Shown here piece by piece: positions 1-64,000 of a stretch of 64,000 nucleotides of DNA (position 1 is its first letter; every line of letters starts with the position of its first letter). The stretch covers positions 992,001 through 1,056,000 of the forward strand of contig NZ_FNSV01000005.1 of the NCBI RefSeq assembly GCF_900105905.1, written 5' to 3'. The DNA comes from Rhodococcus koreensis. Its GTDB lineage: Bacteria > Actinomycetota > Actinomycetes > Mycobacteriales > Mycobacteriaceae. Below the pieces are notes generated by a model. It did not search any database. It had not been told where the DNA came from and saw only the letters and a list, made by a program, of their open reading frames with translations. Made by a program: the position numbers and the translations under genes.

Positions 1-9
1 CGATGACCG

Positions 10-1380
10 ATGGACATCGCGCTCAGCATTCTCGCCCTATTCGGCTTTCTCGCCCTGACCGCGGGTACCGCGTTGTTCGTGGCGGCCGAGTTCTCCCTCA
101 CCGCCCTCGAACGCAGCACCGTCGACGCGCACGCCCGCACCGGTGACCGGCGGGCCCGGCAGGTGCAGCACGCGCACCGCACCCTGTCGTTCCAGTTGTC
201 GGGGGCCCAGCTCGGCATCACCATCACCACGCTGATCACCGGCTACCTGTCCGAACCGGTCCTGGCACGCTTCATCACCCCGGTGCTGTCCGCGATCGGC
301 TTCAGTGAATCTGCCGCTGCGGCAACGTCTTTGGTGATCGCCCTGATTCTCGCGACCTCGTTCTCGATGGTGTTCGGCGAACTCGTGCCGAAGAACCTCG
401 CCATCGCGCACCCCTTGCCCACGGCGCGGGCGACGGCCGGGATGCAGGCCGCGTTCTCGCTGATCTTCAAATGGGCCATCAACGGGCTCAACGGAAGCGC
501 GAACTGGCTGGTGCGACGCCTCGGCATCGAACCGGCCGAGGAGTTGCGGTCCGCGCGGTCCCCGCAGGAACTCGGTTCGCTCGTGCGGACGTCCGCGCAG
601 CGCGGCGCCATCGACAAGGGCACGGCGCTGCTGGTCAACCGCTCGCTGCGCTTCGGCGAACGCACCGCGGAGGAACTGATGACCCCGCGCGTGAAGATCG
701 AGACCCTGTCCACCACGGACACGGTGGCCGATCTGATCGACACCGCCGCCCGCACCGGGTTCTCCCGCTTCCCCGTCGTCGACGGCGACCTGGACGACGC
801 CGTCGGCATCGTCCACATCAAGCACGCGTTCGCGGTGACCGCGCAACGCCGCCGCACCACCCGCCTCAACACGCTGGCCCAGAAGGTGCCGGTGGTGCCG
901 TCCAGCCTCGACGGCGACGCGCTGATGGAACGGATCCGGTCCGACGGCATGCAGGTCGCGTTCGTCGTCGACGAATACGGCGGCACCGCCGGGATGGTCA
1001 CCATGGAGGACCTGATCGAGGAAATCGTCGGCGACGTCCGCGACGAGCACGACGAACCGGAGATCGACGTCCAGCGGATCGGCGACAGCTGGTCCTGCTC
1101 CGGGCTGCTGCGCGTCGACGAGGTGTCCGAGACCACCGGCTACACCGCCCCCGAGGGGGAATACGAAACCCTCGGCGGTCTCGTGCTCACCGAACTCGGG
1201 CGGATCCCCGACGAGGGCGACGAGGTGCAACTCCCGCTGGCCGAGGGCGCGCACGACCCCGGCGGCCGGTGGGTGGCCACCGTGACCCACATGGACGGCC
1301 GGCGCATCGACCGGGTGCTGCTCACCCCGAAACCCGATCGGACCACCGGCACCGGCAGCGAGGAGGACGACGATGAGTGA
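10..1380 (+). CDS. CNNM/CorC-type transmembrane CBS-domain protein (456 aa)
   Basis: Membrane protein of the hemolysin C/CorC/CNNM family, whose members are linked to divalent cation (Mg2+/Co2+) efflux or homeostasis. The N-terminal ~200 residues form the hydrophobic CNNM (DUF21) domain with the family hallmark AAEFSL near residue 26. A CBS pair follows (about 215-335, starting near MTPRVKIE), then a C-terminal CorC/HlyC domain (about 350-435), and an acidic tail EEDDDE. The ATG at 10 is chosen because an in-frame stop lies at 4-6. The gene overlaps the next CNNM gene by 8 bp, so the two paralogues are probably cotranslated and may act as a pair. The transported ion cannot be read from the sequence. 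Confidence 0.92.
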
Positions 1381-2461
1381 CCTCTTCGGTGTGCTGCTCA
1401 CGTTCGTGCTGCTCGCGGGCAACGCCTTCTTCGTCGGCGCCGAGTTCGCGCTGATCTCGGCGCGCCGCGACCGGCTCGAGGCCCTCGAATCGCAGGGCAA
1501 GAAACGCGCCCGCACCGTGATCCTCGCGGGCGAGAACCTGTCGCTGATGCTGGCCGCCGCGCAGCTCGGCATCACCATCTGCTCGATCCTGCTCGGCAAG
1601 GTCGCCGAACCGGCGATCGCGCATCTCCTCGAGGTCCCGCTGCACGCGGTCGGGCTGCCCGCCGGGCTGCTGCACCCGATCGCGTTCACGATCGCGCTGG
1701 CGCTCGTCGTGGTGCTGCACATCCTGCTCGGTGAGATGGTGCCGAAGAACATCGCCCTGGCGGGCCCGGAGCGGACGGCAATGCTGCTGGTCCCGGTGCA
1801 CCTGGTGTTCATCAAGCTGGCCCGGCCGCTGATCTCGTTCTACAACCTGTGCGCCAACCTGACGCTGCGGTTGCTGCGGGTGGAGCCGAAGGACGAACTC
1901 GACGTCACCGTGTCGGCGGTGGAACTGTCCGAGATGATCGGCGAATCCCGGTCCGAGGGGCTGATCGACGCGGAGGAGCACCGCCGGCTCACCCAGGCGC
2001 TGGAGACCACGGACCGCACCGTCACCGAGGTGATGATCCCGCTCAGCGAGGCACGGACCATCCCCCTGACGGAGGGTGGTACCCGGCTCGGCGCCATCGA
2101 GCAGGCCGTCGTCGAGACTGGCTACTCCCGGTACCCGGTGCGCGCCGAGGACGGGTCGCTGGTCGGGTATCTGCACCTGAAGGACGTGCTCGACGACATC
2201 CTCGACGAGGAGGCCGGACCCGACACCCTGATTCCGCGGTCGGACATCCGCCCGCTGCCGCGGATGTCGACCACCACCCCGCTCGCGGAGGCACTGGCGA
2301 GTCTGCGCCGCGCCAGCTCCCACCTGGGGGCGGCGGCGGACCCGTCGGGGCAGATCGTCGGCATCGTCGCCCTCGAGGACCTCGTCGAGGAATACGTGGG
2401 CACCGTCCGCGACGGCACCCACCGGAACAACGGCGTCAATCCGGGACAGCGAACGAGCTGA
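1373..2461 (+). CDS. second CNNM-family CBS-domain membrane protein, lacking the CorC_HlyC tail (362 aa)
   Basis: Paralogue of the preceding gene, with the same N-terminal CNNM membrane domain ([20 protein letters not shown] near residue 16) and a CBS pair (about 215-340). It ends shortly after the second CBS domain, in [10 protein letters not shown], so it has no C-terminal CorC/HlyC domain. One full-length and one shortened copy side by side is common in actinobacteria and fits a heteromeric transporter; that is inference. The ATG lies inside the end of the upstream gene (8-bp overlap), indicating translational coupling. Confidence 0.9.
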
Positions 2462-2465
2462 TCGG

Positions 2466-3326
2466 ATGAACGTTCTGGACGCGTCGGAATGGATCCCTCG
2501 CCGCGACCGGCACCGGGCGAGGGTGTCCGCGCTGATCGGGCCGCACCTCGAGCGGCGGGACCGCGGGGCGACCCACCCGGTGAACGACTTCCTGTTCACC
2601 TATTACAGCTACCGGCCGAACCAGCTGCTCCGCTGGCACGCCGGGTGGGGCACCGTCCTCGCCGGCGCGGACGAGTACGCCGACCTCCGCGGCTATCACC
2701 GCGCCGACGGCGGTGTCACCGTCGACCCGGAGTTCCTGCGGCGCCGCGCGGACACGGTCGCGTTCACTGCCCGACTGATGGAGGCGACCGGTGGGCGGCC
2801 CCCGCACCTGTCCTGCTTCGGCCTGCACGAGTGGGCGATGGTGTACCGGTCCGAGGAGGTGCGGCACGGCGGCGTGCCGCTGCGGCTCGGGGCGGGCGGC
2901 ACCGACTCCGTGGTGGAGTCGCTGCAACTGCGCTGCACCCATTACGACGCGTACCGCTTCTTCACCCCGGCCGCCGAACCCCGGAACAGCGTGCCGCTGA
3001 CCCGGGCCGACCAGCTCGGCCGGGAGCAGCCCGGGTGCCTGCATGCGTCGATGGATCTGTACAAGTACTGCTACAAGCTCGCGCCGATGATCGACTCGGA
3101 CCTGACCGTCGACTGCTTCGAACTGGCGCTTGCCGCACGGGAACTCGACATGCGGGCCAGCCCGTACGACCTGAGCGGATACGGCTACACCCCGATCCCG
3201 ATCGAGACCCCGCACGGCCGCGCCGAATACGTCCGGGAGCAGGCCGCGCTGGCCGCCCGCGCCGCACCGCTGCGTGCCGCGTTGCACGACCGGTGCCGCC
3301 GGTTGCTCGCCGCCGTGGGGCCGTGA
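2466..3326 (+). CDS. conserved actinobacterial protein, often labelled 3-methyladenine DNA glycosylase (286 aa)
   Basis: Soluble protein of a conserved actinobacterial family that databases often name 3-methyladenine DNA glycosylase. I see no HhH-GPD or AlkA/MPG motif that would prove this activity. Recognisable blocks are TYYSYRPNQLLRWHAGWG near residue 41 and CLHASMDLYKYCYKLAPM near 195, rich in aromatic residues and Cys/His. The ATG lies 4 nt after the CNNM gene stop, and the stop overlaps the GTG of the next gene (GTGA), so it belongs to the same transcript. Function should be treated as unknown. Confidence 0.75.
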   Translation: MNVLDASEWIPRRDRHRARVSALIGPHLERRDRGATHPVNDFLFTYYSYRPNQLLRWHAGWGTVLAGADEYADLRGYHRADGGVTVDPEFLRRRADTVAFTARLMEATGGRPPHLSCFGLHEWAMVYRSEEVRHGGVPLRLGAGGTDSVVESLQLRCTHYDAYRFFTPAAEPRNSVPLTRADQLGREQPGCLHASMDLYKYCYKLAPMIDSDLTVDCFELALAARELDMRASPYDLSGYGYTPIPIETPHGRAEYVREQAALAARAAPLRAALHDRCRRLLAAVGP

Positions 3327-4609
3327 CTCCCCCGGTGCCCGACCACGCCGGGGACTACCTGGCGGCCCGCCTCCCCGTGTACGCGGTGGCGGCGGGCTCG
3401 CTGACCGCCCTCACCGGCGCCGTCGACCGGTTCGACCGCGCGCACGGCCGCGACCCCCGGCAGTGGCGGCTCGACCCCGAGCGGATCGCCGCGTCGTTCG
3501 CGAGCGACCGTCTGCTGCGGTTGTCGGGCGCCCCGGTGTCCGGTTTCGCGGAGCTGTCGGGGTTCTTTCCGGCGTCGGACGGCTGGGTGCGGACCCACGC
3601 CAACTACCCGCACCACCGCACCCGGCTGCTGTCGGCGCTCGACCTGTCCGCCGACGCCGGCCGGGACGCGGTGGCCGCCCGGATCGGGACCCTCACCGCC
3701 GCCGAGATCGAGGATCGGGCCGCCGCCGCGCAGGCCGTCGCGGTGCGGGTGCGGACGGCCGCGGAGTGGGCGGCGAGCCCGCAGGGGGCGGCCGCCGCGA
3801 CCGGCGACCTCGTGTCCACCGTGGTGCACGCCGCCGGGCAGCGCTCCCGCATCGTTCCCGGCCCGGGACCGTTGGCGGGGGTGCGGGTTCTGGACCTGAC
3901 CCGGGTGATCGCGGGCCCCGTCGCCACCCGCACGCTGGCGCTCCTAGGCGCCGAGGTGCTGCGGATCGATCCCCCGTCGCTCCCCGAGATCGTCGTGCAG
4001 CACCGCGACACCGGGCAGGGCAAGCGGTCCGCGCTGCTCGACGTGCGGTCCGCGGACGGCCGAGCGGTGTGGGACCGCCTGCTCGCCGGGGCGGACGTGG
4101 TCGTCACCGGCTACCGTCCGGGCGCGCTGGACGGGCTGTTCGACCACGCCCCACCGCATCTGGTGCGGGGACGGGTGTGCGCGTGGGGCGGCTCCGGTCC
4201 CTGGGCGGACCGGCGGGGATTCGACAGCATCGTCCAGGCGGCGTCGGGGATCGCGACGATCGAGGGCGTCGGCGACATTCCCGGCGCGCTGCCCGCGCAG
4301 GCACTCGATCACGCCACCGGGTATCTGCTCGCCGCCGGCATCGTCGACGCCCTCGCCGCCGGGTACACCGACGGGCGCGGCCGGACCGTCGACGTGTCCC
4401 TGGCCCGCACCGCGGCGTGGCTGCTGACCGCGGACGGCCGATCCGAGGATCCGCCGCCGCCGGCGGTGCCCGGACCCCGCTGCCTCACCGCGCACGGCGA
4501 CCTGGTGACGGCCCGCCCCGCCCTGGCCGAATTCGACGACTACCCGTTCCCGGCCCGGCCCTGGGGCGGCGACGTCCCCGCCTGGCCCGGGCTCACCCCG
4601 TCGCCGTGA
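3323..4609 (+). CDS. CoA-transferase family III (CaiB/BaiF-like) protein (428 aa)
   Basis: Family III CoA-transferases move CoA between carboxylic acids through an aspartyl-CoA thioester intermediate. The family signature is in the middle of the protein: GVRVLDLTRVIAGPVATRTLALLGAEVLRID followed by GKRSALLD. About 180 residues precede this domain, so it may be a two-half variant of the family. The GTG start overlaps the upstream stop by 4 bp (GTGA). A longer open frame extends upstream to 2489, but that part is a shadow of the preceding gene. The 3' end overlaps the convergent frameshifted gene by 17 bp. The substrate cannot be predicted. Confidence 0.85.
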   Translation: MTPPVPDHAGDYLAARLPVYAVAAGSLTALTGAVDRFDRAHGRDPRQWRLDPERIAASFASDRLLRLSGAPVSGFAELSGFFPASDGWVRTHANYPHHRTRLLSALDLSADAGRDAVAARIGTLTAAEIEDRAAAAQAVAVRVRTAAEWAASPQGAAAATGDLVSTVVHAAGQRSRIVPGPGPLAGVRVLDLTRVIAGPVATRTLALLGAEVLRIDPPSLPEIVVQHRDTGQGKRSALLDVRSADGRAVWDRLLAGADVVVTGYRPGALDGLFDHAPPHLVRGRVCAWGGSGPWADRRGFDSIVQAASGIATIEGVGDIPGALPAQALDHATGYLLAAGIVDALAAGYTDGRGRTVDVSLARTAAWLLTADGRSEDPPPPAVPGPRCLTAHGDLVTARPALAEFDDYPFPARPWGGDVPAWPGLTPSP

Positions 4610-5221
4610 ACCGTGCGCCCGGTTCCCCGCTCAGATGTCCCGGCGGCAACCGGCGACCGCACAGCACGAGGAGCAGGTCCTGGGCGGAACCGCGCAGCGG
4701 CGCACCCACACCGAAGGTCCAGGTTCGATCGTCCGCCGTCAACTGCACGCCCGTCAGGTCGACGCCGAAGTACTTCACGTGCTTCGGGCCGACGCCGCCG
4801 AGGACCCGGTCGAGGCGGTCGTCCGGGACCCGCCTGCCCAGGCCGAGCGCCACCGACACGTCGAGACCGTGGATCACGTCGTGGGACAGTGCCCCTCGAA
4901 GCCGCCTCCCGGCGGCGTCCACGGGTGCGCGACGTTCTCCTCCAGTGTGCGCAGCAGCGCGCCGGCGGTCAGAGTCCGCGCGTCCTCGCGGGCCTGCGCG
5001 TCCGACATCCGGTTGAATTTGCCGCGCGCCTTCACCATCTTCAGCAGGATCCGCGGCGTCGACAGGCGATACGGCATGGTGATGTGCGCGATTACCTCCC
5101 GGGTGCGCCACCCCGCGCACAGCGACGGCGCGTCCCATTGCTCCGGCGTCAGTCCCGCCAGCATCGACGCCAGGTCGCGCCGCTCCCCCGCGACCCAGTC
5201 CGGGGCCGTGTCCCGTGCCAT
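4593..5221 (-). pseudogene. maleylpyruvate isomerase/DinB-like mycothiol-dependent family gene, single-base frameshift
   Basis: The first 110 residues (ATG at 5221, RBS GGAGGAG 6 nt upstream) read MARDTAPDWVAGERRDLASM and contain LCAGWRTREVIAHIT, typical of the TIGR03083 maleylpyruvate isomerase-like family of mycothiol-dependent enzymes. This frame ends at 4874 after GGGFEGHCPTT. The missing C-terminal half continues at once in another frame as GALSHDVIHGLDVSVALGLG down to a stop at 4593. Adding one G to the coding-strand G run (plus-strand C run 4892-4895) restores a protein of about 209 aa. It is therefore a one-base deletion, either a real pseudogenising mutation or a sequencing error. 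Both halves look otherwise intact, so any mutation is recent. Confidence 0.85.
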
Positions 5222-5311
5222 GTCCGTCTCCTCCGGTCGCCGTGTCGTGCTCTACGTGAACAGACCGTGCCCGCCCGCGAAACTCATCGCGCGGCCGTGA
5301 AGAATGATCGC

Positions 5312-5779
5312 GTGAGCACACACGACTACACGCTGACGGTCACCTGGACCGGCAACCGCGGCGCTGGGACGTCGGGCCCGGACACCTACGACCGGGACCA
5401 CGTGATCGCGGCGGCCGGGAAACCCGATCTGCCGGGCAGCGCGGACCCGTCGTTCCGCGGCGACGCTGCCCGCTGGAATCCGGAGGAACTGCTCGTTGCG
5501 TCGCTGTCGCAGTGCCACATGCTCTGGTATCTGGGTCTGGCCGCCGCGGCCGGTGTGGTCGTCGTCGACTACCGGGACGACGCGACGGGCACGATGGTCG
5601 AACACCCGGACGGGGCAGGCGAATTCACCGAGGTGGTGCTGCATCCCACGGTCACCGTCACGGAGGCGGCGATGGCCGCGCGCGCCGAGTCGCTGCATGC
5701 GCGGGCGCACGCGAAGTGCTTCATCGCCCGGTCGGTCGCGTTCCCCGTGCACCACCGGCCGACGGTGGTGACGGCGTGA
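5312..5779 (+). CDS. OsmC/Ohr family peroxiredoxin-like protein (155 aa)
   Basis: OsmC/Ohr proteins reduce organic hydroperoxides using a pair of reactive cysteines. Both family cysteines are visible: SLSQCHMLWYLG near residue 70 and HAKCFIARSV near 137. Length is normal for the family. The GTG start at 5312 gives VSTHDYTLTVTWTG; the open frame extends much further upstream but that stretch is not OsmC-like. The stop overlaps the GTG of the nucleoside hydrolase (GTGA), so the two are coupled. Confidence 0.9.
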   Translation: MSTHDYTLTVTWTGNRGAGTSGPDTYDRDHVIAAAGKPDLPGSADPSFRGDAARWNPEELLVASLSQCHMLWYLGLAAAAGVVVVDYRDDATGTMVEHPDGAGEFTEVVLHPTVTVTEAAMAARAESLHARAHAKCFIARSVAFPVHHRPTVVTA

Positions 5780-6807
5780 GCAGGCAGCGGCTGATCGTCG
5801 ACGTCGACACCGGCATCGACGACTCCCTCGCCCTGCTGTACCTGCTGGCCAGCCCGGAGGCCCAGATCGCGGGCATCGCCAGCACCGCGGGCAACGTGCC
5901 CGTCGAGCAGGTCGCGGCGAACAACCTGAACTGGCTCGAACTGTGCGGGGCCCCCGACGTCGAGGTGGCGCTCGGCGCCCGGGTGCCGCTGGACTGCCCG
6001 CTGCGCACCACCGAGGACACGCACGGCCCGCAGGGCATCGGGTACGCCGTCCTCCCCCCGTCCGGCCGGTCGCTGTCCGAGCGGGACGCGACCAGCCTGT
6101 GGGTGGACCTGGTCCGGGACGCTCCCGGGGAGCTGACCGGGCTGGTGACCGGGCCGCTGACGAACCTGGCCCTCGCGATCCGCGAGGAACCGGAACTGCC
6201 CCGGATGCTGCGGCGCCTGGTCGTGATGGGCGGGGCGTTCAACCACCCCGGCAACACGACCCCCACCAGTGAATGGAACGTGTCGGTGGATCCGGAGGCA
6301 GCCAAGGAGGTGTTCGACGCCTTCTCCGGTCTGCCCGAGGGCAGGCGGCCCATCCTGTGCGGGCTGGACGTCACCGAGACGATCGAGATGACACCGGACC
6401 ACGTGCGGCGGCTCGCGGAGGCGGCCGGCAGCACCCCCGCCGAGATCATCTCCCCCGACGACGGCCCGCAGGTGCGCTCGACCGCCAGCAACGCGGTGAT
6501 CCGGCACCTGTCCGACGCCATCCGGTTCTACATGGACTTCCACCGCACCCACGACCAGGGTTTCCTGGCGCACATGCACGACCCGTTCGCGGCGGCCGTG
6601 GCACTGAACCCGGCGATCGCACGGACCCGGCCTGCGACCGTCGACGTCGAACTGCACGGCCGGCTCACCCGGGGCACCACGGTCGCCGACTGGGTGGGCC
6701 ACTGGAACCGGGAACCCAACGTCGACGTCGCGGTGAGCACCGACCCGGCCGCGTTCTTCGACGATCTCGTCGACCGGGTCGGGCGCTTCGCGAAATCAGT
6801 CGGCTGA
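5776..6807 (+). CDS. inosine-uridine preferring nucleoside hydrolase family protein (343 aa)
   Basis: N-ribosyl hydrolase of the IUNH family, which cleaves nucleosides to ribose and base. The N-terminal Ca2+/ribose-binding motif is clear (DVDTGIDDSLALLYLL at residues 8-23), and MGGAFNHPGN and the C-terminal HDPFAAAVAL match the family core. The GTG at 5776 overlaps the OsmC stop by 4 bp. The 3' end overlaps the end of convergent meaB by 12 bp. Base preference cannot be read from sequence alone. Confidence 0.9.
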   Translation: MSRQRLIVDVDTGIDDSLALLYLLASPEAQIAGIASTAGNVPVEQVAANNLNWLELCGAPDVEVALGARVPLDCPLRTTEDTHGPQGIGYAVLPPSGRSLSERDATSLWVDLVRDAPGELTGLVTGPLTNLALAIREEPELPRMLRRLVVMGGAFNHPGNTTPTSEWNVSVDPEAAKEVFDAFSGLPEGRRPILCGLDVTETIEMTPDHVRRLAEAAGSTPAEIISPDDGPQVRSTASNAVIRHLSDAIRFYMDFHRTHDQGFLAHMHDPFAAAVALNPAIARTRPATVDVELHGRLTRGTTVADWVGHWNREPNVDVAVSTDPAAFFDDLVDRVGRFAKSVG

Positions 6808-7800
6808 CGCGTCCGCATCGTCGAACGCGTGGAGGATCTCGGCGGCGGCCAGCGCCGCCGTCAGGGATCCGTCCCGCACCCGCTGTTCGACGTCGCCGCG
6901 GATCGCCTTGACCCTCGTGTTCGACGCGAGGCGGCGCAGCAGCTGGTCGTTGACCATCGTCCACGTCCAGTCCACCTGCTGGCGGCGCCGGTTCTCCTCG
7001 AACTGCCCGGCCGCGGTCAGCACGTCCCGGTGCTTGCAGACGGTGTTCCAGAAGTCCTCGAGACCGACACCCTCGAGACCGCTCATCGTGATCACCGGCG
7101 GCGTCCAGACGGCGTCGTGCGGGTAGATCAGGCGCAGCGCACCGGCGAGTTCCCGGGCGGCGCCCTTCGCCTCCCGCTCGTGCTTGCCGTCCGCCTTGTT
7201 CACGGCGACGAGGTCGGCGAGTTCGAGGACCCCCTTCTTGATGCCCTGCAACTGGTCGCCGGTGCGGGCCAGGGTGAGGAAGCAGAAGCAGTCCACCATG
7301 TTCGCGACCGTCACCTCGGACTGCCCGACACCGACCGTCTCGACGAGGATCACGTCGAAGCCGGCCGCCTCGAGCAGCACGATCGTCTCGCGGGTCGCCT
7401 TCGCGACCCCGCCGAGGGTCCCCGACGTCGGGGACGGCCGGATGTAGGCGTCCTTCTCGACGGTCAGCCGCGCCATCCGTGTCTTGTCGCCCAGGATCGA
7501 CCCGCCGGTGCGTGTCGACGACGGGTCGACGGCCAGGACCGCCACCCGGTGCCCCTGCCCGATCAGGTGCATCCCGAGCGCGTCGATGAACGTGGACTTC
7601 CCGACGCCGGGCACCCCGGTGATCCCGACCCGGTGCGCCTTCCCCGACTCCGGCAGCAGCTCGAGCAGCAGCCGCTGCGCCGCCTCACGGTGGTCGGTGC
7701 GGGTGGACTCGACCAGGGTGATGGCCTTCGCCAGGCCGGCGCGCTGGTTGGCGCGCACGGCCTGGGCGAGGGCGTCGATGTCGACTGGAGGCCGCCCCAT
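6796..7800 (-). CDS. meaB: methylmalonyl-CoA mutase-associated G-protein chaperone MeaB/ArgK (334 aa)
   Basis: MeaB is a SIMIBI-class GTPase that gates cobalamin loading of methylmalonyl-CoA mutase and protects it from inactivation. The P-loop GITGVPGVGKSTFID lies near residue 60, followed by DPSSTRTGGSILGDKTRM and the NKADG base-recognition motif. The protein has normal length. It lies 1 bp downstream of mutB in a mutA-mutB-meaB operon, which strongly supports this role rather than the old label of lysine-arginine-ornithine transport ATPase. Confidence 0.96.
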   Translation of the reverse strand: MGRPPVDIDALAQAVRANQRAGLAKAITLVESTRTDHREAAQRLLLELLPESGKAHRVGITGVPGVGKSTFIDALGMHLIGQGHRVAVLAVDPSSTRTGGSILGDKTRMARLTVEKDAYIRPSPTSGTLGGVAKATRETIVLLEAAGFDVILVETVGVGQSEVTVANMVDCFCFLTLARTGDQLQGIKKGVLELADLVAVNKADGKHEREAKGAARELAGALRLIYPHDAVWTPPVITMSGLEGVGLEDFWNTVCKHRDVLTAAGQFEENRRRQQVDWTWTMVNDQLLRRLASNTRVKAIRGDVEQRVRDGSLTAALAAAEILHAFDDADASAD

Positions 7801-7801
7801 G

Positions 7802-10062
<2,261 letters not shown>

Positions 10063-10066
<4 letters not shown>

Positions 10067-11979
10067 TTCTTGCTCCCTGTGTCGCCCGAGGAGTCGCTCG
10101 GGCTCTCGATGGTGTCGAGCAGGCCGGACAGGACCGAGACTGCGTCGATGCGGGCGGTGACGAATCCGTCGGGCCGGGCGGCGCCGTCCGCGTCGGCGAC
10201 GACCTTCTCCGGGCCGGCGAGCAGCACGGTGCCGATTCCGGCGGCGCGCAGTTCCTCCGCCGCGGCCGTGGCCTCGGCGGCGTACCGCTTGTCGGTGCCG
10301 CAGATCACGGCGATGCCGGCGCCGGAGTCCTTCGCGGCGGCGGCGATGCTGCCGTCACCGACCGCGAGGGGGCCGGGGTTGAGGGCCTCGATGCCGCCCG
10401 ACGCCAGCAGGTTCGCGCTGAACGTGGTCCGCACGTTGTGCTCGGCGACGGGTCCGAGCGGGGCCAGGAACACGGTGGGGCGCGCACCGTTGGCCGCCAG
10501 GTAGGCGTCGGAGCGGTCCCGCAGCACCTCGAACGCGGCGGCGTACCGGGCGACGCGGCCCGTGTCCGCGGCGCCGGCGGGCAGCGGTGCCTCGCCGAGG
10601 TTCGGGAACTCGTTGACCCCGGTGACGGTGGTCTTGCGGTGCGCGATGTCCGAATCACGTTGCGCGCGGGTGGAAGCGATCCGTTCGCCGATCAGGCCGG
10701 CGTCGAGTGCGGCGAGGTAGCCGCCGGCCGCCTCGATCTGCTGGAAGAACTCCCACGCCTTGGCCGCGACCTGCTGGGTGAGGTCCTCGACGTACCAGGA
10801 CCCGGCCGCGGGGTCGAGCACCCGGCCGAGGTGCGACTCCTCGAGCAGCAGCAGCTGGGTGTTGCGGGCGATGCGCGCGGCGAAGGTCTTCGACACCCCC
10901 AGCGCCCCGGCGGGCAGCGCGGAATCGAACGGCAGCACCGTGACGGCGTCCGCGCCGCCGACGCCGGCACCGAACGCGGCGAGGGTGGTGCGGAGCATGT
11001 TCACCCACGGGTCGCGCTGCGCCATCATGGCGGCGGACGTGACGGCGTGCTGCGGGGCGCCGCCGAAGTCGGAGGCGCCGCACACCTGGGCGATCCGCGC
11101 CCACACCAGCCGCGCGGCACGGAACTTGGCGATGGTCTGGAACTGGTCGTCGGTGGCCGAAAACCGGAAGCCGAGCTGCCCGAGGGCCTGCCCGATGGTC
11201 AGCCCGCTCGCGGTGAGCACCCGCAGGTACTCGAGCCCCGCCGCGATCGATGCGCCGAGTTCCTCGGCGTCGGAGGCGCCTGCGTCGTGAAATGCGGTGC
11301 CGTCCACGGCGATCGCCCGCACGCTCTCGGACCGGGCCGCGGATTCGGTGGCGAGGGTCACCGCGTCGCCGAGTTCCACGTCGGCAGTACCGGCGAACGC
11401 GCTCGTGAGCGGTGCGGCGCCGAGGTCGACACGGACCGCGGTGCGGTCGGTGACCCCGTCGCCGGCGGCGGCACGGGCGTCGAGCAGCGCGAACAGCGCC
11501 CGCGCCGCGAGCGGTGCGTCGGTGCCGGCGTCGAGGGTCAGCGGGGCGAGGTCGAGGAGCACACCGTCGAGGGCCGTCTCCAGGGACCGGACGGGGAGAT
11601 CGGCGCCGCCGACGGCGAGCCACAGGGCGCTGACCCCGTTCTCCAGGGAGTCCAGGACGGAGCGGTTGACGTCCGCGGCTTCCGCACCCTCACCGAAGCG
11701 GGCGCTGACCAGCCAGCCGGCGTTGACGTCGCGGGTGGCGTCGGCGCCGCGCACGTAGGGGAAGGTGCCGGGCAGGGGCTGCTCCGGGCGCTCGTCGCGG
11801 GGGCTGTACAGCGGTGCGATGGTGACACCGTCGTAGGTGACGGTCTCGAGGAGCTTCTGGGGTTCCGGACCGAGTTCCGCGGCGTCGATCCGACGCGACT
11901 TCGCGAGGACTCCGGCCACGGAGTGCTGCCAGTCGGCGTACGCCCGCGCAGCTTCCTCGGTTTCTGAAGCTAGTGACAC
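10063..11979 (-). CDS. mutA: methylmalonyl-CoA mutase, small subunit (638 aa)
   Basis: Partner of MutB in the heterodimeric mutase. It is homologous over its length but has a degenerate cobalamin domain: the C-terminus ([16 protein letters not shown]) has no DxHxxG, as expected for the non-catalytic subunit. GTG start with a purine-rich RBS (GGGAGAGGAAG) about 8 nt upstream. First gene of the leftward mutA-mutB-meaB operon; the 117-bp gap to the rightward thioesterase holds both promoters. Confidence 0.97.
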
Positions 11980-12084
11980 GGTGTCGGCTTCCTCTCCCTG
12001 ATGAGCGATCGATCAATACGTTGTGTGACTGTGATGCTAGCCGCAGTTCGGCGCCCCCTATCGTGAGGATCACCACACGATGAA

Positions 12085-12090
12085 TAACCT
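12085..12090 (+). promoter_or_regulatory. candidate -10 (TAACCT) for leaderless thioesterase gene
   Basis: TAACCT ends 6 nt before the ATG at 12097 and no Shine-Dalgarno sequence fits in that space. This matches the TANNNT -10 spacing of leaderless actinobacterial transcripts. No convincing -35 is seen. Confidence 0.5.
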
Positions 12091-12096
12091 CAGGTC

Positions 12097-12915
12097 ATGA
12101 GCGTTGCGCACGAACCGGCGGTGACCGGTCGCACGAACACCCAGCGGCTGTTCGGGCTCGGTGCGCCGACCCGGGACGTCGACGACCGCGGCGAACCACT
12201 CAATCGTATGAGCATGGACATCGCTGCGCTCGCCGCGAAGACCGCCGACATCTCCTACGGCGGCGTCCTCGCCGTGCTGCTCGACGACCTCCTCGGATTC
12301 ACGGTGTGGGACCGGCGCGGAACACGCGACGGCCTGGTCACGGCCGAGTTGTCGATGGACGTCGTCACGCCCCGGCGGTGGCGGGGCCCGACGCTGTGGG
12401 CGGAGAGCCGGCTCCTCGCGGTCACCGCCGACGGCGGCACCTCCACCGCCCGCGTCCACGATGCGGCCGGGACCCTGATCGCCACCGGCACCCTGTGGGG
12501 CAACTTCGTGGACCTGCCGGCGCCGGCGCCGGACGGTGGCGCCCTCCCCGAGTTCCCGGAACCGGGGGTCGCGCCGCTCGACTGGATCGGCGGGCGGGTC
12601 GAGGACGCCGGTACGCGGGTGGTGGTGCCGGCGAACCCGCTGATCGCGAACAAGCTCGGGTTCGTCCACGGCGGCGTCCAGGCCTGCGCGACGGACCTCG
12701 CCGCGAGCGCGGCCCTGAGCGGGCAGGGCGCGGACATGGACACCGCTTCCGTGCGGATCAACTATTTCCGCCCGGTTCCGCTGGACTGCGACACGACGTT
12801 CACCGCGGACGTGGTGCGGGCGGGCCGCGCGGTGGCGACGACCCGGGTGGCCGGGACGTCGGGCGGGCGGGTCTGCGTCGAGGCGACGGTGACCGGGCGC
12901 CGCCGGCTGCCCTGA
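12097..12915 (+). CDS. PaaI-like hotdog-fold acyl-CoA thioesterase family protein (272 aa)
   Basis: The protein has two hotdog-like halves. The second has the PaaI-type signature ANKLGFVHGGVQACATDLAASAAL at about residues 183-207, and the first has the related segment ISYGGVLAVLLDDLLGF at about 51-67. Such proteins hydrolyse acyl-CoA or aryl-CoA thioesters. The ATG start is supported by a -10-like TAACCT just upstream. It diverges from the mutA operon, and a role in clearing acyl-CoA pools is plausible but inferred. Confidence 0.8.
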   Translation: MSVAHEPAVTGRTNTQRLFGLGAPTRDVDDRGEPLNRMSMDIAALAAKTADISYGGVLAVLLDDLLGFTVWDRRGTRDGLVTAELSMDVVTPRRWRGPTLWAESRLLAVTADGGTSTARVHDAAGTLIATGTLWGNFVDLPAPAPDGGALPEFPEPGVAPLDWIGGRVEDAGTRVVVPANPLIANKLGFVHGGVQACATDLAASAALSGQGADMDTASVRINYFRPVPLDCDTTFTADVVRAGRAVATTRVAGTSGGRVCVEATVTGRRRLP

Positions 12916-12950
12916 CCGGCGCTCGCGGCGCCCCGGACCGGTCTCCCGGG

Positions 12951-12956
12951 TAGCCT
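12951..12956 (+). promoter_or_regulatory. candidate -10 (TAGCCT) for leaderless TVP38 gene
   Basis: TAGCCT lies 8 nt before the GTG at 12965, with no Shine-Dalgarno between. It supports the GTG as both transcription and translation start. Confidence 0.5.
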
Positions 12957-12964
12957 GGTGCCCT

Positions 12965-13675
12965 GTGAAGAGACGCCTCGGGGACCGCAGGGTGATCGGC
13001 GTCGCAGTACTGGCAGTCGCGCTGGTCGTCGTGGCGCTGCTGGCCCCGCATCCGTCCGTGCTGCAGGTGCGGGAATGGGCGCACTCCGTCGGTCCGGCGT
13101 TTCCCCTCGTCTTCTTCGCCGTGCACGCGGTGGTGACGGTGTTCCCGTTCCCCCGCACGGTGTTCACGCTCAGCGCCGGATTGCTGTTCGGCGCGTGGCT
13201 GGGCATCGCGATCGCGGTGCTGGCGTCGACGGTGAGCGCCGTGCTCGCCCTCTACCTGGTGCGTGCCGTCGGCCGGGACGTGGTGTGGCAGCGCATCTCC
13301 AACCCGACGATCCGGCGGGTGGACGAGCGGATCGCCCGGCGCGGCTGGCTCGCGGTGGGGTCGTTGCGGCTGATCGCGTTCGTCCCGTTCTCCGTGGTGA
13401 ACTACTGCGCAGGCGTGTCCTCGATCCGGCTGATCCCGTACGTGCTGGCCACGGTGATCGGTGTGCTGCCGGGGACCGTCGGCATCGTCGTGCTCGGCGA
13501 CGCGCTCACCGGGGAGACGAAGCCGGGACTCCTGGTGCTGTCCGCGGTGTGCATCGCCGTCGGAATCGCCGGGCTGGTGGTGGATTCCCGGCGGCCGCTG
13601 GACGGTTCCGGTGACGCGGTGCCGGAACCGGTTGTCGACCGCCCCGCCGAGGATGAGTCAATCCCGCAGTCTTGA
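12965..13675 (+). CDS. TVP38/TMEM64 (DedA-like, SNARE-associated) membrane protein (236 aa)
   Basis: Polytopic inner-membrane protein of the TVP38/TMEM64/VTT family, whose bacterial members are implicated in lipid scrambling or undecaprenyl-phosphate recycling. The N-terminal TM helix follows MKRRLGDRR. The family core FPRTVFTLSAGLLFGAWLGI (near 61) and the C-terminal re-entrant segment with RLIAFVPFSVVNYCAGVSSI are present. GTG start with a -10-like hexamer 8 nt upstream. The same gene sits near mutAB in M. tuberculosis (Rv1491c), so it marks the left border of the accessory insertion that follows. Confidence 0.88.
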   Translation: MKRRLGDRRVIGVAVLAVALVVVALLAPHPSVLQVREWAHSVGPAFPLVFFAVHAVVTVFPFPRTVFTLSAGLLFGAWLGIAIAVLASTVSAVLALYLVRAVGRDVVWQRISNPTIRRVDERIARRGWLAVGSLRLIAFVPFSVVNYCAGVSSIRLIPYVLATVIGVLPGTVGIVVLGDALTGETKPGLLVLSAVCIAVGIAGLVVDSRRPLDGSGDAVPEPVVDRPAEDESIPQS

Positions 13676-13735
13676 ACCCGCGAAGTCAAGCTTTGAGTAT
13701 TGACATCGTGATATCCAGTTTCTAGCCTTGACTCA
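13654..13735. repeat. three copies of a (T)GAGTCAA-type motif around the satD-like promoter
   Basis: TGAGTCAAT occurs at 13654-13662, AAGTCAAG at 13683-13690 and the inverse CTTGACTCA at 13727-13735, the last touching the start codon. Copies flank the -35/-10 elements. This layout suits an operator for the HTH protein encoded just downstream (autoregulation), which is inference. Confidence 0.45.
13700..13728 (+). promoter_or_regulatory. strong sigma70-type promoter, TTGACA-N17-TAGCCT, leaderless
   Basis: A consensus -35 TTGACA (13700-13705), a 17-nt spacer and -10 TAGCCT (13723-13728) are followed after 6 nt by the ATG at 13735. There is no room for a ribosome binding site, so the transcript is probably leaderless. 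Confidence 0.75.
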
Positions 13736-14316
13736 TGTTCGTGTTGACGGTCGACCAGCGCGGCAGCCGCCGCGACATCGACCGTGTCGCCCCACTCCTC
13801 TCCGAATTCGCGCACCGCGACCTCGTCCGCCCGTTCCAGCGGACCGCGGGCGACGAGGTCCAGGCCGTCGTCGCGGACCCGGCGACCGTCGTCGACCTCG
13901 CCCTCGACCTCGTCGCCCGCGAACACTGGAGCATCGGCATCGGCGCCGGACCCGTCGAGGAACCCCTCCCCAGCGAAACCCGGGCCGGGCGCGGCCCCGC
14001 GTTCGAATCCGCGCGGATCGCCGTCGACCGCGCCAAGAGCGCCCCCGGACGGGTGGCCGTCGAGGGTCCGGACCCGGACGGCGCCGCCGACGCGGACACC
14101 GCGCTCGCCCTCGTCGCGGTCCTCGTCGCGCGCCGCACCGAGGAGGGCCGCGAGGCCGTCGAGCAGATGCGGCGCGGCTCCACCCAGACCGAGGCGGCCC
14201 GCGCGCTGGGCATCAGCAAGCAGGCCGTCTCCCAACGACTCTCCACCGCGGGCTGGCACGTCGAGACCGCGGGGCGACGACTGGCCGAACGACTCCTACG
14301 CAAGGCGGACACGTGA
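13735..14316 (+). CDS. SatD-family protein with C-terminal helix-turn-helix (193 aa)
   Basis: The N-terminus MFVLTVDQRGSRRDIDRV and the body through the conserved QRTAGDEVQA resemble the SatD family of small regulator-like proteins. The C-terminus is a clear helix-turn-helix: STQTEAARALGISKQAVSQR (about 158-177). It is expected to bind DNA in the cytoplasm. It is driven by a consensus leaderless promoter and coupled by a GTGA overlap to the membrane protein gene, so the pair is a unit. It lies directly upstream of the acyl-AMP ligase/PKS operon and could regulate it, but no sequence evidence links them. Confidence 0.75.
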   Translation: MFVLTVDQRGSRRDIDRVAPLLSEFAHRDLVRPFQRTAGDEVQAVVADPATVVDLALDLVAREHWSIGIGAGPVEEPLPSETRAGRGPAFESARIAVDRAKSAPGRVAVEGPDPDGAADADTALALVAVLVARRTEEGREAVEQMRRGSTQTEAARALGISKQAVSQRLSTAGWHVETAGRRLAERLLRKADT

Positions 14317-14840
14317 CGACCCTGGCCCTCATCGCCCTCGGCGTCGCCGCGCTCGCACCCCTGGTGCTCGCGGGGCCCCGCGGCCCCCGCTGGATGTCGC
14401 AGTGGGCGGCGCCGATCGTGGTCGTGCTCGCCCTGACCGTCGCGGCGGTCGCCGCATCCGCCACCACACCGGTCACCGGGTTCGCCCTCGCCGCGACCCT
14501 CGTCCTGTGCGTCGCGGCCGCGACCACCGGCGGGGCGCCGCTCGTGCTGGCCGCGTTCCGCATCGCGCGCCGCCAGCCCGACGCCGGATCCGACCCGCGA
14601 CCCGACGCCGGGCCGCTGCGCGGCGGACGGATCATCGGCCTCCTCGAGCGTGCCGCCGTCGCCGTCTCGATCCTCGCGGCCTGGCCGGAGGGCATCGCCG
14701 TCGTACTGGCGGTCAAGGGACTGGCCCGCTACCCCGAACTGCGCGAGGCGCACGCCTCGGAACAATTCATCATCGGCACGTTCACCAGCGTGCTCTGGGC
14801 GATCGCGGTGTGCGGAACGGGCCGCGCCCTCATCACGTAG
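14313..14840 (+). CDS. small membrane protein paired with the SatD-like gene (175 aa)
   Basis: No function recognised. Two hydrophobic segments fill the N-terminal 75 residues (LALIALGVAALAPLVLAG; PIVVVLALTVAAVAAS, then a third Ala/Val-rich stretch), and two more lie at the C-terminus (AAVAVSILAAWPEGIAVVLA; FIIGTFTSVLWAIAVCG). The conserved-looking GIAVVLAVKGLARYPELRE sits between them. GTG start overlaps the SatD-like stop (GTGA). The adjacency suggests a sensor or partner for the regulator. Confidence 0.7.
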   Translation: MTTLALIALGVAALAPLVLAGPRGPRWMSQWAAPIVVVLALTVAAVAASATTPVTGFALAATLVLCVAAATTGGAPLVLAAFRIARRQPDAGSDPRPDAGPLRGGRIIGLLERAAVAVSILAAWPEGIAVVLAVKGLARYPELREAHASEQFIIGTFTSVLWAIAVCGTGRALIT

Positions 14841-14932
14841 CAGCCCGTCCCGGTGACCTCCACCGGTGTGGGACATTCACCCCGGGGGTGCGCGAAACCA
14901 GCCCTGGGGGTGATGGGTTCCCGCCTCGGCGC

Positions 14933-14953
14933 GGACGAGAGTCGTACTCGTCC
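14933..14953. promoter_or_regulatory. inverted repeat GGACGAG-N7-CTCGTCC upstream of the biosynthetic operon
   Basis: Perfect 7-bp arms separated by 7 nt lie 8 nt before the GGGAGAGAG ribosome binding site of the acyl-AMP ligase. It could be an operator or a leader hairpin that affects translation. The 134-bp gap also holds CACCCCGGGGGTG (about 14878-14890), a second palindrome. Confidence 0.5.
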
Positions 14954-14974
14954 AATCCGAGGGAGAGAGCATCC

Positions 14975-16726
14975 TTGCCTACCGATTTCGTGTCCCACGT
15001 CCGCGCCCAGGTCGCCGTCTACGGCGACGACCGGTCCTACACCTACCACCGCGAGGTCGGCCGCGAACTCGTCGCCGAGGAAGTGACCTACCGCGAACTG
15101 GACCGGGACGCCCGCGCACTCGCGGTGTGGCTGTCGACGCGGCCCGAGGCCGAACACCCGGTGATGCTGCTGTACGTCGACGGAATCGACTTCCTCCGCG
15201 CGTTTCTCGGCTGCCTCTACGCCGGGGTGGTCGCCGTACCCGCACCGGTCCCGCACGACGAGCGCAGCATGCAGCGCGTCGCCACGATGTTCGCGGACGC
15301 CGACGTGCGCCTCGTGCTCACCACGTCCGCGGTCGCCGAACCGCTCGACAGCTGGATCCGCGAGTCCGGGCTCGCCGCCACGGTTTCCGTCGCCGCCACC
15401 GACACCGCCGAACTCGGCGACCCCGACCCCGACCACTGGCGCCTGCCCGGACTCGACGCCGGCACCCTGGCCTTCCTCCAGTACACGTCCGGTTCCACCA
15501 GCGAACCGAAGGGCGTGATGGTGACCCACGGAAACCTGCTGCACAACGCGGCCGCCATGACCGAGGCCAACGGCGCCGACGACACGGTGACCGGGGTCGG
15601 CTGGCTCCCGCACTTCCACGACATGGGGCTGATCGGCATGCTGCTGCTGCCGCTCTACTTCGGCGGCAACCTCGCGTTCATGTCGCCGATGGCCTTCCTC
15701 AAACGGCCGGTGCGCTGGTTGCAGCTGATCGACAGCTACCGCGCCGACATGACCCTCGGCCCGAACTTCGCGTACGACCTCGTCGCCCGCCGGATCCCCG
15801 ACGACCAACTGGCCGGGCTGGACTTGTCCTCGGTGCGGGTGGCGCTGAACGGGGCCGAACCCATCCGGCCCCGCACCCTCGACGCCGTGATCGACCGGCT
15901 CGGGCCCGTCGGTTTCCGGGCGGGTGCCTTCCTGACCGCGTACGGCATGGCCGAGGCGACCCTGCTCGCCACCGCCAGCGAGGTCGGCTGCGCCCCAAAG
16001 TATCTCGACGTCGACGCCGCCGCACTGGAGCGTCACGAACTGACGCCGAAGGCCGGCGGCGCCCGGCTGGTCGGCAGCGGCAGGCCGTTCGGGTGCGACA
16101 TCCGCATCGTCGACCCGCACACCGGCCGGGAGCAACCGCGCGGGCGGGTCGGGGAGATCTGGATCTCCGGCGGCAGCGTCGCCGCCGGCTACTGGAGACG
16201 GCCGGACGAGACCGCGGAGAAGTTCCGCGCCACTCTCGACGGCGACGGACCGTACCTGCGCACCGGCGACCTCGGGGTGTTCGACGACGGGCACCTCTAC
16301 GTCACCGGCCGCCTGAAGGACCTGCTGATCGTCAACGGCCGCAACCTGTACCCCCAGGACATCGAGGAGGCCGTGCGGGACCTGCATCCGGCGCTCACCG
16401 GTTCCGCCGGGGTGGTGTTCTCGCTCGACACCGGGCAGCACGAGCGGCTGCTGGTGATCCACGAGGTCAGGACCGCGCTGATCGACGACTTGACACTGCC
16501 CGCACTCGCCCGCCGGATCAGGCTCGGCGTCGCCCGGACCTTCGACGTCCACGCGCCGAGTGTGGTGCTGGTCGACCGCCGCGGCGTGCACCGCACCACC
16601 AGCGGGAAGGTCCAGCGCAGATCGATGCGCGCCTCGTTCCTCCGGTCCCGCGTCGACGCCGTCCTGCACGAGGACATCGACCCGGCGGTGCAGCGCCTCC
16701 GGACCACCACCGCCGTGCCCGCCTGA
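14975..16726 (+). CDS. fatty acyl-AMP ligase (FAAL) of the PKS/oxoamine operon (583 aa)
   Basis: Adenylates a free fatty acid and passes the acyl-AMP to an acyl carrier protein, bypassing CoA. The ANL-superfamily core is complete: QYTSGSTSEPKGVMVTHGNL (about 169-188), the FAAL-typical GVGWLPHFHDMGLIG, AYGMAEATL, RTGDLG and the C-terminal TTSGKVQRR (catalytic-type Lys about 545). The phrasing WLPHFHDMGLIG points to FAAL rather than acyl-CoA ligase. TTG start chosen because GGGAGAGAG precedes it; a GTG at 14990 is an alternative. First gene of the FAAL-ACP-PKS-TE operon; the acyl chain it loads probably starts the pathway. Confidence 0.92.
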   Translation: MPTDFVSHVRAQVAVYGDDRSYTYHREVGRELVAEEVTYRELDRDARALAVWLSTRPEAEHPVMLLYVDGIDFLRAFLGCLYAGVVAVPAPVPHDERSMQRVATMFADADVRLVLTTSAVAEPLDSWIRESGLAATVSVAATDTAELGDPDPDHWRLPGLDAGTLAFLQYTSGSTSEPKGVMVTHGNLLHNAAAMTEANGADDTVTGVGWLPHFHDMGLIGMLLLPLYFGGNLAFMSPMAFLKRPVRWLQLIDSYRADMTLGPNFAYDLVARRIPDDQLAGLDLSSVRVALNGAEPIRPRTLDAVIDRLGPVGFRAGAFLTAYGMAEATLLATASEVGCAPKYLDVDAAALERHELTPKAGGARLVGSGRPFGCDIRIVDPHTGREQPRGRVGEIWISGGSVAAGYWRRPDETAEKFRATLDGDGPYLRTGDLGVFDDGHLYVTGRLKDLLIVNGRNLYPQDIEEAVRDLHPALTGSAGVVFSLDTGQHERLLVIHEVRTALIDDLTLPALARRIRLGVARTFDVHAPSVVLVDRRGVHRTTSGKVQRRSMRASFLRSRVDAVLHEDIDPAVQRLRTTTAVPA

Positions 16727-16752
16727 CCCCGATCACCGACCAGGAGAACCCG

Positions 16753-17040
16753 ATGCCCGTCCCCGAGCAGATCACCCGCCGCGACCTCGCCCCCGTCATC
16801 GACTGGCTCGCCTGCCGGGTCGCCGATCACACCGAACGGCCGGTGCACGACGTCGATCCGCACCTCCCCCTCGCCGAGCTGGGAATCGAATCGGTGTCCG
16901 CGGTGAGCCTGTGCGGCGAGATCGAGGACCGGTGGGACCTCGAACTCGATCCGACCGTGGTGTTCGACTACCCGACGATCGCCGAGATGGCCGTCTTCGT
17001 CGTCGGCGAAACCGCACTGCGGCACCGGAAGGCCTCATGA
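16753..17040 (+). CDS. stand-alone acyl carrier protein (95 aa)
   Basis: Phosphopantetheine carrier protein. The attachment Ser is in LAELGIESVSAVSLC (about residue 43), and FDYPTIAEMAVFV is the usual helix IV motif. ATG with an AGGAG 6-7 nt upstream. It starts 26 nt after the FAAL stop, and its stop overlaps the PKS ATG (ATGA). Position and family knowledge make it the likely acceptor of the acyl chain activated by the upstream FAAL. Confidence 0.92.
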   Translation: MPVPEQITRRDLAPVIDWLACRVADHTERPVHDVDPHLPLAELGIESVSAVSLCGEIEDRWDLELDPTVVFDYPTIAEMAVFVVGETALRHRKAS

Positions 17041-20000
17041 CCGACGTCGCGATAGTCGGCCTCGACTGCCGCTTCCCGCAGGCCCCCGACCCCGCCGCAT
17101 TGTGGACGCTGCTGATGGAGGGCAGCGACGGCATCACCGACGTCCCCGCCGGACGCTGGAACGCGGACGTCGTGTTCGACGCCGCCGGTGGTCCCGGCAC
17201 CGTCAACAACCGCAGCGGCGGATTCCTCGCCGACGCGGACGCCTTCGACCACGACTTCTTCGGCATCGCACCCCGCGAGGCCGCGGCGATGGACCCGCAA
17301 CAGCGGCTGCTGCTGCAGGCGGCGTGGCGGGCGTTCGAGGACGCCGCACTCGATCCGCGGGCCCAGGCCGGTTCGAACACCGGCGTGTACGTCGGCGTCA
17401 TGGCCAACGAGTGGAATCTCCAGATGCGCGACCTCCCGCGCATCACCCCGCAGCTCGGCAGCGGCAACGGCTATTTCATGACCGCCAACCGGGTCTCTTA
17501 CCAGCTGAACCTGCAGGGCCCGAGCATGGCGATCGACACCGCCTGCTCGTCGTCGCTCGTCGCCGTCCACCTGGCCTGCGCGGCGCTGCGGTCCGGGGAC
17601 TGCGACCAGGCCCTCGCCGGGGGCGTCAACCTGACCCTGACCCCCACGGTGAACGTCTTCTACACGCAGGCCGGGCTGTCCGCGCCGGACGGCAGGTGCA
17701 AACCGTTCAGCGGTGCGGCCGACGGAATCGGCCGCGGCGAGGGGGTCGCGGTACTCGTGTTGCGCCGGCTCGCGGACGCGCAGGCGGAGGGCCTGCCGAT
17801 CTACGCCGTGATCAAGGGCAGCGCCGTCAACAACGACGGCCGCAGCAACGGGATCACCGCCCCCAACCGCTGGGCCCAGCAGCAGGTCGTCGAGAAGGCG
17901 TACCGGCGTGCGGGTGTCACGCCCGCACAGGTCGCGTTCGTCGAGGCGCACGGCACCGGGACGGTGCTCGGCGACATGATCGAGATCAAGGCCCTCGGTC
18001 ACGTCCACGCGGTGCCCCGCCCGCGGCCGTGCGCGATCGGGTCGATCAAGGGCAATCTCGGTCACACCGAGGGCGCGGCCGGGGTGGCCGGACTGATCAA
18101 GGCAGCCCTGGCGCTGCACCACCGGGTGGTGCCGCCCAGCCGCGGCGCGGCGGACGTCAACCCGCGGCTCCGGTTGGCGGACAACGGTCTTCAGATCCTG
18201 TCGGAGCCGATGCCGCTGCCCGGCGGCGACGTGCACGGCGCCGTGAGCAGTTTCGGGCTCGGCGGCACCAACGCCCACCTGCTGCTCGCCGCGGCGCCCG
18301 CCGGCGAGCAGCACGCGGCGAGCACGGGCGGCGGCGTGCTCACCCTGTCGTCGAACGACCGGGACGGCCTCGCCCGCACCGCCGCCGCCCTGGCCGACGA
18401 TCTGCTCGCCCACCCCCACGCCGAACTGGGCCGGGTGTGCTGGAGCACGAACACGGTCAAGGCATCCGGGCGCCACCGGCTCGCGCTCCCCGCCCACGAC
18501 CGGGAGGAGGCCGTCGCGGCGCTGCGCGCGGCGGCCGGTGACGAACACCTGCTCGAGTCGCTGTCCGGGACGGCCCGCCCGGTCAGCGTCGGCTGGTTCT
18601 TCACCGGGCAGGGCGCGCAGTACCCGGGAATGTCCCGCGCCCTGCACGAGAAGCACGGCGCGTACCGGCGGGCGCTGTCCGACGTGGACGAGCGGATGAC
18701 CCCGCACCTGGGCCGCTCGGTCCGGGACGTGCTGTTCGGCACCGGCGAAGACATCCACCGCACCGAGTTCGCGCAACCCGCCCTGTTCGCGGTCGAGTAC
18801 GCGCTGGCCCGGACGCTCGGTGAACTGGGCATCGAACCGGCGTGGCTGATCGGCCACAGCGTCGGCGAATACGCGGCCGCCGCCCACGCAGGCGTGTTCG
18901 GCCTGGACGACGCGTGCCGGCTGATCGTCGCGCGGGGACGGCTCATGCAGCAACTACCCGCCGGCGGCACGATGCTGGCGGTGCGGGCCACCCCGGACGA
19001 CGTCGCCGCCCTGCTCGCCGGCGAACCCGCGGCCGCACTGGCGGCGGTGAACGGGCCGCGGGACGTGGTGCTGTCGGGGGCGGCAGACGCCGTCGACCGG
19101 ATCGGCGCCGCGCTGACCGCGGCCGGAGTCCCCGTCCGCAGGCTCACCGTCTCGCACGCCTTCCACTCCCCCGCGATGGCACCGATCCGGGACGCGTTCG
19201 CCGAGGTCGCCGCCGACTGCACGTACAGGCCGCCCGAGATCCCGATCTTCTCCACCACCCGGGGGCGGCTCCTCGACGTCGACGAACCGATGGACGCGAC
19301 CTACTGGACCGACCACATCACGGCCACCGTGCGCTTCGCGGACGCCACCGCGGCCGCCCTGACCTGCGATCCCACCCACCTGATCGAGGTGGGCCCCGCA
19401 CGAATCCTGTTGCCGCTGACCGCCCGCGCCCATCCCGGCTCGCCGGCGCGGCACCTGGCGCCGTGCCCCGGCCCGGCCGCCACCGGCGACGAACTCCCCG
19501 CAACCGTCGCCGCCCTGTACCGGGACGGCCACGACCCGGCGTGGGACGCGCTGTACGAGCCGGGCACCCGGGTCCGCCGGCGACTGCGCGGGTACCCGTT
19601 CGCGACCACCGCCCGCTTCTGGACACCCGAGAACGCACCCACCGCGGCGCAACCCGCCGAACCCGCACCACCCACCGTCGCTGCCGAGCCCGAGGACACC
19701 ACCATGGACCACCTGATCGCTCTGTTCCGGGAGCAGGCCGCCGTGCTCGCCGCCGCCGCCGGTGTCCCCGGGACGGGACTGTCCGTCCCGGGGGCGACAC
19801 CGGACACCGCGCCCGGTCCAGCGGCGTCGGCCGGCGACACCGCGACCCGGGTGCGCGCGGAAGTCGCACGGGTCAGCGGATTCCCCGCGGCCGCGCTGAC
19901 CGCGACGCAGACGATCGCCGGCGACCTCGGATTCGACTCGATCATGATCACCGACCTGTTCGGCGGGTTGCGCCGCGCATTCCCCGGTCTCGTCGTCGAA

Positions 20001-21332
20001 CCGGACTGGTTCACACCGGGCCGCACGCTCGGCGAGGTGATCGACCACGTGACGGCGCACCGCGTCCCCGGGTCGCGGCCCGCCGTGACGCCCGTCCCGG
20101 ACCCGGAACCGGCGGTGGCACCCGAGTTCCGCATCGCCGACTTCCCGGAGGTGCAGGCGCTCGCCGCACGGCTGACCGCCGCCGAGGGGCTCGGCGTCAC
20201 CAACCCGTACTTCCTCGTCAACGACGGCGTCACCCGGGACACGTCGACGATCGACGGCGCGGAGGTCCTCAACTTCTCCAGCTACAACTACCTCGGCATG
20301 TCCGGGCACCCGGCCGTCGTCTCCGCGGTCCAGGACGCCGTCGCCCGCTACGGCAGCTCCTGCTCGGCCAGCCGCGTGCTGTCCGGGGAGAAACCGGTAC
20401 ACCGCGAACTCGAGGCCGCACTGGCCGGGCTGCTCGGAACCGACGACGCCATCGCCCTCGTCAGCGGGCACGCCACCAACGTCACGGTCATCGGCCACCT
20501 CCTCGGGGAGGGTGACCTCGTCGTCCACGACAGCCTCGCGCACGACAGCATCCTGCAGGGTTGCGCACTGTCCGGCGCCACCCGGCGCCCGTTCCCGCAC
20601 AACGACCACGCGGCGCTCGATGCCCTGCTCACCGCGATCCGCTCGCGGTACCGGCGGGTCCTCATTCTCATCGAGGGCGTGTACAGCCAGGACGGCGACA
20701 TTCCCGACCTGCCCGCGATGATCACGGTGAAGAAGAAGCACCAGGCGCTGATGATGATCGACGAGGCGCACAGCATCGGGGTGCTCGGCGCCACCGGCGG
20801 CGGCATCGGCGAGCACTTCGGCGTCGACCGCGACGACGTGGAATTGTGGTCGGGCACGATGTCGAAGGCGCTGGCCGGGTGCGGCGGCTATGTCGCGGGC
20901 AGCGCCGAACTGATCCGGTTCCTGAAGTACACGACGCCCGGCTTCGTCTACAGCGTCGGGATGACGCCGATGAATGCCGCGGCGTCCCTGGCCGCGATCC
21001 GGCAGATGCGCGCCGAACCCGAGGCCCTCGGCAGGTTGCGTCGCAACTCCCGGCTGTTCCTGCAACTCGCCGCGGACGCCGGAATCGACACCGGGGACAG
21101 CGGGGACACCCCGGTCATCCCCTGCATCGTCGGGGATTCACTACGCACCCTCGCGCTGTCGGGTGCGCTGCTCCGGCGCGGCATCAACGTCAACCCCATC
21201 CTCTACCCGGCGGTGCCGGAGAATCTCGCGCGGTTGCGCTTCTTCGTCACCTCCTGCCACACCGAGGACCAGATCCGGTCCACCGTGGCGGCTCTCGCCG
21301 AGGAACTCGGCGCGCTCGCCGCGGCCGCGTAG
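17037..21332 (+). CDS. KS-AT-ACP polyketide synthase fused to an alpha-oxoamine synthase (1431 aa)
   Basis: One-module megasynthase. KS domain 1-425 with catalytic Cys170 (DTACSSSL), His305 (EAHGTGT) and His343. AT domain about 518-830 with Ser608 (GHSVGEY) and HAFH at 707-710, the malonyl-CoA signature. ACP about 930-1010 with Ser968 (LGFDSIM). The C-terminal 390 residues (about 1035-1425) are a PLP-dependent alpha-oxoamine synthase with FSSYNYLGMSGHP, DEAHSIGVLG and the Schiff-base Lys1277 (GTMSKALAG). No KR, DH, ER or thioesterase domain is present. Expected chemistry: one malonyl extension of the FAAL-supplied acyl chain gives a beta-ketoacyl-ACP; the AOS domain then condenses it with an amino acid, losing CO2 and releasing an alpha-aminoketone. 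Related chemistry is known for PigH/RedN of prodiginine biosynthesis. The product here is undetermined. Confidence 0.93.
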   Translation: MTDVAIVGLDCRFPQAPDPAALWTLLMEGSDGITDVPAGRWNADVVFDAAGGPGTVNNRSGGFLADADAFDHDFFGIAPREAAAMDPQQRLLLQAAWRAFEDAALDPRAQAGSNTGVYVGVMANEWNLQMRDLPRITPQLGSGNGYFMTANRVSYQLNLQGPSMAIDTACSSSLVAVHLACAALRSGDCDQALAGGVNLTLTPTVNVFYTQAGLSAPDGRCKPFSGAADGIGRGEGVAVLVLRRLADAQAEGLPIYAVIKGSAVNNDGRSNGITAPNRWAQQQVVEKAYRRAGVTPAQVAFVEAHGTGTVLGDMIEIKALGHVHAVPRPRPCAIGSIKGNLGHTEGAAGVAGLIKAALALHHRVVPPSRGAADVNPRLRLADNGLQILSEPMPLPGGDVHGAVSSFGLGGTNAHLLLAAAPAGEQHAASTGGGVLTLSSNDRDGLARTAAALADDLLAHPHAELGRVCWSTNTVKASGRHRLALPAHDREEAVAALRAAAGDEHLLESLSGTARPVSVGWFFTGQGAQYPGMSRALHEKHGAYRRALSDVDERMTPHLGRSVRDVLFGTGEDIHRTEFAQPALFAVEYALARTLGELGIEPAWLIGHSVGEYAAAAHAGVFGLDDACRLIVARGRLMQQLPAGGTMLAVRATPDDVAALLAGEPAAALAAVNGPRDVVLSGAADAVDRIGAALTAAGVPVRRLTVSHAFHSPAMAPIRDAFAEVAADCTYRPPEIPIFSTTRGRLLDVDEPMDATYWTDHITATVRFADATAAALTCDPTHLIEVGPARILLPLTARAHPGSPARHLAPCPGPAATGDELPATVAALYRDGHDPAWDALYEPGTRVRRRLRGYPFATTARFWTPENAPTAAQPAEPAPPTVAAEPEDTTMDHLIALFREQAAVLAAAAGVPGTGLSVPGATPDTAPGPAASAGDTATRVRAEVARVSGFPAAALTATQTIAGDLGFDSIMITDLFGGLRRAFPGLVVEPDWFTPGRTLGEVIDHVTAHRVPGSRPAVTPVPDPEPAVAPEFRIADFPEVQALAARLTAAEGLGVTNPYFLVNDGVTRDTSTIDGAEVLNFSSYNYLGMSGHPAVVSAVQDAVARYGSSCSASRVLSGEKPVHRELEAALAGLLGTDDAIALVSGHATNVTVIGHLLGEGDLVVHDSLAHDSILQGCALSGATRRPFPHNDHAALDALLTAIRSRYRRVLILIEGVYSQDGDIPDLPAMITVKKKHQALMMIDEAHSIGVLGATGGGIGEHFGVDRDDVELWSGTMSKALAGCGGYVAGSAELIRFLKYTTPGFVYSVGMTPMNAAASLAAIRQMRAEPEALGRLRRNSRLFLQLAADAGIDTGDSGDTPVIPCIVGDSLRTLALSGALLRRGINVNPILYPAVPENLARLRFFVTSCHTEDQIRSTVAALAEELGALAAAA

Positions 21333-21336
21333 CGCC

Positions 21337-22038
21337 GTGCCCCTCCGGCTGTTCTGCTTCCCGCACGCCGGCGGCGGGCCCACGACGTACCGCCACTGGC
21401 ACCGCGCCCTGGGCCCGCACGTGTCGGTGCGGCCCGTGCACCTGCCCCGGTGCGCGGGCGGGGCCGGGTTCACCGACGTCGATTCCCTCGTCGCCGCACT
21501 CGACTCCGAACTCGCCGAACAGCTCACGGCGCCGCACGTGTTCTTCGGCCACAGCATGGGTGCGCTGGTGGCGTACCGGCTCGCGTGCCGTCGGCGCGCG
21601 AGCGGTCACCCACTCCCGCGGGCGCTGCTGCTGTCCGGGTACGCGGCGCCGCACCTGCCCGCACCGCTACCGCCGGTCGACGGCCTGGACGACGCGGCCC
21701 TGATCGCGGTGCTGCGCGCCGCCGGGGATGTTCCCGCCGGCCTCCCGGACCTGCCGGACTTCCTGGACCGCTACCTTCCCGCGCTGCGCGACGATCTGCG
21801 CCTGTGCACCGCCTTCCGCGACCCCGCAGACCCGCCGCTCAGCTGCCCGGCGCACGTGTTCGGCGGGGACGCCGACCCGCTGGTCGGCGAGCGGGAACTG
21901 CACGCCTGGGATCGGCACACCACACGGCTGTCCGGGGTGCGCATGCTGGCGGGCGATCACTTCTACCTCGACCACGCACCCGAACAGCTCTTCCGGGTAC
22001 TCCGGCCGCTGCTGCGCCGCTACGCCGCGGCCGGGTAG
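21337..22038 (+). CDS. type II thioesterase (RifR/GrsT-like) (233 aa)
   Basis: Alpha/beta hydrolase that usually clears misprimed acyl groups from PKS/NRPS carrier proteins. Nucleophile Ser73 in GHSMGALVAY, Asp180 in GGDADPLV and His208 in AGDHFYLDH form the triad; the N-terminus LFCFPHAGGGPTTYRHW is typical. GTG start 4 nt after the PKS stop, same operon. Because the megasynthase releases its product through the AOS domain, this enzyme is more likely an editor than the releasing thioesterase. Ends 7 bp from the convergent SPFH gene, which closes the cluster. Confidence 0.92.
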   Translation: MPLRLFCFPHAGGGPTTYRHWHRALGPHVSVRPVHLPRCAGGAGFTDVDSLVAALDSELAEQLTAPHVFFGHSMGALVAYRLACRRRASGHPLPRALLLSGYAAPHLPAPLPPVDGLDDAALIAVLRAAGDVPAGLPDLPDFLDRYLPALRDDLRLCTAFRDPADPPLSCPAHVFGGDADPLVGERELHAWDRHTTRLSGVRMLAGDHFYLDHAPEQLFRVLRPLLRRYAAAG

Positions 22039-22045
22039 GCGGGGG

Positions 22046-23245
22046 TCAGCCGTGCGGGGGGACGGGCGGCGGCAACTGCCCGGGCGCTCCCCCCGGGTAC
22101 AGCGGCGCGTGCTCGTCGGCGCCGCCGGGCTTCGTGAGCGGTCCCGGACCGTCGACGGGCTGCCGCGCCTCGACCTCCGCGGCCCGGACGGCTTGCGCGA
22201 TGGCCGGGTCGGACTTGGTCTCGAACCAGTCGGCGACCTCTTCCGAATCGTCCTCGGGCTTGGGCAGATCCTCGTCCGTGGTGGACGGCTCGTACCGGAA
22301 CACCCCGTCCTGCCCCTGCGCGCCGAGGGTCTTCGCGAAACCCTTGAGGGCGTCACCGAAGTCGCTGGGCACCAGCCACACCTTGTTCGCGTCGCCCTGC
22401 GCCATCTGCGGCAATGTCTGCAGGTACTGGTACGCGAGGAGTTCGGGGGTGGGTTTGCCGGACTTGATTGCGGCGAACACCTTTTCGATCGCCTTCGCCT
22501 GACCCTGCGCCTGCAGGTACTTGGCGGCCCGATCGCCCTGCGCTCGCAGGATCCGGGACTGCCGCTCACCCTCCGCGGTGAGGATCGACGCCTGCTTCGC
22601 GCCCTCCGCGGCGAGGATGCGGGACTGCTTGTCGCCCTCCGCCGTCTTGATCGCCGACTCCCGGTGCCCCTCGGCGGTGAGGATGGTGGCCCGCTTCTCG
22701 CGGTCCGCCTTCATCTGCTTCTCCATCGACTCCTGGATCGACGGCGGCGGATCGATGCTCTTGAGTTCGACCCGGGCGACGCGCAGACCCCAGCGGCCGG
22801 TGGCCTCGTCCAGCACCCCGCGCAGCTGCCCGTTGATGGAGTCACGCGAGGTGAGCGTCTCCTCCAGCGTCATGCCGCCGACGACGTTGCGCAGCGTGGT
22901 GGTGGTCAACTGCTCGACACCGACGATGTAGTTGCTGATCTCGTACACCGCGGCCTGCGGGTTGGTGACCTGGAAGTACACCACGGTATCGATGTTCAAC
23001 GTCAGGTTGTCCTGGGTGATCACCGGCTGCGGCGGGAACGACACCACCCGTTCGCGCAGATCCACCTTGGCCCGGATGCGGTCCGCGAACGGGATCAGGA
23101 ACGTCAGCTGACCCGACACGGTCCGCGAGTACCGGCCGAGTCGCTCGATCACCGCGGCCTCGGCCTGCGGCACCAGCGCCACCGATTTGGCCACCACCAG
23201 CGCAACGAACAACACGAGCACGATCAACACGATGAGTGCTGCCAT
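22046..23245 (-). CDS. SPFH/band 7 (stomatin/HflC-like) membrane protein (399 aa)
   Basis: One N-terminal TM helix (ALIVLIVLVLFVALVVAKSVALV), then the SPFH domain (about 27-190, with RERVVSFPPQPVITQDNLTL), then an Ala/Glu/Lys-rich coiled coil with repeats of ILTAEG/RQSRIL (about 210-270) and an acidic, Pro-rich tail. Such proteins form oligomeric scaffolds in membrane microdomains, often with NfeD. ATG immediately follows the NfeD stop (TAG then ATG), so the two form an operon. M. tuberculosis has the same pair (Rv1487-Rv1488). Confidence 0.92.
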   Translation of the reverse strand: MAALIVLIVLVLFVALVVAKSVALVPQAEAAVIERLGRYSRTVSGQLTFLIPFADRIRAKVDLRERVVSFPPQPVITQDNLTLNIDTVVYFQVTNPQAAVYEISNYIVGVEQLTTTTLRNVVGGMTLEETLTSRDSINGQLRGVLDEATGRWGLRVARVELKSIDPPPSIQESMEKQMKADREKRATILTAEGHRESAIKTAEGDKQSRILAAEGAKQASILTAEGERQSRILRAQGDRAAKYLQAQGQAKAIEKVFAAIKSGKPTPELLAYQYLQTLPQMAQGDANKVWLVPSDFGDALKGFAKTLGAQGQDGVFRYEPSTTDEDLPKPEDDSEEVADWFETKSDPAIAQAVRAAEVEARQPVDGPGPLTKPGGADEHAPLYPGGAPGQLPPPVPPHG

Positions 23246-23677
23246 CTACGGTCCCCTCCATACGACGGCTGTCGCGCCGTCAATTTGCATTACCGTCACG
23301 GTCGTTCCCGGTGGATACACTTCCGTGCTGTCGAGCGGGCGGGCCGTCCACACGTCCCCGCCGAGTTTGATCTGCCCGGCGTGCTCGGCGACTTCCTCGA
23401 GCACCAGGGCCTGCTTGCCGGTGAGCGCCTCGATCCCCGTCGGGGTCGGCGGCGGTGTCTCGAACTTGCGCAACAACACCGGGCGCACCCCGAGGATCAG
23501 CGCGAGGGACAGTATTCCGAAGATCACCGCGTCGACCCAGACCGGGAAGTCGGTGATCGCGGTGACCCCGGCCGTGGCCAGCGCACCGCCCGCCAGCATG
23601 AGGAGGAAGAAGTCCCCCGTCAACGCTTCGGCGGCGGCGAGCAGCACCCCCGCTACCAGCCAAATCAATGCAGCCAC
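23246..23677 (-). CDS. NfeD-like membrane protein (143 aa)
   Basis: Short NfeD1b-type protein: two or three N-terminal TM helices (LIWLVAGVLLAAAEALTGDF; FLLMLAGGALATAGVTAI; AVIFGILSLALILGV) and a C-terminal OB-fold (about 75-143, LTGKQALVLEEV to GTTVTVMQIDGATAVVW). These partner with SPFH proteins, and the SPFH gene follows directly. GTG at 23677 chosen as giving VAALIWLVAG at the first helix; the open frame continues further upstream without family similarity. Confidence 0.88.
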   Translation of the reverse strand: MAALIWLVAGVLLAAAEALTGDFFLLMLAGGALATAGVTAITDFPVWVDAVIFGILSLALILGVRPVLLRKFETPPPTPTGIEALTGKQALVLEEVAEHAGQIKLGGDVWTARPLDSTEVYPPGTTVTVMQIDGATAVVWRGP

Positions 23678-23685
23678 AACACCAT

Positions 23686-24525
23686 CTAACCAGAATCTCC
23701 GGAACCGACGGTGACGAAGTCGACCAGCTGTTCGACCGCCCCGATCAGCGGCGCCTCCAGGTCGCGGAACGTGTCGACGGCCGAGTACACCCGGCGCCAC
23801 CCGTCGCGCGGTGTCCCCCAGCCCAACTCGCGGCACACCCCGGTCTTCCAGTCCTCACCGCGCGGAATCTTCGGCCAGGCCGCGATACCCACCGCCGACG
23901 GCCGGACCGCCTCCCACACGTCGATGAACGGGTGCCCGGTGACGAGCACGTTCGGACCGAGCCCCTGCGTGAGCTGGGTTTCCTTGGACCCGGTGACGAG
24001 GTGGTCGACGAGCACGCCGACGCGCCGTCCCGGTCCGGGGCGGAACTCCGCGAGCCGCTCCCCGAGGTTGTCGAGGCCCTCCAGGTGCTCGACGACGACC
24101 CCCTCGACGCGCAGGTCGTGCCCCCACACACGTTCCACCAGGGCGGCGTCGTGGACGCCCTCCACCCAGATCCGGCTGGCCAGCGCGGTCCGGGCCCGCA
24201 GCCCCTCGACCTTCGTCGACCCCGATGCCGACCGGGTGGCCGGCGGACCGGCGGGCTTGGCCGCGGGGCGCACCAGGGTGACCGGTTTCCCGTCGATCAG
24301 GAACGCCGCCTCCCGCATCGCGAACAACCGGGTGCGCCGCGCCCCGTCCTCGAGCCGGACGAAATCGCCGTCGTAGGTGCGTTCGAACCCCACCACCGCC
24401 CCGCAGAACCCGGTGCCCGCGTCCTCGACCACGAGGTCCCGTTCGGCCGGGACCGTCGGCGTCACCGGCTTCCTCGCGCGTGGGTGTCCGGAAAAGATGT
24501 CGCCGTATCTGTCGCCTCCGCTCAC
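23686..24525 (-). CDS. DUF3097 family protein (279 aa)
   Basis: Conserved actinobacterial protein of unknown function. It begins VSGGDRYGDIFSG, the usual DUF3097 N-terminus, and contains RIWVEGVHDAALVERVWG, GHPFIDVWEAVRP and WPKIPRGEDWKTG; the mid-region resembles a Toprim-like fold (inference). GTG at 24525 is supported by TAGCGT 8 nt upstream on the same strand. Ends 8 bp before the NfeD start, so it probably heads the DUF3097-NfeD-SPFH transcript. Confidence 0.82.
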   Translation of the reverse strand: MSGGDRYGDIFSGHPRARKPVTPTVPAERDLVVEDAGTGFCGAVVGFERTYDGDFVRLEDGARRTRLFAMREAAFLIDGKPVTLVRPAAKPAGPPATRSASGSTKVEGLRARTALASRIWVEGVHDAALVERVWGHDLRVEGVVVEHLEGLDNLGERLAEFRPGPGRRVGVLVDHLVTGSKETQLTQGLGPNVLVTGHPFIDVWEAVRPSAVGIAAWPKIPRGEDWKTGVCRELGWGTPRDGWRRVYSAVDTFRDLEAPLIGAVEQLVDFVTVGSGDSG

Positions 24526-24533
24526 GGGCGCTG

Positions 24534-24539
24534 ACGCTA
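24534..24539 (-). promoter_or_regulatory. candidate -10 (TAGCGT) for leaderless DUF3097 gene
   Basis: On the minus strand TAGCGT ends 8 nt before the GTG at 24525, with no Shine-Dalgarno between. It forms a divergent pair with the -10 at 24579-24584. Confidence 0.45.
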
Positions 24540-24578
24540 TGCCAGCGGCGCCGTTACACACACGCCGCCACGCCGACA

Positions 24579-24584
24579 TATGCT
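24579..24584 (+). promoter_or_regulatory. candidate -10 (TATGCT) for leaderless conserved gene
   Basis: TATGCT ends 8 nt before the GTG at 24593, with no ribosome binding site in the gap. Confidence 0.5.
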
Positions 24585-24592
24585 CGTTTATC

Positions 24593-25402
24593 GTGACTTC
24601 ACCCAGCGCCACTCTCACCGTGTGGGCCAGTTCCTGGCTCGCCGGGAACAGTGCACCCGACGACGTCATCGACGCCCTCCACGCGTGGGCGCCGATGCAT
24701 CTCGCCTGCGCGGAGGATCAGGACACGGCCCGGCGCACCGGACTGCCGTGGCCCGACCCGCAGGACGCCGGGGTGACGGCGTTGCTGCAGACGATGCGCC
24801 GTTCCGTGTCGCAACCCGAGACCGAGATCCGGCTGGTCCTGCCCGGGCCGGGGGACGTGCGCGGGTTGCCCGCGGGCACCGAGTTCGCGTCCGCCGCGAT
24901 CGGCACCGGCGAAGGTGTCCTCGTCGGGCCGCCCGGCCGGTCCGGGACGGGGCTCGTCCCGCACGTCGAGGGTCCCGACGTGCTGCGGTGGACGGTGTCG
25001 ACGATCGAGCGGCTCCCCCTCGACGCCCACCACACCGGTCTGGGTGAGGCCGAGTTCACGATGCGGGAGGCGGTGCGCGACGCCGCGGCCGCGCTCGAGG
25101 CCCTGCACATGCTCGACTCCGGTTTCGGCGCCGATCCGCGCGCCCTGATCGCCGATGCGCTGGCGAAGTCCGCGCTGCACCGGTACCCGACGACGATCGC
25201 GCCGCGGGCGCTGCGGATCCTGGACTCGGCCGATCAGGTGGCCGCGATCCTCACCGTCGCCGAGCAGATGGCCCCCGCCCGCACCGTGTCCGCGTCGGGC
25301 GCGGCCACCCTCGAGGACCTGCTGCGGCCGCTGCGTTCGGCGGTGCGCTCGGCGCGCACCGCCGCCGTCAATGCGTGTGCGCGGGACGGCCTGACGGCCT
25401 GA
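24593..25402 (+). CDS. conserved actinobacterial protein, Rv1486c-like (269 aa)
   Basis: No known function. Soluble, Ala-rich protein beginning [22 protein letters not shown], with [20 protein letters not shown] in the middle and a helical C-terminal half. The position, convergent with hemH, matches Rv1486c of M. tuberculosis (from memory). GTG start is supported by a -10-like TATGCT 8 nt upstream. The last 35 bp overlap the end of hemH on the other strand. Confidence 0.75.
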
Positions 25403-26468
25403 CGACGGCCTTGCAGCAGTCGACCGCGCAGGATTCGCCGTCCAGGGTGGACCCGAGCAGCGGCTCGGATCCGAGCCGCGCGGCGGACGCGCCGGTCAGC
25501 TGCTCGGTGACGAGTGCGACCACGAGTTCCGCGAACCGCCGGTCCGTCCCGGGTGTGGCCGCGCGCACGAAGTCGATGCCGAGTTCGGCGGCCTTGTCCC
25601 GCGCCTCGGTGTCCAGGTCCCACACCACCTCGAGGTGGTCGGAGACGAATCCGACCGGGCACGCGATCACCGCGCGCACGCCGTCGCCGGCGAGGGTGTC
25701 GAGGTGGTCGCAGATGTCCGGTTCGAGCCACGGCACCTGGGGTGGCCCGGACCGGGACTGCCACACCAGATCGAAGTCGTCGAAGCCGGCGGCGCGGGCG
25801 GTGAGCCTCGCGGCCTCGGCCACCTGCCGGCTGTAGAGGCGGCCGCCCTCCGCGGGCGGTCCGGCGTTGACGTCCGCGGAGACCGGCACGGAGTGGGCGG
25901 TGAACACGAGTCGCGCGCCTGCCCGGTGCTCGGCGGGGAGCTGCGCGGCGGCCGCGCGGACGGCGTCGGCGAACGCCCCGATCAGCAGCGGGTGGTCGTA
26001 GTACTGCCGCAGCTTCAGCAGGTGCGGCGCCCCGTCGCCGGCCGCGGCCCGCGCCCGGGAGACGTCCTCGTGGTATTGCCGGCACCCCGAGTACCCGCCC
26101 CACGCCGACGTCGGGAACACCAGGGCCGAGCGGACACCGTCCGCACCCATCCGGGCGACCGTGTCCTCGACCATCGGATGCCAGTTCCGGTTACCGAAAT
26201 GGACGGGCAGATCGATTCCGGCGCTTGCCAATTCGGATTCGACGCGGGAGATGATGTCGCGGTTGAGGGCGTTGATCGGCGACACACCCCCGAAATGCAG
26301 GTAGTGCTCGGCGACCGCGTCCAGACGTTCGGGCGGCACCCCCCGGCCCCGGGTGACGTTCTCCAGGAACGGGCGCACGTCCTCGGGCTTCTCCGGACCC
26401 CCGAACGACAACAGAAGAAGGGCGTCGAACCGGGAACCGGAACCGTCCGTCGAATTCACAGCGATCAT
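25368..26468 (-). CDS. hemH: ferrochelatase, probably coproporphyrin III type (366 aa)
   Basis: Inserts Fe2+ into the porphyrin ring in heme synthesis. The core motifs [17 protein letters not shown] and FTAHSVPVS (catalytic His) are present. A cysteine-rich C-terminus ([11 protein letters not shown]) together with Cys in [10 protein letters not shown] matches the [2Fe-2S] ligands of actinobacterial ferrochelatases. Actinobacteria use the coproporphyrin-dependent branch, so CpfC is the likely true activity. ATG at 26468 is preferred over the longer frame, since it starts just before the conserved [13 protein letters not shown]. It follows inhA on the same strand in the fabG1-inhA-hemH block. 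Confidence 0.94.
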
Positions 26469-26517
26469 CACCCCATCTTCCGTGCTGCCGTTCGGGGCGC
26501 ACTCCCCGGGTAGTGCC

Positions 26518-27315
26518 CTAGCCGGCCATCGCGTGGGCGCCACCGTCGACGTAGATGATCGACGCGGTGGTGCCGGGCAGCCAGTCGGACAGCACGGTGC
26601 ACACGGTCTTCGCGACCGGCTCCGGGTCGTCGACGTTCCAGCCGATGGGCGCGCGCTCGTCCCACGCCGTGTTCAGCTCGTTCATCTGCTTGGCGTCGTC
26701 GGTGGCGGTGCCGGCGATGGCCTTGGCGGCGAGGGTCTTGATCGGGCCCGCCGCGACGAGGTTGGAGCGGATACCGCGTTCGCCGACCTCCTTGGCGACA
26801 TACCGGTTCACCGACTCGAGGGTGGCCTTGGCGACGCCCATCCAGTTGTAGAACGGCACCGCCCGCGCCGGGTCGAAGTCCATGCCGACGATCGACGCGT
26901 TGTCGTTCAGCACCGGCAGCAGCGCCTTCGACAGGGACGCGTACGAGTACGCCGACACCTCGAACGCCACCCCGACGTCGGACCACGGTGCGTCGAAGAA
27001 CGGGCTGCCCAGGCAGGACCGCGGCGCGAACGCGATGGAGTGCACGACGCCGTCGACACCCTCCGGCGCGATCTCCCGGATCCGGTCGGCGAGGCTCGCG
27101 AGGTGCTCGGGGTTCTGCACGTCGAGTTCGAGCGCCGGCGGCACCGGCTGCGGCAGCCGCTGCGCGATGCGGTCGATCAGCCGGAGACGGTCGAATCCGG
27201 TGATGATCACCTTGGCGCCCTGTTCCTGGGCGACCTTGGCGACGTGGAACGCGATGGACGCGTCCGTGATGATGCCGGTGACGAGAATGGTCTTACCTTC
27301 GAGCAATCCGCCCAT
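26518..27315 (-). CDS. inhA: NADH-dependent enoyl-ACP reductase InhA (265 aa)
   Basis: FAS-II enoyl-ACP reductase for meromycolate/long-chain fatty acid elongation; the isoniazid target in mycobacteria. Divergent SDR with nucleotide motif [20 protein letters not shown] (residues 7-26), HSIAFAP and the catalytic Y-x6-K in [23 protein letters not shown] 6 nt upstream of ATG. It lies downstream of fabG1 (46-bp gap), as in mycolic-acid bacteria, which supports assignment to the Mycobacteriales. Confidence 0.97.
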
Positions 27316-27361
27316 GAGGTGTCCTCCTGTGAAGAAAAGTCCGGGAAGTGGTGTGGGAGTT

Positions 27362-28129
<768 letters not shown>

Positions 28130-28204
28130 TCAGATGTGCAGGAGTGGAAGCGCGGGGCCGCGGTCAGCAGGGCGCTGATGCCGAGAACGCCGGCGGAACG
28201 CCGA

Positions 28205-29185
28205 TCACGGCAGCCGTTGACGCAGGACCAGCGCGAGGATCAGCCCCGCCGTGGCGGAGAGGACACCCAGCACGAGCCACGGGCGGCTGGCGTCGCCGCG
28301 GGTGGTCTCGAACCCGATCTGCTCCTCGAGGGTGTCGTAGACGTCGCGCAGTTCCTCCAGGCTCGACGCCGTGAAGAAGCTGCCGCCGGAGAGATTCGCG
28401 ATCTCCCGCAGCGACGGGTCGTCGACGGGCACCGGGATGCGTTCGTCCTCGATCTCGACCTTGCCGTAGCTGGTGCCGAACGAGATCGTCGAGATGGGAA
28501 CGTCCTTGTCCTTCGCCTGCCGGGCCGCGGTGAACCCGCCGCGCGGATCGTCCGGATTCTCGGGGACCGTCTGCTTGCCGTCCGAGAGCAGCACGATGCG
28601 GGCGGGCGGCGCCTGATCGCTGCCGCCGAGCACCGCGGCCAGCGTGTCGATCGACTGCAGCGACGTGAAAATCGCCTCACCGGTGGCCGTCCGCTCGCTC
28701 AACTGCAGATTGTCGATCGCGACTTTCGACGCCTCCCGGTTGGTGGTCGGCGACACCAGCACCGAGGCCGTACCGGCGAACGCGACGAGACCGAGGTTGA
28801 TGCCGGGGGTGAGCCCGTCGGCGAACGACTTCGCGGCGTCCTGCGCCGCGGCCAACCGGGTCGGCTCCACGTCGGTCGCCTTCATCGACAACGACACATC
28901 GATGACGAGGATCACGGTGGCCCGGTTCCGCGGAACCCGCTTGTCCTCCGTCGGACCGGCCAGCGCCACGCTGAAGAACACCAGCGCCAGCACCATCAGC
29001 AGCGCCGGAATGTGCCGGGCCCGCCCCGGCCGCGACGGCGCGACCTTCTCGAGGAGCGCGAAGTTGGTGAACCGGAGGGTGTGCTTCTGCCGCTGACGCT
29101 GCACCCACACGTATCCCGCGACCAAAGCCACGACGACCAGGAGGAAGAGCAGCCACCACGGTGAGGTGAACTGGGACAGGCTCAC
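28205..29185 (-). CDS. BatA-like VWA-domain membrane protein (326 aa)
   Basis: Membrane-anchored von Willebrand factor A protein. N-terminal TM ([19 protein letters not shown]), a second TM near residue 59 ([20 protein letters not shown]), the VWA domain from about 85 with a complete MIDAS motif ([12 protein letters not shown]), and a C-terminal TM ([16 protein letters not shown]). The GTG overlaps the DUF58 stop (GTGA). MoxR-DUF58-VWA modules act as chaperone-like complexes for extracytoplasmic or membrane proteins; here it sits beside ripA, as Rv1479-Rv1481 do. Confidence 0.92.
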
Positions 29186-30156
29186 CGGCGGGACCTCTGG
29201 TTCGTCGCGGTCCCGTAACTGTGCTTCCGGGCGGACACGAACCGCACGACATCCGAGATCCAGTCCCGGTCGGTCCGCAGACTGAGCAGCGGGGCGCCGC
29301 AGCGCCGCAACGACTGCTCCACCTGCAGGCGGTGCTCGTCCGCGGCCCGCGCGAAGTCGGCGCGCAGTTGCGGTGTGGTCGTGAACTCGCGGGTCCGTCC
29401 GGACTCCGGATCGTGCAGCACTACATCCCCTATGTCGGGTAATTCCAGATCTCGCGGGTCGAGCACCTCGACACCGAGCACGTCGTGGCGTCCCGAGATC
29501 GCCCGCAACGACCGCTCCCAGTCGATCGGTCCCAGGAAGTCACTGATGACGACGGCCAGACCGCGGCGACGCTGGGGCCGGCGCAACGACTCCACCGCAC
29601 TCTGCAGGTCGCCCCGCACCCCGTCCGGGGCGTGCGGGGTGGTCGCGATCTGACGCAGCATCGCCTGCGCGTGGATGCGGCCGCCACGGGCCGGGATCCG
29701 GGTGGTCTGGGCGCCGGTCGAGACGATCGCCCCGATCCGGTTCCCGCCGCCGCTGGTCAGATGCGTGACGGCGGCAGCAGCAGCCACCACGAGGTCCCGC
29801 TTCTCGCAGCCGGCGGTACCGAAGTCGAGGCTCGACGACAGGTCGACGACGAGCCACGTCTCGAGCTCCCGGTCGGCCACCGACTGCCGGACGTGCGGGT
29901 GCGTCGTCCGGGCGGTCACCGACCAGTCCATCTGACGCACGTCGTCGCCCGGCTGGTACTCGCGGGCATCACCCGGTTCGGAGCCCGGTCCCGGGATCAG
30001 GCCCAGATGGTCGCCGTGCAGCACCCCGTCGAGGCGGCGGCGGACGGTCAGTTCCAGCGTCCGCAGCGCAGCGGACAGCTTGGGATCACGGAGTTCGCCG
30101 GAGCGAAACGACGGCGGCGGGCCGGAGCTCTGCGCACCGGCGGTACGCGCACTCAC
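29182..30156 (-). CDS. DUF58 protein of the MoxR module (324 aa)
   Basis: The DUF58 core is [51 protein letters not shown] in segments over about residues 38-90, followed by a VWA-like fold ([13 protein letters not shown]). DUF58 proteins accompany MoxR ATPases and VWA proteins. GTG overlaps the moxR stop (GTGA) and the end overlaps the VWA start, so three genes are translationally coupled. Cytoplasmic, with no TM segment seen. Confidence 0.9.
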
Positions 30157-31403
30157 CGTGGCTGGCTCATCGCCGTCGGTCCGGGCACCGACGTGGACGG
30201 GACAGGCGGTCCGTGGTGACCGGCGGGAGCGGCCGGGACCGACGTCGGCTGTGCGGCGATCTGCGGCAGACCCACCGTCTGCAGGACGCGGGAGATGACG
30301 TCGTCCGGGCTGACCTCGTCGGCGAGAGCGTCATAGGACAGCACGAGACGGTGCCGCAGCACGTCCGGGATCACCTCGAGCACGTCCTGCGGCACCACGT
30401 AGTCACGCCCGCGCAGCAACGCCAGCGCCCGGGCCGAGGAAATGATGCCCAGCGTCGCGCGCGGCGACGCGCCATAGGCGATCCAGCCGTCGACCTCGGG
30501 GAGACCGAACTCGGCCGGCGTGCGCGTGGCCGCGATGACCCGGACCACGTAGTCGACGAGCGCGTGGTGCACGAAGACGCCGCTGGCGACCTTCTGCAGG
30601 CGGACGAGTTCCTCGGGATCGAGCACCTGGTGGGGTTCCGGCGCATCGACACCCATCCGGTAGACGATCTCGCGCTCCTCCTCCACCGTCGGGTAGTCGA
30701 CGAGGATCTTGAACAGGAAGCGGTCGCGCTGCGCCTCCGGCAGCGGGTACACACCCTCGTTCTCGATCGGGTTCTGCGTCGCCATCACCAGGAACGGGTC
30801 GGGCATGTGGTACCGCTTGCCGCCGATCGAGACGTGCCGCTCGGCCATCACCTCGAGCAGCGCCGACTGCACCTTCGCCGGCGCGCGGTTGATCTCGTCG
30901 GCGAGCACGAAGTTCGCGACGACGGGGCCGAGTTCGGTGTCGAACTCCTCGCGCCCCTGCCGGTAGATGCGCGTACCGATCAGGTCGGTGGGCACCAGGT
31001 CGGGGGTGAACTGGACCCGCGAGAAGGATCCGCCGACCACCTTCGCGAACGTCTCGACGGCCAGGGTCTTCGCGACACCCGGCACACCCTCGAGCAGCAC
31101 GTGCCCTTTCGCGAGCAGACCGACCAGGATCCGCTCCACCAGCCGGTCCTGCCCGACGATCACGCGCTTGACCTCGTAGATCGCGCGTTCCAGCGTCTGC
31201 ACGTCGGCGGCGAGACTGGGCGCGAGCGTCTTCGTCGTCGCGCTCGGCGTGCCCGCATTCTGTGAGGGTGCATTCGGCGCGGTGATGTTCTGGGGACCCG
31301 ATCCGTTGGCCGCACCCCCGTTCTTCACACCTTCGGGAGCGGCCTTCGCGGGCGACTCCTTCCGGGCTGCACCCTCCGATACCGCATCATCACGTGAGGT
31401 CAC
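30153..31403 (-). CDS. moxR: MoxR-family AAA+ ATPase (about 416 aa)
   Basis: AAA+ chaperone. Walker A is in HVLLEGVPGVAKTLA, Walker B in FVLADEINRAPAKVQSALLEVM, then QNPIENEGVYPLPEAQRDRF (sensor region). A low-complexity N-terminal extension rich in Ala, Asn and Pro precedes the ATPase core. Start is uncertain: GTG at 31403 (VTSRDDAVSEG) is taken here; a TTG at 31457 would add 18 residues. First gene of the MoxR-DUF58-VWA module, 129 bp downstream of ripA. Confidence 0.92.
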   Translation of the reverse strand: MTSRDDAVSEGAARKESPAKAAPEGVKNGGAANGSGPQNITAPNAPSQNAGTPSATTKTLAPSLAADVQTLERAIYEVKRVIVGQDRLVERILVGLLAKGHVLLEGVPGVAKTLAVETFAKVVGGSFSRVQFTPDLVPTDLIGTRIYRQGREEFDTELGPVVANFVLADEINRAPAKVQSALLEVMAERHVSIGGKRYHMPDPFLVMATQNPIENEGVYPLPEAQRDRFLFKILVDYPTVEEEREIVYRMGVDAPEPHQVLDPEELVRLQKVASGVFVHHALVDYVVRVIAATRTPAEFGLPEVDGWIAYGASPRATLGIISSARALALLRGRDYVVPQDVLEVIPDVLRHRLVLSYDALADEVSPDDVISRVLQTVGLPQIAAQPTSVPAAPAGHHGPPVPSTSVPGPTAMSQPR

Positions 31404-31532
31404 CAAGAATCCACCGCTTTCACCTAGATCGTTCCGCCCGTTCACGTACTTGCTCAACTATTCCAGGTGCAAGCAACCCCCGCCGCAACCAAGCACGATC
31501 GGCACTGCGAACTACTTCATCGACATCATGGA

Positions 31533-33053
31533 TCACGACACCATACGGACAGCGTAAGGGGTCATGCCGTCCCATCGCACCGGGGAGATCTTGACGACGT
31601 CTCCCGACTCGGGCGCCTCGAGCATCTGGTCGTCTCCGAGGTACAGGGCGACGTGCTGGCTGGCGTTCGGGCCCCAGAAGATCATGTCGCCGCGCTGCAT
31701 CTCCTCCGAGGGAACCTGCTCGCCCGCGGTGTACTGATACCCGGTGTAGTGCGGCAGGGAGATGCCGATCCCGGCGAACGCGTAGATCATCAGACCGGAG
31801 CAGTCGAACCCGACCTTGTTGAAGTCGCCGTAACTGTCGGCGACACCGCCGTCGCGGATGCCGAGGGTGGGGCCGTTCTCGTCGCCGCCGCCCCACGCGT
31901 ACTCCACACCGATCTGGGACAGTCCCCGGTCGATGACGGTCTCGATGGCCTCGCTGCCGGTCAGGTCCTCACCGCTGGTCGACGGTTTCGACTTGGGGGT
32001 GGACTTGGGCGTGGTCGTCCCGCTGCCGGAGGAGTCGGAATCCTCGTCCTCCGAGTCCTCCTCGATCGTGGTGTGCGCGCGCTGCCCCGCGGCGAGTTCC
32101 GCGGCGCGCTGCCGAGCCGCCTCGTTGGCGGCGACCCGCGCCGCCGCCTGCGTCGCGGCCTCCCGGGCCGCGGCGGCGATGGCGGCCTTCTGCGCGTCCT
32201 CGGCGCGTTTCTGCTCCTCCCACGTCGCGTACGCCTCACGCTGCCCCTGCAGCCCCACGACGTTCCCGCGGGCGGCGTCGAGCTGGGCCTGCGCCGCGGC
32301 GCGGTTGCTCTCGATCTGCGCCTTCTCGGCCGCCTGATCCTGCAGCGCCGACCGGGCGATCGCGATCGCCTGCTCCGCCAGCGACTTCTTCGACGCGGCC
32401 TGGTCGGCGGCCACGTCGGCCTGCTGCTTCGCCTCGCGTGCCGCGGAATCCTTGTTGGCCTGCGCGGTCCGTGCCCGCTGCAGACCCTCGAGCACCGCAT
32501 TCTGGCTGGTAGCCAGGAGTTTCAGAACCTGCGCGCGATCCAGGACGTCGCCCGGCCCCTGGGCGCCCAGGTACGTCGAGATCGAGGAGACGTTGGTGCC
32601 CTGGGTGTAGCTCGACCGGGCGTACTTGTCGAAGTCCTTCTGCGCGAGTTCGATCTGCGCCCCGGCGTCGCGCAGCGCCTGCTGCGAGGCCCCGACCACG
32701 CTGGCCGCCAGATCGGCGGCGCTGCGGGCGTTCTGCAGATCGACCAGAGCCCGGTTCACGTCCTCGCGCTTGATGGCGACCTCGTTGTCGAGCTGAGCGA
32801 GCTGCTGATCCGCGGACGCGACCTGGTTGATCAGTTCGCTGACCTGCCCGAGGCCCGCCGACACCTGGGTCTGGGCCTGCACGATGTCGTTGTCGGACGG
32901 ATTCGGCGGCGGGGGTGGCACCGCTGCGGCCAGGCCGGGCGTGCTGCCGACCAGGGCTCCGACGATGCACAATCCGATCAGGAGGCGCGCCGTGCGAGTG
33001 TGCCCGCGGGAGAAGCTACGGTGCCCCACTCCAGCTCGTGCTTGTCGCTTCAC
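31533..33053 (-). CDS. ripA: RipA-like NlpC/P60 peptidoglycan endopeptidase (506 aa)
   Basis: Secreted D,L-endopeptidase for septal peptidoglycan cleavage. It has a signal peptide (basic N-terminus then LLIGLCIVGALVGSTPGLAAA), a long coiled coil of Ala/Gln/Glu-rich heptads (about 60-330), an acidic Ser/Thr/Pro linker (about 335-375), then the C-terminal NlpC/P60 domain with catalytic Cys in KVGFDCSGLMIYAF and His in ASQHVALYLG. GTG at 33053 with GGGAGAGAG close upstream is preferred over the longer frame, as it puts the signal peptide near the N-terminus. The adjacent MoxR module may assist its export or control (inference). Confidence 0.93.
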   Translation of the reverse strand: MKRQARAGVGHRSFSRGHTRTARLLIGLCIVGALVGSTPGLAAAVPPPPPNPSDNDIVQAQTQVSAGLGQVSELINQVASADQQLAQLDNEVAIKREDVNRALVDLQNARSAADLAASVVGASQQALRDAGAQIELAQKDFDKYARSSYTQGTNVSSISTYLGAQGPGDVLDRAQVLKLLATSQNAVLEGLQRARTAQANKDSAAREAKQQADVAADQAASKKSLAEQAIAIARSALQDQAAEKAQIESNRAAAQAQLDAARGNVVGLQGQREAYATWEEQKRAEDAQKAAIAAAAREAATQAAARVAANEAARQRAAELAAGQRAHTTIEEDSEDEDSDSSGSGTTTPKSTPKSKPSTSGEDLTGSEAIETVIDRGLSQIGVEYAWGGGDENGPTLGIRDGGVADSYGDFNKVGFDCSGLMIYAFAGIGISLPHYTGYQYTAGEQVPSEEMQRGDMIFWGPNASQHVALYLGDDQMLEAPESGDVVKISPVRWDGMTPYAVRMVS

Positions 33054-33410
33054 AACTCTCTCCCTCGGTTCTGCACCGATCACGCACACCGCGCCGTGCT
33101 CGTCGTGGGGAGAAAATTGCGGCAGCCACACCTTTCCGCGCTTCGGCGACACCGACATACACCGGATCGCCGTCACTCTGGACGTCAATCACCAGCCTGC
33201 GACACTTCTTCCCCAAGAGCGCCAAATGCACCGTACGACACTTCCGGACTCTATGGAAACTTTAGTCACAAATAACACAAGAGTAATTTGACCAGCGGAA
33301 ATGTCGAACTGTGAATCCCCGGCGCTATTTACGCGCATCGACGCAGGCAGCGGCCACGCCGGGGTGAAATGTGAAATTGCCGCCGAGTTATCCCTGGAAT
33401 TCGGGAGGCG
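33054..33410. other. intergenic leader region upstream of ripA (357 bp)
   Basis: Non-coding stretch between the Rv1476-like gene and ripA. It is AT-richer than its surroundings near 33236-33296, where the ripA promoter probably lies. I looked for a c-di-AMP riboswitch, which precedes some cell-wall hydrolase genes, and did not see its conserved blocks. No terminator hairpin was evident. Confidence 0.5.
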
Positions 33411-34010
33411 TCAGGGCTTCTGCCGCTCGTACGACGTGCCGGCCCCCGCGGCGCTGTCGCCCTTTTCCGCGTCACGAGATGCGGTCGCCCGGCGCGATTT
33501 CGCGAAGAACGTGGCGGCCGACGCGATCACGACGATCGCGACGATGAGGGCGGTGAACAGCGCCCACGGGGGTCCCGGTTCGATCACTTCGTCGACGAAG
33601 CGATTGGCGGAGACCACCGCATCGCCGGTGTACGTGCGATCCTGACCCGATTCGAGCACGACCCGGCTGATCGAATCGCTGTACGTGCCGACCCAGCTCG
33701 GACTCAGCACCAGAACGGTGCCACCCTCCTCCGCCCCGACCTCCGTCGCGAGGTCGCGCAGCTGCGAATCGCGGCCGGGATCCTCGTCCAGCGCCACGAT
33801 GCTCAGCTTGATCCCGTGGTCGGCTGCGCGGTCGACCACGGCGGCGAGTTCACTCGCGTCGTCGGCCGGCGCCGACACGCCGTCGTCGGAGACGTCCGCG
33901 ACCACGTCGGAGACGTCGATGTCTTCCGGAAGGTCCGTCGACAACGGCAGGGCCGAATGGACGGGGAGCATGACACTGGCAGGAAGTGCGGTGGCGATAG
34001 GGGCAGGCAT
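33411..34010 (-). CDS. Rv1476-like single-pass membrane protein (199 aa)
   Basis: Conserved mycobacteriales protein of unknown function. About 140 residues (IKLSIVALDED, GGTVLVLSPSWVGTYSDSISRVVLESGQD) precede one TM helix (ALFTALIVAIVVIASAATFFA) and a short basic tail, so most of the protein is on one side of the membrane. It is divergent from acn and upstream of ripA, as in M. tuberculosis. Its role is unknown; location next to ripA suggests an envelope connection only weakly. Confidence 0.85.
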   Translation of the reverse strand: MPAPIATALPASVMLPVHSALPLSTDLPEDIDVSDVVADVSDDGVSAPADDASELAAVVDRAADHGIKLSIVALDEDPGRDSQLRDLATEVGAEEGGTVLVLSPSWVGTYSDSISRVVLESGQDRTYTGDAVVSANRFVDEVIEPGPPWALFTALIVAIVVIASAATFFAKSRRATASRDAEKGDSAAGAGTSYERQKP

Positions 34011-37117
<3,107 letters not shown>

Positions 37118-37162
37118 GCGCTCTAGGCGCTCCGCGCCTGTGCGCGTTTCCGGCCTGAACTG

Positions 37163-37232
37163 GCACTGAGCGCGCACGACCACTTCGAGCGGATCTCACC
37201 GTCCCGAATGACTGGTCGTGCGCGCTCAGTGC
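37163..37232. repeat. 20-bp perfect inverted repeat between acn and acnR (terminator/attenuator candidate)
   Basis: The arm at 37163-37182 (GCACTGAGCGCGCACGACCA) is the exact reverse complement of 37213-37232, with a 30-nt loop. It starts 46 bp after the acn stop and ends 62 bp before the acnR start. It has no T-run, so it is either a factor-assisted terminator, an RNA-processing hairpin that lowers acnR expression, or a dispersed genomic palindrome. Confidence 0.8.
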
Positions 37233-37293
37233 TTGAGGTCACCTTTTCTCGCGAAGGGCCGAAAACAGTGCACAGGCCGACGAAGGAGGCACT

Positions 37294-37860
37294 TTGCCCA
37301 AGGTCAGTGAAGACCATCTCGCGGCCCGGCGCAGTCAGATCCTGGACGGCGCCCGCCGATGCTTTGCCGAATACGGTTACGACGGCGCCACCGTCCGCCG
37401 GCTCGAGGAAGTGACCGGACTGTCACGGGGGGCGATCTTCCATCACTTCAAGGACAAGGACGGGTTGTTCCTGGCGCTCGCGCACGAGGACGCGACCAGG
37501 ATGGCCGACGTGGTCGCCCACGAGGGTCTCGTCCAGGTGATGCGGGACATGCTCGCCCAGCCCGACCAGTTCGACTGGCTGGGAACGCGACTCGAAATCG
37601 CCCGGCGGCTGCGGAACGATCCCGACTTCCGCAGAAGCTGGTCACAGAGGTCGGCGGAACTGACCGAGGCGACCATGGCGCGCCTCGCGCGGCAGAAGTC
37701 CGCGGGCCGCCTCCGCGACGACGTCCCGACCGACGTCCTGATCGGCTACCTGGACCTGGTGCTCGACGGCCTCGTCGCGCGCATCGCCTCCGGGCACGCC
37801 GGTGACAACCTGTCGGCCGTCCTCGACCTCGTCGAGGAATCCGTCCGACGCCGCGACTGA
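37294..37860 (+). CDS. acnR: TetR-type regulator AcnR (188 aa)
   Basis: TetR-family repressor of aconitase. The N-terminal HTH is DGATVRRLEEVTGLSRGAIFHHFKDKDGLFLAL (about 30-62), and the C-terminal ligand-binding part follows. TTG start with a strong GAAGGAGG 5-6 nt upstream. Position after acn and the matching operator in front of acn support the AcnR role, which in C. glutamicum includes citrate/iron-responsive repression. Equivalent to Rv1474c. Confidence 0.92.
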   Translation: MPKVSEDHLAARRSQILDGARRCFAEYGYDGATVRRLEEVTGLSRGAIFHHFKDKDGLFLALAHEDATRMADVVAHEGLVQVMRDMLAQPDQFDWLGTRLEIARRLRNDPDFRRSWSQRSAELTEATMARLARQKSAGRLRDDVPTDVLIGYLDLVLDGLVARIASGHAGDNLSAVLDLVEESVRRRD

Positions 37861-37885
37861 CACCGCACTCCCCCACCGACACCGG

Positions 37886-38101
37886 TCAGGTCTTACGACG
37901 GTGAGCTCCGCCTCGTCCGCGGAGCTCCACCTCGGACTCCGCGAGGATGTTGCGGACGAATCCGTACGATCTCCCCATCTCCCGGGCAAGGGAACGAATA
38001 CTCGCCCCGGCCTGGTAGCGCTCCTTCAGCTCCGCCTGCAGATCGGCGCGCGACGGTCCCGTGATCCGAGCGCTCTTGGCGAAGACCCCGATGTCAGCCA
38101 T
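37886..38101 (-). CDS. small helix-turn-helix protein, Rv1473A-like (71 aa)
   Basis: Short DNA-binding protein starting MADIGVFAKSARITGPSRADL, with a HTH in YQAGASIRSLAREMGRSYGFVRNIL (about 28-52) and ending GRGGAHRRKT. The ATG at 38101 is chosen because GGAGGAG stands 3-4 nt upstream on the minus strand; a GTG at 38137 would add 12 residues without support. It is transcribed after the ABC-F gene and converges on acnR. Likely a transcriptional regulator or nucleoid-like factor; target unknown. Confidence 0.85.
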   Translation of the reverse strand: MADIGVFAKSARITGPSRADLQAELKERYQAGASIRSLAREMGRSYGFVRNILAESEVELRGRGGAHRRKT

Positions 38102-38174
38102 GAACTCCTCCAGTCGGCGAGCGACGGTGGTTTCCACGGTAGAGCCCCGCGACGGCGATATCTACGCGCAGCGC

Positions 38175-39806
<1,632 letters not shown>

Positions 39807-39809
39807 CAA

Positions 39810-40151
39810 GAACTCCTAGGAAAATGACACAGGCGCTGAATGAGAGAAACTGCGCAAAGAACACACGAACCAGCAATTTTACCCGACCGCCGCCCACTCG
39901 GAACACGCCCGTCAGTGATCCCGCTAACGTTCGCCGCCGTATCCGATCCCCCGGCGACCTCCGGCCCGGTCTTCGTTGCTGGATGGAAAGTGAAAAATGC
40001 TGTCCGACCAGCGCACGGTGGTGAGTTCTGTTGGTTCGATGGTGAGTTGCCCAATCTAAAATTCGAGAAAATACGGCGTTCCGTCACGGTCCGACTATGG
40101 AATCGGGTCGCATGGCGGCGGAAAACTCGGCAGCCGTGACAGGCTGGCGGC
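39810..40151. other. intergenic region before the lycopene cyclase gene (342 bp)
   Basis: Low-GC non-coding stretch between two divergent genes. It includes an AT-rich segment at about 40053-40080 (CTAAAATTCGAGAAAATAC). No RNA gene, repeat or convincing terminator was seen. Short open frames here have no recognisable similarity. Confidence 0.5.
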
Positions 40152-41300
40152 GTGACAGCTACTTCCCGTCCGCCGATCTGGGACGTCGCGATCGTCGGCC
40201 TCGGCCCCGCCGGCCGCGCCCTCGCCCACCGGGCCACCGCCCTCGGTTCGGCAGTCGTGTCGGTCGATCCCCTCCCCCGCAGGTCGTGGACCGCGACGTA
40301 CGCCGCCTGGGAAGACGAACTCCCCGACTGGCTCCCGCGGGATGCCGTCGCGACGAGAACCGACCGCCCGGCAGCGTGGACAATGCGCCGCCACACCATC
40401 GATCGCACCTACTGTGTTTTGAATACACTTATGCTGCAATCAATACTCGGTGACAATTGCGGAACTGTTATCGCAGGTAGAGCGATGGACATCTCCCCCA
40501 CCTCTGTCCGACTGGACGACGGTTCGACGCTGAACGCTCACGCCGTCGTCGATGCCCGGGGTACGGGCGACAGCCCCGACCTCGCCCAGCAGACGGCGTA
40601 CGGCGTCGTAGTGGACCCCGGCACGGCCGCGCACGCACTGGGCGGCGAGGCCGCGGTGTTCATGGATTGGCGCCGCGACAACGGCACGTCATCCATGGAC
40701 GCGCCGTCCTTCCTCTACGGGGTCCCGCTCACCCGGGACCGGTTCCTGCTCGAGGAGACCTGCCTCGTCGGCCGGCCCCCACTCCCGATCTCCGAACTCG
40801 CCACCAGACTCCACGACCGGCTCCGGGCGCGCGGCATCACCGTGCCGTCCCATTCGGACGTCGAGCGCGTGAGGTTCGCCGTGGAGCCACCACCCGAGGC
40901 CGGTCGTTCCCACAGCTCGGACCAGGTGCGCTTCGGAGCCCGCGCCGGGCTGATGCACCCCGGCACCGGCTACAGCGTCGCCGCGTCACTTCTGTACGCA
41001 GATGCCCTGGCCCGGGACCTTCGTGACGGCTCGAACGCGCGACTGTGGCCGTGGAAGGCTCGCGCCGTCGCGTCACTGCGATCGATCGGTTTGCGCGTCC
41101 TTTTGGATCTGGGGCCCGAGCACGTCCCCGAATTCTTCGGGCATTTCTTCGATCTGCCGCCGCAACTGCAGGCCGCATATCTGTCCGAACGGTCGAATCC
41201 GCGTGGAACACTGTCGGCAATGGGCCGGATGTTTCTCGCATCCTCCGGCGATATCCGTGGTGTGATTCTCCGTTCCACGCTTCGCCGGGAAGTTCGATGA
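40152..41300 (+). CDS. lycopene beta-cyclase, CrtL type (382 aa)
   Basis: Flavoprotein that forms beta-rings on lycopene or gamma-carotene. N-terminal FAD-binding motif VAIVGLGPAGRALAHRA (about 13-29), then TYAAWEDELPDW, the cyclase-typical LLEETCLVGRPPLPI and GLMHPGTGYSVAASL. GTG start at 40152. No other carotenoid gene is nearby, so this is an orphan locus; rhodococci make monocyclic carotenoids and use such cyclases. Downstream is ku, only 31 bp away on the same strand. Confidence 0.9.
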   Translation: MTATSRPPIWDVAIVGLGPAGRALAHRATALGSAVVSVDPLPRRSWTATYAAWEDELPDWLPRDAVATRTDRPAAWTMRRHTIDRTYCVLNTLMLQSILGDNCGTVIAGRAMDISPTSVRLDDGSTLNAHAVVDARGTGDSPDLAQQTAYGVVVDPGTAAHALGGEAAVFMDWRRDNGTSSMDAPSFLYGVPLTRDRFLLEETCLVGRPPLPISELATRLHDRLRARGITVPSHSDVERVRFAVEPPPEAGRSHSSDQVRFGARAGLMHPGTGYSVAASLLYADALARDLRDGSNARLWPWKARAVASLRSIGLRVLLDLGPEHVPEFFGHFFDLPPQLQAAYLSERSNPRGTLSAMGRMFLASSGDIRGVILRSTLRREVR

Positions 41301-41331
41301 ACTGTCGCGCGAACGCGAAAAGGAGACCATC

Positions 41332-42228
41332 ATGGAACGCATGCGGTCGATATGGAAGGGCTCGATAGCGTTCGGACTCGTGAACGTGCCGGTCAAGGTC
41401 TATTCGGCAACCGAAGATCACGACATCAGATTTCACCAGGTCCATGCCAAGGACGGCGGCCGGATCAAATACAACCGCGTGTGCTCCGAATGCGGCAACG
41501 TCGTCCAATACGCCGATATCGACAAGGCCTACGACTCCGATGACGGCGTCCGAGTGGTGTTGACCGACGACGATTTCGGCAAGTTACCCGCCGCCGAGAA
41601 ACACGAGATTCCCGTTCTGCAGTTCGTGCCGACCGAACAGATCGACCCCATTCTGTTCGAGAAGAGTTACTTCCTCGAACCGGATTCCAGCTCTCCGAAG
41701 GCCTATGTCCTACTCGCCACGGCCCTCGAGAACAGCGACCGCACCGCTCTCGTCCACTTCACGCTCCGCCAGCGCACCCGACTGGCCGCGATGCGCTCGC
41801 GAGACGGAGTGCTGGTGATCCAGACTCTGCTGTGGCCGGACGAGGTACGCGCGGCCGAGTTCTCCTCACTCGACGACGTGGACAAGCCGAAGGCGAAGGA
41901 ACTCGCGATGGCCGAGACCCTCGTCGACAGCATGGCCGACGACTTCGACCCCACCGAATTCACCGACGACTACCAGGTGCAGTTGCGTGAACTGCTCGAC
42001 GAGATGATCGAATCGGGCGGCAAGAAGGTCATTCCCGTCGCCGAGGTCGAGAAGAGCGGCGAGGACGCCGAAGTGGTGGATCTCGTCGCCGCACTGCAGC
42101 GCAGCGTCGATGCCGCGGGGAAGAAGGCCGCACCCGCCAAGAAGACGCCGGCGAAGAAGGCCCCGGCCAAGACCGCGGCGAAGAAGGCCACAGCGAGGTC
42201 GTCCACCTCGGAACGCAAACGCGCCTGA
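41332..42228 (+). CDS. ku: bacterial Ku protein (NHEJ) (298 aa)
   Basis: Homodimeric DNA-end-binding protein for non-homologous end joining. It has the Ku core (MRSIWKGSIAFGLVNVPVKVYSATEDHDIRFHQVH) and YNRVCSECGNVVQ, followed by a basic C-terminal tail of repeated KKxPAKKAPAKT (about 262-298) typical of actinobacterial Ku and involved in DNA binding. ATG with AAGGAG 7 nt upstream. No ligD is adjacent. The nearby relics show that the locus downstream has been rearranged. Confidence 0.96.
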   Translation: MERMRSIWKGSIAFGLVNVPVKVYSATEDHDIRFHQVHAKDGGRIKYNRVCSECGNVVQYADIDKAYDSDDGVRVVLTDDDFGKLPAAEKHEIPVLQFVPTEQIDPILFEKSYFLEPDSSSPKAYVLLATALENSDRTALVHFTLRQRTRLAAMRSRDGVLVIQTLLWPDEVRAAEFSSLDDVDKPKAKELAMAETLVDSMADDFDPTEFTDDYQVQLRELLDEMIESGGKKVIPVAEVEKSGEDAEVVDLVAALQRSVDAAGKKAAPAKKTPAKKAPAKTAAKKATARSSTSERKRA

Positions 42229-42266
42229 ATCGACGACAGGGCGCGGCCGGACGGACCCGGAACTCC

Positions 42267-42380
42267 TCAGATCCGGCGGATCACCGATACCACCTTGCCC
42301 AGGACGACTGCGTCGTCGCCGTCAATCGCGGTGTAGGCCGGATTACGGGGCTCGAGGGAGACATGGCCACCGCCTCCGAA
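42267..42380 (-). pseudogene. lexA/S24 peptidase C-terminal relic (38 codons)
   Basis: The minus strand reads [20 protein letters not shown] then [17 protein letters not shown] and a stop at 42267-42269. This closely resembles the last part of LexA (HVWL-PHNPA-, DATVLGKVV-VIRK). Upstream the frame has no LexA similarity, so the promoter, DNA-binding domain and catalytic Ser are missing. It is a fragment from rearrangement, not a functional gene. Its 5' end lies almost against the 5' end of the WS/DGAT relic. Confidence 0.75.
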
Positions 42381-42394
42381 AGGTGCACACCTCG

Positions 42395-42819
42395 CTCACG
42401 GCGGCACCCCGATGTTTCCGCACCGCACCCGCCACCCTCGCCCGCGACTTCGGCGCCGCGCTGCCGCGGGCGCTGCGCGGTCTGATCTCGCGCACACCGT
42501 TGCGGGCGCTGACCATGCCCACGCCACCGGTGAACCTGATCATCTCCCACGCCGCCGGCCCTGCTCAGCCGCTCGATACCGTGGGCATCGAGGTGACCGG
42601 GAACTTTCCCGTCTCCGCCGTCAGCGACGTGGCCGGCGGCATCACCGTCGCCGCCATGTCTACGGCCGGCACCTCGACGTCGGCATCATCGCCTGCCGAA
42701 ACCTCGTCCCCGATGTGTGGGACGTGACCGAGCAGCTGCACCAGGCCCTCTCCGAACTGACCGCGTGCACCCGCAACGTCGAAAACCTGCGCCCCGGCCG
42801 TCCCCCGGTATCGAGGTAA
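42395..42819 (+). pseudogene. WS/DGAT (wax ester synthase/diacylglycerol acyltransferase) C-terminal relic, frameshifted
   Basis: In one frame the sequence reads FRTAPATLARDFGAALPRAL, TPPVNLIISHAAGP and GNFPVSAVSDVAGGITVAAMS; at about 42659 it continues in the next frame as YGRHLDVGIIACRNLVPDVW, TEQLHQALSELTACTRN. These are C-terminal blocks of bacterial WS/DGATs, and one lost base between ATG TC and TACGGC explains the shift. The N-terminal half with HHxxxDG is absent. Rhodococci carry many such acyltransferase genes for storage lipid; this one is dead. Confidence 0.8.
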
Positions 42820-43040
42820 CCGCTCTCGTCATCGGCGCCACCATACCGACCCGAACATGTAGAAAGTCACAGCTCTACCCGGACACGATCTCGCGTGGAG
42901 GCCGCCCTGTAGAGCGGATCCTCCACCACGACACGTCACCATATGTGTTACTGGGAACCGTTGCCAGCCGGGGAATCCGGCTGCCCCTCATCAGGTGTCG
43001 GCGATGGGCGTGATCACGTACGGCGCGCCGACGCCGACTG
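42820..43040. other. non-coding gap with a short hairpin
   Basis: No coding similarity recognised. A 7-bp hairpin (CAGCCGG/CCGGCTG, 42965-42983) lies about 58 nt past the methanethiol oxidase stop on the minus strand and could be a weak terminator. Confidence 0.35.
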
Positions 43041-44447
43041 CTACCGGTAACAGTATGAATCGGACGAGGCATCGCCGCCCTGGAGGCGAACCTGGTGCAC
43101 CCGCAGACCCCGGAAGTCCTCGTCATGAGGGAAGAAGGCCTCGTCGATGGTCATTCCGCCGCGAGGATCGGCGTGCATCTCGGCCATCCAGGCACCAACC
43201 CCGTCCGGGTAGAACTGGTCGTCCCAGGCGCCGTAAAGGGAGTTGGTGACGTAGACCCGCCGACCATCACGGCTGATCTCGACCATCTGTGGGCCACCGG
43301 ACAGCGACCGGTTCGGTGCCGCCGGATGAGCGCTGTGGCCCACGATCCCTCCGAGCCGGACGGACCCGGTCTCTATGGGGCTGGCTGGGTCGTGCACGTC
43401 GAACTGTTTGAGTTCCCCGATACCCCAGCACGAGACGTAGAGGAATTTGTCGTCGACCGACAGGTCGATATCGGTCACCAGCGGTGGCACCGCACCGAAC
43501 GGTTTCAGCGCAGGCGGCAACAGGTCGGGATCGGCCGGCTCGGCCGGGATAGTGATCACCTTGTCCACCGCCCAGCTGTCCCTGTCGCGGTGCCAACGCC
43601 ACACCGAGGCCGACAGATCCTCGGTCGAGATCACCACGCCGAGGAATCCCCACGTGGCCTCCGGGTCGTGCGACGGGCGCAGCTCGAGCGGCATCTGGTG
43701 CTGCGCGCCGAGGTCCACTCGTTGCTGGTGCTTGCCGGTGCCGAGGTCCCAGAAATGGATCGCGTGGCCGTACTTGTTCTCCAGCAACAGCTCCGGTACC
43801 AGCCCGTCCTCGATCATCGACGGCGTGCCCCACTCGCTGCTGATCAGTGTGTTCTGGTTGAGATGCCACCAGGCGTCGTACGCGAGATATTGAGGCCCCC
43901 GGTCGCTCTCCCATTGCCGGAGCACGACGAATGTGGAGTGATCGAGCAGTGCGATCCCGCCCGGTCCGTCCGATTCGTCGGCACCGCCGAGGCAGGTCAT
44001 GAACACGCCGTCCGGCCCGCAGTGCAACGTGTGTGGTCGGGAGTAACCGGCCTTGGCTGCGAGCTCGGCGCTGTCCACGATCTTGGCCAGCGTGGGCTGA
44101 CGTGGATCGGGCTGAGTATCGAACACATACAGGTTGGACGAGCGCAGACCCGGCACGATCAGGTACCGGCGAGCCAACCCCTCCATGTGGTGACCCTCGT
44201 GTTTCAGCGCGCTGCTACAGGCGTTCCAGCCGAAGTGGTGCAACTCGTTGCCCCGATGGGGTACCTCGGTCCAGCCCACCACCCGGCCGTATGTGCCCGA
44301 GCCGGGATCCACGTCGATCACGCTCAGCGCATCGGGCTTCTCCGCTGCGCGATCGAACGCGACCACGTAGGCCAGTTGCTCCGGTGCGGCGGCGGCCGCC
44401 TCGGCTGCGCTGCGATAGAAGGTCGGGTCCATAGTTGGCTGACTCAT
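43041..44447 (-). CDS. methanethiol oxidase, selenium-binding protein 56 family (468 aa)
   Basis: SBP56-family enzyme. Characterised bacterial members oxidise methanethiol to formaldehyde, hydrogen sulfide and hydrogen peroxide and are copper-dependent. Family blocks: NELHHFGWNACSSALKHEGH, RRYLIVPGLRSSN, YSRPHTLHCGPDGVFMTCLGG, SSEWGTPSMIEDG, YVSCWGIGELKQFDV and the C-terminus RLQGGDASSDSYCYR. The His-rich blocks are the metal site candidates. ATG at 44447 is preceded by GAAGGAGG 5 nt upstream; the frame extends further without similarity. No obvious export signal. It sits downstream of the diiron oxygenase operon but is separated by 308 bp. Confidence 0.9.
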   Translation of the reverse strand: MSQPTMDPTFYRSAAEAAAAAPEQLAYVVAFDRAAEKPDALSVIDVDPGSGTYGRVVGWTEVPHRGNELHHFGWNACSSALKHEGHHMEGLARRYLIVPGLRSSNLYVFDTQPDPRQPTLAKIVDSAELAAKAGYSRPHTLHCGPDGVFMTCLGGADESDGPGGIALLDHSTFVVLRQWESDRGPQYLAYDAWWHLNQNTLISSEWGTPSMIEDGLVPELLLENKYGHAIHFWDLGTGKHQQRVDLGAQHQMPLELRPSHDPEATWGFLGVVISTEDLSASVWRWHRDRDSWAVDKVITIPAEPADPDLLPPALKPFGAVPPLVTDIDLSVDDKFLYVSCWGIGELKQFDVHDPASPIETGSVRLGGIVGHSAHPAAPNRSLSGGPQMVEISRDGRRVYVTNSLYGAWDDQFYPDGVGAWMAEMHADPRGGMTIDEAFFPHDEDFRGLRVHQVRLQGGDASSDSYCYR

Positions 44448-44685
44448 CTCAGCCTCCTTCGTATCGATACGACGAGACCCGCTCATACCTCCTGCTACAA
44501 GTACCGCAACCCGCGCCCACGGGGTCGCAGCGATGAGAAAGGACGCACGGGCTCTCGGTGTACACCAAACCCGTCTGCGCGCACAAACACCCGCCCGTCT
44601 ACCGCGTATCGGGACATGGATACCCACTAAGGATAGGAGAAGCGGACGACGGGCGGAACCGGCTCGACCCGGCAACTCCAGCTCT

Positions 44686-44700
44686 TGCGGGAATCCCGCA
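44686..44700. promoter_or_regulatory. perfect 15-bp palindrome TGCGGGAATCCCGCA
   Basis: Seven-bp arms around a single central base, typical of a dimeric regulator operator. It lies about 240 bp upstream of the methanethiol oxidase start. The regulator is unknown. Confidence 0.45.
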
Positions 44701-44734
44701 TAGATATGCAGTCATACACGGTCCGGTTTTGAAA

Positions 44735-44750
44735 TCCCAGCATACTGGGA
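44735..44750 (-). terminator. weak hairpin after the DUF4193 gene
   Basis: TCCCAG/CTGGGA stem with a 4-nt loop, 6 nt after the DUF4193 stop on the minus strand and followed by TTTCAAAACC. The stem is short and the T-run imperfect. Confidence 0.4.
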
Positions 44751-44755
44751 TGTGC

Positions 44756-45073
44756 TCAGCCGGCGCAGTCCAGGTAGATCATCTGCCCACCGGCCGTGCC
44801 CGCGAGGCGGCTGCGGTGATGGACGAGAAAACAACTGGTGCAGGTGAATTCGTCTGCCTCCTCGGGAATCTCCCGTACCGGGAATACCTCGCCGAACAAG
44901 TCGGCCCCGGGCAGCTCGAAGGACTCCGCGGTGTCCGTCTCCTCGACGTCGACGACGGCCGACTGCGATTCGTTCCTTCGGGCCTCGAGCTGGTCGAGCG
45001 AGCGCTCGGATGGCTCGTCGTCGGTGTTGGTAACTCTGGGTGGTCGTAGTCGGTCGGCCGACCCGGGCGTCAC
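44756..45073 (-). CDS. DUF4193 family protein (105 aa)
   Basis: Small acidic protein of a family found across actinobacteria. The body is typical: LDQLEARRNESQSAVVDVEE, ESFELPGADL, DEFTCTSCFLVHHRSRLA and a second Cys at the C-terminus (MIYLDCAG), giving a zinc-ribbon-like Cys set (CTSC plus one C). GTG at 45073 overlaps the reductase stop (GTGA). The usual N-terminus (MATDYDAPR) is missing; a TDYDHP string is present in another frame, so a small frameshift near codon 9 is possible. Function unknown; coupling to the reductase suggests a redox link. Confidence 0.8.
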   Translation of the reverse strand: MTPGSADRLRPPRVTNTDDEPSERSLDQLEARRNESQSAVVDVEETDTAESFELPGADLFGEVFPVREIPEEADEFTCTSCFLVHHRSRLAGTAGGQMIYLDCAG

Positions 45074-46470
45074 ACCCGCGAGTGCAGGTCTGCGGCGAGC
45101 TGTGTCACGGTCCCCGAGGCGCAGCTGCGGTTGTCGCCGACGCCGCCGGAGGCGCCTCGTTTCGCCCAGCCGACGACATACAGTCCGTCGAGCGGTTCGC
45201 CCGTCTCGAGAGCGATCACTCGTCCTCGGCGGTTGGGCACCAGCCCCCGCCCGTCGACGGGGATGCCGTCGATCTGCTTCGTCGTGAATCCGGTCGCGCA
45301 TATCGCGGAGTCCGCGAGGAAGGTCCGACCGGTCGTCGTGGTGACGGCGACGCCGCCGGCCGCTGTCTTCCCGAGATCGGTCACCTCCTGTCCGAAGGAC
45401 AACACCACGCGCAGCAGGCCCGCGGCGGTGGCGGTCGGGCCGTCTGCCGCCCAGATATCGGCAGCCGGCAGGGCGGCAAGGTCACGGAGCAACGGGGTGT
45501 CCGCAGCGGCGACCGGCCGGCGGCCGGAGCGGTCGATCAGCACCTCGGCATTCTCGAGGTCCAGAAGTTCGTAGAACGCCGACGGCGTGAAGGAGGCGCG
45601 ATCCGGGGCCGATCGCGACAACACGACCACCTCCGTCACCGCTTCTGCCGCGGCACCTCGGTCGCGTGCCTTGGCCATCCATCGGACGACATCGAAGGCG
45701 ACGTTTCCCGCCCCGATCACGATGGATCTCGGTCCCAGCGGCCCGCGCGGGCGAAAGCCGGACACCCCACAGTTCTCGGCCACCAGAATGTCGATGGCCT
45801 CATAGACACCCTCGCCGCGATCCGCAGTCGTAGGTCCGAGTCTGCGCGGTTGTGAAGCGCCACACGCGAGCACTACGGCGTCGAATCTGGTCCGGAGATC
45901 GTCGACCGAGACATCCACACCGACTTCTGTGTTGTGGATGATCGTGACGCGATCGTCGTTGAAGGGCACGTCGAAGAGCCGGATCATGTCGCGAACGCCG
46001 ATGTGGTCCCGGGAGACACCCCGGCGCAGTAGGCCCCCGATCTCGCCGTGCTGTTCGAAGACGGTGATGCGTACCGAGGTCGATCGCCGGAGGAGTTCGC
46101 GAACGGTGTACATCGCCGCCGGCCCGGATCCAACGACGGCGATCCTCAGCCTGTCACTCGGCCTGCCCAGCGGTTGCTCGAAGCGGATCCGTCGCGACAG
46201 GGGCCGGGACTCGGGAGCCTGCTCGAAGAACTCTGCGTTGCGGGCCGCGTCGCGTCGTTCGGTGAGGGTCAACGTCCACTCGGGTTTGATGGCAGACGCC
46301 GGGCAGGCCTCGACGCAGGCAGTGCAATCGATACACGAGCGCGGGTCGATGAACAACGTCTCGGCCGACTCGAAACCCGCTTCACCCGGGGCGGGATGAA
46401 TGCAGTTCTGCGGGCACACTCGCACGCACGAGGCATCCTTACAGCAATGCCCCAGGACAACGTGGGTCAC
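45070..46470 (-). CDS. ferredoxin domain fused to FprA/FprB-type NADP reductase (466 aa)
   Basis: N-terminal ferredoxin (about 1-70) with CCKDASCVRVCPQNC and CIDCTACVEACP cluster motifs, then an adrenodoxin-reductase-like flavoprotein: FAD motif VVGSGPAAMYTVRELL (about 110), NADP motif VIGAGNVAFDVVRWM (about 250) and the C-terminal GWAKRGASGGVGDNR. It should pass electrons from NAD(P)H through FAD to Fe-S. GTG start with GCAGGAG 5 nt upstream. It starts 16 bp after the diiron oxygenase stop, so it is the likely electron supplier for that enzyme. Confidence 0.92.
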   Translation of the reverse strand: MTHVVLGHCCKDASCVRVCPQNCIHPAPGEAGFESAETLFIDPRSCIDCTACVEACPASAIKPEWTLTLTERRDAARNAEFFEQAPESRPLSRRIRFEQPLGRPSDRLRIAVVGSGPAAMYTVRELLRRSTSVRITVFEQHGEIGGLLRRGVSRDHIGVRDMIRLFDVPFNDDRVTIIHNTEVGVDVSVDDLRTRFDAVVLACGASQPRRLGPTTADRGEGVYEAIDILVAENCGVSGFRPRGPLGPRSIVIGAGNVAFDVVRWMAKARDRGAAAEAVTEVVVLSRSAPDRASFTPSAFYELLDLENAEVLIDRSGRRPVAAADTPLLRDLAALPAADIWAADGPTATAAGLLRVVLSFGQEVTDLGKTAAGGVAVTTTTGRTFLADSAICATGFTTKQIDGIPVDGRGLVPNRRGRVIALETGEPLDGLYVVGWAKRGASGGVGDNRSCASGTVTQLAADLHSRV

Positions 46471-46486
46471 AACGACTCCTGCTTGC

Positions 46487-47374
46487 TCAGAGAAGATTCG
46501 ATTTTCGGTAGATCCATCGCGCGCCGAAATTCAGCAGCCCTTCTCTGCTCAGGAATTCGATAAACGGTTCTGCGGCCCTGCGGAACATTATCCGGTGGTG
46601 TTCGTTTGCGTCGATTTCCGCGCCCACGACCTTCCAATCCAGGCCGAGATCCTCGTACATTCGACGATTGATCAGGCTCTTCGCGATGAGATGCGTTCCC
46701 ATCGCGATGACCAAGGTGCTGATAAACCGCCGGACGCGCGAAATCGTGATCAACCGAGTCCGGATTTTCTGACGCGCGTACGCCATGTGCCGGGCTTCCT
46801 CGATAACATGGATATAGCAAGCCCTGCGGATGGGCGCGGCAACGTCTTCGCTCGCCATCCAGTCGCGTTGCATGACGTCGAAGATCTCTTCTCCGGCCAG
46901 CACGATTCCGTACGCCACCTCGTCCCACGCGATGGTCCGAAACAGCCATCCGAAAAAATCCAGTGAGCGGTCGCGCCTATAGAAATGCGATCCGATGCTG
47001 TCGATGACGTTGACGAACATCAACGAGTGCAGATTCTCGTCGGCGCATTCATTGAACAGAAACTTGACGTCCGAGCGGGCGGGGTCCGCGCTGTGGCTCG
47101 CCCGCAGCAATGCCACCTGCAATCCCACCTCCAGCCAGATTCCGACGCCCAGGAACTGCGCAACCTCGCTTCTGGTGAGGCGGACGCGCTCCGGCTCGGT
47201 CATGGAGTCCCACGTAGCGGTGCCGAACAGAGGCGACCACTCAGGTGTCATCCCGTGAAATTCGACGCCACCTGAATCGGGTTCGCAAACTAGGGGGTCC
47301 CGCGGATCGAATGAGAGGCGCTTGGCCGATTCCAAGAGAGTCTCGAATATCGCATCGCTTCCGGATGTCGTCAT
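46487..47374 (-). CDS. AurF-like diiron (N-)oxygenase (295 aa)
   Basis: Ferritin-like diiron protein of the AurF (PF11583) type, whose characterised members oxidise amines to nitro or hydroxylamino groups. Putative metal ligands: Glu82 (IWLEVGL), Glu113 and His116 (ADENLHSLMF), Glu162/163 (GEEIFD) and Glu193/His196 (VIEEARHMAYAR). A His-rich motif near the C-terminus (DANEHHRIMFRRA) may add a ligand. ATG with GGAG 9 nt upstream. First gene of the diiron oxygenase-ferredoxin reductase-DUF4193 operon. Substrate unknown; sequence alone cannot separate N-oxygenase from other diiron chemistry. Confidence 0.85.
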   Translation of the reverse strand: MTTSGSDAIFETLLESAKRLSFDPRDPLVCEPDSGGVEFHGMTPEWSPLFGTATWDSMTEPERVRLTRSEVAQFLGVGIWLEVGLQVALLRASHSADPARSDVKFLFNECADENLHSLMFVNVIDSIGSHFYRRDRSLDFFGWLFRTIAWDEVAYGIVLAGEEIFDVMQRDWMASEDVAAPIRRACYIHVIEEARHMAYARQKIRTRLITISRVRRFISTLVIAMGTHLIAKSLINRRMYEDLGLDWKVVGAEIDANEHHRIMFRRAAEPFIEFLSREGLLNFGARWIYRKSNLL

Positions 47375-47831
47375 CCTTTCTTTACTCCTATATTCCGTTC
47401 CAATCGAATCTCGAATCGATTAGAGCTAATGTGATTATCTCGGGCGCAAAAACTCACCTTGCGCTCTGTCTCAACTGTGTTCCGCCCGGCATTCGAGTCG
47501 GTTACAACAGCCATCGCAGCGTACCCCGCCACCGACTCGACGATCAGGTTGCGGCATCCACTGAATTGATCTCGAATGTTTCGGCGTTTTTCATGAGAAT
47601 TCAAGTAACACGCAGTTGTTCTGGGAAACCATGGCGCTGACGCTCTTGAACGAGTCGACGCCGACCACCGCGCTCGCCGCAATCGCAATCGTGCTCGACT
47701 CCCAGATCATGTCATCGGCACATGGAGCCTGCGCCTGGAATTCGGAGCGATCGCCGCCCTCGGTGCAGCACTGGTCCGCAAGAGATCCGCGCTGCTCGCG
47801 TTCGCCACCCCAACCGGCCGATACCGACGCA
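47375..47831. other. AT-richer intergenic stretch with unrecognised fragments (457 bp)
   Basis: Lower GC than the surroundings. It holds the diiron oxygenase promoter region and an inverted repeat at 47402-47421. From about 47630 the plus strand reads MALTLLNESTPTTALAAIAIVL in one frame, and after about 47716 WSLRLEFGAIAALGAALVRK in another; both are hydrophobic and look like pieces of a broken membrane protein I cannot name. Confidence 0.4.
47402..47421. promoter_or_regulatory. inverted repeat AATCGA-N8-TCGATT upstream of the diiron oxygenase operon
   Basis: Six-bp arms 8 nt apart, 28 bp before the diiron oxygenase ATG. The spacing of arms suits a dimeric repressor that would block the operon promoter or early elongation. 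No cognate regulator gene is adjacent. Confidence 0.4.
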
Positions 47832-48122
47832 TCAGACCCGGAGTCGCCCGTGCTCACCGCCCCGGCGGTGCACCGGGACCGAGGTCGGCACCGGGTCGCA
47901 CTGGGCATGGACGATCCGCGTCGGCAGCTCGTCCGTGAATCGCGCTCCGGTTAGAGGGTCGACGACGGCGTCGGGGCGCGGGGTTCGGAAGAACACGAAC
48001 GATTTACCGCCCACCTGGGAGATGGGGTTGCCGCGAGGCCCGTATTCGACCTTGGCGTGAGGCATTCTCAGGGCGAGTTCGTGGACATCTTCGACCCGCG
48101 CGTGCCGCGGTTTCGCCGCCAT
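47832..48122 (-). pseudogene. MmcQ/YjbR-like gene fragment, 3' truncated (96 codons)
   Basis: The N-terminus MAAKPRHARVEDVHELALRM, QVGGKSFVFFRTPRPDAVVD and LTGARFTDELP resembles the MmcQ/YjbR DNA-binding-like family. After residue ~66 similarity stops, and the rest (TRIVHAQCDPVPTS) is read from unrelated DNA. The usual length is about 120-130 aa, so roughly half the domain is missing. It is probably non-functional, created by the same rearrangements that left other relics in this region. Confidence 0.65.
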
Positions 48123-48195
48123 CACAGCAGTGATGGTGTCATGTCCCGCTCCGAGTAGGCCACGGCATCGATCGTCATACCGTTCGGGCACCGAG

Positions 48196-48231
48196 AAAAG
48201 GGGCTCGGCGAGATGGTTCTCGCCGAGCCCC
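48196..48231 (-). terminator. strong intrinsic terminator of the suf operon
   Basis: Perfect 14-bp stem (48200-48213 with 48218-48231) and a 4-nt loop, followed on the minus strand by TTTTC. It begins 21 nt after the last suf gene ends. It is the clearest factor-independent terminator in the window. Confidence 0.9.
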
Positions 48232-48252
48232 TCCGTCAACGGTGGTGGGTCG

Positions 48253-48668
48253 TCAGACCGTGAAACCGAGGGCGCGCAACTGCTCGCGGCCGTCCTCGGT
48301 GATCTTGTCGGGGCCCCACGGCGGGAGCCACACCCAGTTGATCTTCAATTCGTTGCACAGCCCGCTGCGCACGAGTGCACCGCGAGACTGGTCCTCTATG
48401 ACGTCGGTCAGCGGGCACGCCGCCGACGTGAGGGTCATGTCGAGGGTCACGACGTCCTCGTCCTCGGTGATCCCGTACACCAGGCCGAGATCGACGACGT
48501 TGATGCCGAGTTCGGGATCGACGACGTCACGCATCGCCTCCTCGAGCTCCTCGAGGCGTTTCGGGTCGGTGATCGCACCCGATGCGGCGGGCGCGGATTC
48601 GCCGCCCTGGTCCGCCGGCGCCTGCTCCGGTGCGGCTGCGGCGTCCGCCTGCGGCGTCTGCGTCTCGC

Positions 48669-48672
<4 letters not shown>
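48253..48672 (-). CDS. sufT: SufT-type (DUF59/MIP18) iron-sulfur assembly factor (139 aa)
   Basis: Fe-S carrier or maturation factor. The N-terminal ~35 residues are low-complexity Ala/Gln/Pro; the DUF59 domain follows (LEELEEAMRDVVDPELGINVVDLGLVYGI) with the conserved Cys in LTSAACPLTDVIE and the C-terminal WVWLPPWGPDKITEDGREQLRALGF. ATG at 48672 overlaps the sufU stop (ATGA). Last gene of the operon, before the terminator. Confidence 0.94.
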
Positions 48673-50446
<1,774 letters not shown>

Positions 50447-51256
50447 TTATGCTCCTTGCGTTGCTGCAGCCTGGGTGAAGCGCTCGTAGCCGTTCGCCTC
50501 GAGCTCGTCGGCCAGTTCCGGCCCGCCCGACTCGACGACGCGACCGCCGACGAACACGTGGACGTACTCCGGCTTGATGTACCGGAGGATGCGCGTGTAG
50601 TGCGTGATCAGCAGGATTCCGCCGTGCTCGCGCTCCTTGTAGCGGTTCACACCCTCGGAGACGACGCGCAGGGCGTCGACGTCGAGTCCGGAGTCGGTCT
50701 CGTCGAGGATCGCGATCTTCGGCTTCAGCAGGCCGAGCTGCAGGATCTCGTGGCGCTTCTTCTCACCGCCGGAGAAACCTTCGTTGACACTGCGCTCGCC
50801 GAACGAGGGGTCGATGTCGAGTTCGGTCAGCGCCTCCTTGACCTCCTTCACCCAGTGGCGGAGCTTCGGGGCCTCGCCACGGACGGCGGTGGCCGCGGTG
50901 CGCAGGAAGTTCGACATCGAGACGCCGGGAACCTCGACGGGGTACTGCATCGCGAGGAACAGTCCCGCGCGGGCCCGCTCGTCGACGCTCATCTCGAGGA
51001 CGTCCTCACCGTTGAGGGTGATGGACCCCGAGGTGATCTGGTACTTGGGGTGACCCGCGATGGCGTACGACAGCGTCGACTTGCCGGAACCGTTGGGCCC
51101 CATGATCGCGTGCGTCTCGCCGGACCGAACCGTCAGGTTCACACCCTTGAGGATGTTGATCGGTTCGGCGTTCTCGTCGGTGTTCGCGACGTCGACGTGC
51201 AGGTCCTTGATTTCCAGGACCGAGGTTTCGGGGGTGGAAGCGTCAGGGGTAGACAT
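50447..51256 (-). CDS. sufC: SufC, ABC-type ATPase of the SufBCD scaffold (269 aa)
   Basis: Soluble ABC ATPase with Walker A GPNGSGKSTLSYAIAG (about 53-68), signature FSGGEKKRHEILQ and Walker B AILDETDSGLDVDAL. It powers SufBCD. The N-terminus MSTPDASTPETSVLEIKDLHV is clear. 45 bp separate it from sufD. Confidence 0.97.
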   Translation of the reverse strand: MSTPDASTPETSVLEIKDLHVDVANTDENAEPINILKGVNLTVRSGETHAIMGPNGSGKSTLSYAIAGHPKYQITSGSITLNGEDVLEMSVDERARAGLFLAMQYPVEVPGVSMSNFLRTAATAVRGEAPKLRHWVKEVKEALTELDIDPSFGERSVNEGFSGGEKKRHEILQLGLLKPKIAILDETDSGLDVDALRVVSEGVNRYKEREHGGILLITHYTRILRYIKPEYVHVFVGGRVVESGGPELADELEANGYERFTQAAATQGA

Positions 51257-51301
51257 TGTGATCCTTCGAAGAAATGGGAAGTAATGGTCCGGCGGCGCGG
51301 C

Positions 51302-52531
51302 TCAGACGCCGACTGCGGCGAGTTCCGCCTCGACAGCAGCCTCGAGACGCTCGCGGATCTCGGCGACGGCGATCTTGTTGATGATCTCGTGGAAGAACCC
51401 GCGCACGACGAGTCGCCGTGCCGCGTCCTCGGGGATTCCGCGGGCGCGCAGGTAGAACAACTGCTCGTCGTCGAATCGACCCGTGGCGCTGGCGTGGCCG
51501 GCACCCACGATCTCGCCGGTCTCGATCTCCAGGTTCGGGACCGAGTCAGCGCGGGCACCGTCCGTGAGGACGAGGTTGCGGTTCAGCTCGAACGTGTCGG
51601 TGCCTTCGGCCGCCGCACGGATCAGCACGTCGCCGACCCACACGGTGTGGGCGTCGGGCTTCCCCGACTCCGGATCACCCTGCAGGGCGCCCTTGTAGAC
51701 CACGTTGGACTTGCAGTGCGGCTGCGAGTGATCCACCAGCAGTCGCTGCTCGAAGTGCTGTCCCGCGTCGGCGAAGTACAGACCGAGCAGTTCGGCGTCG
51801 CCGCCGGGACCGTCGTATTTGACGGTCGCGGACAGGCGGACGAGGTCGCCGCCGAGGCTCACGGCGTTGTGCCGCAGGACCGCGTCCCGGCCGAGGCGCG
51901 CGTGATGCGACGCCACGTGCACGGTGTCGTCCGCCCAGTCCTGGACGGCGACGACGGTGAGGTGGGCGCTGTCGCCGAGCACGAATTCGACATTCTCGGC
52001 GAACGTGCCGCTGCCGCGCTGGTCGATGACGACGGTCGCCTTCGCGAACGCGTCGAGCCGGATCTGCAGGTGCCCGAAGGCGACCTTGCCCTCGCCCGGG
52101 CCCGTGATCGTGATGTTGATCGTCGCCGCGACCTCGACCTCGCGGCCAACGGTCACGACGGTCGCCGTCTCGAAACCCGAGTACGCCTGTGCGGCCACAC
52201 GGTCGGCGGGAACGCCGGCCTTGCCCAGCCGGTCGTCGTCACGTCCGACGGTCTCGACCTTCACGGAGTCCGGGCCTGCGACGTCGACGGTGGCCGTGCC
52301 ACTCGCCACCGCCGATCCGTCGTGCAGTCCGCGCAGACGGCGCAGCGGGGTGAACCGCCAGACCTCGTCACGACCACCGGGGATCTCGAACGCGTTGACG
52401 TCGAACGACGTGAAGACCTCGCCCTTGTTGGCGATCGGCGAGCCGGTGGACGTCCGCGCTATCCGCGGATTCTCGCCCGCGACGGCTCCCGTGACTCCGA
52501 GATTCTGGACACCAGTTTCTGGCGTGGTCAC
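51302..52531 (-). CDS. sufD: SufD scaffold component (409 aa)
   Basis: Partner of SufB in the SufBC2D complex. Beta-helix core with SLGGDLVRLSATVKYDG, AELLGLYFADAGQHFEQRLLVDHSQPHCKSNVVYKGALQ, where the conserved His lies. GTG start overlaps the sufB TAG by one base. Confidence 0.96.
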   Translation of the reverse strand: MTTPETGVQNLGVTGAVAGENPRIARTSTGSPIANKGEVFTSFDVNAFEIPGGRDEVWRFTPLRRLRGLHDGSAVASGTATVDVAGPDSVKVETVGRDDDRLGKAGVPADRVAAQAYSGFETATVVTVGREVEVAATINITITGPGEGKVAFGHLQIRLDAFAKATVVIDQRGSGTFAENVEFVLGDSAHLTVVAVQDWADDTVHVASHHARLGRDAVLRHNAVSLGGDLVRLSATVKYDGPGGDAELLGLYFADAGQHFEQRLLVDHSQPHCKSNVVYKGALQGDPESGKPDAHTVWVGDVLIRAAAEGTDTFELNRNLVLTDGARADSVPNLEIETGEIVGAGHASATGRFDDEQLFYLRARGIPEDAARRLVVRGFFHEIINKIAVAEIRERLEAAVEAELAAVGV

Positions 52532-53991
52532 TAACCCACCGCCCCTTCCATCTGCAGTTCGATCAGGCGGTTCAGTTCCAGGGCGTACTCCATCGGGAGT
52601 TCCTTGGCGATCGGCTCGACGAAGCCGCGCACGACCGTGGCCATGGCCTCGTCCTCGGTGAGCCCGCGGCTCATCAGGTAGAACAGCTGGTCGTCGCTCA
52701 CCTTCGACACGGTGGCCTCGTGACCCATGGTCACGTCGTCCTCCCGGATGTCGACGTAGGGGTAGGTGTCCGAGCGGCTGATCTGATCGACCAGCAGCGC
52801 GTCACACTTGACCGTCGACTTGGAGCCGTGGGCGCCCTTGTTGACCTGGACGAGTCCGCGGTAGGACGCGCGTCCACCGCCGCGGGCCACCGACTTGCTG
52901 ATGATGGTCGACGACGTGTGCGGCGCGAGGTGCAGCATCTTCGCACCGGTGTCCTGGTGCTGGCCCTCACCGGCGAATGCCACGGAGAGAACCTCGCCGC
53001 GGGCGTGCTCACCCATCATCCAGACGGCCGGGTACTTCATGGTGACCTTGGAACCGATGTTGCCGTCGATCCACTCCATGGATCCGCCGGCCTCCACCTT
53101 GGTCCGCTTGGTGACCAGGTTGTAGACGTTGTTCGACCAGTTCTGGATGGTCGTGTAGCGGCAGTGGCCGCCCTTCTTCACGATGATCTCGACCACCGCG
53201 GAGTGCAGCGAGTCGGACTTGTAGATCGGTGCCGTGCAGCCCTCGACGTAGTGCACCGAGGCGCCCTCGTCGACGATGATCAGGGTCCGCTCGAACTGGC
53301 CCATGTTCTCCGTGTTGATGCGGAAGTAGGCCTGCAGCGGGATGTCGACGTGCACGCCCGGCGGGACGTAGATGAACGAGCCACCCGACCACACCGCGGT
53401 GTTCAGCGCGGAGAACTTGTTGTCGCCGGCCGGGATGACCGTGCCGAAGTACTCCCGGAACAGTTCGGGATGCTGCTTCAGACCCGTGTCGGTGTCGAGG
53501 AAGATGACGCCCTGCGACTCGAGGTCCTCACGGATCGAGTGGTAGACGACCTCCGACTCGTACTGCGCCGCGACACCGGCGACGAGGCGCTGCTTCTCGG
53601 CCTCGGGGATGCCCAGCTTGTCGTACGTGTTCTTGATGTCCTCGGGCAGGTCTTCCCAGCTCTCGGCCTGCTTCTCACTCGAGCGCACGAAGTACTTGAT
53701 GTTGTCGAAGTGGATGCCTTCGAGGTCCGATCCCCAGTTCGGCATCGGCTTCTTGTCGAAGGTCTTCAGCGCACGCAGACGGATGTCGAGCATCCAGTCC
53801 GGTTCGCTCTTCTTCGCCGAGATGTCGCGCACGACGTCTTCGGACAGACCGCGCTGCGCACTGGCACCGGCCTCGTCGGAATCGGACCAGCCGTACCCGT
53901 AATGCCCGAGTGACGCGATGGTCTCTTCCTGCGTGAGCGGCTCGGCGTTGGCCGACGCAGTGGATGTCACCTGGTCTGATGTGACGGTCAT
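52531..53991 (-). CDS. sufB: SufB scaffold component (486 aa)
   Basis: Main Fe-S scaffold protein. Conserved stretches: [70 protein letters not shown] read in parts over about 210-270, and the [26 protein letters not shown] Cys region near 390. Length is like SufB without an intein; the M. tuberculosis homologue is intein-interrupted and this one is not. Follows sufR after 95 bp. Confidence 0.97.
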
Positions 53992-54086
53992 GCGAGCTCC
54001 TTCCGGAGTCTTGTTACGAGACCGGCGAGGGCTGGTCGCCGGTGGAAAACAGGTTGCTGACTAGGGGATCTATCGGGATAGCGTTG

Positions 54087-54836
54087 CTATTTGGGGCCGG
54101 ACGGTGGGACGAGTGGAACGTGGGTGGTGCAGGCGCAGTCGCCGTTCGCGATGGTCGCGAGCCGCTGGACGTGGGTGCCGAGCAGTTGGGCGAACGCGGC
54201 CTGCTCGGCTTCGCACAGTTCCGGGAATTCCTCGGCGACGTGCGAGACCGGGCAGTGGTGCTGGCAGATCTGCACGCCGTTGCCGACCGGGCGGGTCGAG
54301 GCCGCGAATCCGGCGGTGGTGAACGCGTCGGCGATGGCGTCGGCGGTGGTTTCGAGGCCCTCGGCGCTCTGATCCGCGGCCGGGGTGACGTCGCCGACGA
54401 TCGCCTGCACTCGGCGGCGAGCGAATTCGGTGATCGCGGCGTCTCCCCCGACCTCCCGCAGTTGGCGCATGGCCGCGCCCGCGAGGTCGTCGTACGCGTG
54501 ACCGAGTCTGCCGCGGCCTTTGGCAGTGATCTGGAAGTATTTGGCGGGCCGTCCCCGTCCGCGGTGACGCACGGCGACGGAGGACGCCTCGCGCGCCTCG
54601 CCGGATTCGAGGAGTGCGTCGAGATGGCGACGGACGCCTGCGGCGCTCAGGCCCAGGCGGGTTCCGATTTCCGACGCGGTGATGGGTCCCTCCTCGAGGA
54701 GGAGCTTCACGACGGCCGCGCGGGTGTGCCCTTCGTGGCCCACGGCGACGGGTGACGCGGTTGCGACAGGCGCCGCCGAAGGAGGCGCGTGAACTGCGCT
54801 TTCCTTCGCTGCACGTGGTGTCGTATCCGTTTTCAC
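54087..54836 (-). CDS. sufR: SufR-type Fe-S transcriptional repressor (249 aa)
   Basis: ArsR/DeoR-like winged HTH (about 37-80: TRAAVVKLLLEEGPITASEIGTRLGLSAAGVRRHLDAL in segments), a central region, and a C-terminal cysteine cluster (ICQHHCPVSHVAEEFPELCE, GDCACTTHV) expected to bind [4Fe-4S]. It should repress the suf operon when clusters are plentiful. First gene of the operon. The GTG start at 54836 lies inside the palindromic operator; an internal GTG further downstream is a possible alternative start. Confidence 0.93.
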   Translation of the reverse strand: MKTDTTPRAAKESAVHAPPSAAPVATASPVAVGHEGHTRAAVVKLLLEEGPITASEIGTRLGLSAAGVRRHLDALLESGEAREASSVAVRHRGRGRPAKYFQITAKGRGRLGHAYDDLAGAAMRQLREVGGDAAITEFARRRVQAIVGDVTPAADQSAEGLETTADAIADAFTTAGFAASTRPVGNGVQICQHHCPVSHVAEEFPELCEAEQAAFAQLLGTHVQRLATIANGDCACTTHVPLVPPSGPK

Positions 54837-54847
54837 AACACCAGTGT
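54833..54847 (-). promoter_or_regulatory. SufR operator ACACT-N5-TGTGA
   Basis: The minus strand reads ACACTGGTGTTGTGA. It matches the ACACT-N5-TGTGA palindrome reported for mycobacterial SufR (from memory). The second arm contains the proposed sufR GTG start codon, so bound SufR would cover the start of the gene. Confidence 0.75.
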
Positions 54848-54956
54848 GACGGAATTCCGATCGCAGGTCTACTAAGGGTGCCCTGCCTTACACCTGTGAT
54901 TATGTGCCGCCCGGGCGCGGGAATACTGGCCGAACCGGCCGTGTTCGGCGCACCGC

Positions 54957-54962
54957 TACGCT
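54957..54962 (+). promoter_or_regulatory. candidate -10 (TACGCT) for leaderless mptB
   Basis: TACGCT ends 6 nt before the GTG at 54969 with no Shine-Dalgarno between. Confidence 0.5.
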
Positions 54963-54968
54963 GCCTGT

Positions 54969-56753
54969 GTGCCGCAGACCCCCGAGAACCCGGAGCCGAC
55001 CCGCGCGGAGCCGACCTTGACGGCTCGCGCCGCTCTTCGACATCCGGCCGAGCTCGTCCGGCGGGCGCTGGGCATCGACGGACCCTCCCCCCGCTCGTCG
55101 GTGGCGGCCGCGCTGCACGGCGACGAACCGGAGACCGCAGGCCTGAACGGGCAGGAGACCGCGCAGCTCCGCGGCATCCGCCGGTTCGGCGCGACCGGCG
55201 CCGTCCTGATGGCCGTCGGCGCACTGGGCGCCGGCGCCCAACCGGTACTGCAGAACCCCGTCCAAGGGCTGCGCATCATCGGACTTCCCGCCCGGATCCC
55301 CAGCGTCGCGCTGACCCTCGCCATGACCGGCACGGTGATGATCGTGCTTGCGTGGCTGCTGCTCGGACGGTTCGCGATCGGCAGTCTGCAGTCGGGGGCC
55401 GTGCGCCGCCTCAACCGGTCCCAGCTCGACCGCACCCTGTTGCTGTGGATCATTCCGCTGTCCGTCGCGCCGCCGATGTTCAGCAAGGACGTGTACTCGT
55501 ACCTCGCGCAGAGCGAGATCGCAGCCCGCGGGCTCGACCCCTACGCCATCGGTCCCGCGGGCGCTCTCGGCGTCGATCACGTCCTGACCCGCACCGTGCC
55601 GACGATCTGGCGGGACACACCGGCGCCGTACGGCCCACTGTTCCTCTGGATGGGTCGCGGGATCAGCTGGCTGACCGGCGAGAACATCGTCGCGGGAATC
55701 TTCCTGCACCGGCTGCTCGCGCTCGCCGGTGTGGCCATGATCGTGTGGGCGCTCCCCCGCCTGGCGCGCCGCTGCGGCGTCGCCGAGGTCAGCGCCCTCT
55801 GGCTGGGCGCCGCCAACCCCCTGCTGCTGTTCCACCTGGTCGCCGGGATCCACAACGAGGCGCTGATGCTCGGCCTCATGCTGGCCGGGATCGAACTGGC
55901 GCTGCGGGCCGTCGAACGGGCGGATCCGATCCGCGGGCAGTCCCTTCTCCTGCTGCTGTCGGGGGCGGCGCTCATCGCCCTGTCGTCGACGATCAAGATC
56001 CCCTCCCTGCTCGCGCTGGGATTCGTCGGGATGGCGCTGGCCAGGCGATGGGGCGGAACCCCGAAAGCGGTGCTCACCGCGGCCGCACTGCTCGGCGGGG
56101 TGGCCCTGGTGGTCACCCTCGTCATCAGCACGTCCAGCGGGCTCGGCATCGGCTGGGTGCACACGCTCGGCACGGCGAACGCGGTCCGCAGCTGGATGTC
56201 GATTCCCACGCTCCTCGGGCTGGGCACCGGACTGGCCGGGGTTCTGCTGGGCCTCGGCGATCACACGACGGCGGTGCTGAGCCTGACCCGGCCGATCGCC
56301 GCCGTCGCTGCGGCGTTCATCACACTCCGGATGCTCGTCGCCACCCTCGTCGGCCGCATCCACGCGGTCGGCGCGCTCGGACTGTCCCTCGGCGCGGTCG
56401 TCCTGCTGTTCCCCGTGGTGCAGCCCTGGTATCTGCTGTGGGCGGTCCTGCCGCTCGCCGCCTGGGCCACCGCACCCGCGTTCCGGGTCCCCGCGATCGT
56501 CTTCTCGTCCATCGTCAGCGTCATCCTGATGCCGAACGGCGGCGAGTACCAGCCCTTCGTCATCGTCCAGGCCGCCATCGCCACCATCTTCACGGCGGGA
56601 ACGCTGATCGTGATCACCCGCAACCGCCTGCCGTGGCGGGTCGGTCCGGGGCAGCAACAGGCCGTGCCGGAACCGCAGGATCCGCCCCGGGACGACGCCG
56701 GCGCGGAAAGCCGGGGCACCGGCCGGGTCACACCCGGCCAGGGCTTACGCTGA
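54969..56753 (+). CDS. mptB: MptB-like polyprenol-phosphomannose alpha-1,6-mannosyltransferase (594 aa)
   Basis: GT-C membrane glycosyltransferase that builds the mannan core of lipomannan/lipoarabinomannan-type lipoglycans. A cytosolic N-terminal ~75 residues precede about a dozen hydrophobic helices. The GT-C acidic motif lies in SKDVYSYLAQSEIAARGLDPY in the first loop; DTPAPYGPLFLW and GAANPLLLFHLVAGIHNEALM are family blocks. GTG start, possibly leaderless. It diverges from sufR and is followed 6 bp later by the ABC transporter genes, as in Rv1459c-Rv1457c. Confidence 0.92.
   Translation: MPQTPENPEPTRAEPTLTARAALRHPAELVRRALGIDGPSPRSSVAAALHGDEPETAGLNGQETAQLRGIRRFGATGAVLMAVGALGAGAQPVLQNPVQGLRIIGLPARIPSVALTLAMTGTVMIVLAWLLLGRFAIGSLQSGAVRRLNRSQLDRTLLLWIIPLSVAPPMFSKDVYSYLAQSEIAARGLDPYAIGPAGALGVDHVLTRTVPTIWRDTPAPYGPLFLWMGRGISWLTGENIVAGIFLHRLLALAGVAMIVWALPRLARRCGVAEVSALWLGAANPLLLFHLVAGIHNEALMLGLMLAGIELALRAVERADPIRGQSLLLLLSGAALIALSSTIKIPSLLALGFVGMALARRWGGTPKAVLTAAALLGGVALVVTLVISTSSGLGIGWVHTLGTANAVRSWMSIPTLLGLGTGLAGVLLGLGDHTTAVLSLTRPIAAVAAAFITLRMLVATLVGRIHAVGALGLSLGAVVLLFPVVQPWYLLWAVLPLAAWATAPAFRVPAIVFSSIVSVILMPNGGEYQPFVIVQAAIATIFTAGTLIVITRNRLPWRVGPGQQQAVPEPQDPPRDDAGAESRGTGRVTPGQGLR
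56746..56751 (+). promoter_or_regulatory. candidate -10 (TACGCT) inside the end of mptB
   Basis: TACGCT ends 8 nt before the GTG at 56760. It would allow an independent leaderless transcript of the ABC transporter genes. Confidence 0.4.
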
Positions 56754-56759
56754 TTCCCC

Positions 56760-57704
56760 GTGACCTCGCGAACGCCCGGATCGGCGCAACCTGCTGTACG
56801 CCTGGAAGGCGTGGTGAAGACCTTCGACGGTGTGAGGGCCGTCGACGGGCTCGATCTCACCGTCGAACCGGCACAGGTCGTGGCGTTGCTCGGTCCCAAC
56901 GGCGCGGGTAAGACCACCACCGTCGAAATGTGTGAGGGTTTCGTCCGCCCCGACAGCGGCACCGTGCGCGTCCTCGGACTCGACCCCATCGCCGATGCCG
57001 GCGCCGTCCGGGCCCGGATCGGTGTGATGCTGCAGGGCGGTGGCGCGTACCCCGGTTCCCGCGCCGGCGAGATGCTCGACCTGGTCGCCGCCTACTCCGC
57101 CGACCCCCTCGACCCCGACTGGTTGCTGCGCAGCCTCGGCCTCGAGGAGGCGCGTCGCACCCCGTACCGCCGGCTGTCCGGCGGGCAGCAGCAACGCCTG
57201 TCCCTGGCCTGCGCGCTGGTCGGCCGCCCCGAACTGGTCTTCCTCGACGAACCCACCGCCGGGCTCGACGCCCAGGCCCGCCTGCTGGTGTGGGAACTGA
57301 TCGACGCGCTGCGCCGCGACGGCGTCAGCGTGCTGCTGACGACGCATCTGATGGACGAGGCCGAGGAACTCGCGGACCGGCTCGTCATCATCGATCACGG
57401 GTCGATCGTCGCTGCCGGAACGCCCGCCGAGGTCACCAGCCGCGGCGCCGAAGGCCAGTTGCGGCTCACCGCGCCCGCCGGTCTCGACACCGGACCGCTC
57501 GCACGGACCCTCCCCGACGGCTTCCGGGTGGCCGAGTCCGGACCGGGGACCTACCTCGTCGAGGGGCCGATCGACCCCAAGGTGGTGGCCTCCGTCGCGT
57601 CGTGGTGCGCCGATCTGGACGCCCTGATCAGCGACATCCGCGTCGACCAGCGCAGCCTCGAGGACGTCTTCCTCGAACTCACCGGCCGGGAACTGAGGGG
57701 ATGA
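56760..57704 (+). CDS. ABC transporter ATP-binding protein, DrrA-like (314 aa)
   Basis: ATPase of an ABC-2 type exporter. Walker A GPNGAGKTTTVEMCEGFV (about 44-61), signature LSGGQQQRLSLACAL, Walker B LVFLDEPTAGLDAQARLL and the H-loop TTHLMDEAEE. The C-terminal ~85 residues are the regulatory extension common in DrrA-type ATPases. GTG start 6 bp after mptB stop; its stop overlaps the permease ATG (ATGA). Substrate unknown; M. tuberculosis keeps the same genes beside ctaA. Confidence 0.94.
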   Translation: MTSRTPGSAQPAVRLEGVVKTFDGVRAVDGLDLTVEPAQVVALLGPNGAGKTTTVEMCEGFVRPDSGTVRVLGLDPIADAGAVRARIGVMLQGGGAYPGSRAGEMLDLVAAYSADPLDPDWLLRSLGLEEARRTPYRRLSGGQQQRLSLACALVGRPELVFLDEPTAGLDAQARLLVWELIDALRRDGVSVLLTTHLMDEAEELADRLVIIDHGSIVAAGTPAEVTSRGAEGQLRLTAPAGLDTGPLARTLPDGFRVAESGPGTYLVEGPIDPKVVASVASWCADLDALISDIRVDQRSLEDVFLELTGRELRG

Positions 57705-58501
57705 CGATGAGCACCAGTGACCGTCTGACGGAGAATCGTTTCGCCCCCGGCACGTTCACCCCCGATCCCCGCCCGAGCGGCGCGGCGGTCATGCTGCGGG
57801 CGCAGACCGCGCTCGAGCTGAAACTGCTCCTGCGTAACGGCGAACAGCTGCTCCTGACGATGTTCATCCCGATCACGCTGCTGATCGGGCTGTGCCTGCT
57901 GCCCATCGGCGACCTCGGAACGTCGCGCGTCGACAAGGTGGTGCCCGCCGTGATGATGGTGGCCGTGATGTCCACCGCGTTCACCGGGCAGGCGATCGCG
58001 GTCGGGTTCGACCGCCGGTACGGTGCCCTCAAACGGCTCGGCGCGACTCCCCTGCCCAAGTGGGGAATCATCGCCGGGAAGAGCGCCGCGGTGGTCATCG
58101 TCGTCGCCCTGCAATCCGTCCTCCTCGGCGTGATCGGGCTGGCTCTCGGCTGGCGTCCGAGTGCGTGGGGACTCGTCCTCGGCGCCGTGATCATCGCGCT
58201 GGGCACCGTGACGTTCGCGGCGATGGGCCTGCTGCTCGGCGGCACCCTCCGCGCCGACATCGTCCTCGCCCTCGCCAACATCCTGTGGTTCGTGATGGTC
58301 GGTGTCGGCAGTGTGGTGTTCGCCACCGGCGACCTCCCGTGGCTTCTCCACACCGGGGCCCGGCTGATTCCGTCCGGAGCGCTCGCGCACGCGCTGGACG
58401 CCGCACTGTCGGGTTCGGTGGACGTGCTCAGCGTCGTGGTCCTCGCCGTCTGGGGCGCGGCCGCGGGGGCCCTGGCCGCAAGGACGTTCCGATTCACGTG
58501 A
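57701..58501 (+). CDS. ABC-2 type transporter permease (266 aa)
   Basis: Six hydrophobic segments (for example LLTMFIPITLLIGLCLLPIG, SAAVVIVVALQSVLLGVIGLALG, VSVVVLAVWGAAAGALAAR at the end), typical of ABC-2 permeases such as DrrB. ATG at 57701 overlaps the ATPase stop; a second ATG at 57707 (MSTSDRL) is possible. It pairs with the upstream ATPase. Stop overlaps the GTG of the secreted protein (GTGA). Confidence 0.92.
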   Translation: MTMSTSDRLTENRFAPGTFTPDPRPSGAAVMLRAQTALELKLLLRNGEQLLLTMFIPITLLIGLCLLPIGDLGTSRVDKVVPAVMMVAVMSTAFTGQAIAVGFDRRYGALKRLGATPLPKWGIIAGKSAAVVIVVALQSVLLGVIGLALGWRPSAWGLVLGAVIIALGTVTFAAMGLLLGGTLRADIVLALANILWFVMVGVGSVVFATGDLPWLLHTGARLIPSGALAHALDAALSGSVDVLSVVVLAVWGAAAGALAARTFRFT

Positions 58502-59934
58502 TCCGTCGACTCACGGCCCGCCGCGCGGGCACCGTTCTCGCTGTTCTGCTCGCCGTTCTCTGGGGTGGCGCGCTGCCCGCGGGCGCCGCACCGCAGTGGG
58601 GTCCGCCTGCGGCGCCGAATCCGTTCCTCGGACCCGCGGGCACGTCCACGATGCACGGCGACGCGGGGTCCACCGACGTGACGCCGCTGCCCGGTCCCGG
58701 CACCGGCCCGGTCACGCTGTCCGCGTACCCGCTCGTGTCCGCGTGCCCGACCCTCCTGCAGGGTTCCGACCGGCTCGTCGTCGCCCTGTGCACGTCCGTG
58801 GCCGGCCAGGTTCCCACCGTGCACCTGATCGACCCCGCGGCCCCGGCGGCGCCGTTCGGCGGCTCGCTCGCCACGTTCGCGCTGGCGAAGGGCAGCCTGC
58901 TCGGTGGCGTGTACGCGTTCCTCGACAACGACAACCGCCTGGTCGTCGTCGACGGCAACCGTCAGCTACTGCGCCTCGGACATTCGAAGGACCCCGCAGG
59001 CCAGTGGCGGATCACCGTCGACTCGCACGTCGATCTGTCCGGCAGTGTTCCCCAGGGCGACAACGTGACCGGGCTGACTCCGGACTGGCAGGGCAACGTC
59101 TGGTTCGCGACGGGCGGCGGTGTCGTCGGAGCCGTGGATCGCGGCGGTGTCGCGCACACCCTGCCGCCGGCCGCGGGCGAGCAGGTGCAGAACAGCATCT
59201 CCACCTCGCCGGCAGGCGCCGCGGTCGCGACCACGCACGCCCTGTACCAGTTCGCGCTCCGCGACGGCGAGGTCCGTCTGGATTGGCGCCGCGAGTACGA
59301 CCGCGGACCGGACCGTAAGCCGGGGCAGCTGAGCCACGGCACGGGCTCCACCCCCACCTACTTCGGACCGTCCACCGGCAGCGATTTCGTCGCGATCGTC
59401 GACAACGCCGACCCGCAGGTGAATCTCCGGGTCTTCCGCGCCGATTCCGGCGACGAGATCTGCACCCTCCCGGTGCTCGGCAACCCGGGCGGCAGCGAGA
59501 ACTCGCCGATCGGCATCGGCAACTCGGTGTACGTCGCCGGGACGTACGGCTACCCGTATCCCACCGTCCCGGACGGGGCGGGACCGGCCGTTCCGACGAA
59601 CGCGCCCTTCACCGGCGGCATGACGCGGGTGGACATCGACCCGATCGGCTGCCACCAGGTGTGGAGCAACGACGTCCGCAGCGCCGCGGTCCCGCACCTG
59701 TCGACCGGCGACGGCCTGCTGTACACCGTGATCCGCCAGGGGTTCGACGTCACGACACCCCTGGACGGTTTCGCGTTCGCGGTGATCGACCCGTCCGACG
59801 GCTCCGTCGAGCACACCAGCCCACTCCCCGGCACCGCCGTCAACGACACCCTGCAGATGTCCGGACTCGTCACCGATACCGGCGACTTCTGGCAGGGCAC
59901 GGTGACCGGCATCCTGCGCATTCGCGGCGAGTAG
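58498..59934 (+). CDS. secreted beta-propeller-like protein (478 aa)
   Basis: Unrecognised function. Basic N-terminus then a hydrophobic core ending PAGAAPQWG (VIRRLTARRAGTVLAVLLAVLWGGALPAGAA), a Sec signal peptide. The body has repeated beta-strand-rich units such as GNVWFATGGGVVGAVDRGG, GSDFVAIVDNADPQVNLRVF and TGDGLLYTVIRQGFDV, which suggest a PQQ/SMP30-like propeller. Cys pairs are few. It is translationally coupled to the ABC permease, so it may be the transporter's extracytoplasmic partner or cargo; this is inference. Confidence 0.7.
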   Translation: MIRRLTARRAGTVLAVLLAVLWGGALPAGAAPQWGPPAAPNPFLGPAGTSTMHGDAGSTDVTPLPGPGTGPVTLSAYPLVSACPTLLQGSDRLVVALCTSVAGQVPTVHLIDPAAPAAPFGGSLATFALAKGSLLGGVYAFLDNDNRLVVVDGNRQLLRLGHSKDPAGQWRITVDSHVDLSGSVPQGDNVTGLTPDWQGNVWFATGGGVVGAVDRGGVAHTLPPAAGEQVQNSISTSPAGAAVATTHALYQFALRDGEVRLDWRREYDRGPDRKPGQLSHGTGSTPTYFGPSTGSDFVAIVDNADPQVNLRVFRADSGDEICTLPVLGNPGGSENSPIGIGNSVYVAGTYGYPYPTVPDGAGPAVPTNAPFTGGMTRVDIDPIGCHQVWSNDVRSAAVPHLSTGDGLLYTVIRQGFDVTTPLDGFAFAVIDPSDGSVEHTSPLPGTAVNDTLQMSGLVTDTGDFWQGTVTGILRIRGE

Positions 59935-59990
59935 CACGAAGTCGGCTGCGCCGCCACCGGCCCAACGACACGCTGTAGTTGACCGCCCTC

Positions 59991-59996
59991 TACCAT
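59991..59996 (+). promoter_or_regulatory. candidate -10 (TACCAT) for leaderless ctaA
   Basis: TACCAT ends 7 nt before the GTG at 60004, with no Shine-Dalgarno in between. The same CTACCATCG string occurs on the minus strand upstream of ctaB (63459-63468 region). Confidence 0.5.
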
Positions 59997-60003
59997 CGAT
60001 GCC

Positions 60004-60966
60004 GTGCTGTATCGCGGGTTTCTGAGCCTGGTAGACCGTCTCCCCCTTCCGTCGCTGACCGTGCAGCGTGTCATCGCGTTCGCGGTGATCCTCACGCAGG
60101 GCGGCATCGCCGTCACCGGGGCCGTCGTCCGGGTGACGGCCTCCGGCCTCGGCTGCCCCACGTGGCCGCAGTGCTTCCCCGGCAGCTTCGTGCCGGTCGG
60201 GCACGGCGAGGTCGCCGTCGTCCACCAGGCGGTCGAATTCGGCAACCGGCTGCTGACGTTCGTCGTCGTCGTGGCCGCGGCCCTGATCGTCCTCGCGGTC
60301 ACCCGCGCGCGCCGCCGCAAAGAGGTCCTCGTCTACGCGTGGATGATGCCTCTCGGCACCGTCGTGCAGGCCGTCATCGGCGGTGTCACGGTGCTCACCG
60401 GACTGCTGTGGTGGACGGTCGCGGTGCACCTGCTCGCATCCATGGCGATGGTGTGGCTGGCGACCGTGATGTACGCGAAGATCTGCGAACCGGACGACGC
60501 CCCGGCGATCGACGTGATCCCGGCACCGCTGCGCTGGCTCACCGCGCTGTCGGCGGTCGCGCTGGCCGGGGTCCTCGCCGCCGGAACGCTGGTCACGGGT
60601 GCGGGACCGCACGCGGGAGACAAGAGTCTCGACCGCGTGGTTCCCCGCCTCGAGGTGGAAATCGTCACGCTCGTGCACCTGCATGCGCAACTGCTCGTGG
60701 GTTATCTGGCGTTGCTGGTCGGCCTGTGCTTCGGTCTGTACGCCGTCGGCGCCGGCCGCGCGGTGAAGGTCCGGGTGCAGGTTCTGCTCGCGCTGGTGGT
60801 GGCGCAGGCGCTGATCGGGCTGGTCCAGTTCTTCACGGACGTTCCCGCCGCCCTGGTGGCGTTCCACGTCGCGGGGGCCGGGCTGTGCACCGCGGCCACC
60901 GCGGCGGTGTGGGCCGCGGGACGCACCCGCGAGTACGTCACGCAGCCCGACACCGCGAGCGTCTAG
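60004..60966 (+). CDS. ctaA: heme A synthase CtaA/COX15 (320 aa)
   Basis: Oxidises the heme O C8 methyl group to give heme A for cytochrome aa3 oxidase. Eight TM segments in two four-helix halves; heme ligand His in VHQAVEFGNR, VAVHLLASM and the C-terminal half HAQLLVGYLA and AFHVAGAGL. The extracytoplasmic Cys pair GLGCPTWPQCFPG is present. GTG start, possibly leaderless. ctaB, making heme O, lies 1.4 kb away, so heme A synthesis is grouped here. Confidence 0.95.
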   Translation: MLYRGFLSLVDRLPLPSLTVQRVIAFAVILTQGGIAVTGAVVRVTASGLGCPTWPQCFPGSFVPVGHGEVAVVHQAVEFGNRLLTFVVVVAAALIVLAVTRARRRKEVLVYAWMMPLGTVVQAVIGGVTVLTGLLWWTVAVHLLASMAMVWLATVMYAKICEPDDAPAIDVIPAPLRWLTALSAVALAGVLAAGTLVTGAGPHAGDKSLDRVVPRLEVEIVTLVHLHAQLLVGYLALLVGLCFGLYAVGAGRAVKVRVQVLLALVVAQALIGLVQFFTDVPAALVAFHVAGAGLCTAATAAVWAAGRTREYVTQPDTASV

Positions 60967-61328
60967 CGCTCGTTGCGGGCCTTCGGGAACCGGGTCTGCC
61001 GCGCGACCCAGCCGGCCATCTTCTGGATGTGACCCTTGCGGGGCGTGACGATGCTGGTGATCGCGCGGTCCCACTCCGAGACGGTGACGGCGTCGAGCGA
61101 GGCGACGACGGCGTTCGCGGTGGCGAGATCCTCGACGACCTGGTCACCGAGGATGCCGTCGGCTCCGACGAGGGTGATCCGGACGCCGGCGAGCCCGATG
61201 GGCTGGATGACGGCGCTGGCCGAACCGCCGTGCTCGGCGACGAACTTCTTGATCGCGTCGACCGTGTGGGACGGCAGCGAAGGCGCCGGGCTCGAGGGGG
61301 CCTGTTCCGCATGGGTGTCGGTACTCAT
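60963..61328 (-). CDS. small conserved actinobacterial protein (121 aa)
   Basis: No known function. Acidic/Pro-rich start (MSTDTHAEQAPSSPAPSLPS), then SHTVDAIKKFVAEHGGSASAV and a conserved core GVRITLVGADGILGDQVVEDLATANAVV, ending in a basic region WVARQTRFPKARNER. ATG at 61328 is chosen as the first Met that starts the conserved part. Its end overlaps ctaA by 4 bp on the opposite strand. It is divergent from qor. Confidence 0.65.
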   Translation of the reverse strand: MSTDTHAEQAPSSPAPSLPSHTVDAIKKFVAEHGGSASAVIQPIGLAGVRITLVGADGILGDQVVEDLATANAVVASLDAVTVSEWDRAITSIVTPRKGHIQKMAGWVARQTRFPKARNER

Positions 61329-61407
61329 GGTCCGAGAATACTGGGCGGTAGTCGTGCCGTGTCCGCCAGGCTCCGTGCGGCGGGCCGCGCCGTGTAGAAC
61401 TGAAACC

Positions 61408-62373
61408 ATGCGCGCTATACAGGTTTCCCGTCTCGGTGGTCCCGACGTCCTCGAACTGGTAGAGGTTCCCGAACCCGAGATCGGAGCGACGGATCTGCTC
61501 GTTCGTACCGACGCGATCGGCATCAACTTCATCGACACGTACTTCCGGACGGGGCTGTATCCGCGGCCGCTGCCCTACGTTCCCGGCGACGAGGGCTCCG
61601 GCGTCGTGGAGGCCGTCGGCGGCGATGTTGCGGATTTCGCGCCCGGCGACCGGGTGGCCTGGTGCGCCGCTCCCGGCAGCTACGCGGAGAAGGTGGCCGT
61701 GCCCGCGGCGGCCGCGATCGCCGTCCCCGACTCCGTGCCCGCCCCGCAGGCCGCCTCTGCGCTGCTGCAGGGCATGACCGCCCACTACCTGGCCCACTCC
61801 ACGTACCCAATCCAGTCCGGCGACACCGTCCTCGTCCACGCCGGGGCGGGCGGAGTCGGTCTGATCCTCACCCAGATGGCGACGACGCTGGGCGCCCGGG
61901 TGATCACCACGGTGTCCTCCGACGCGAAGGAGCAGCTGTCCCGTGACGCCGGAGCCCACGAGGTGCTGCGCTACGACGACGACATCGCGGCCCGGGTGCG
62001 GGAACTGACCGACGGCGAGGGCGTCGCAGCCGCGTACGACGGTGTCGGCGCGTCCACGTTCGAGGCCAGTCTCGCGTCGGTGCGGATCCGGGGAACGGTC
62101 GCGCTGTTCGGTGCGGCGAGCGGGCCGGTGCCGCCGTTCGATCCGCAGCGACTGAACCCGGCAGGTTCGCTGTTCCTCACCCGGCCGACGCTCGCGCACC
62201 ACGTCCGCAACCGGGAGGAACTGACATGGCGGGCGGGAGACGTGTTCGCCGCCCTCGCCGACGGTGCACTCACGGTCCGGGTGGGAGCGGAGTACCCGCT
62301 CGAGCGGGCGGAGGAGGCGCACCGCGACCTCGAGGCGCGGGCGACGACGGGATCGATCGTGCTGGTGCCCTGA
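61408..62373 (+). CDS. qor: quinone oxidoreductase, MDR superfamily (321 aa)
   Basis: NADPH:quinone reductase of the medium-chain dehydrogenase family. N-terminal GroES-like domain starts MRAIQVSRLGGPDVLELVEVP; the nucleotide motif is VLVHAGAGGVGLILTQMA (about 140). The GDEGSGVVEAVG and AYDGVGASTFEAS blocks are typical, and it lacks the zinc ligands of alcohol dehydrogenases. ATG at 61408; TAGAAC 7 nt upstream is a weak -10. Corresponds to Rv1454c. Confidence 0.93.
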   Translation: MRAIQVSRLGGPDVLELVEVPEPEIGATDLLVRTDAIGINFIDTYFRTGLYPRPLPYVPGDEGSGVVEAVGGDVADFAPGDRVAWCAAPGSYAEKVAVPAAAAIAVPDSVPAPQAASALLQGMTAHYLAHSTYPIQSGDTVLVHAGAGGVGLILTQMATTLGARVITTVSSDAKEQLSRDAGAHEVLRYDDDIAARVRELTDGEGVAAAYDGVGASTFEASLASVRIRGTVALFGAASGPVPPFDPQRLNPAGSLFLTRPTLAHHVRNREELTWRAGDVFAALADGALTVRVGAEYPLERAEEAHRDLEARATTGSIVLVP

Positions 62374-62385
62374 GACGAAGCGGGG

Positions 62386-63369
62386 TCAGCTCAGCAGGCT
62401 GCCGACGGTCTGCAGTCCCAGCACCGAGTCGACGGCGAGCCCGACGAAGACGATGGCCAGGTAGTTGTTGGACTGCAGGAACAGGCGGAGCGGTTTCACG
62501 GCCGCTCCGCCGCGGACGCTGCGGTACAGCTGATGGGCCATGAGCAGGAACCAGGCGCCGGCGACGAGGGTCACGGCCGCGTACACGACTCCGGCGGCGG
62601 GGACGAGCACCAGCGACGTGATCACCATCGCCCAGCTGTACAGCAGGATCTGCTTGGTGACGTGCTCCTCCGTGGCGATCACCGGCAGCATCGGGACACC
62701 GGCCGCCTTGTAGTCCTCCTTGTAGCGCATCGCGAGCGCCCAGGTGTGCGGCGGCGTCCAGAAGAAGATGACCAGGAACAGCACGATGGGCTGCCAGCTC
62801 AGCGATCCGGTGACCGCCGACCAGCCGACCATGACGGGCATGCAGCCCGCGGCGCCGCCCCAGACGACGTTCTGCCAGGTCCGGCGCTTGAGCACCATCG
62901 TGTACACGAGCACGTAGAACGCGATGGTCAGGACGACCAGACACCCGGCGAGCAGGTTCGCCCGCCACCACAACCACAGGAACGACGCGACCCCGAGGGT
63001 CATGCCGAACACGAACGCGTGCGACGTCGGAACCGCGTCGCGGGCCAGCGGCCGCCGCGCGGTGCGCTTCATGACCTTGTCGATGTCGGCGTCGACGACG
63101 CAGTTGAGGGAGTTTGCGCTCGCCGCACCCATCCATCCGCCGAACAGCGTGCTGAGGATCAGCAGGATGTCGACGTTGCCGCGGTCGGCCAGCAGCATCG
63201 CCGGGATGGTCGCGACCAGCAGCAGTTCGATCACCCGCGGCTTGGTCAACGCGATGTAGGCCAGGACCTTGCCCGTGACGCGACCCAGCACCGTGTCGGT
63301 GCCGGTCGCGCGGGGGGCGGGGCTGGGGCTGCCGAAGCCGTGTCCGCTCGGCTGATGCCCTGTCCGCAC
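62386..63369 (-). CDS. ctaB: protoheme IX farnesyltransferase CtaB (327 aa)
   Basis: Attaches a farnesyl group to heme b to give heme O. UbiA-type polytopic protein with nine hydrophobic segments; diphosphate-binding Asp motifs [18 protein letters not shown] and [17 protein letters not shown] at 63369 chosen for the GAGGAG 6 nt upstream; other GTGs up to 63399 are possible. Divergent from tkt and convergent with qor. Confidence 0.95.
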
Positions 63370-63491
63370 GTTCTCTCCTCGCACCACGCGTAATTCCACA
63401 TCCGAATGCCGGTGCCTGCTCCCGAAGTCCTTCGCGACGGCCGGCCGTTCTACTACAAACGATGGTAGACCGCCGTAATGCGCGAACCGAA

Positions 63492-63520
63492 TCGACCCGG
63501 ATACGACCGCGCACTAGGCT
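63492..63520 (+). promoter_or_regulatory. candidate tkt promoter TCGACC-N17-TAGGCT
   Basis: A near-consensus -35 (TCGACC, 63492-63497) and -10 (TAGGCT, 63515-63520) with 17-nt spacing, about 67 nt upstream of the tkt start codon, leaving room for the AGGAG at 63572. Confidence 0.45.
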
Positions 63521-63586
63521 GGAGTCGCACAAGAGGCCCACGCATCCTCAGGCTCCACGTTCACCCATGTCAGGAGACTTCTGCCC

Positions 63587-64000
63587 GTGTCGATCACAGA
63601 CGACATCCACGTCCTCACGCAACCGGTTCATCCCGCCGACTGGACCGAACTGGACACCAAGGCCGTCGACACCATCCGGGTGCTCGCCGCCGATGCAGTG
63701 CAGAAGGTGGGCAACGGCCACCCCGGCACGGCCATGAGCCTGGCCCCCCTCGCCTACACCCTGTTCCAGCGCGTCATGCGTCACGACCCCACCGACGCCG
63801 ACTGGATCGGCCGCGACCGGTTCGTGCTGTCCTGTGGACACTCCAGCCTCACCCTCTACATTCAGCTGTACCTCGCCGGTTACGGGCTGGAACTCGAAGA
63901 CCTGGAAGCACTGCGCACCTGGGGCTCGAAGACCCCCGGCCACCCCGAGCACGGCCACACCCGCGGCGTCGAGATCACCACCGGGCCGCTGGGTCAGGGT
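63587..64000 (+). CDS. tkt: transketolase, N-terminal part (cut by the window end)
   Basis: Thiamine diphosphate enzyme of the pentose phosphate pathway; 138 codons are visible and the frame is open to the last base. The start VSITDDIHVLTQPVHPADWTELDTKAVDTIRVLAADAV leads into NGHPGTAMSLAPLAYTLF and SCGHSSLTLY, the TPP domain start. The final residues EHGHTRGVEITTGPLGQG are the family signature. GTG at 63587 with AGGAG 10-11 nt upstream. Confidence 0.95.
   Translation, partial: MSITDDIHVLTQPVHPADWTELDTKAVDTIRVLAADAVQKVGNGHPGTAMSLAPLAYTLFQRVMRHDPTDADWIGRDRFVLSCGHSSLTLYIQLYLAGYGLELEDLEALRTWGSKTPGHPEHGHTRGVEITTGPLGQG

Follow-up and report, generated by a model that had tools for sequence, protein, structure and literature searches.

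What does a bacterium make with a fatty acyl-AMP ligase (FAAL), a free ACP, a KS-AT-ACP line that ends in an alpha-oxoamine synthase (AOS) and a type II thioesterase (TEII), when all of these are encoded side by side? The question is raised by a compact locus of Rhodococcus koreensis, which was analysed within a stretch of 64,000 nucleotides, here called the window. A sequence-only reading had described four coupled same-strand genes that would join a fatty acyl chain, malonyl and an amino acid into a new aminoketone. At the level of the genes this description is borne out, since ORF calls place them in one tight plus-strand operon (Table 1), and coordinates, strand and Pfam assignments all agree. 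The start codon of the megasynthase and the stop codon of the free ACP overlap by 4 bases. The two long open frames of the FAAL and the PKS-AOS megasynthase have a third-position GC of 0.84 and 0.88 (values from a filtered frame list that did not include those of the ACP and TEII), and against the copies of six relatives (loci L054-L058 and L063) dN/dS is 0.15-0.39 for the FAAL and 0.20-0.27 for the PKS-AOS; given these values, the operon genes are not chance open frames. Constraint is weaker on the ACP (0.20-0.52, five copies) and the TEII (0.29-0.61, six copies). A site scan found no promoter-like site, and the 3 terminator-like sites seen, against 1.7 expected, are uninformative.

Table 1. 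The operon genes and the AOS domain, in window coordinates
Feature	Position	Strand	Details
FAAL	14975..16726	+	583 aa; TTG start at 14975, alternative GTG at 14990
Free ACP	16753..17040	+	95 aa; ATG start; phosphopantetheine Ser47 in GIES
KS-AT-ACP-AOS megasynthase	17037..21332	+	1431 aa; ATG start; Pfam domains in order
AOS domain of megasynthase	20160..21329	+	residues 1042-1431
TEII	21337..22038	+	233 aa; GTG start; GHSMG / GDADP / GDH

Pfam recognises AMP-binding (1.2e-63) in the FAAL, ketoacyl-synt (4.5e-87), Acyl_transf_1 (3.3e-57), PP-binding (2.9e-08) and Aminotran_1_2 (8.5e-39) in the megasynthase and Thioesterase (2.4e-34) in the TEII, with no KR, DH or ER domain in the KS-AT-ACP-AOS line. 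The free ACP was compared with solved structures, its top match being the discrete ACP 2n98 (1.5e-11), with the N-terminal part of Pks13 among the next. In the FAAL, the DIP2-like AMP domain PF23024 appears at 1e-05, just below its cut-off, and NCBIfam FAAL models are among the best matches, none of them over cut-off; the closest solved structures are 7r7f (‘Polyketide synthase’, 7e-130), 3kxw, FadD23 and FadD32, and the motifs YTSGST, YGMAE, RTGD, GRLKD and TTSGK are present. Alignment with 7r7f and 3kxw opens no large gap downstream of YGMAE, the stretch in which we take the FAAL-specific insertion to lie. The six catalytic residues named in the sequence-only reading (C170, H305, H343, S608, S968 and K1277) are all found in the 1431-aa protein and are invariant in 16 aligned sequences, namely that of the window and those of 15 relatives. 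The AT motif at 707 is HAFH, with YASH absent, and HAFH rather than YASH marks a malonyl-specific AT. The solved chains nearest to the TEII are 3qmw/3qmv (3.5e-36), ahead of RifR; they are listed only as ‘Thioesterase’ and we take them to be RedJ. In the FadD32-Pks13 system of mycolate condensation, a FAAL likewise hands its chain to an ACP-KS-AT-ACP line, but Pks13 ends in a thioesterase where the window megasynthase ends in an AOS, and the NCBIfam Pks13 model scores 613 against a cut-off of 2100.

For the arrangement as a whole there is a precedent in the prodiginine pathway. Six RedL-type Streptomyces proteins (2188-2695 aa) are collinear with the window FAAL (41-45%), ACP (29-40%) and PKS-AOS (40-43%), aligning to the last over nearly its full length, and the domain order FAAL-ACP-KS-AT-ACP-AOS is identical. 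In each of the six RedL loci a TEII like that of the window (38-41%) lies no more than about 1 kb away, truncated in L185 by the locus end; RedJ is described as a thioesterase of the prodiginine pathway (PMC4147253, in excerpt). The two systems differ in that RedL is a single polypeptide, while the window has three adjacent ORFs, in the taxa that carry them, and in a RedK-like ORF that is fused or adjacent in 6/6 RedL loci and was not found at the window operon. The RedK label is based on likeness to OleD-type reductases and on the redL-redK fusion described for a red cluster in part of PMC8102152; the RedL C-terminus is fused to a reductase in L181-L183. With the RedK-like protein of L184, itself one of the six RedL loci, as query, no match was obtained at E 1e-10 in 24 loci carrying the operon of mycolic-acid bacteria (L056 and L074 come from one genome), and 69 named loci likewise gave none at 1e-20. 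The earlier statement that no rhodococcal product is described for the arrangement agrees with the open-licence literature searched, which reports no product or activity for any operon member; the arrangement itself has its precedent in RedL, with the same domain order and a TEII.

Could the operon, then, provide this strain with the monopyrrole part of a full prodiginine-like pigment? Its likeness to RedL and RedJ points that way, and L182 shows what such a setting looks like, lying within a red-type cluster with FabF-like, FabH-like, second AOS and amino-acid adenylation proteins (L181 and L183 have a second AOS protein at the same place, their remaining neighbours being judged by size and order only). 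We nevertheless consider it extremely unlikely, as Pfam recognised no RedN-, RedM-, RedO-, RedX-, RedH- or RedK-type genes among the flanking ORFs submitted to it, an AOS query of the genome returned only two further AOS genes (37% and 30%), and its nearest RedK-like genes reach no more than 31-32% identity.

The account that we favour, and hold to be probable, reads the operon as an assembly line of the RedL/RedJ type that has been divided among separate genes, and its product would be a lipid of the alkyl hydroxypyrrole or pyrrolinone kind. What can be read directly are the genes, domains, catalytic residues, their conservation, the collinearity and homology with RedL and the finding of no RedK-like gene nearby; the substrates, the cyclisation and the product are all inferred. 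The FAAL would convert a free fatty acid to acyl-AMP and load it onto the free ACP, from which the chain would pass to the KS, while the AT would place malonyl on the in-cis ACP. One decarboxylative extension by the KS would then give a beta-ketoacyl-ACP, left unreduced by a line of this composition, and the PLP-dependent AOS would join it to a small amino acid, which may be Gly, Ser or Ala, releasing CO2 and R-CO-CH2-CO-CH(NH2)-R'. Attack of the amine on the distal ketone, in a closure that is probably enzyme-free, would yield a 5-alkyl-pyrrolin-3-one or 3-hydroxypyrrole, which with glycine would be the 4-keto-2-alkylpyrroline of the RedL pathway. The TEII may supply free acid or clear misloaded carriers, as is described for RedJ and further thioesterases of this type. 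According to excerpts of PMC11188435, RedL turns fatty acyl, malonyl and glycine into 4-keto-2-undecylpyrroline, which RedK then reduces; with no RedK recognised here, the ring oxygen would be retained. Points against the account are that the literature searched gives no product or activity for any member, that the FAAL and KS-AT have a nearer relative than RedL, that a TEII was detected in a minority of the named loci, that Ser1112 stands where RedL has Thr, and that Pfam recognised no RedP/Q/R-like genes of fatty-acid supply in the ORFs next to the operon.

The open-chain outcome, in which the real product is a free alpha-aminoketone (a 2-amino-3,5-dione lipid) or one of its acyclic derivatives, for instance the N-acyl or reduced form, appears unlikely. 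It would suit an intact AOS domain in an operon beside which neither a RedK nor a dedicated cyclase was recognised, and another AOS is reported, in excerpted text, to turn plain acyl-CoAs into aminoketones (PMC10230504). With intact KS and AT, however, the AOS should receive a beta-ketoacyl thioester, and for substrates of this kind the steps of RedL and of RedN/PigH are described as ending in rings (excerpts of PMC11188435); a ring is expected because the aminodiketone should close. The joining of fatty acyl, malonyl and amino acid proposed earlier remains likely, but the pathway is not expected to stop at an open-chain aminoketone, and the operon is probably a rearranged RedL cousin making an undescribed ring-shaped, pyrrole-like lipid.

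The AOS domain itself shows the landmarks of its family, PLP Lys1277, DEAH at 1242-1245, His1145, Arg1401 and the selectivity residue Ser1112; K1277, D1242-H1245 and R1401 are invariant in the aligned relatives, and R1401 may be the carboxylate-binding Arg by likeness to R378/R390 of serine palmitoyltransferase (SPT; PMC11906848, in excerpt). The position that tunes amino-acid choice is Ser in the window, as in Ser- and Ala-using enzymes, versus Thr in 6/6 RedL proteins. The same excerpts describe ThAOS as still accepting Gly, Ala, Ser and L-Aba when this site is Ser and as active only with Ala when it is Thr (PMC11906848), so Ser1112 does not settle the amino acid. Glycine as the sole amino acid was not adopted, in view of Ser1112.

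The best solved relative of the domain is the SPT 3a2b (3.7e-69), SPTs being its closest solved structures, and Ser1112 agrees with the SPT residue in the alignment and its column table. A sphingoid-type route, with the AOS acting like SPT on plain acyl-ACP and the KS-AT bypassed or otherwise used to leave a 3-ketosphinganine-like base, would also have a parallel in the Pseudomonas SgaAB system, a PKS-linked AOS making sphingolipids, that is, amino lipids (PMC12134224, in excerpt). It is nonetheless very improbable: all KS and AT residues are kept in a protein under purifying selection, and SgaA works, by its description, as an iterative type I PKS with a separate AOS protein that has SPT activity (PMC12134224), unlike the window line with its lack of reducing domains. 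A direct SPT assignment was rejected, NF047600 scoring 295.8 bits, far under its cut-off of 640 (NCBIfam).

Trees of the AOS, KS-AT and FAAL, all quick searches without bootstrap that carried long-branch warnings, set the preferred RedL-type reading among its relatives. The AOS tree unites the window clade with RedL, Streptomyces PKS-AOS and L039 (SH-aLRT 96), with RedN and BioF/Kbl-like rows apart; it contained no SPT row, and SPT-type kinship lies outside its reach. Holding RedL as the closest sister of the window AOS gives p-AU 0.19, and a KS-AT clade of mycolata plus RedL is rejected (p-AU 9.6e-07). The KS-AT tree took hits spanning at least 650 residues (L188 and L193-L196 dropped) and the FAAL tree at least 400 (L055, with its FAAL in two pieces, dropped), L061 and L066 being absent from both.

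The closest AOS found outside mycolata (56-68% identical) belongs to stand-alone PKS-AOS proteins of Streptomyces (strepA and strepB), the KS-AT of which is distant in the KS-AT tree; in the 12 loci examined the window FAAL query had no match and an MMPL gene lay near 7. Window FAAL and KS-AT are nearer to a Streptomyces FAAL-ACP-KS-AT-ACP plus KAS III-like system (L118-L123, L125-L129, L134 and L136; FAAL 44-47% where seen, KS-AT-ACP 47-51%) than to RedL. This system is their sister in both trees, and no match to an AOS domain was obtained in it; in L128, the only annotated one, a KAS III-like protein comes next in place of the AOS, along with a second ACP and a hydrolase. A graft of the AOS onto a foreign KS-AT chassis is not needed to explain the trees: as RedL falls outside the window clade and its nearest sister in all three, common descent would fit as well, the KAS III-type system having lost its AOS later. 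PigH, RedN and TamD share the chemistry, an AOS joining a carrier-bound beta-ketoacyl chain and an amino acid before ring closure (excerpts of PMC11188435; for TamD, a role proposed in a meeting abstract, PMC4698589, in part), but are serine-using ACP-AOS proteins with no KS-AT and a separate AOS branch, RedN-type rows being about 39% identical to the window AOS.

The operon is not confined to Rhodococcus. Full-length orthologues are patchy in mycolic-acid bacteria (7/28 genomes of the genus), and the operon is seen in Rhodococcus and Nocardia as well as in several genomes of Mycobacterium type. Among the 69 named loci returned, 52 have the full length including the AOS, and Nocardia accounts for 33 of these, counts that do not equal independent species (L056/L074, L057/L075 and L058/L142, for instance, are the same genomes). 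An upstream FAAL is found in 51 and an ACP in 49 of the 52, and a TEII was detected by sequence in only 14, so that it is not essential. Among viral contigs, the PKS-AOS query confirmed no relative. Methylmalonyl-CoA mutase genes neighbour the operon and occupy the same site in relatives without it; as a pathway part they were rejected on this ground and on the malonyl motif of the AT.

MMPL transporter genes adjoin the operon in several relatives. Gene maps of relatives, made with a rough frame-bias caller, revealed no tailoring gene common to different lineages, so finishing enzymes could be unlinked; such enzymes might turn the AOS product into a dimeric pyrazine, for instance, or into a glycosylated lipid that leaves the cell through an MMPL pump like those near the operon and the Streptomyces PKS-AOS loci. 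With no such enzymes recognised in the 64-kb window, we judge this fate distinctly unlikely.

Read as a split RedL-type line, an uncharacterised operon is now tied to described chemistry, and the ‘unknown aminoketone’ becomes a specific and testable structure class. The contrast between Ser1112 in the window and Thr in RedL offers a natural experiment in AOS amino-acid choice. For mycolic-acid bacteria the operon may point to a pyrrole-type lipid, with an MMPL exporter in some lineages. More tentatively, it is conceivable that many of these bacteria make undescribed long-chain alkyl hydroxypyrroles or pyrrolinones of the envelope or secreted, built with serine or alanine (hydroxymethyl or methyl) by a split RedL-type line that is no longer tied to prodiginine biosynthesis and that some lineages serve with dedicated MMPL export.

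The four genes lie on one strand in the arrangement that a sequence-only reading of the window had given, with the PKS start and the ACP stop sharing 4 bases and 4 bases separating the PKS stop from the TEII start. The six catalytic residues named in that reading each proved correct when the sequence was re-checked, and all six are unchanged across 16 aligned sequences, the window's and those of 15 relatives. Compared with the copies of six relatives (L054-L058 and L063), dN/dS is 0.15-0.39 for the FAAL and 0.20-0.27 for the KS-AT-ACP-AOS protein (PKS-AOS), indicating purifying selection on both.

Genes of the operon and of its flanks, in window coordinates
Feature	Coordinates	Strand	Description
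FAAL	14975-16726	+	operon gene 1
ACP	16753-17040	+	operon gene 2
KS-AT-ACP-AOS	17037-21332	+	operon gene 3
TEII	21337-22038	+	operon gene 4
Left of operon			mutA/mutB/meaB, hotdog thioesterase, VTT membrane protein, SatD-like gene
Right of operon			SPFH protein, DUF3097, ferrochelatase, two reductases, BatA/MoxR-like genes

According to the available text of PMC11188435, RedL of the Streptomyces prodiginine pathway extends a dodecanoyl chain with one malonyl unit to a beta-ketomyristoyl thioester and joins this to glycine in a PLP-dependent reaction, the product cyclising to 4-keto-2-undecylpyrroline, which RedK converts to 2-undecylpyrrole; RedJ helps the dodecanoyl chain pass from RedQ to RedL (PMC4147253, available text). 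Each RedL and RedJ part is present in the window's operon, whereas a RedK-like gene is absent, and because of this combination the product would be a 2-alkyl-4-oxopyrroline or hydroxypyrrole lipid. The presence of a FAAL with a free ACP suggests that the operon is fed by free fatty acids. The earlier interpretation, a pathway to an uncharacterised lipid-derived aminoketone, is therefore partly supported: the parts are of RedL/RedJ type, and the predicted product is a ring lipid. No product for a split FAAL / ACP / KS-AT-ACP-AOS operon from Rhodococcus or Nocardia was found in the open-licence literature, which is weak evidence of absence. In their available text, the Rhodococcus genome survey PMC5550956 yielded no cluster of this split kind, the FAAL review PMC11837247 refers to Rhodococcus only with regard to FAAL occurrence, and section 7 of PMC3870968 lists an A-CP-KS-AT-PLP protein from Streptomyces griseoviridis and an A-CP-Luc-PLP protein from Nocardia.

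Querying 392 Streptomyces genomes with the AOS domain gave a match at E 1e-72 in 88. Matches at 64-68% and 56-62% (strepA and strepB, two groups of stand-alone PKS-AOS proteins) lie mostly in frames of ~1100-2300 aa, 16 of the 17 at 52-55% lie in frames of 2204-3431 aa, and additional AOS rows fall at 39-46%. Six of these 17 were examined (L181-L186), and all are RedL-type loci collinear with the window's operon (FAAL 41-45%, ACP 29-40%, PKS-AOS 40-43%), with a TEII-like gene, 38-41% to the window's, no more than ~1 kb away (the L185 copy being clipped by the locus end). L181, L182 and L183 also hold a second AOS protein, and around L182, the one annotated among the three, are FabF-like, FabH-like and amino-acid adenylation proteins, the set typical of red clusters. 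The RedK-like reductase, which scores as OleD-like by NCBIfam, forms a C-terminal fusion with the RedL-type proteins of L181-L183, whereas L184-L186 encode it in an adjacent ORF; a redL-redK fusion also exists in a published red cluster (PMC8102152, available text). A search with the L184 reductase as query gave no RedK-like hit at E 1e-10 across 24 operon loci of mycolic-acid bacteria (mycolata; L054-L070 and seven named loci, one from the L056 genome). None was detected at 1e-20 among 69 named loci either, and the best match in the window's own genome has 32% identity.

Other Streptomyces loci (L118-L123, L125-L129, L134 and L136) are of FAAL-ACP-KS-AT-ACP type with no AOS match; downstream of these genes in L128 come a KAS III-like protein, a protein of 672 aa that matches no Pfam family, an ACP and then an alpha/beta hydrolase, and loci of this type represent an alternative release route on a related line. 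In the strepB locus L191 the PKS-AOS is followed by Gfo/Idh/MocA, acyl-CoA dehydrogenase and AvrD-family proteins; AvrD is linked to syringolide formation.

Position 79 of ThAOS helps determine amino-acid choice, being Val in KBL, Ser in AONS/SPT and Thr in ALAS (PMC11906848, available text). Ser1112 of the window aligns with it, in a column that holds Ala in 8s1y (the V79A variant) and Val in 7poa. Ser occupies this position in all mycolata (28/28), strepA (6/6) and RedN (3/3) rows, in four of six strepB rows (Ala in two) and in 12 of the 14 rows of a 43% group (Thr in two), whereas the RedL rows have Thr in 6/6. Ser1112 would thus lean towards Ser or Ala as the operon's amino acid, and it proves neither, because the V79S variant of ThAOS accepted Gly, Ala and Ser as well as L-Aba, and Ala alone was used by V79T (PMC11906848).

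In a quick-search AOS tree of 72 rows, the 28 mycolata rows form a single clade (SH-aLRT 99), separate from RedN and BioF/Kbl-like rows, with strepA and strepB nearest (91) and RedL plus the single row L039 next (96). For the AOS, holding mycolata and RedL as one group was not rejected (p-AU 0.19); for the KS-AT, a single mycolata-RedL clade was rejected (p-AU 9.6e-07). In both the FAAL and KS-AT trees the AOS-less Streptomyces FAAL-ACP-KS-AT-ACP system is the sister group of the mycolata clade, and RedL falls outside; L011 stands beside these two in the KS-AT tree. A distinct AOS branch from genomes of the genus and family (L040-L053, 42-46% identical) forms its own clade, mostly in frames of ~450-1440 aa (2655 aa in L040). 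In one genome of the family, G063 (L039 / L071), a 460-aa frame encodes an AOS of 58% identity next to KS-AT-type and FAAL-like proteins, possibly an arrangement split even further. The window's own genome encodes a second AOS (L002, G000:C3:6468163-6469311; 37% identical, 849-aa frame), whose long N-terminal part recalls the extra N-terminal domain reported for BioF2 (Rv0032; PMC12910592, available text).

Of 28 genomes from the genus, 7 encode a full-length KS-AT-ACP-AOS protein, and 15 of 201 sampled genomes of the family have an AOS with 80% identity or more, the own genome being counted in both. A pattern-based scan of named genomes, which is no census, returned 69 loci, 52 of them full-length with AOS (Nocardia 33, Mycobacterium 6, Rhodococcus 5, Antrihabitans 3, Mycolicibacterium 2, Skermania 1, Smaragdicoccus 1, no genus name 1). 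Among these 52, an upstream FAAL is present in 51, an ACP in 49 (at a permissive threshold) and a downstream TEII in 14. Judged by size, the PKS-AOS is followed in 12 Nocardia loci by the same kind of ORF (532-535 aa); the sole annotated case (L085:14677-16281) is a carboxylesterase, and the adjacency may be shared synteny only.

An MMPL-family gene lies near the operon in nine of the 52, downstream in L081, L092, L097, L099, L101, L106, L114 and L142 and upstream in L138; it is also downstream in L059, outside the 52, and L079 has a distant MMPL (32%) on the opposite strand. Pfam annotation covers L058 (= L142), L069 (= L099), L081, L114 and L106. MMPL adjoins the PKS-AOS in 5/6 strepA loci and is near it in 2/6 strepB loci (Pfam-annotated in L180, L187, L189 and L190), and is absent among the annotated ORFs flanking the window's operon.

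The SPFH gene is convergent with the operon, 7 bases stop to stop, and the right-flank reductases are, judging by position, InhA-like and FabG-like. Five other genomes of the genus carry the operon at the same position (L054, L055, L056, L058 and L059); the R. jostii operon (L057, on the same contig as L075) is at a different place. Operon dS in syntenic copies is near or somewhat higher than that of flanking MutA and SPFH (0.26 vs 0.25 and 0.20 in L056; 0.71 vs 0.51 and 0.50 in L058), a resemblance that fits the operon having been passed down together with the locus in this group. In L055 (12605-14467; G008) the FAAL match is split over two reading frames, through gene disruption or sequencing error, and the ACP, PKS-AOS and TEII matches are full-length.

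The SPFH gene is present in 22/22 genomes searched, and the stretch beside it, inspected in 12 (L219-L230), held an intact operon in none. Eight stretches (L223-L230) had no match to an operon gene; seven of them have the SatD and VTT genes no more than ~5 kb from SPFH, and in L230 neither gene is in range. At the operon's site L221 (G027) and L222 (G004) have a single very long PKS frame, which in L222 encodes a two-module type I PKS of 3536 aa; this suggests an insertion site used repeatedly for biosynthetic genes. L219 (G005) and L220 (G007) retain TEII and PKS fragments, at most 91% identical and interspersed with other ORFs, and in these relatives the pathway has decayed. Given the variable content of this site across genomes, the operon is an accessory insert that some lineages retain and that has decayed in other ones.
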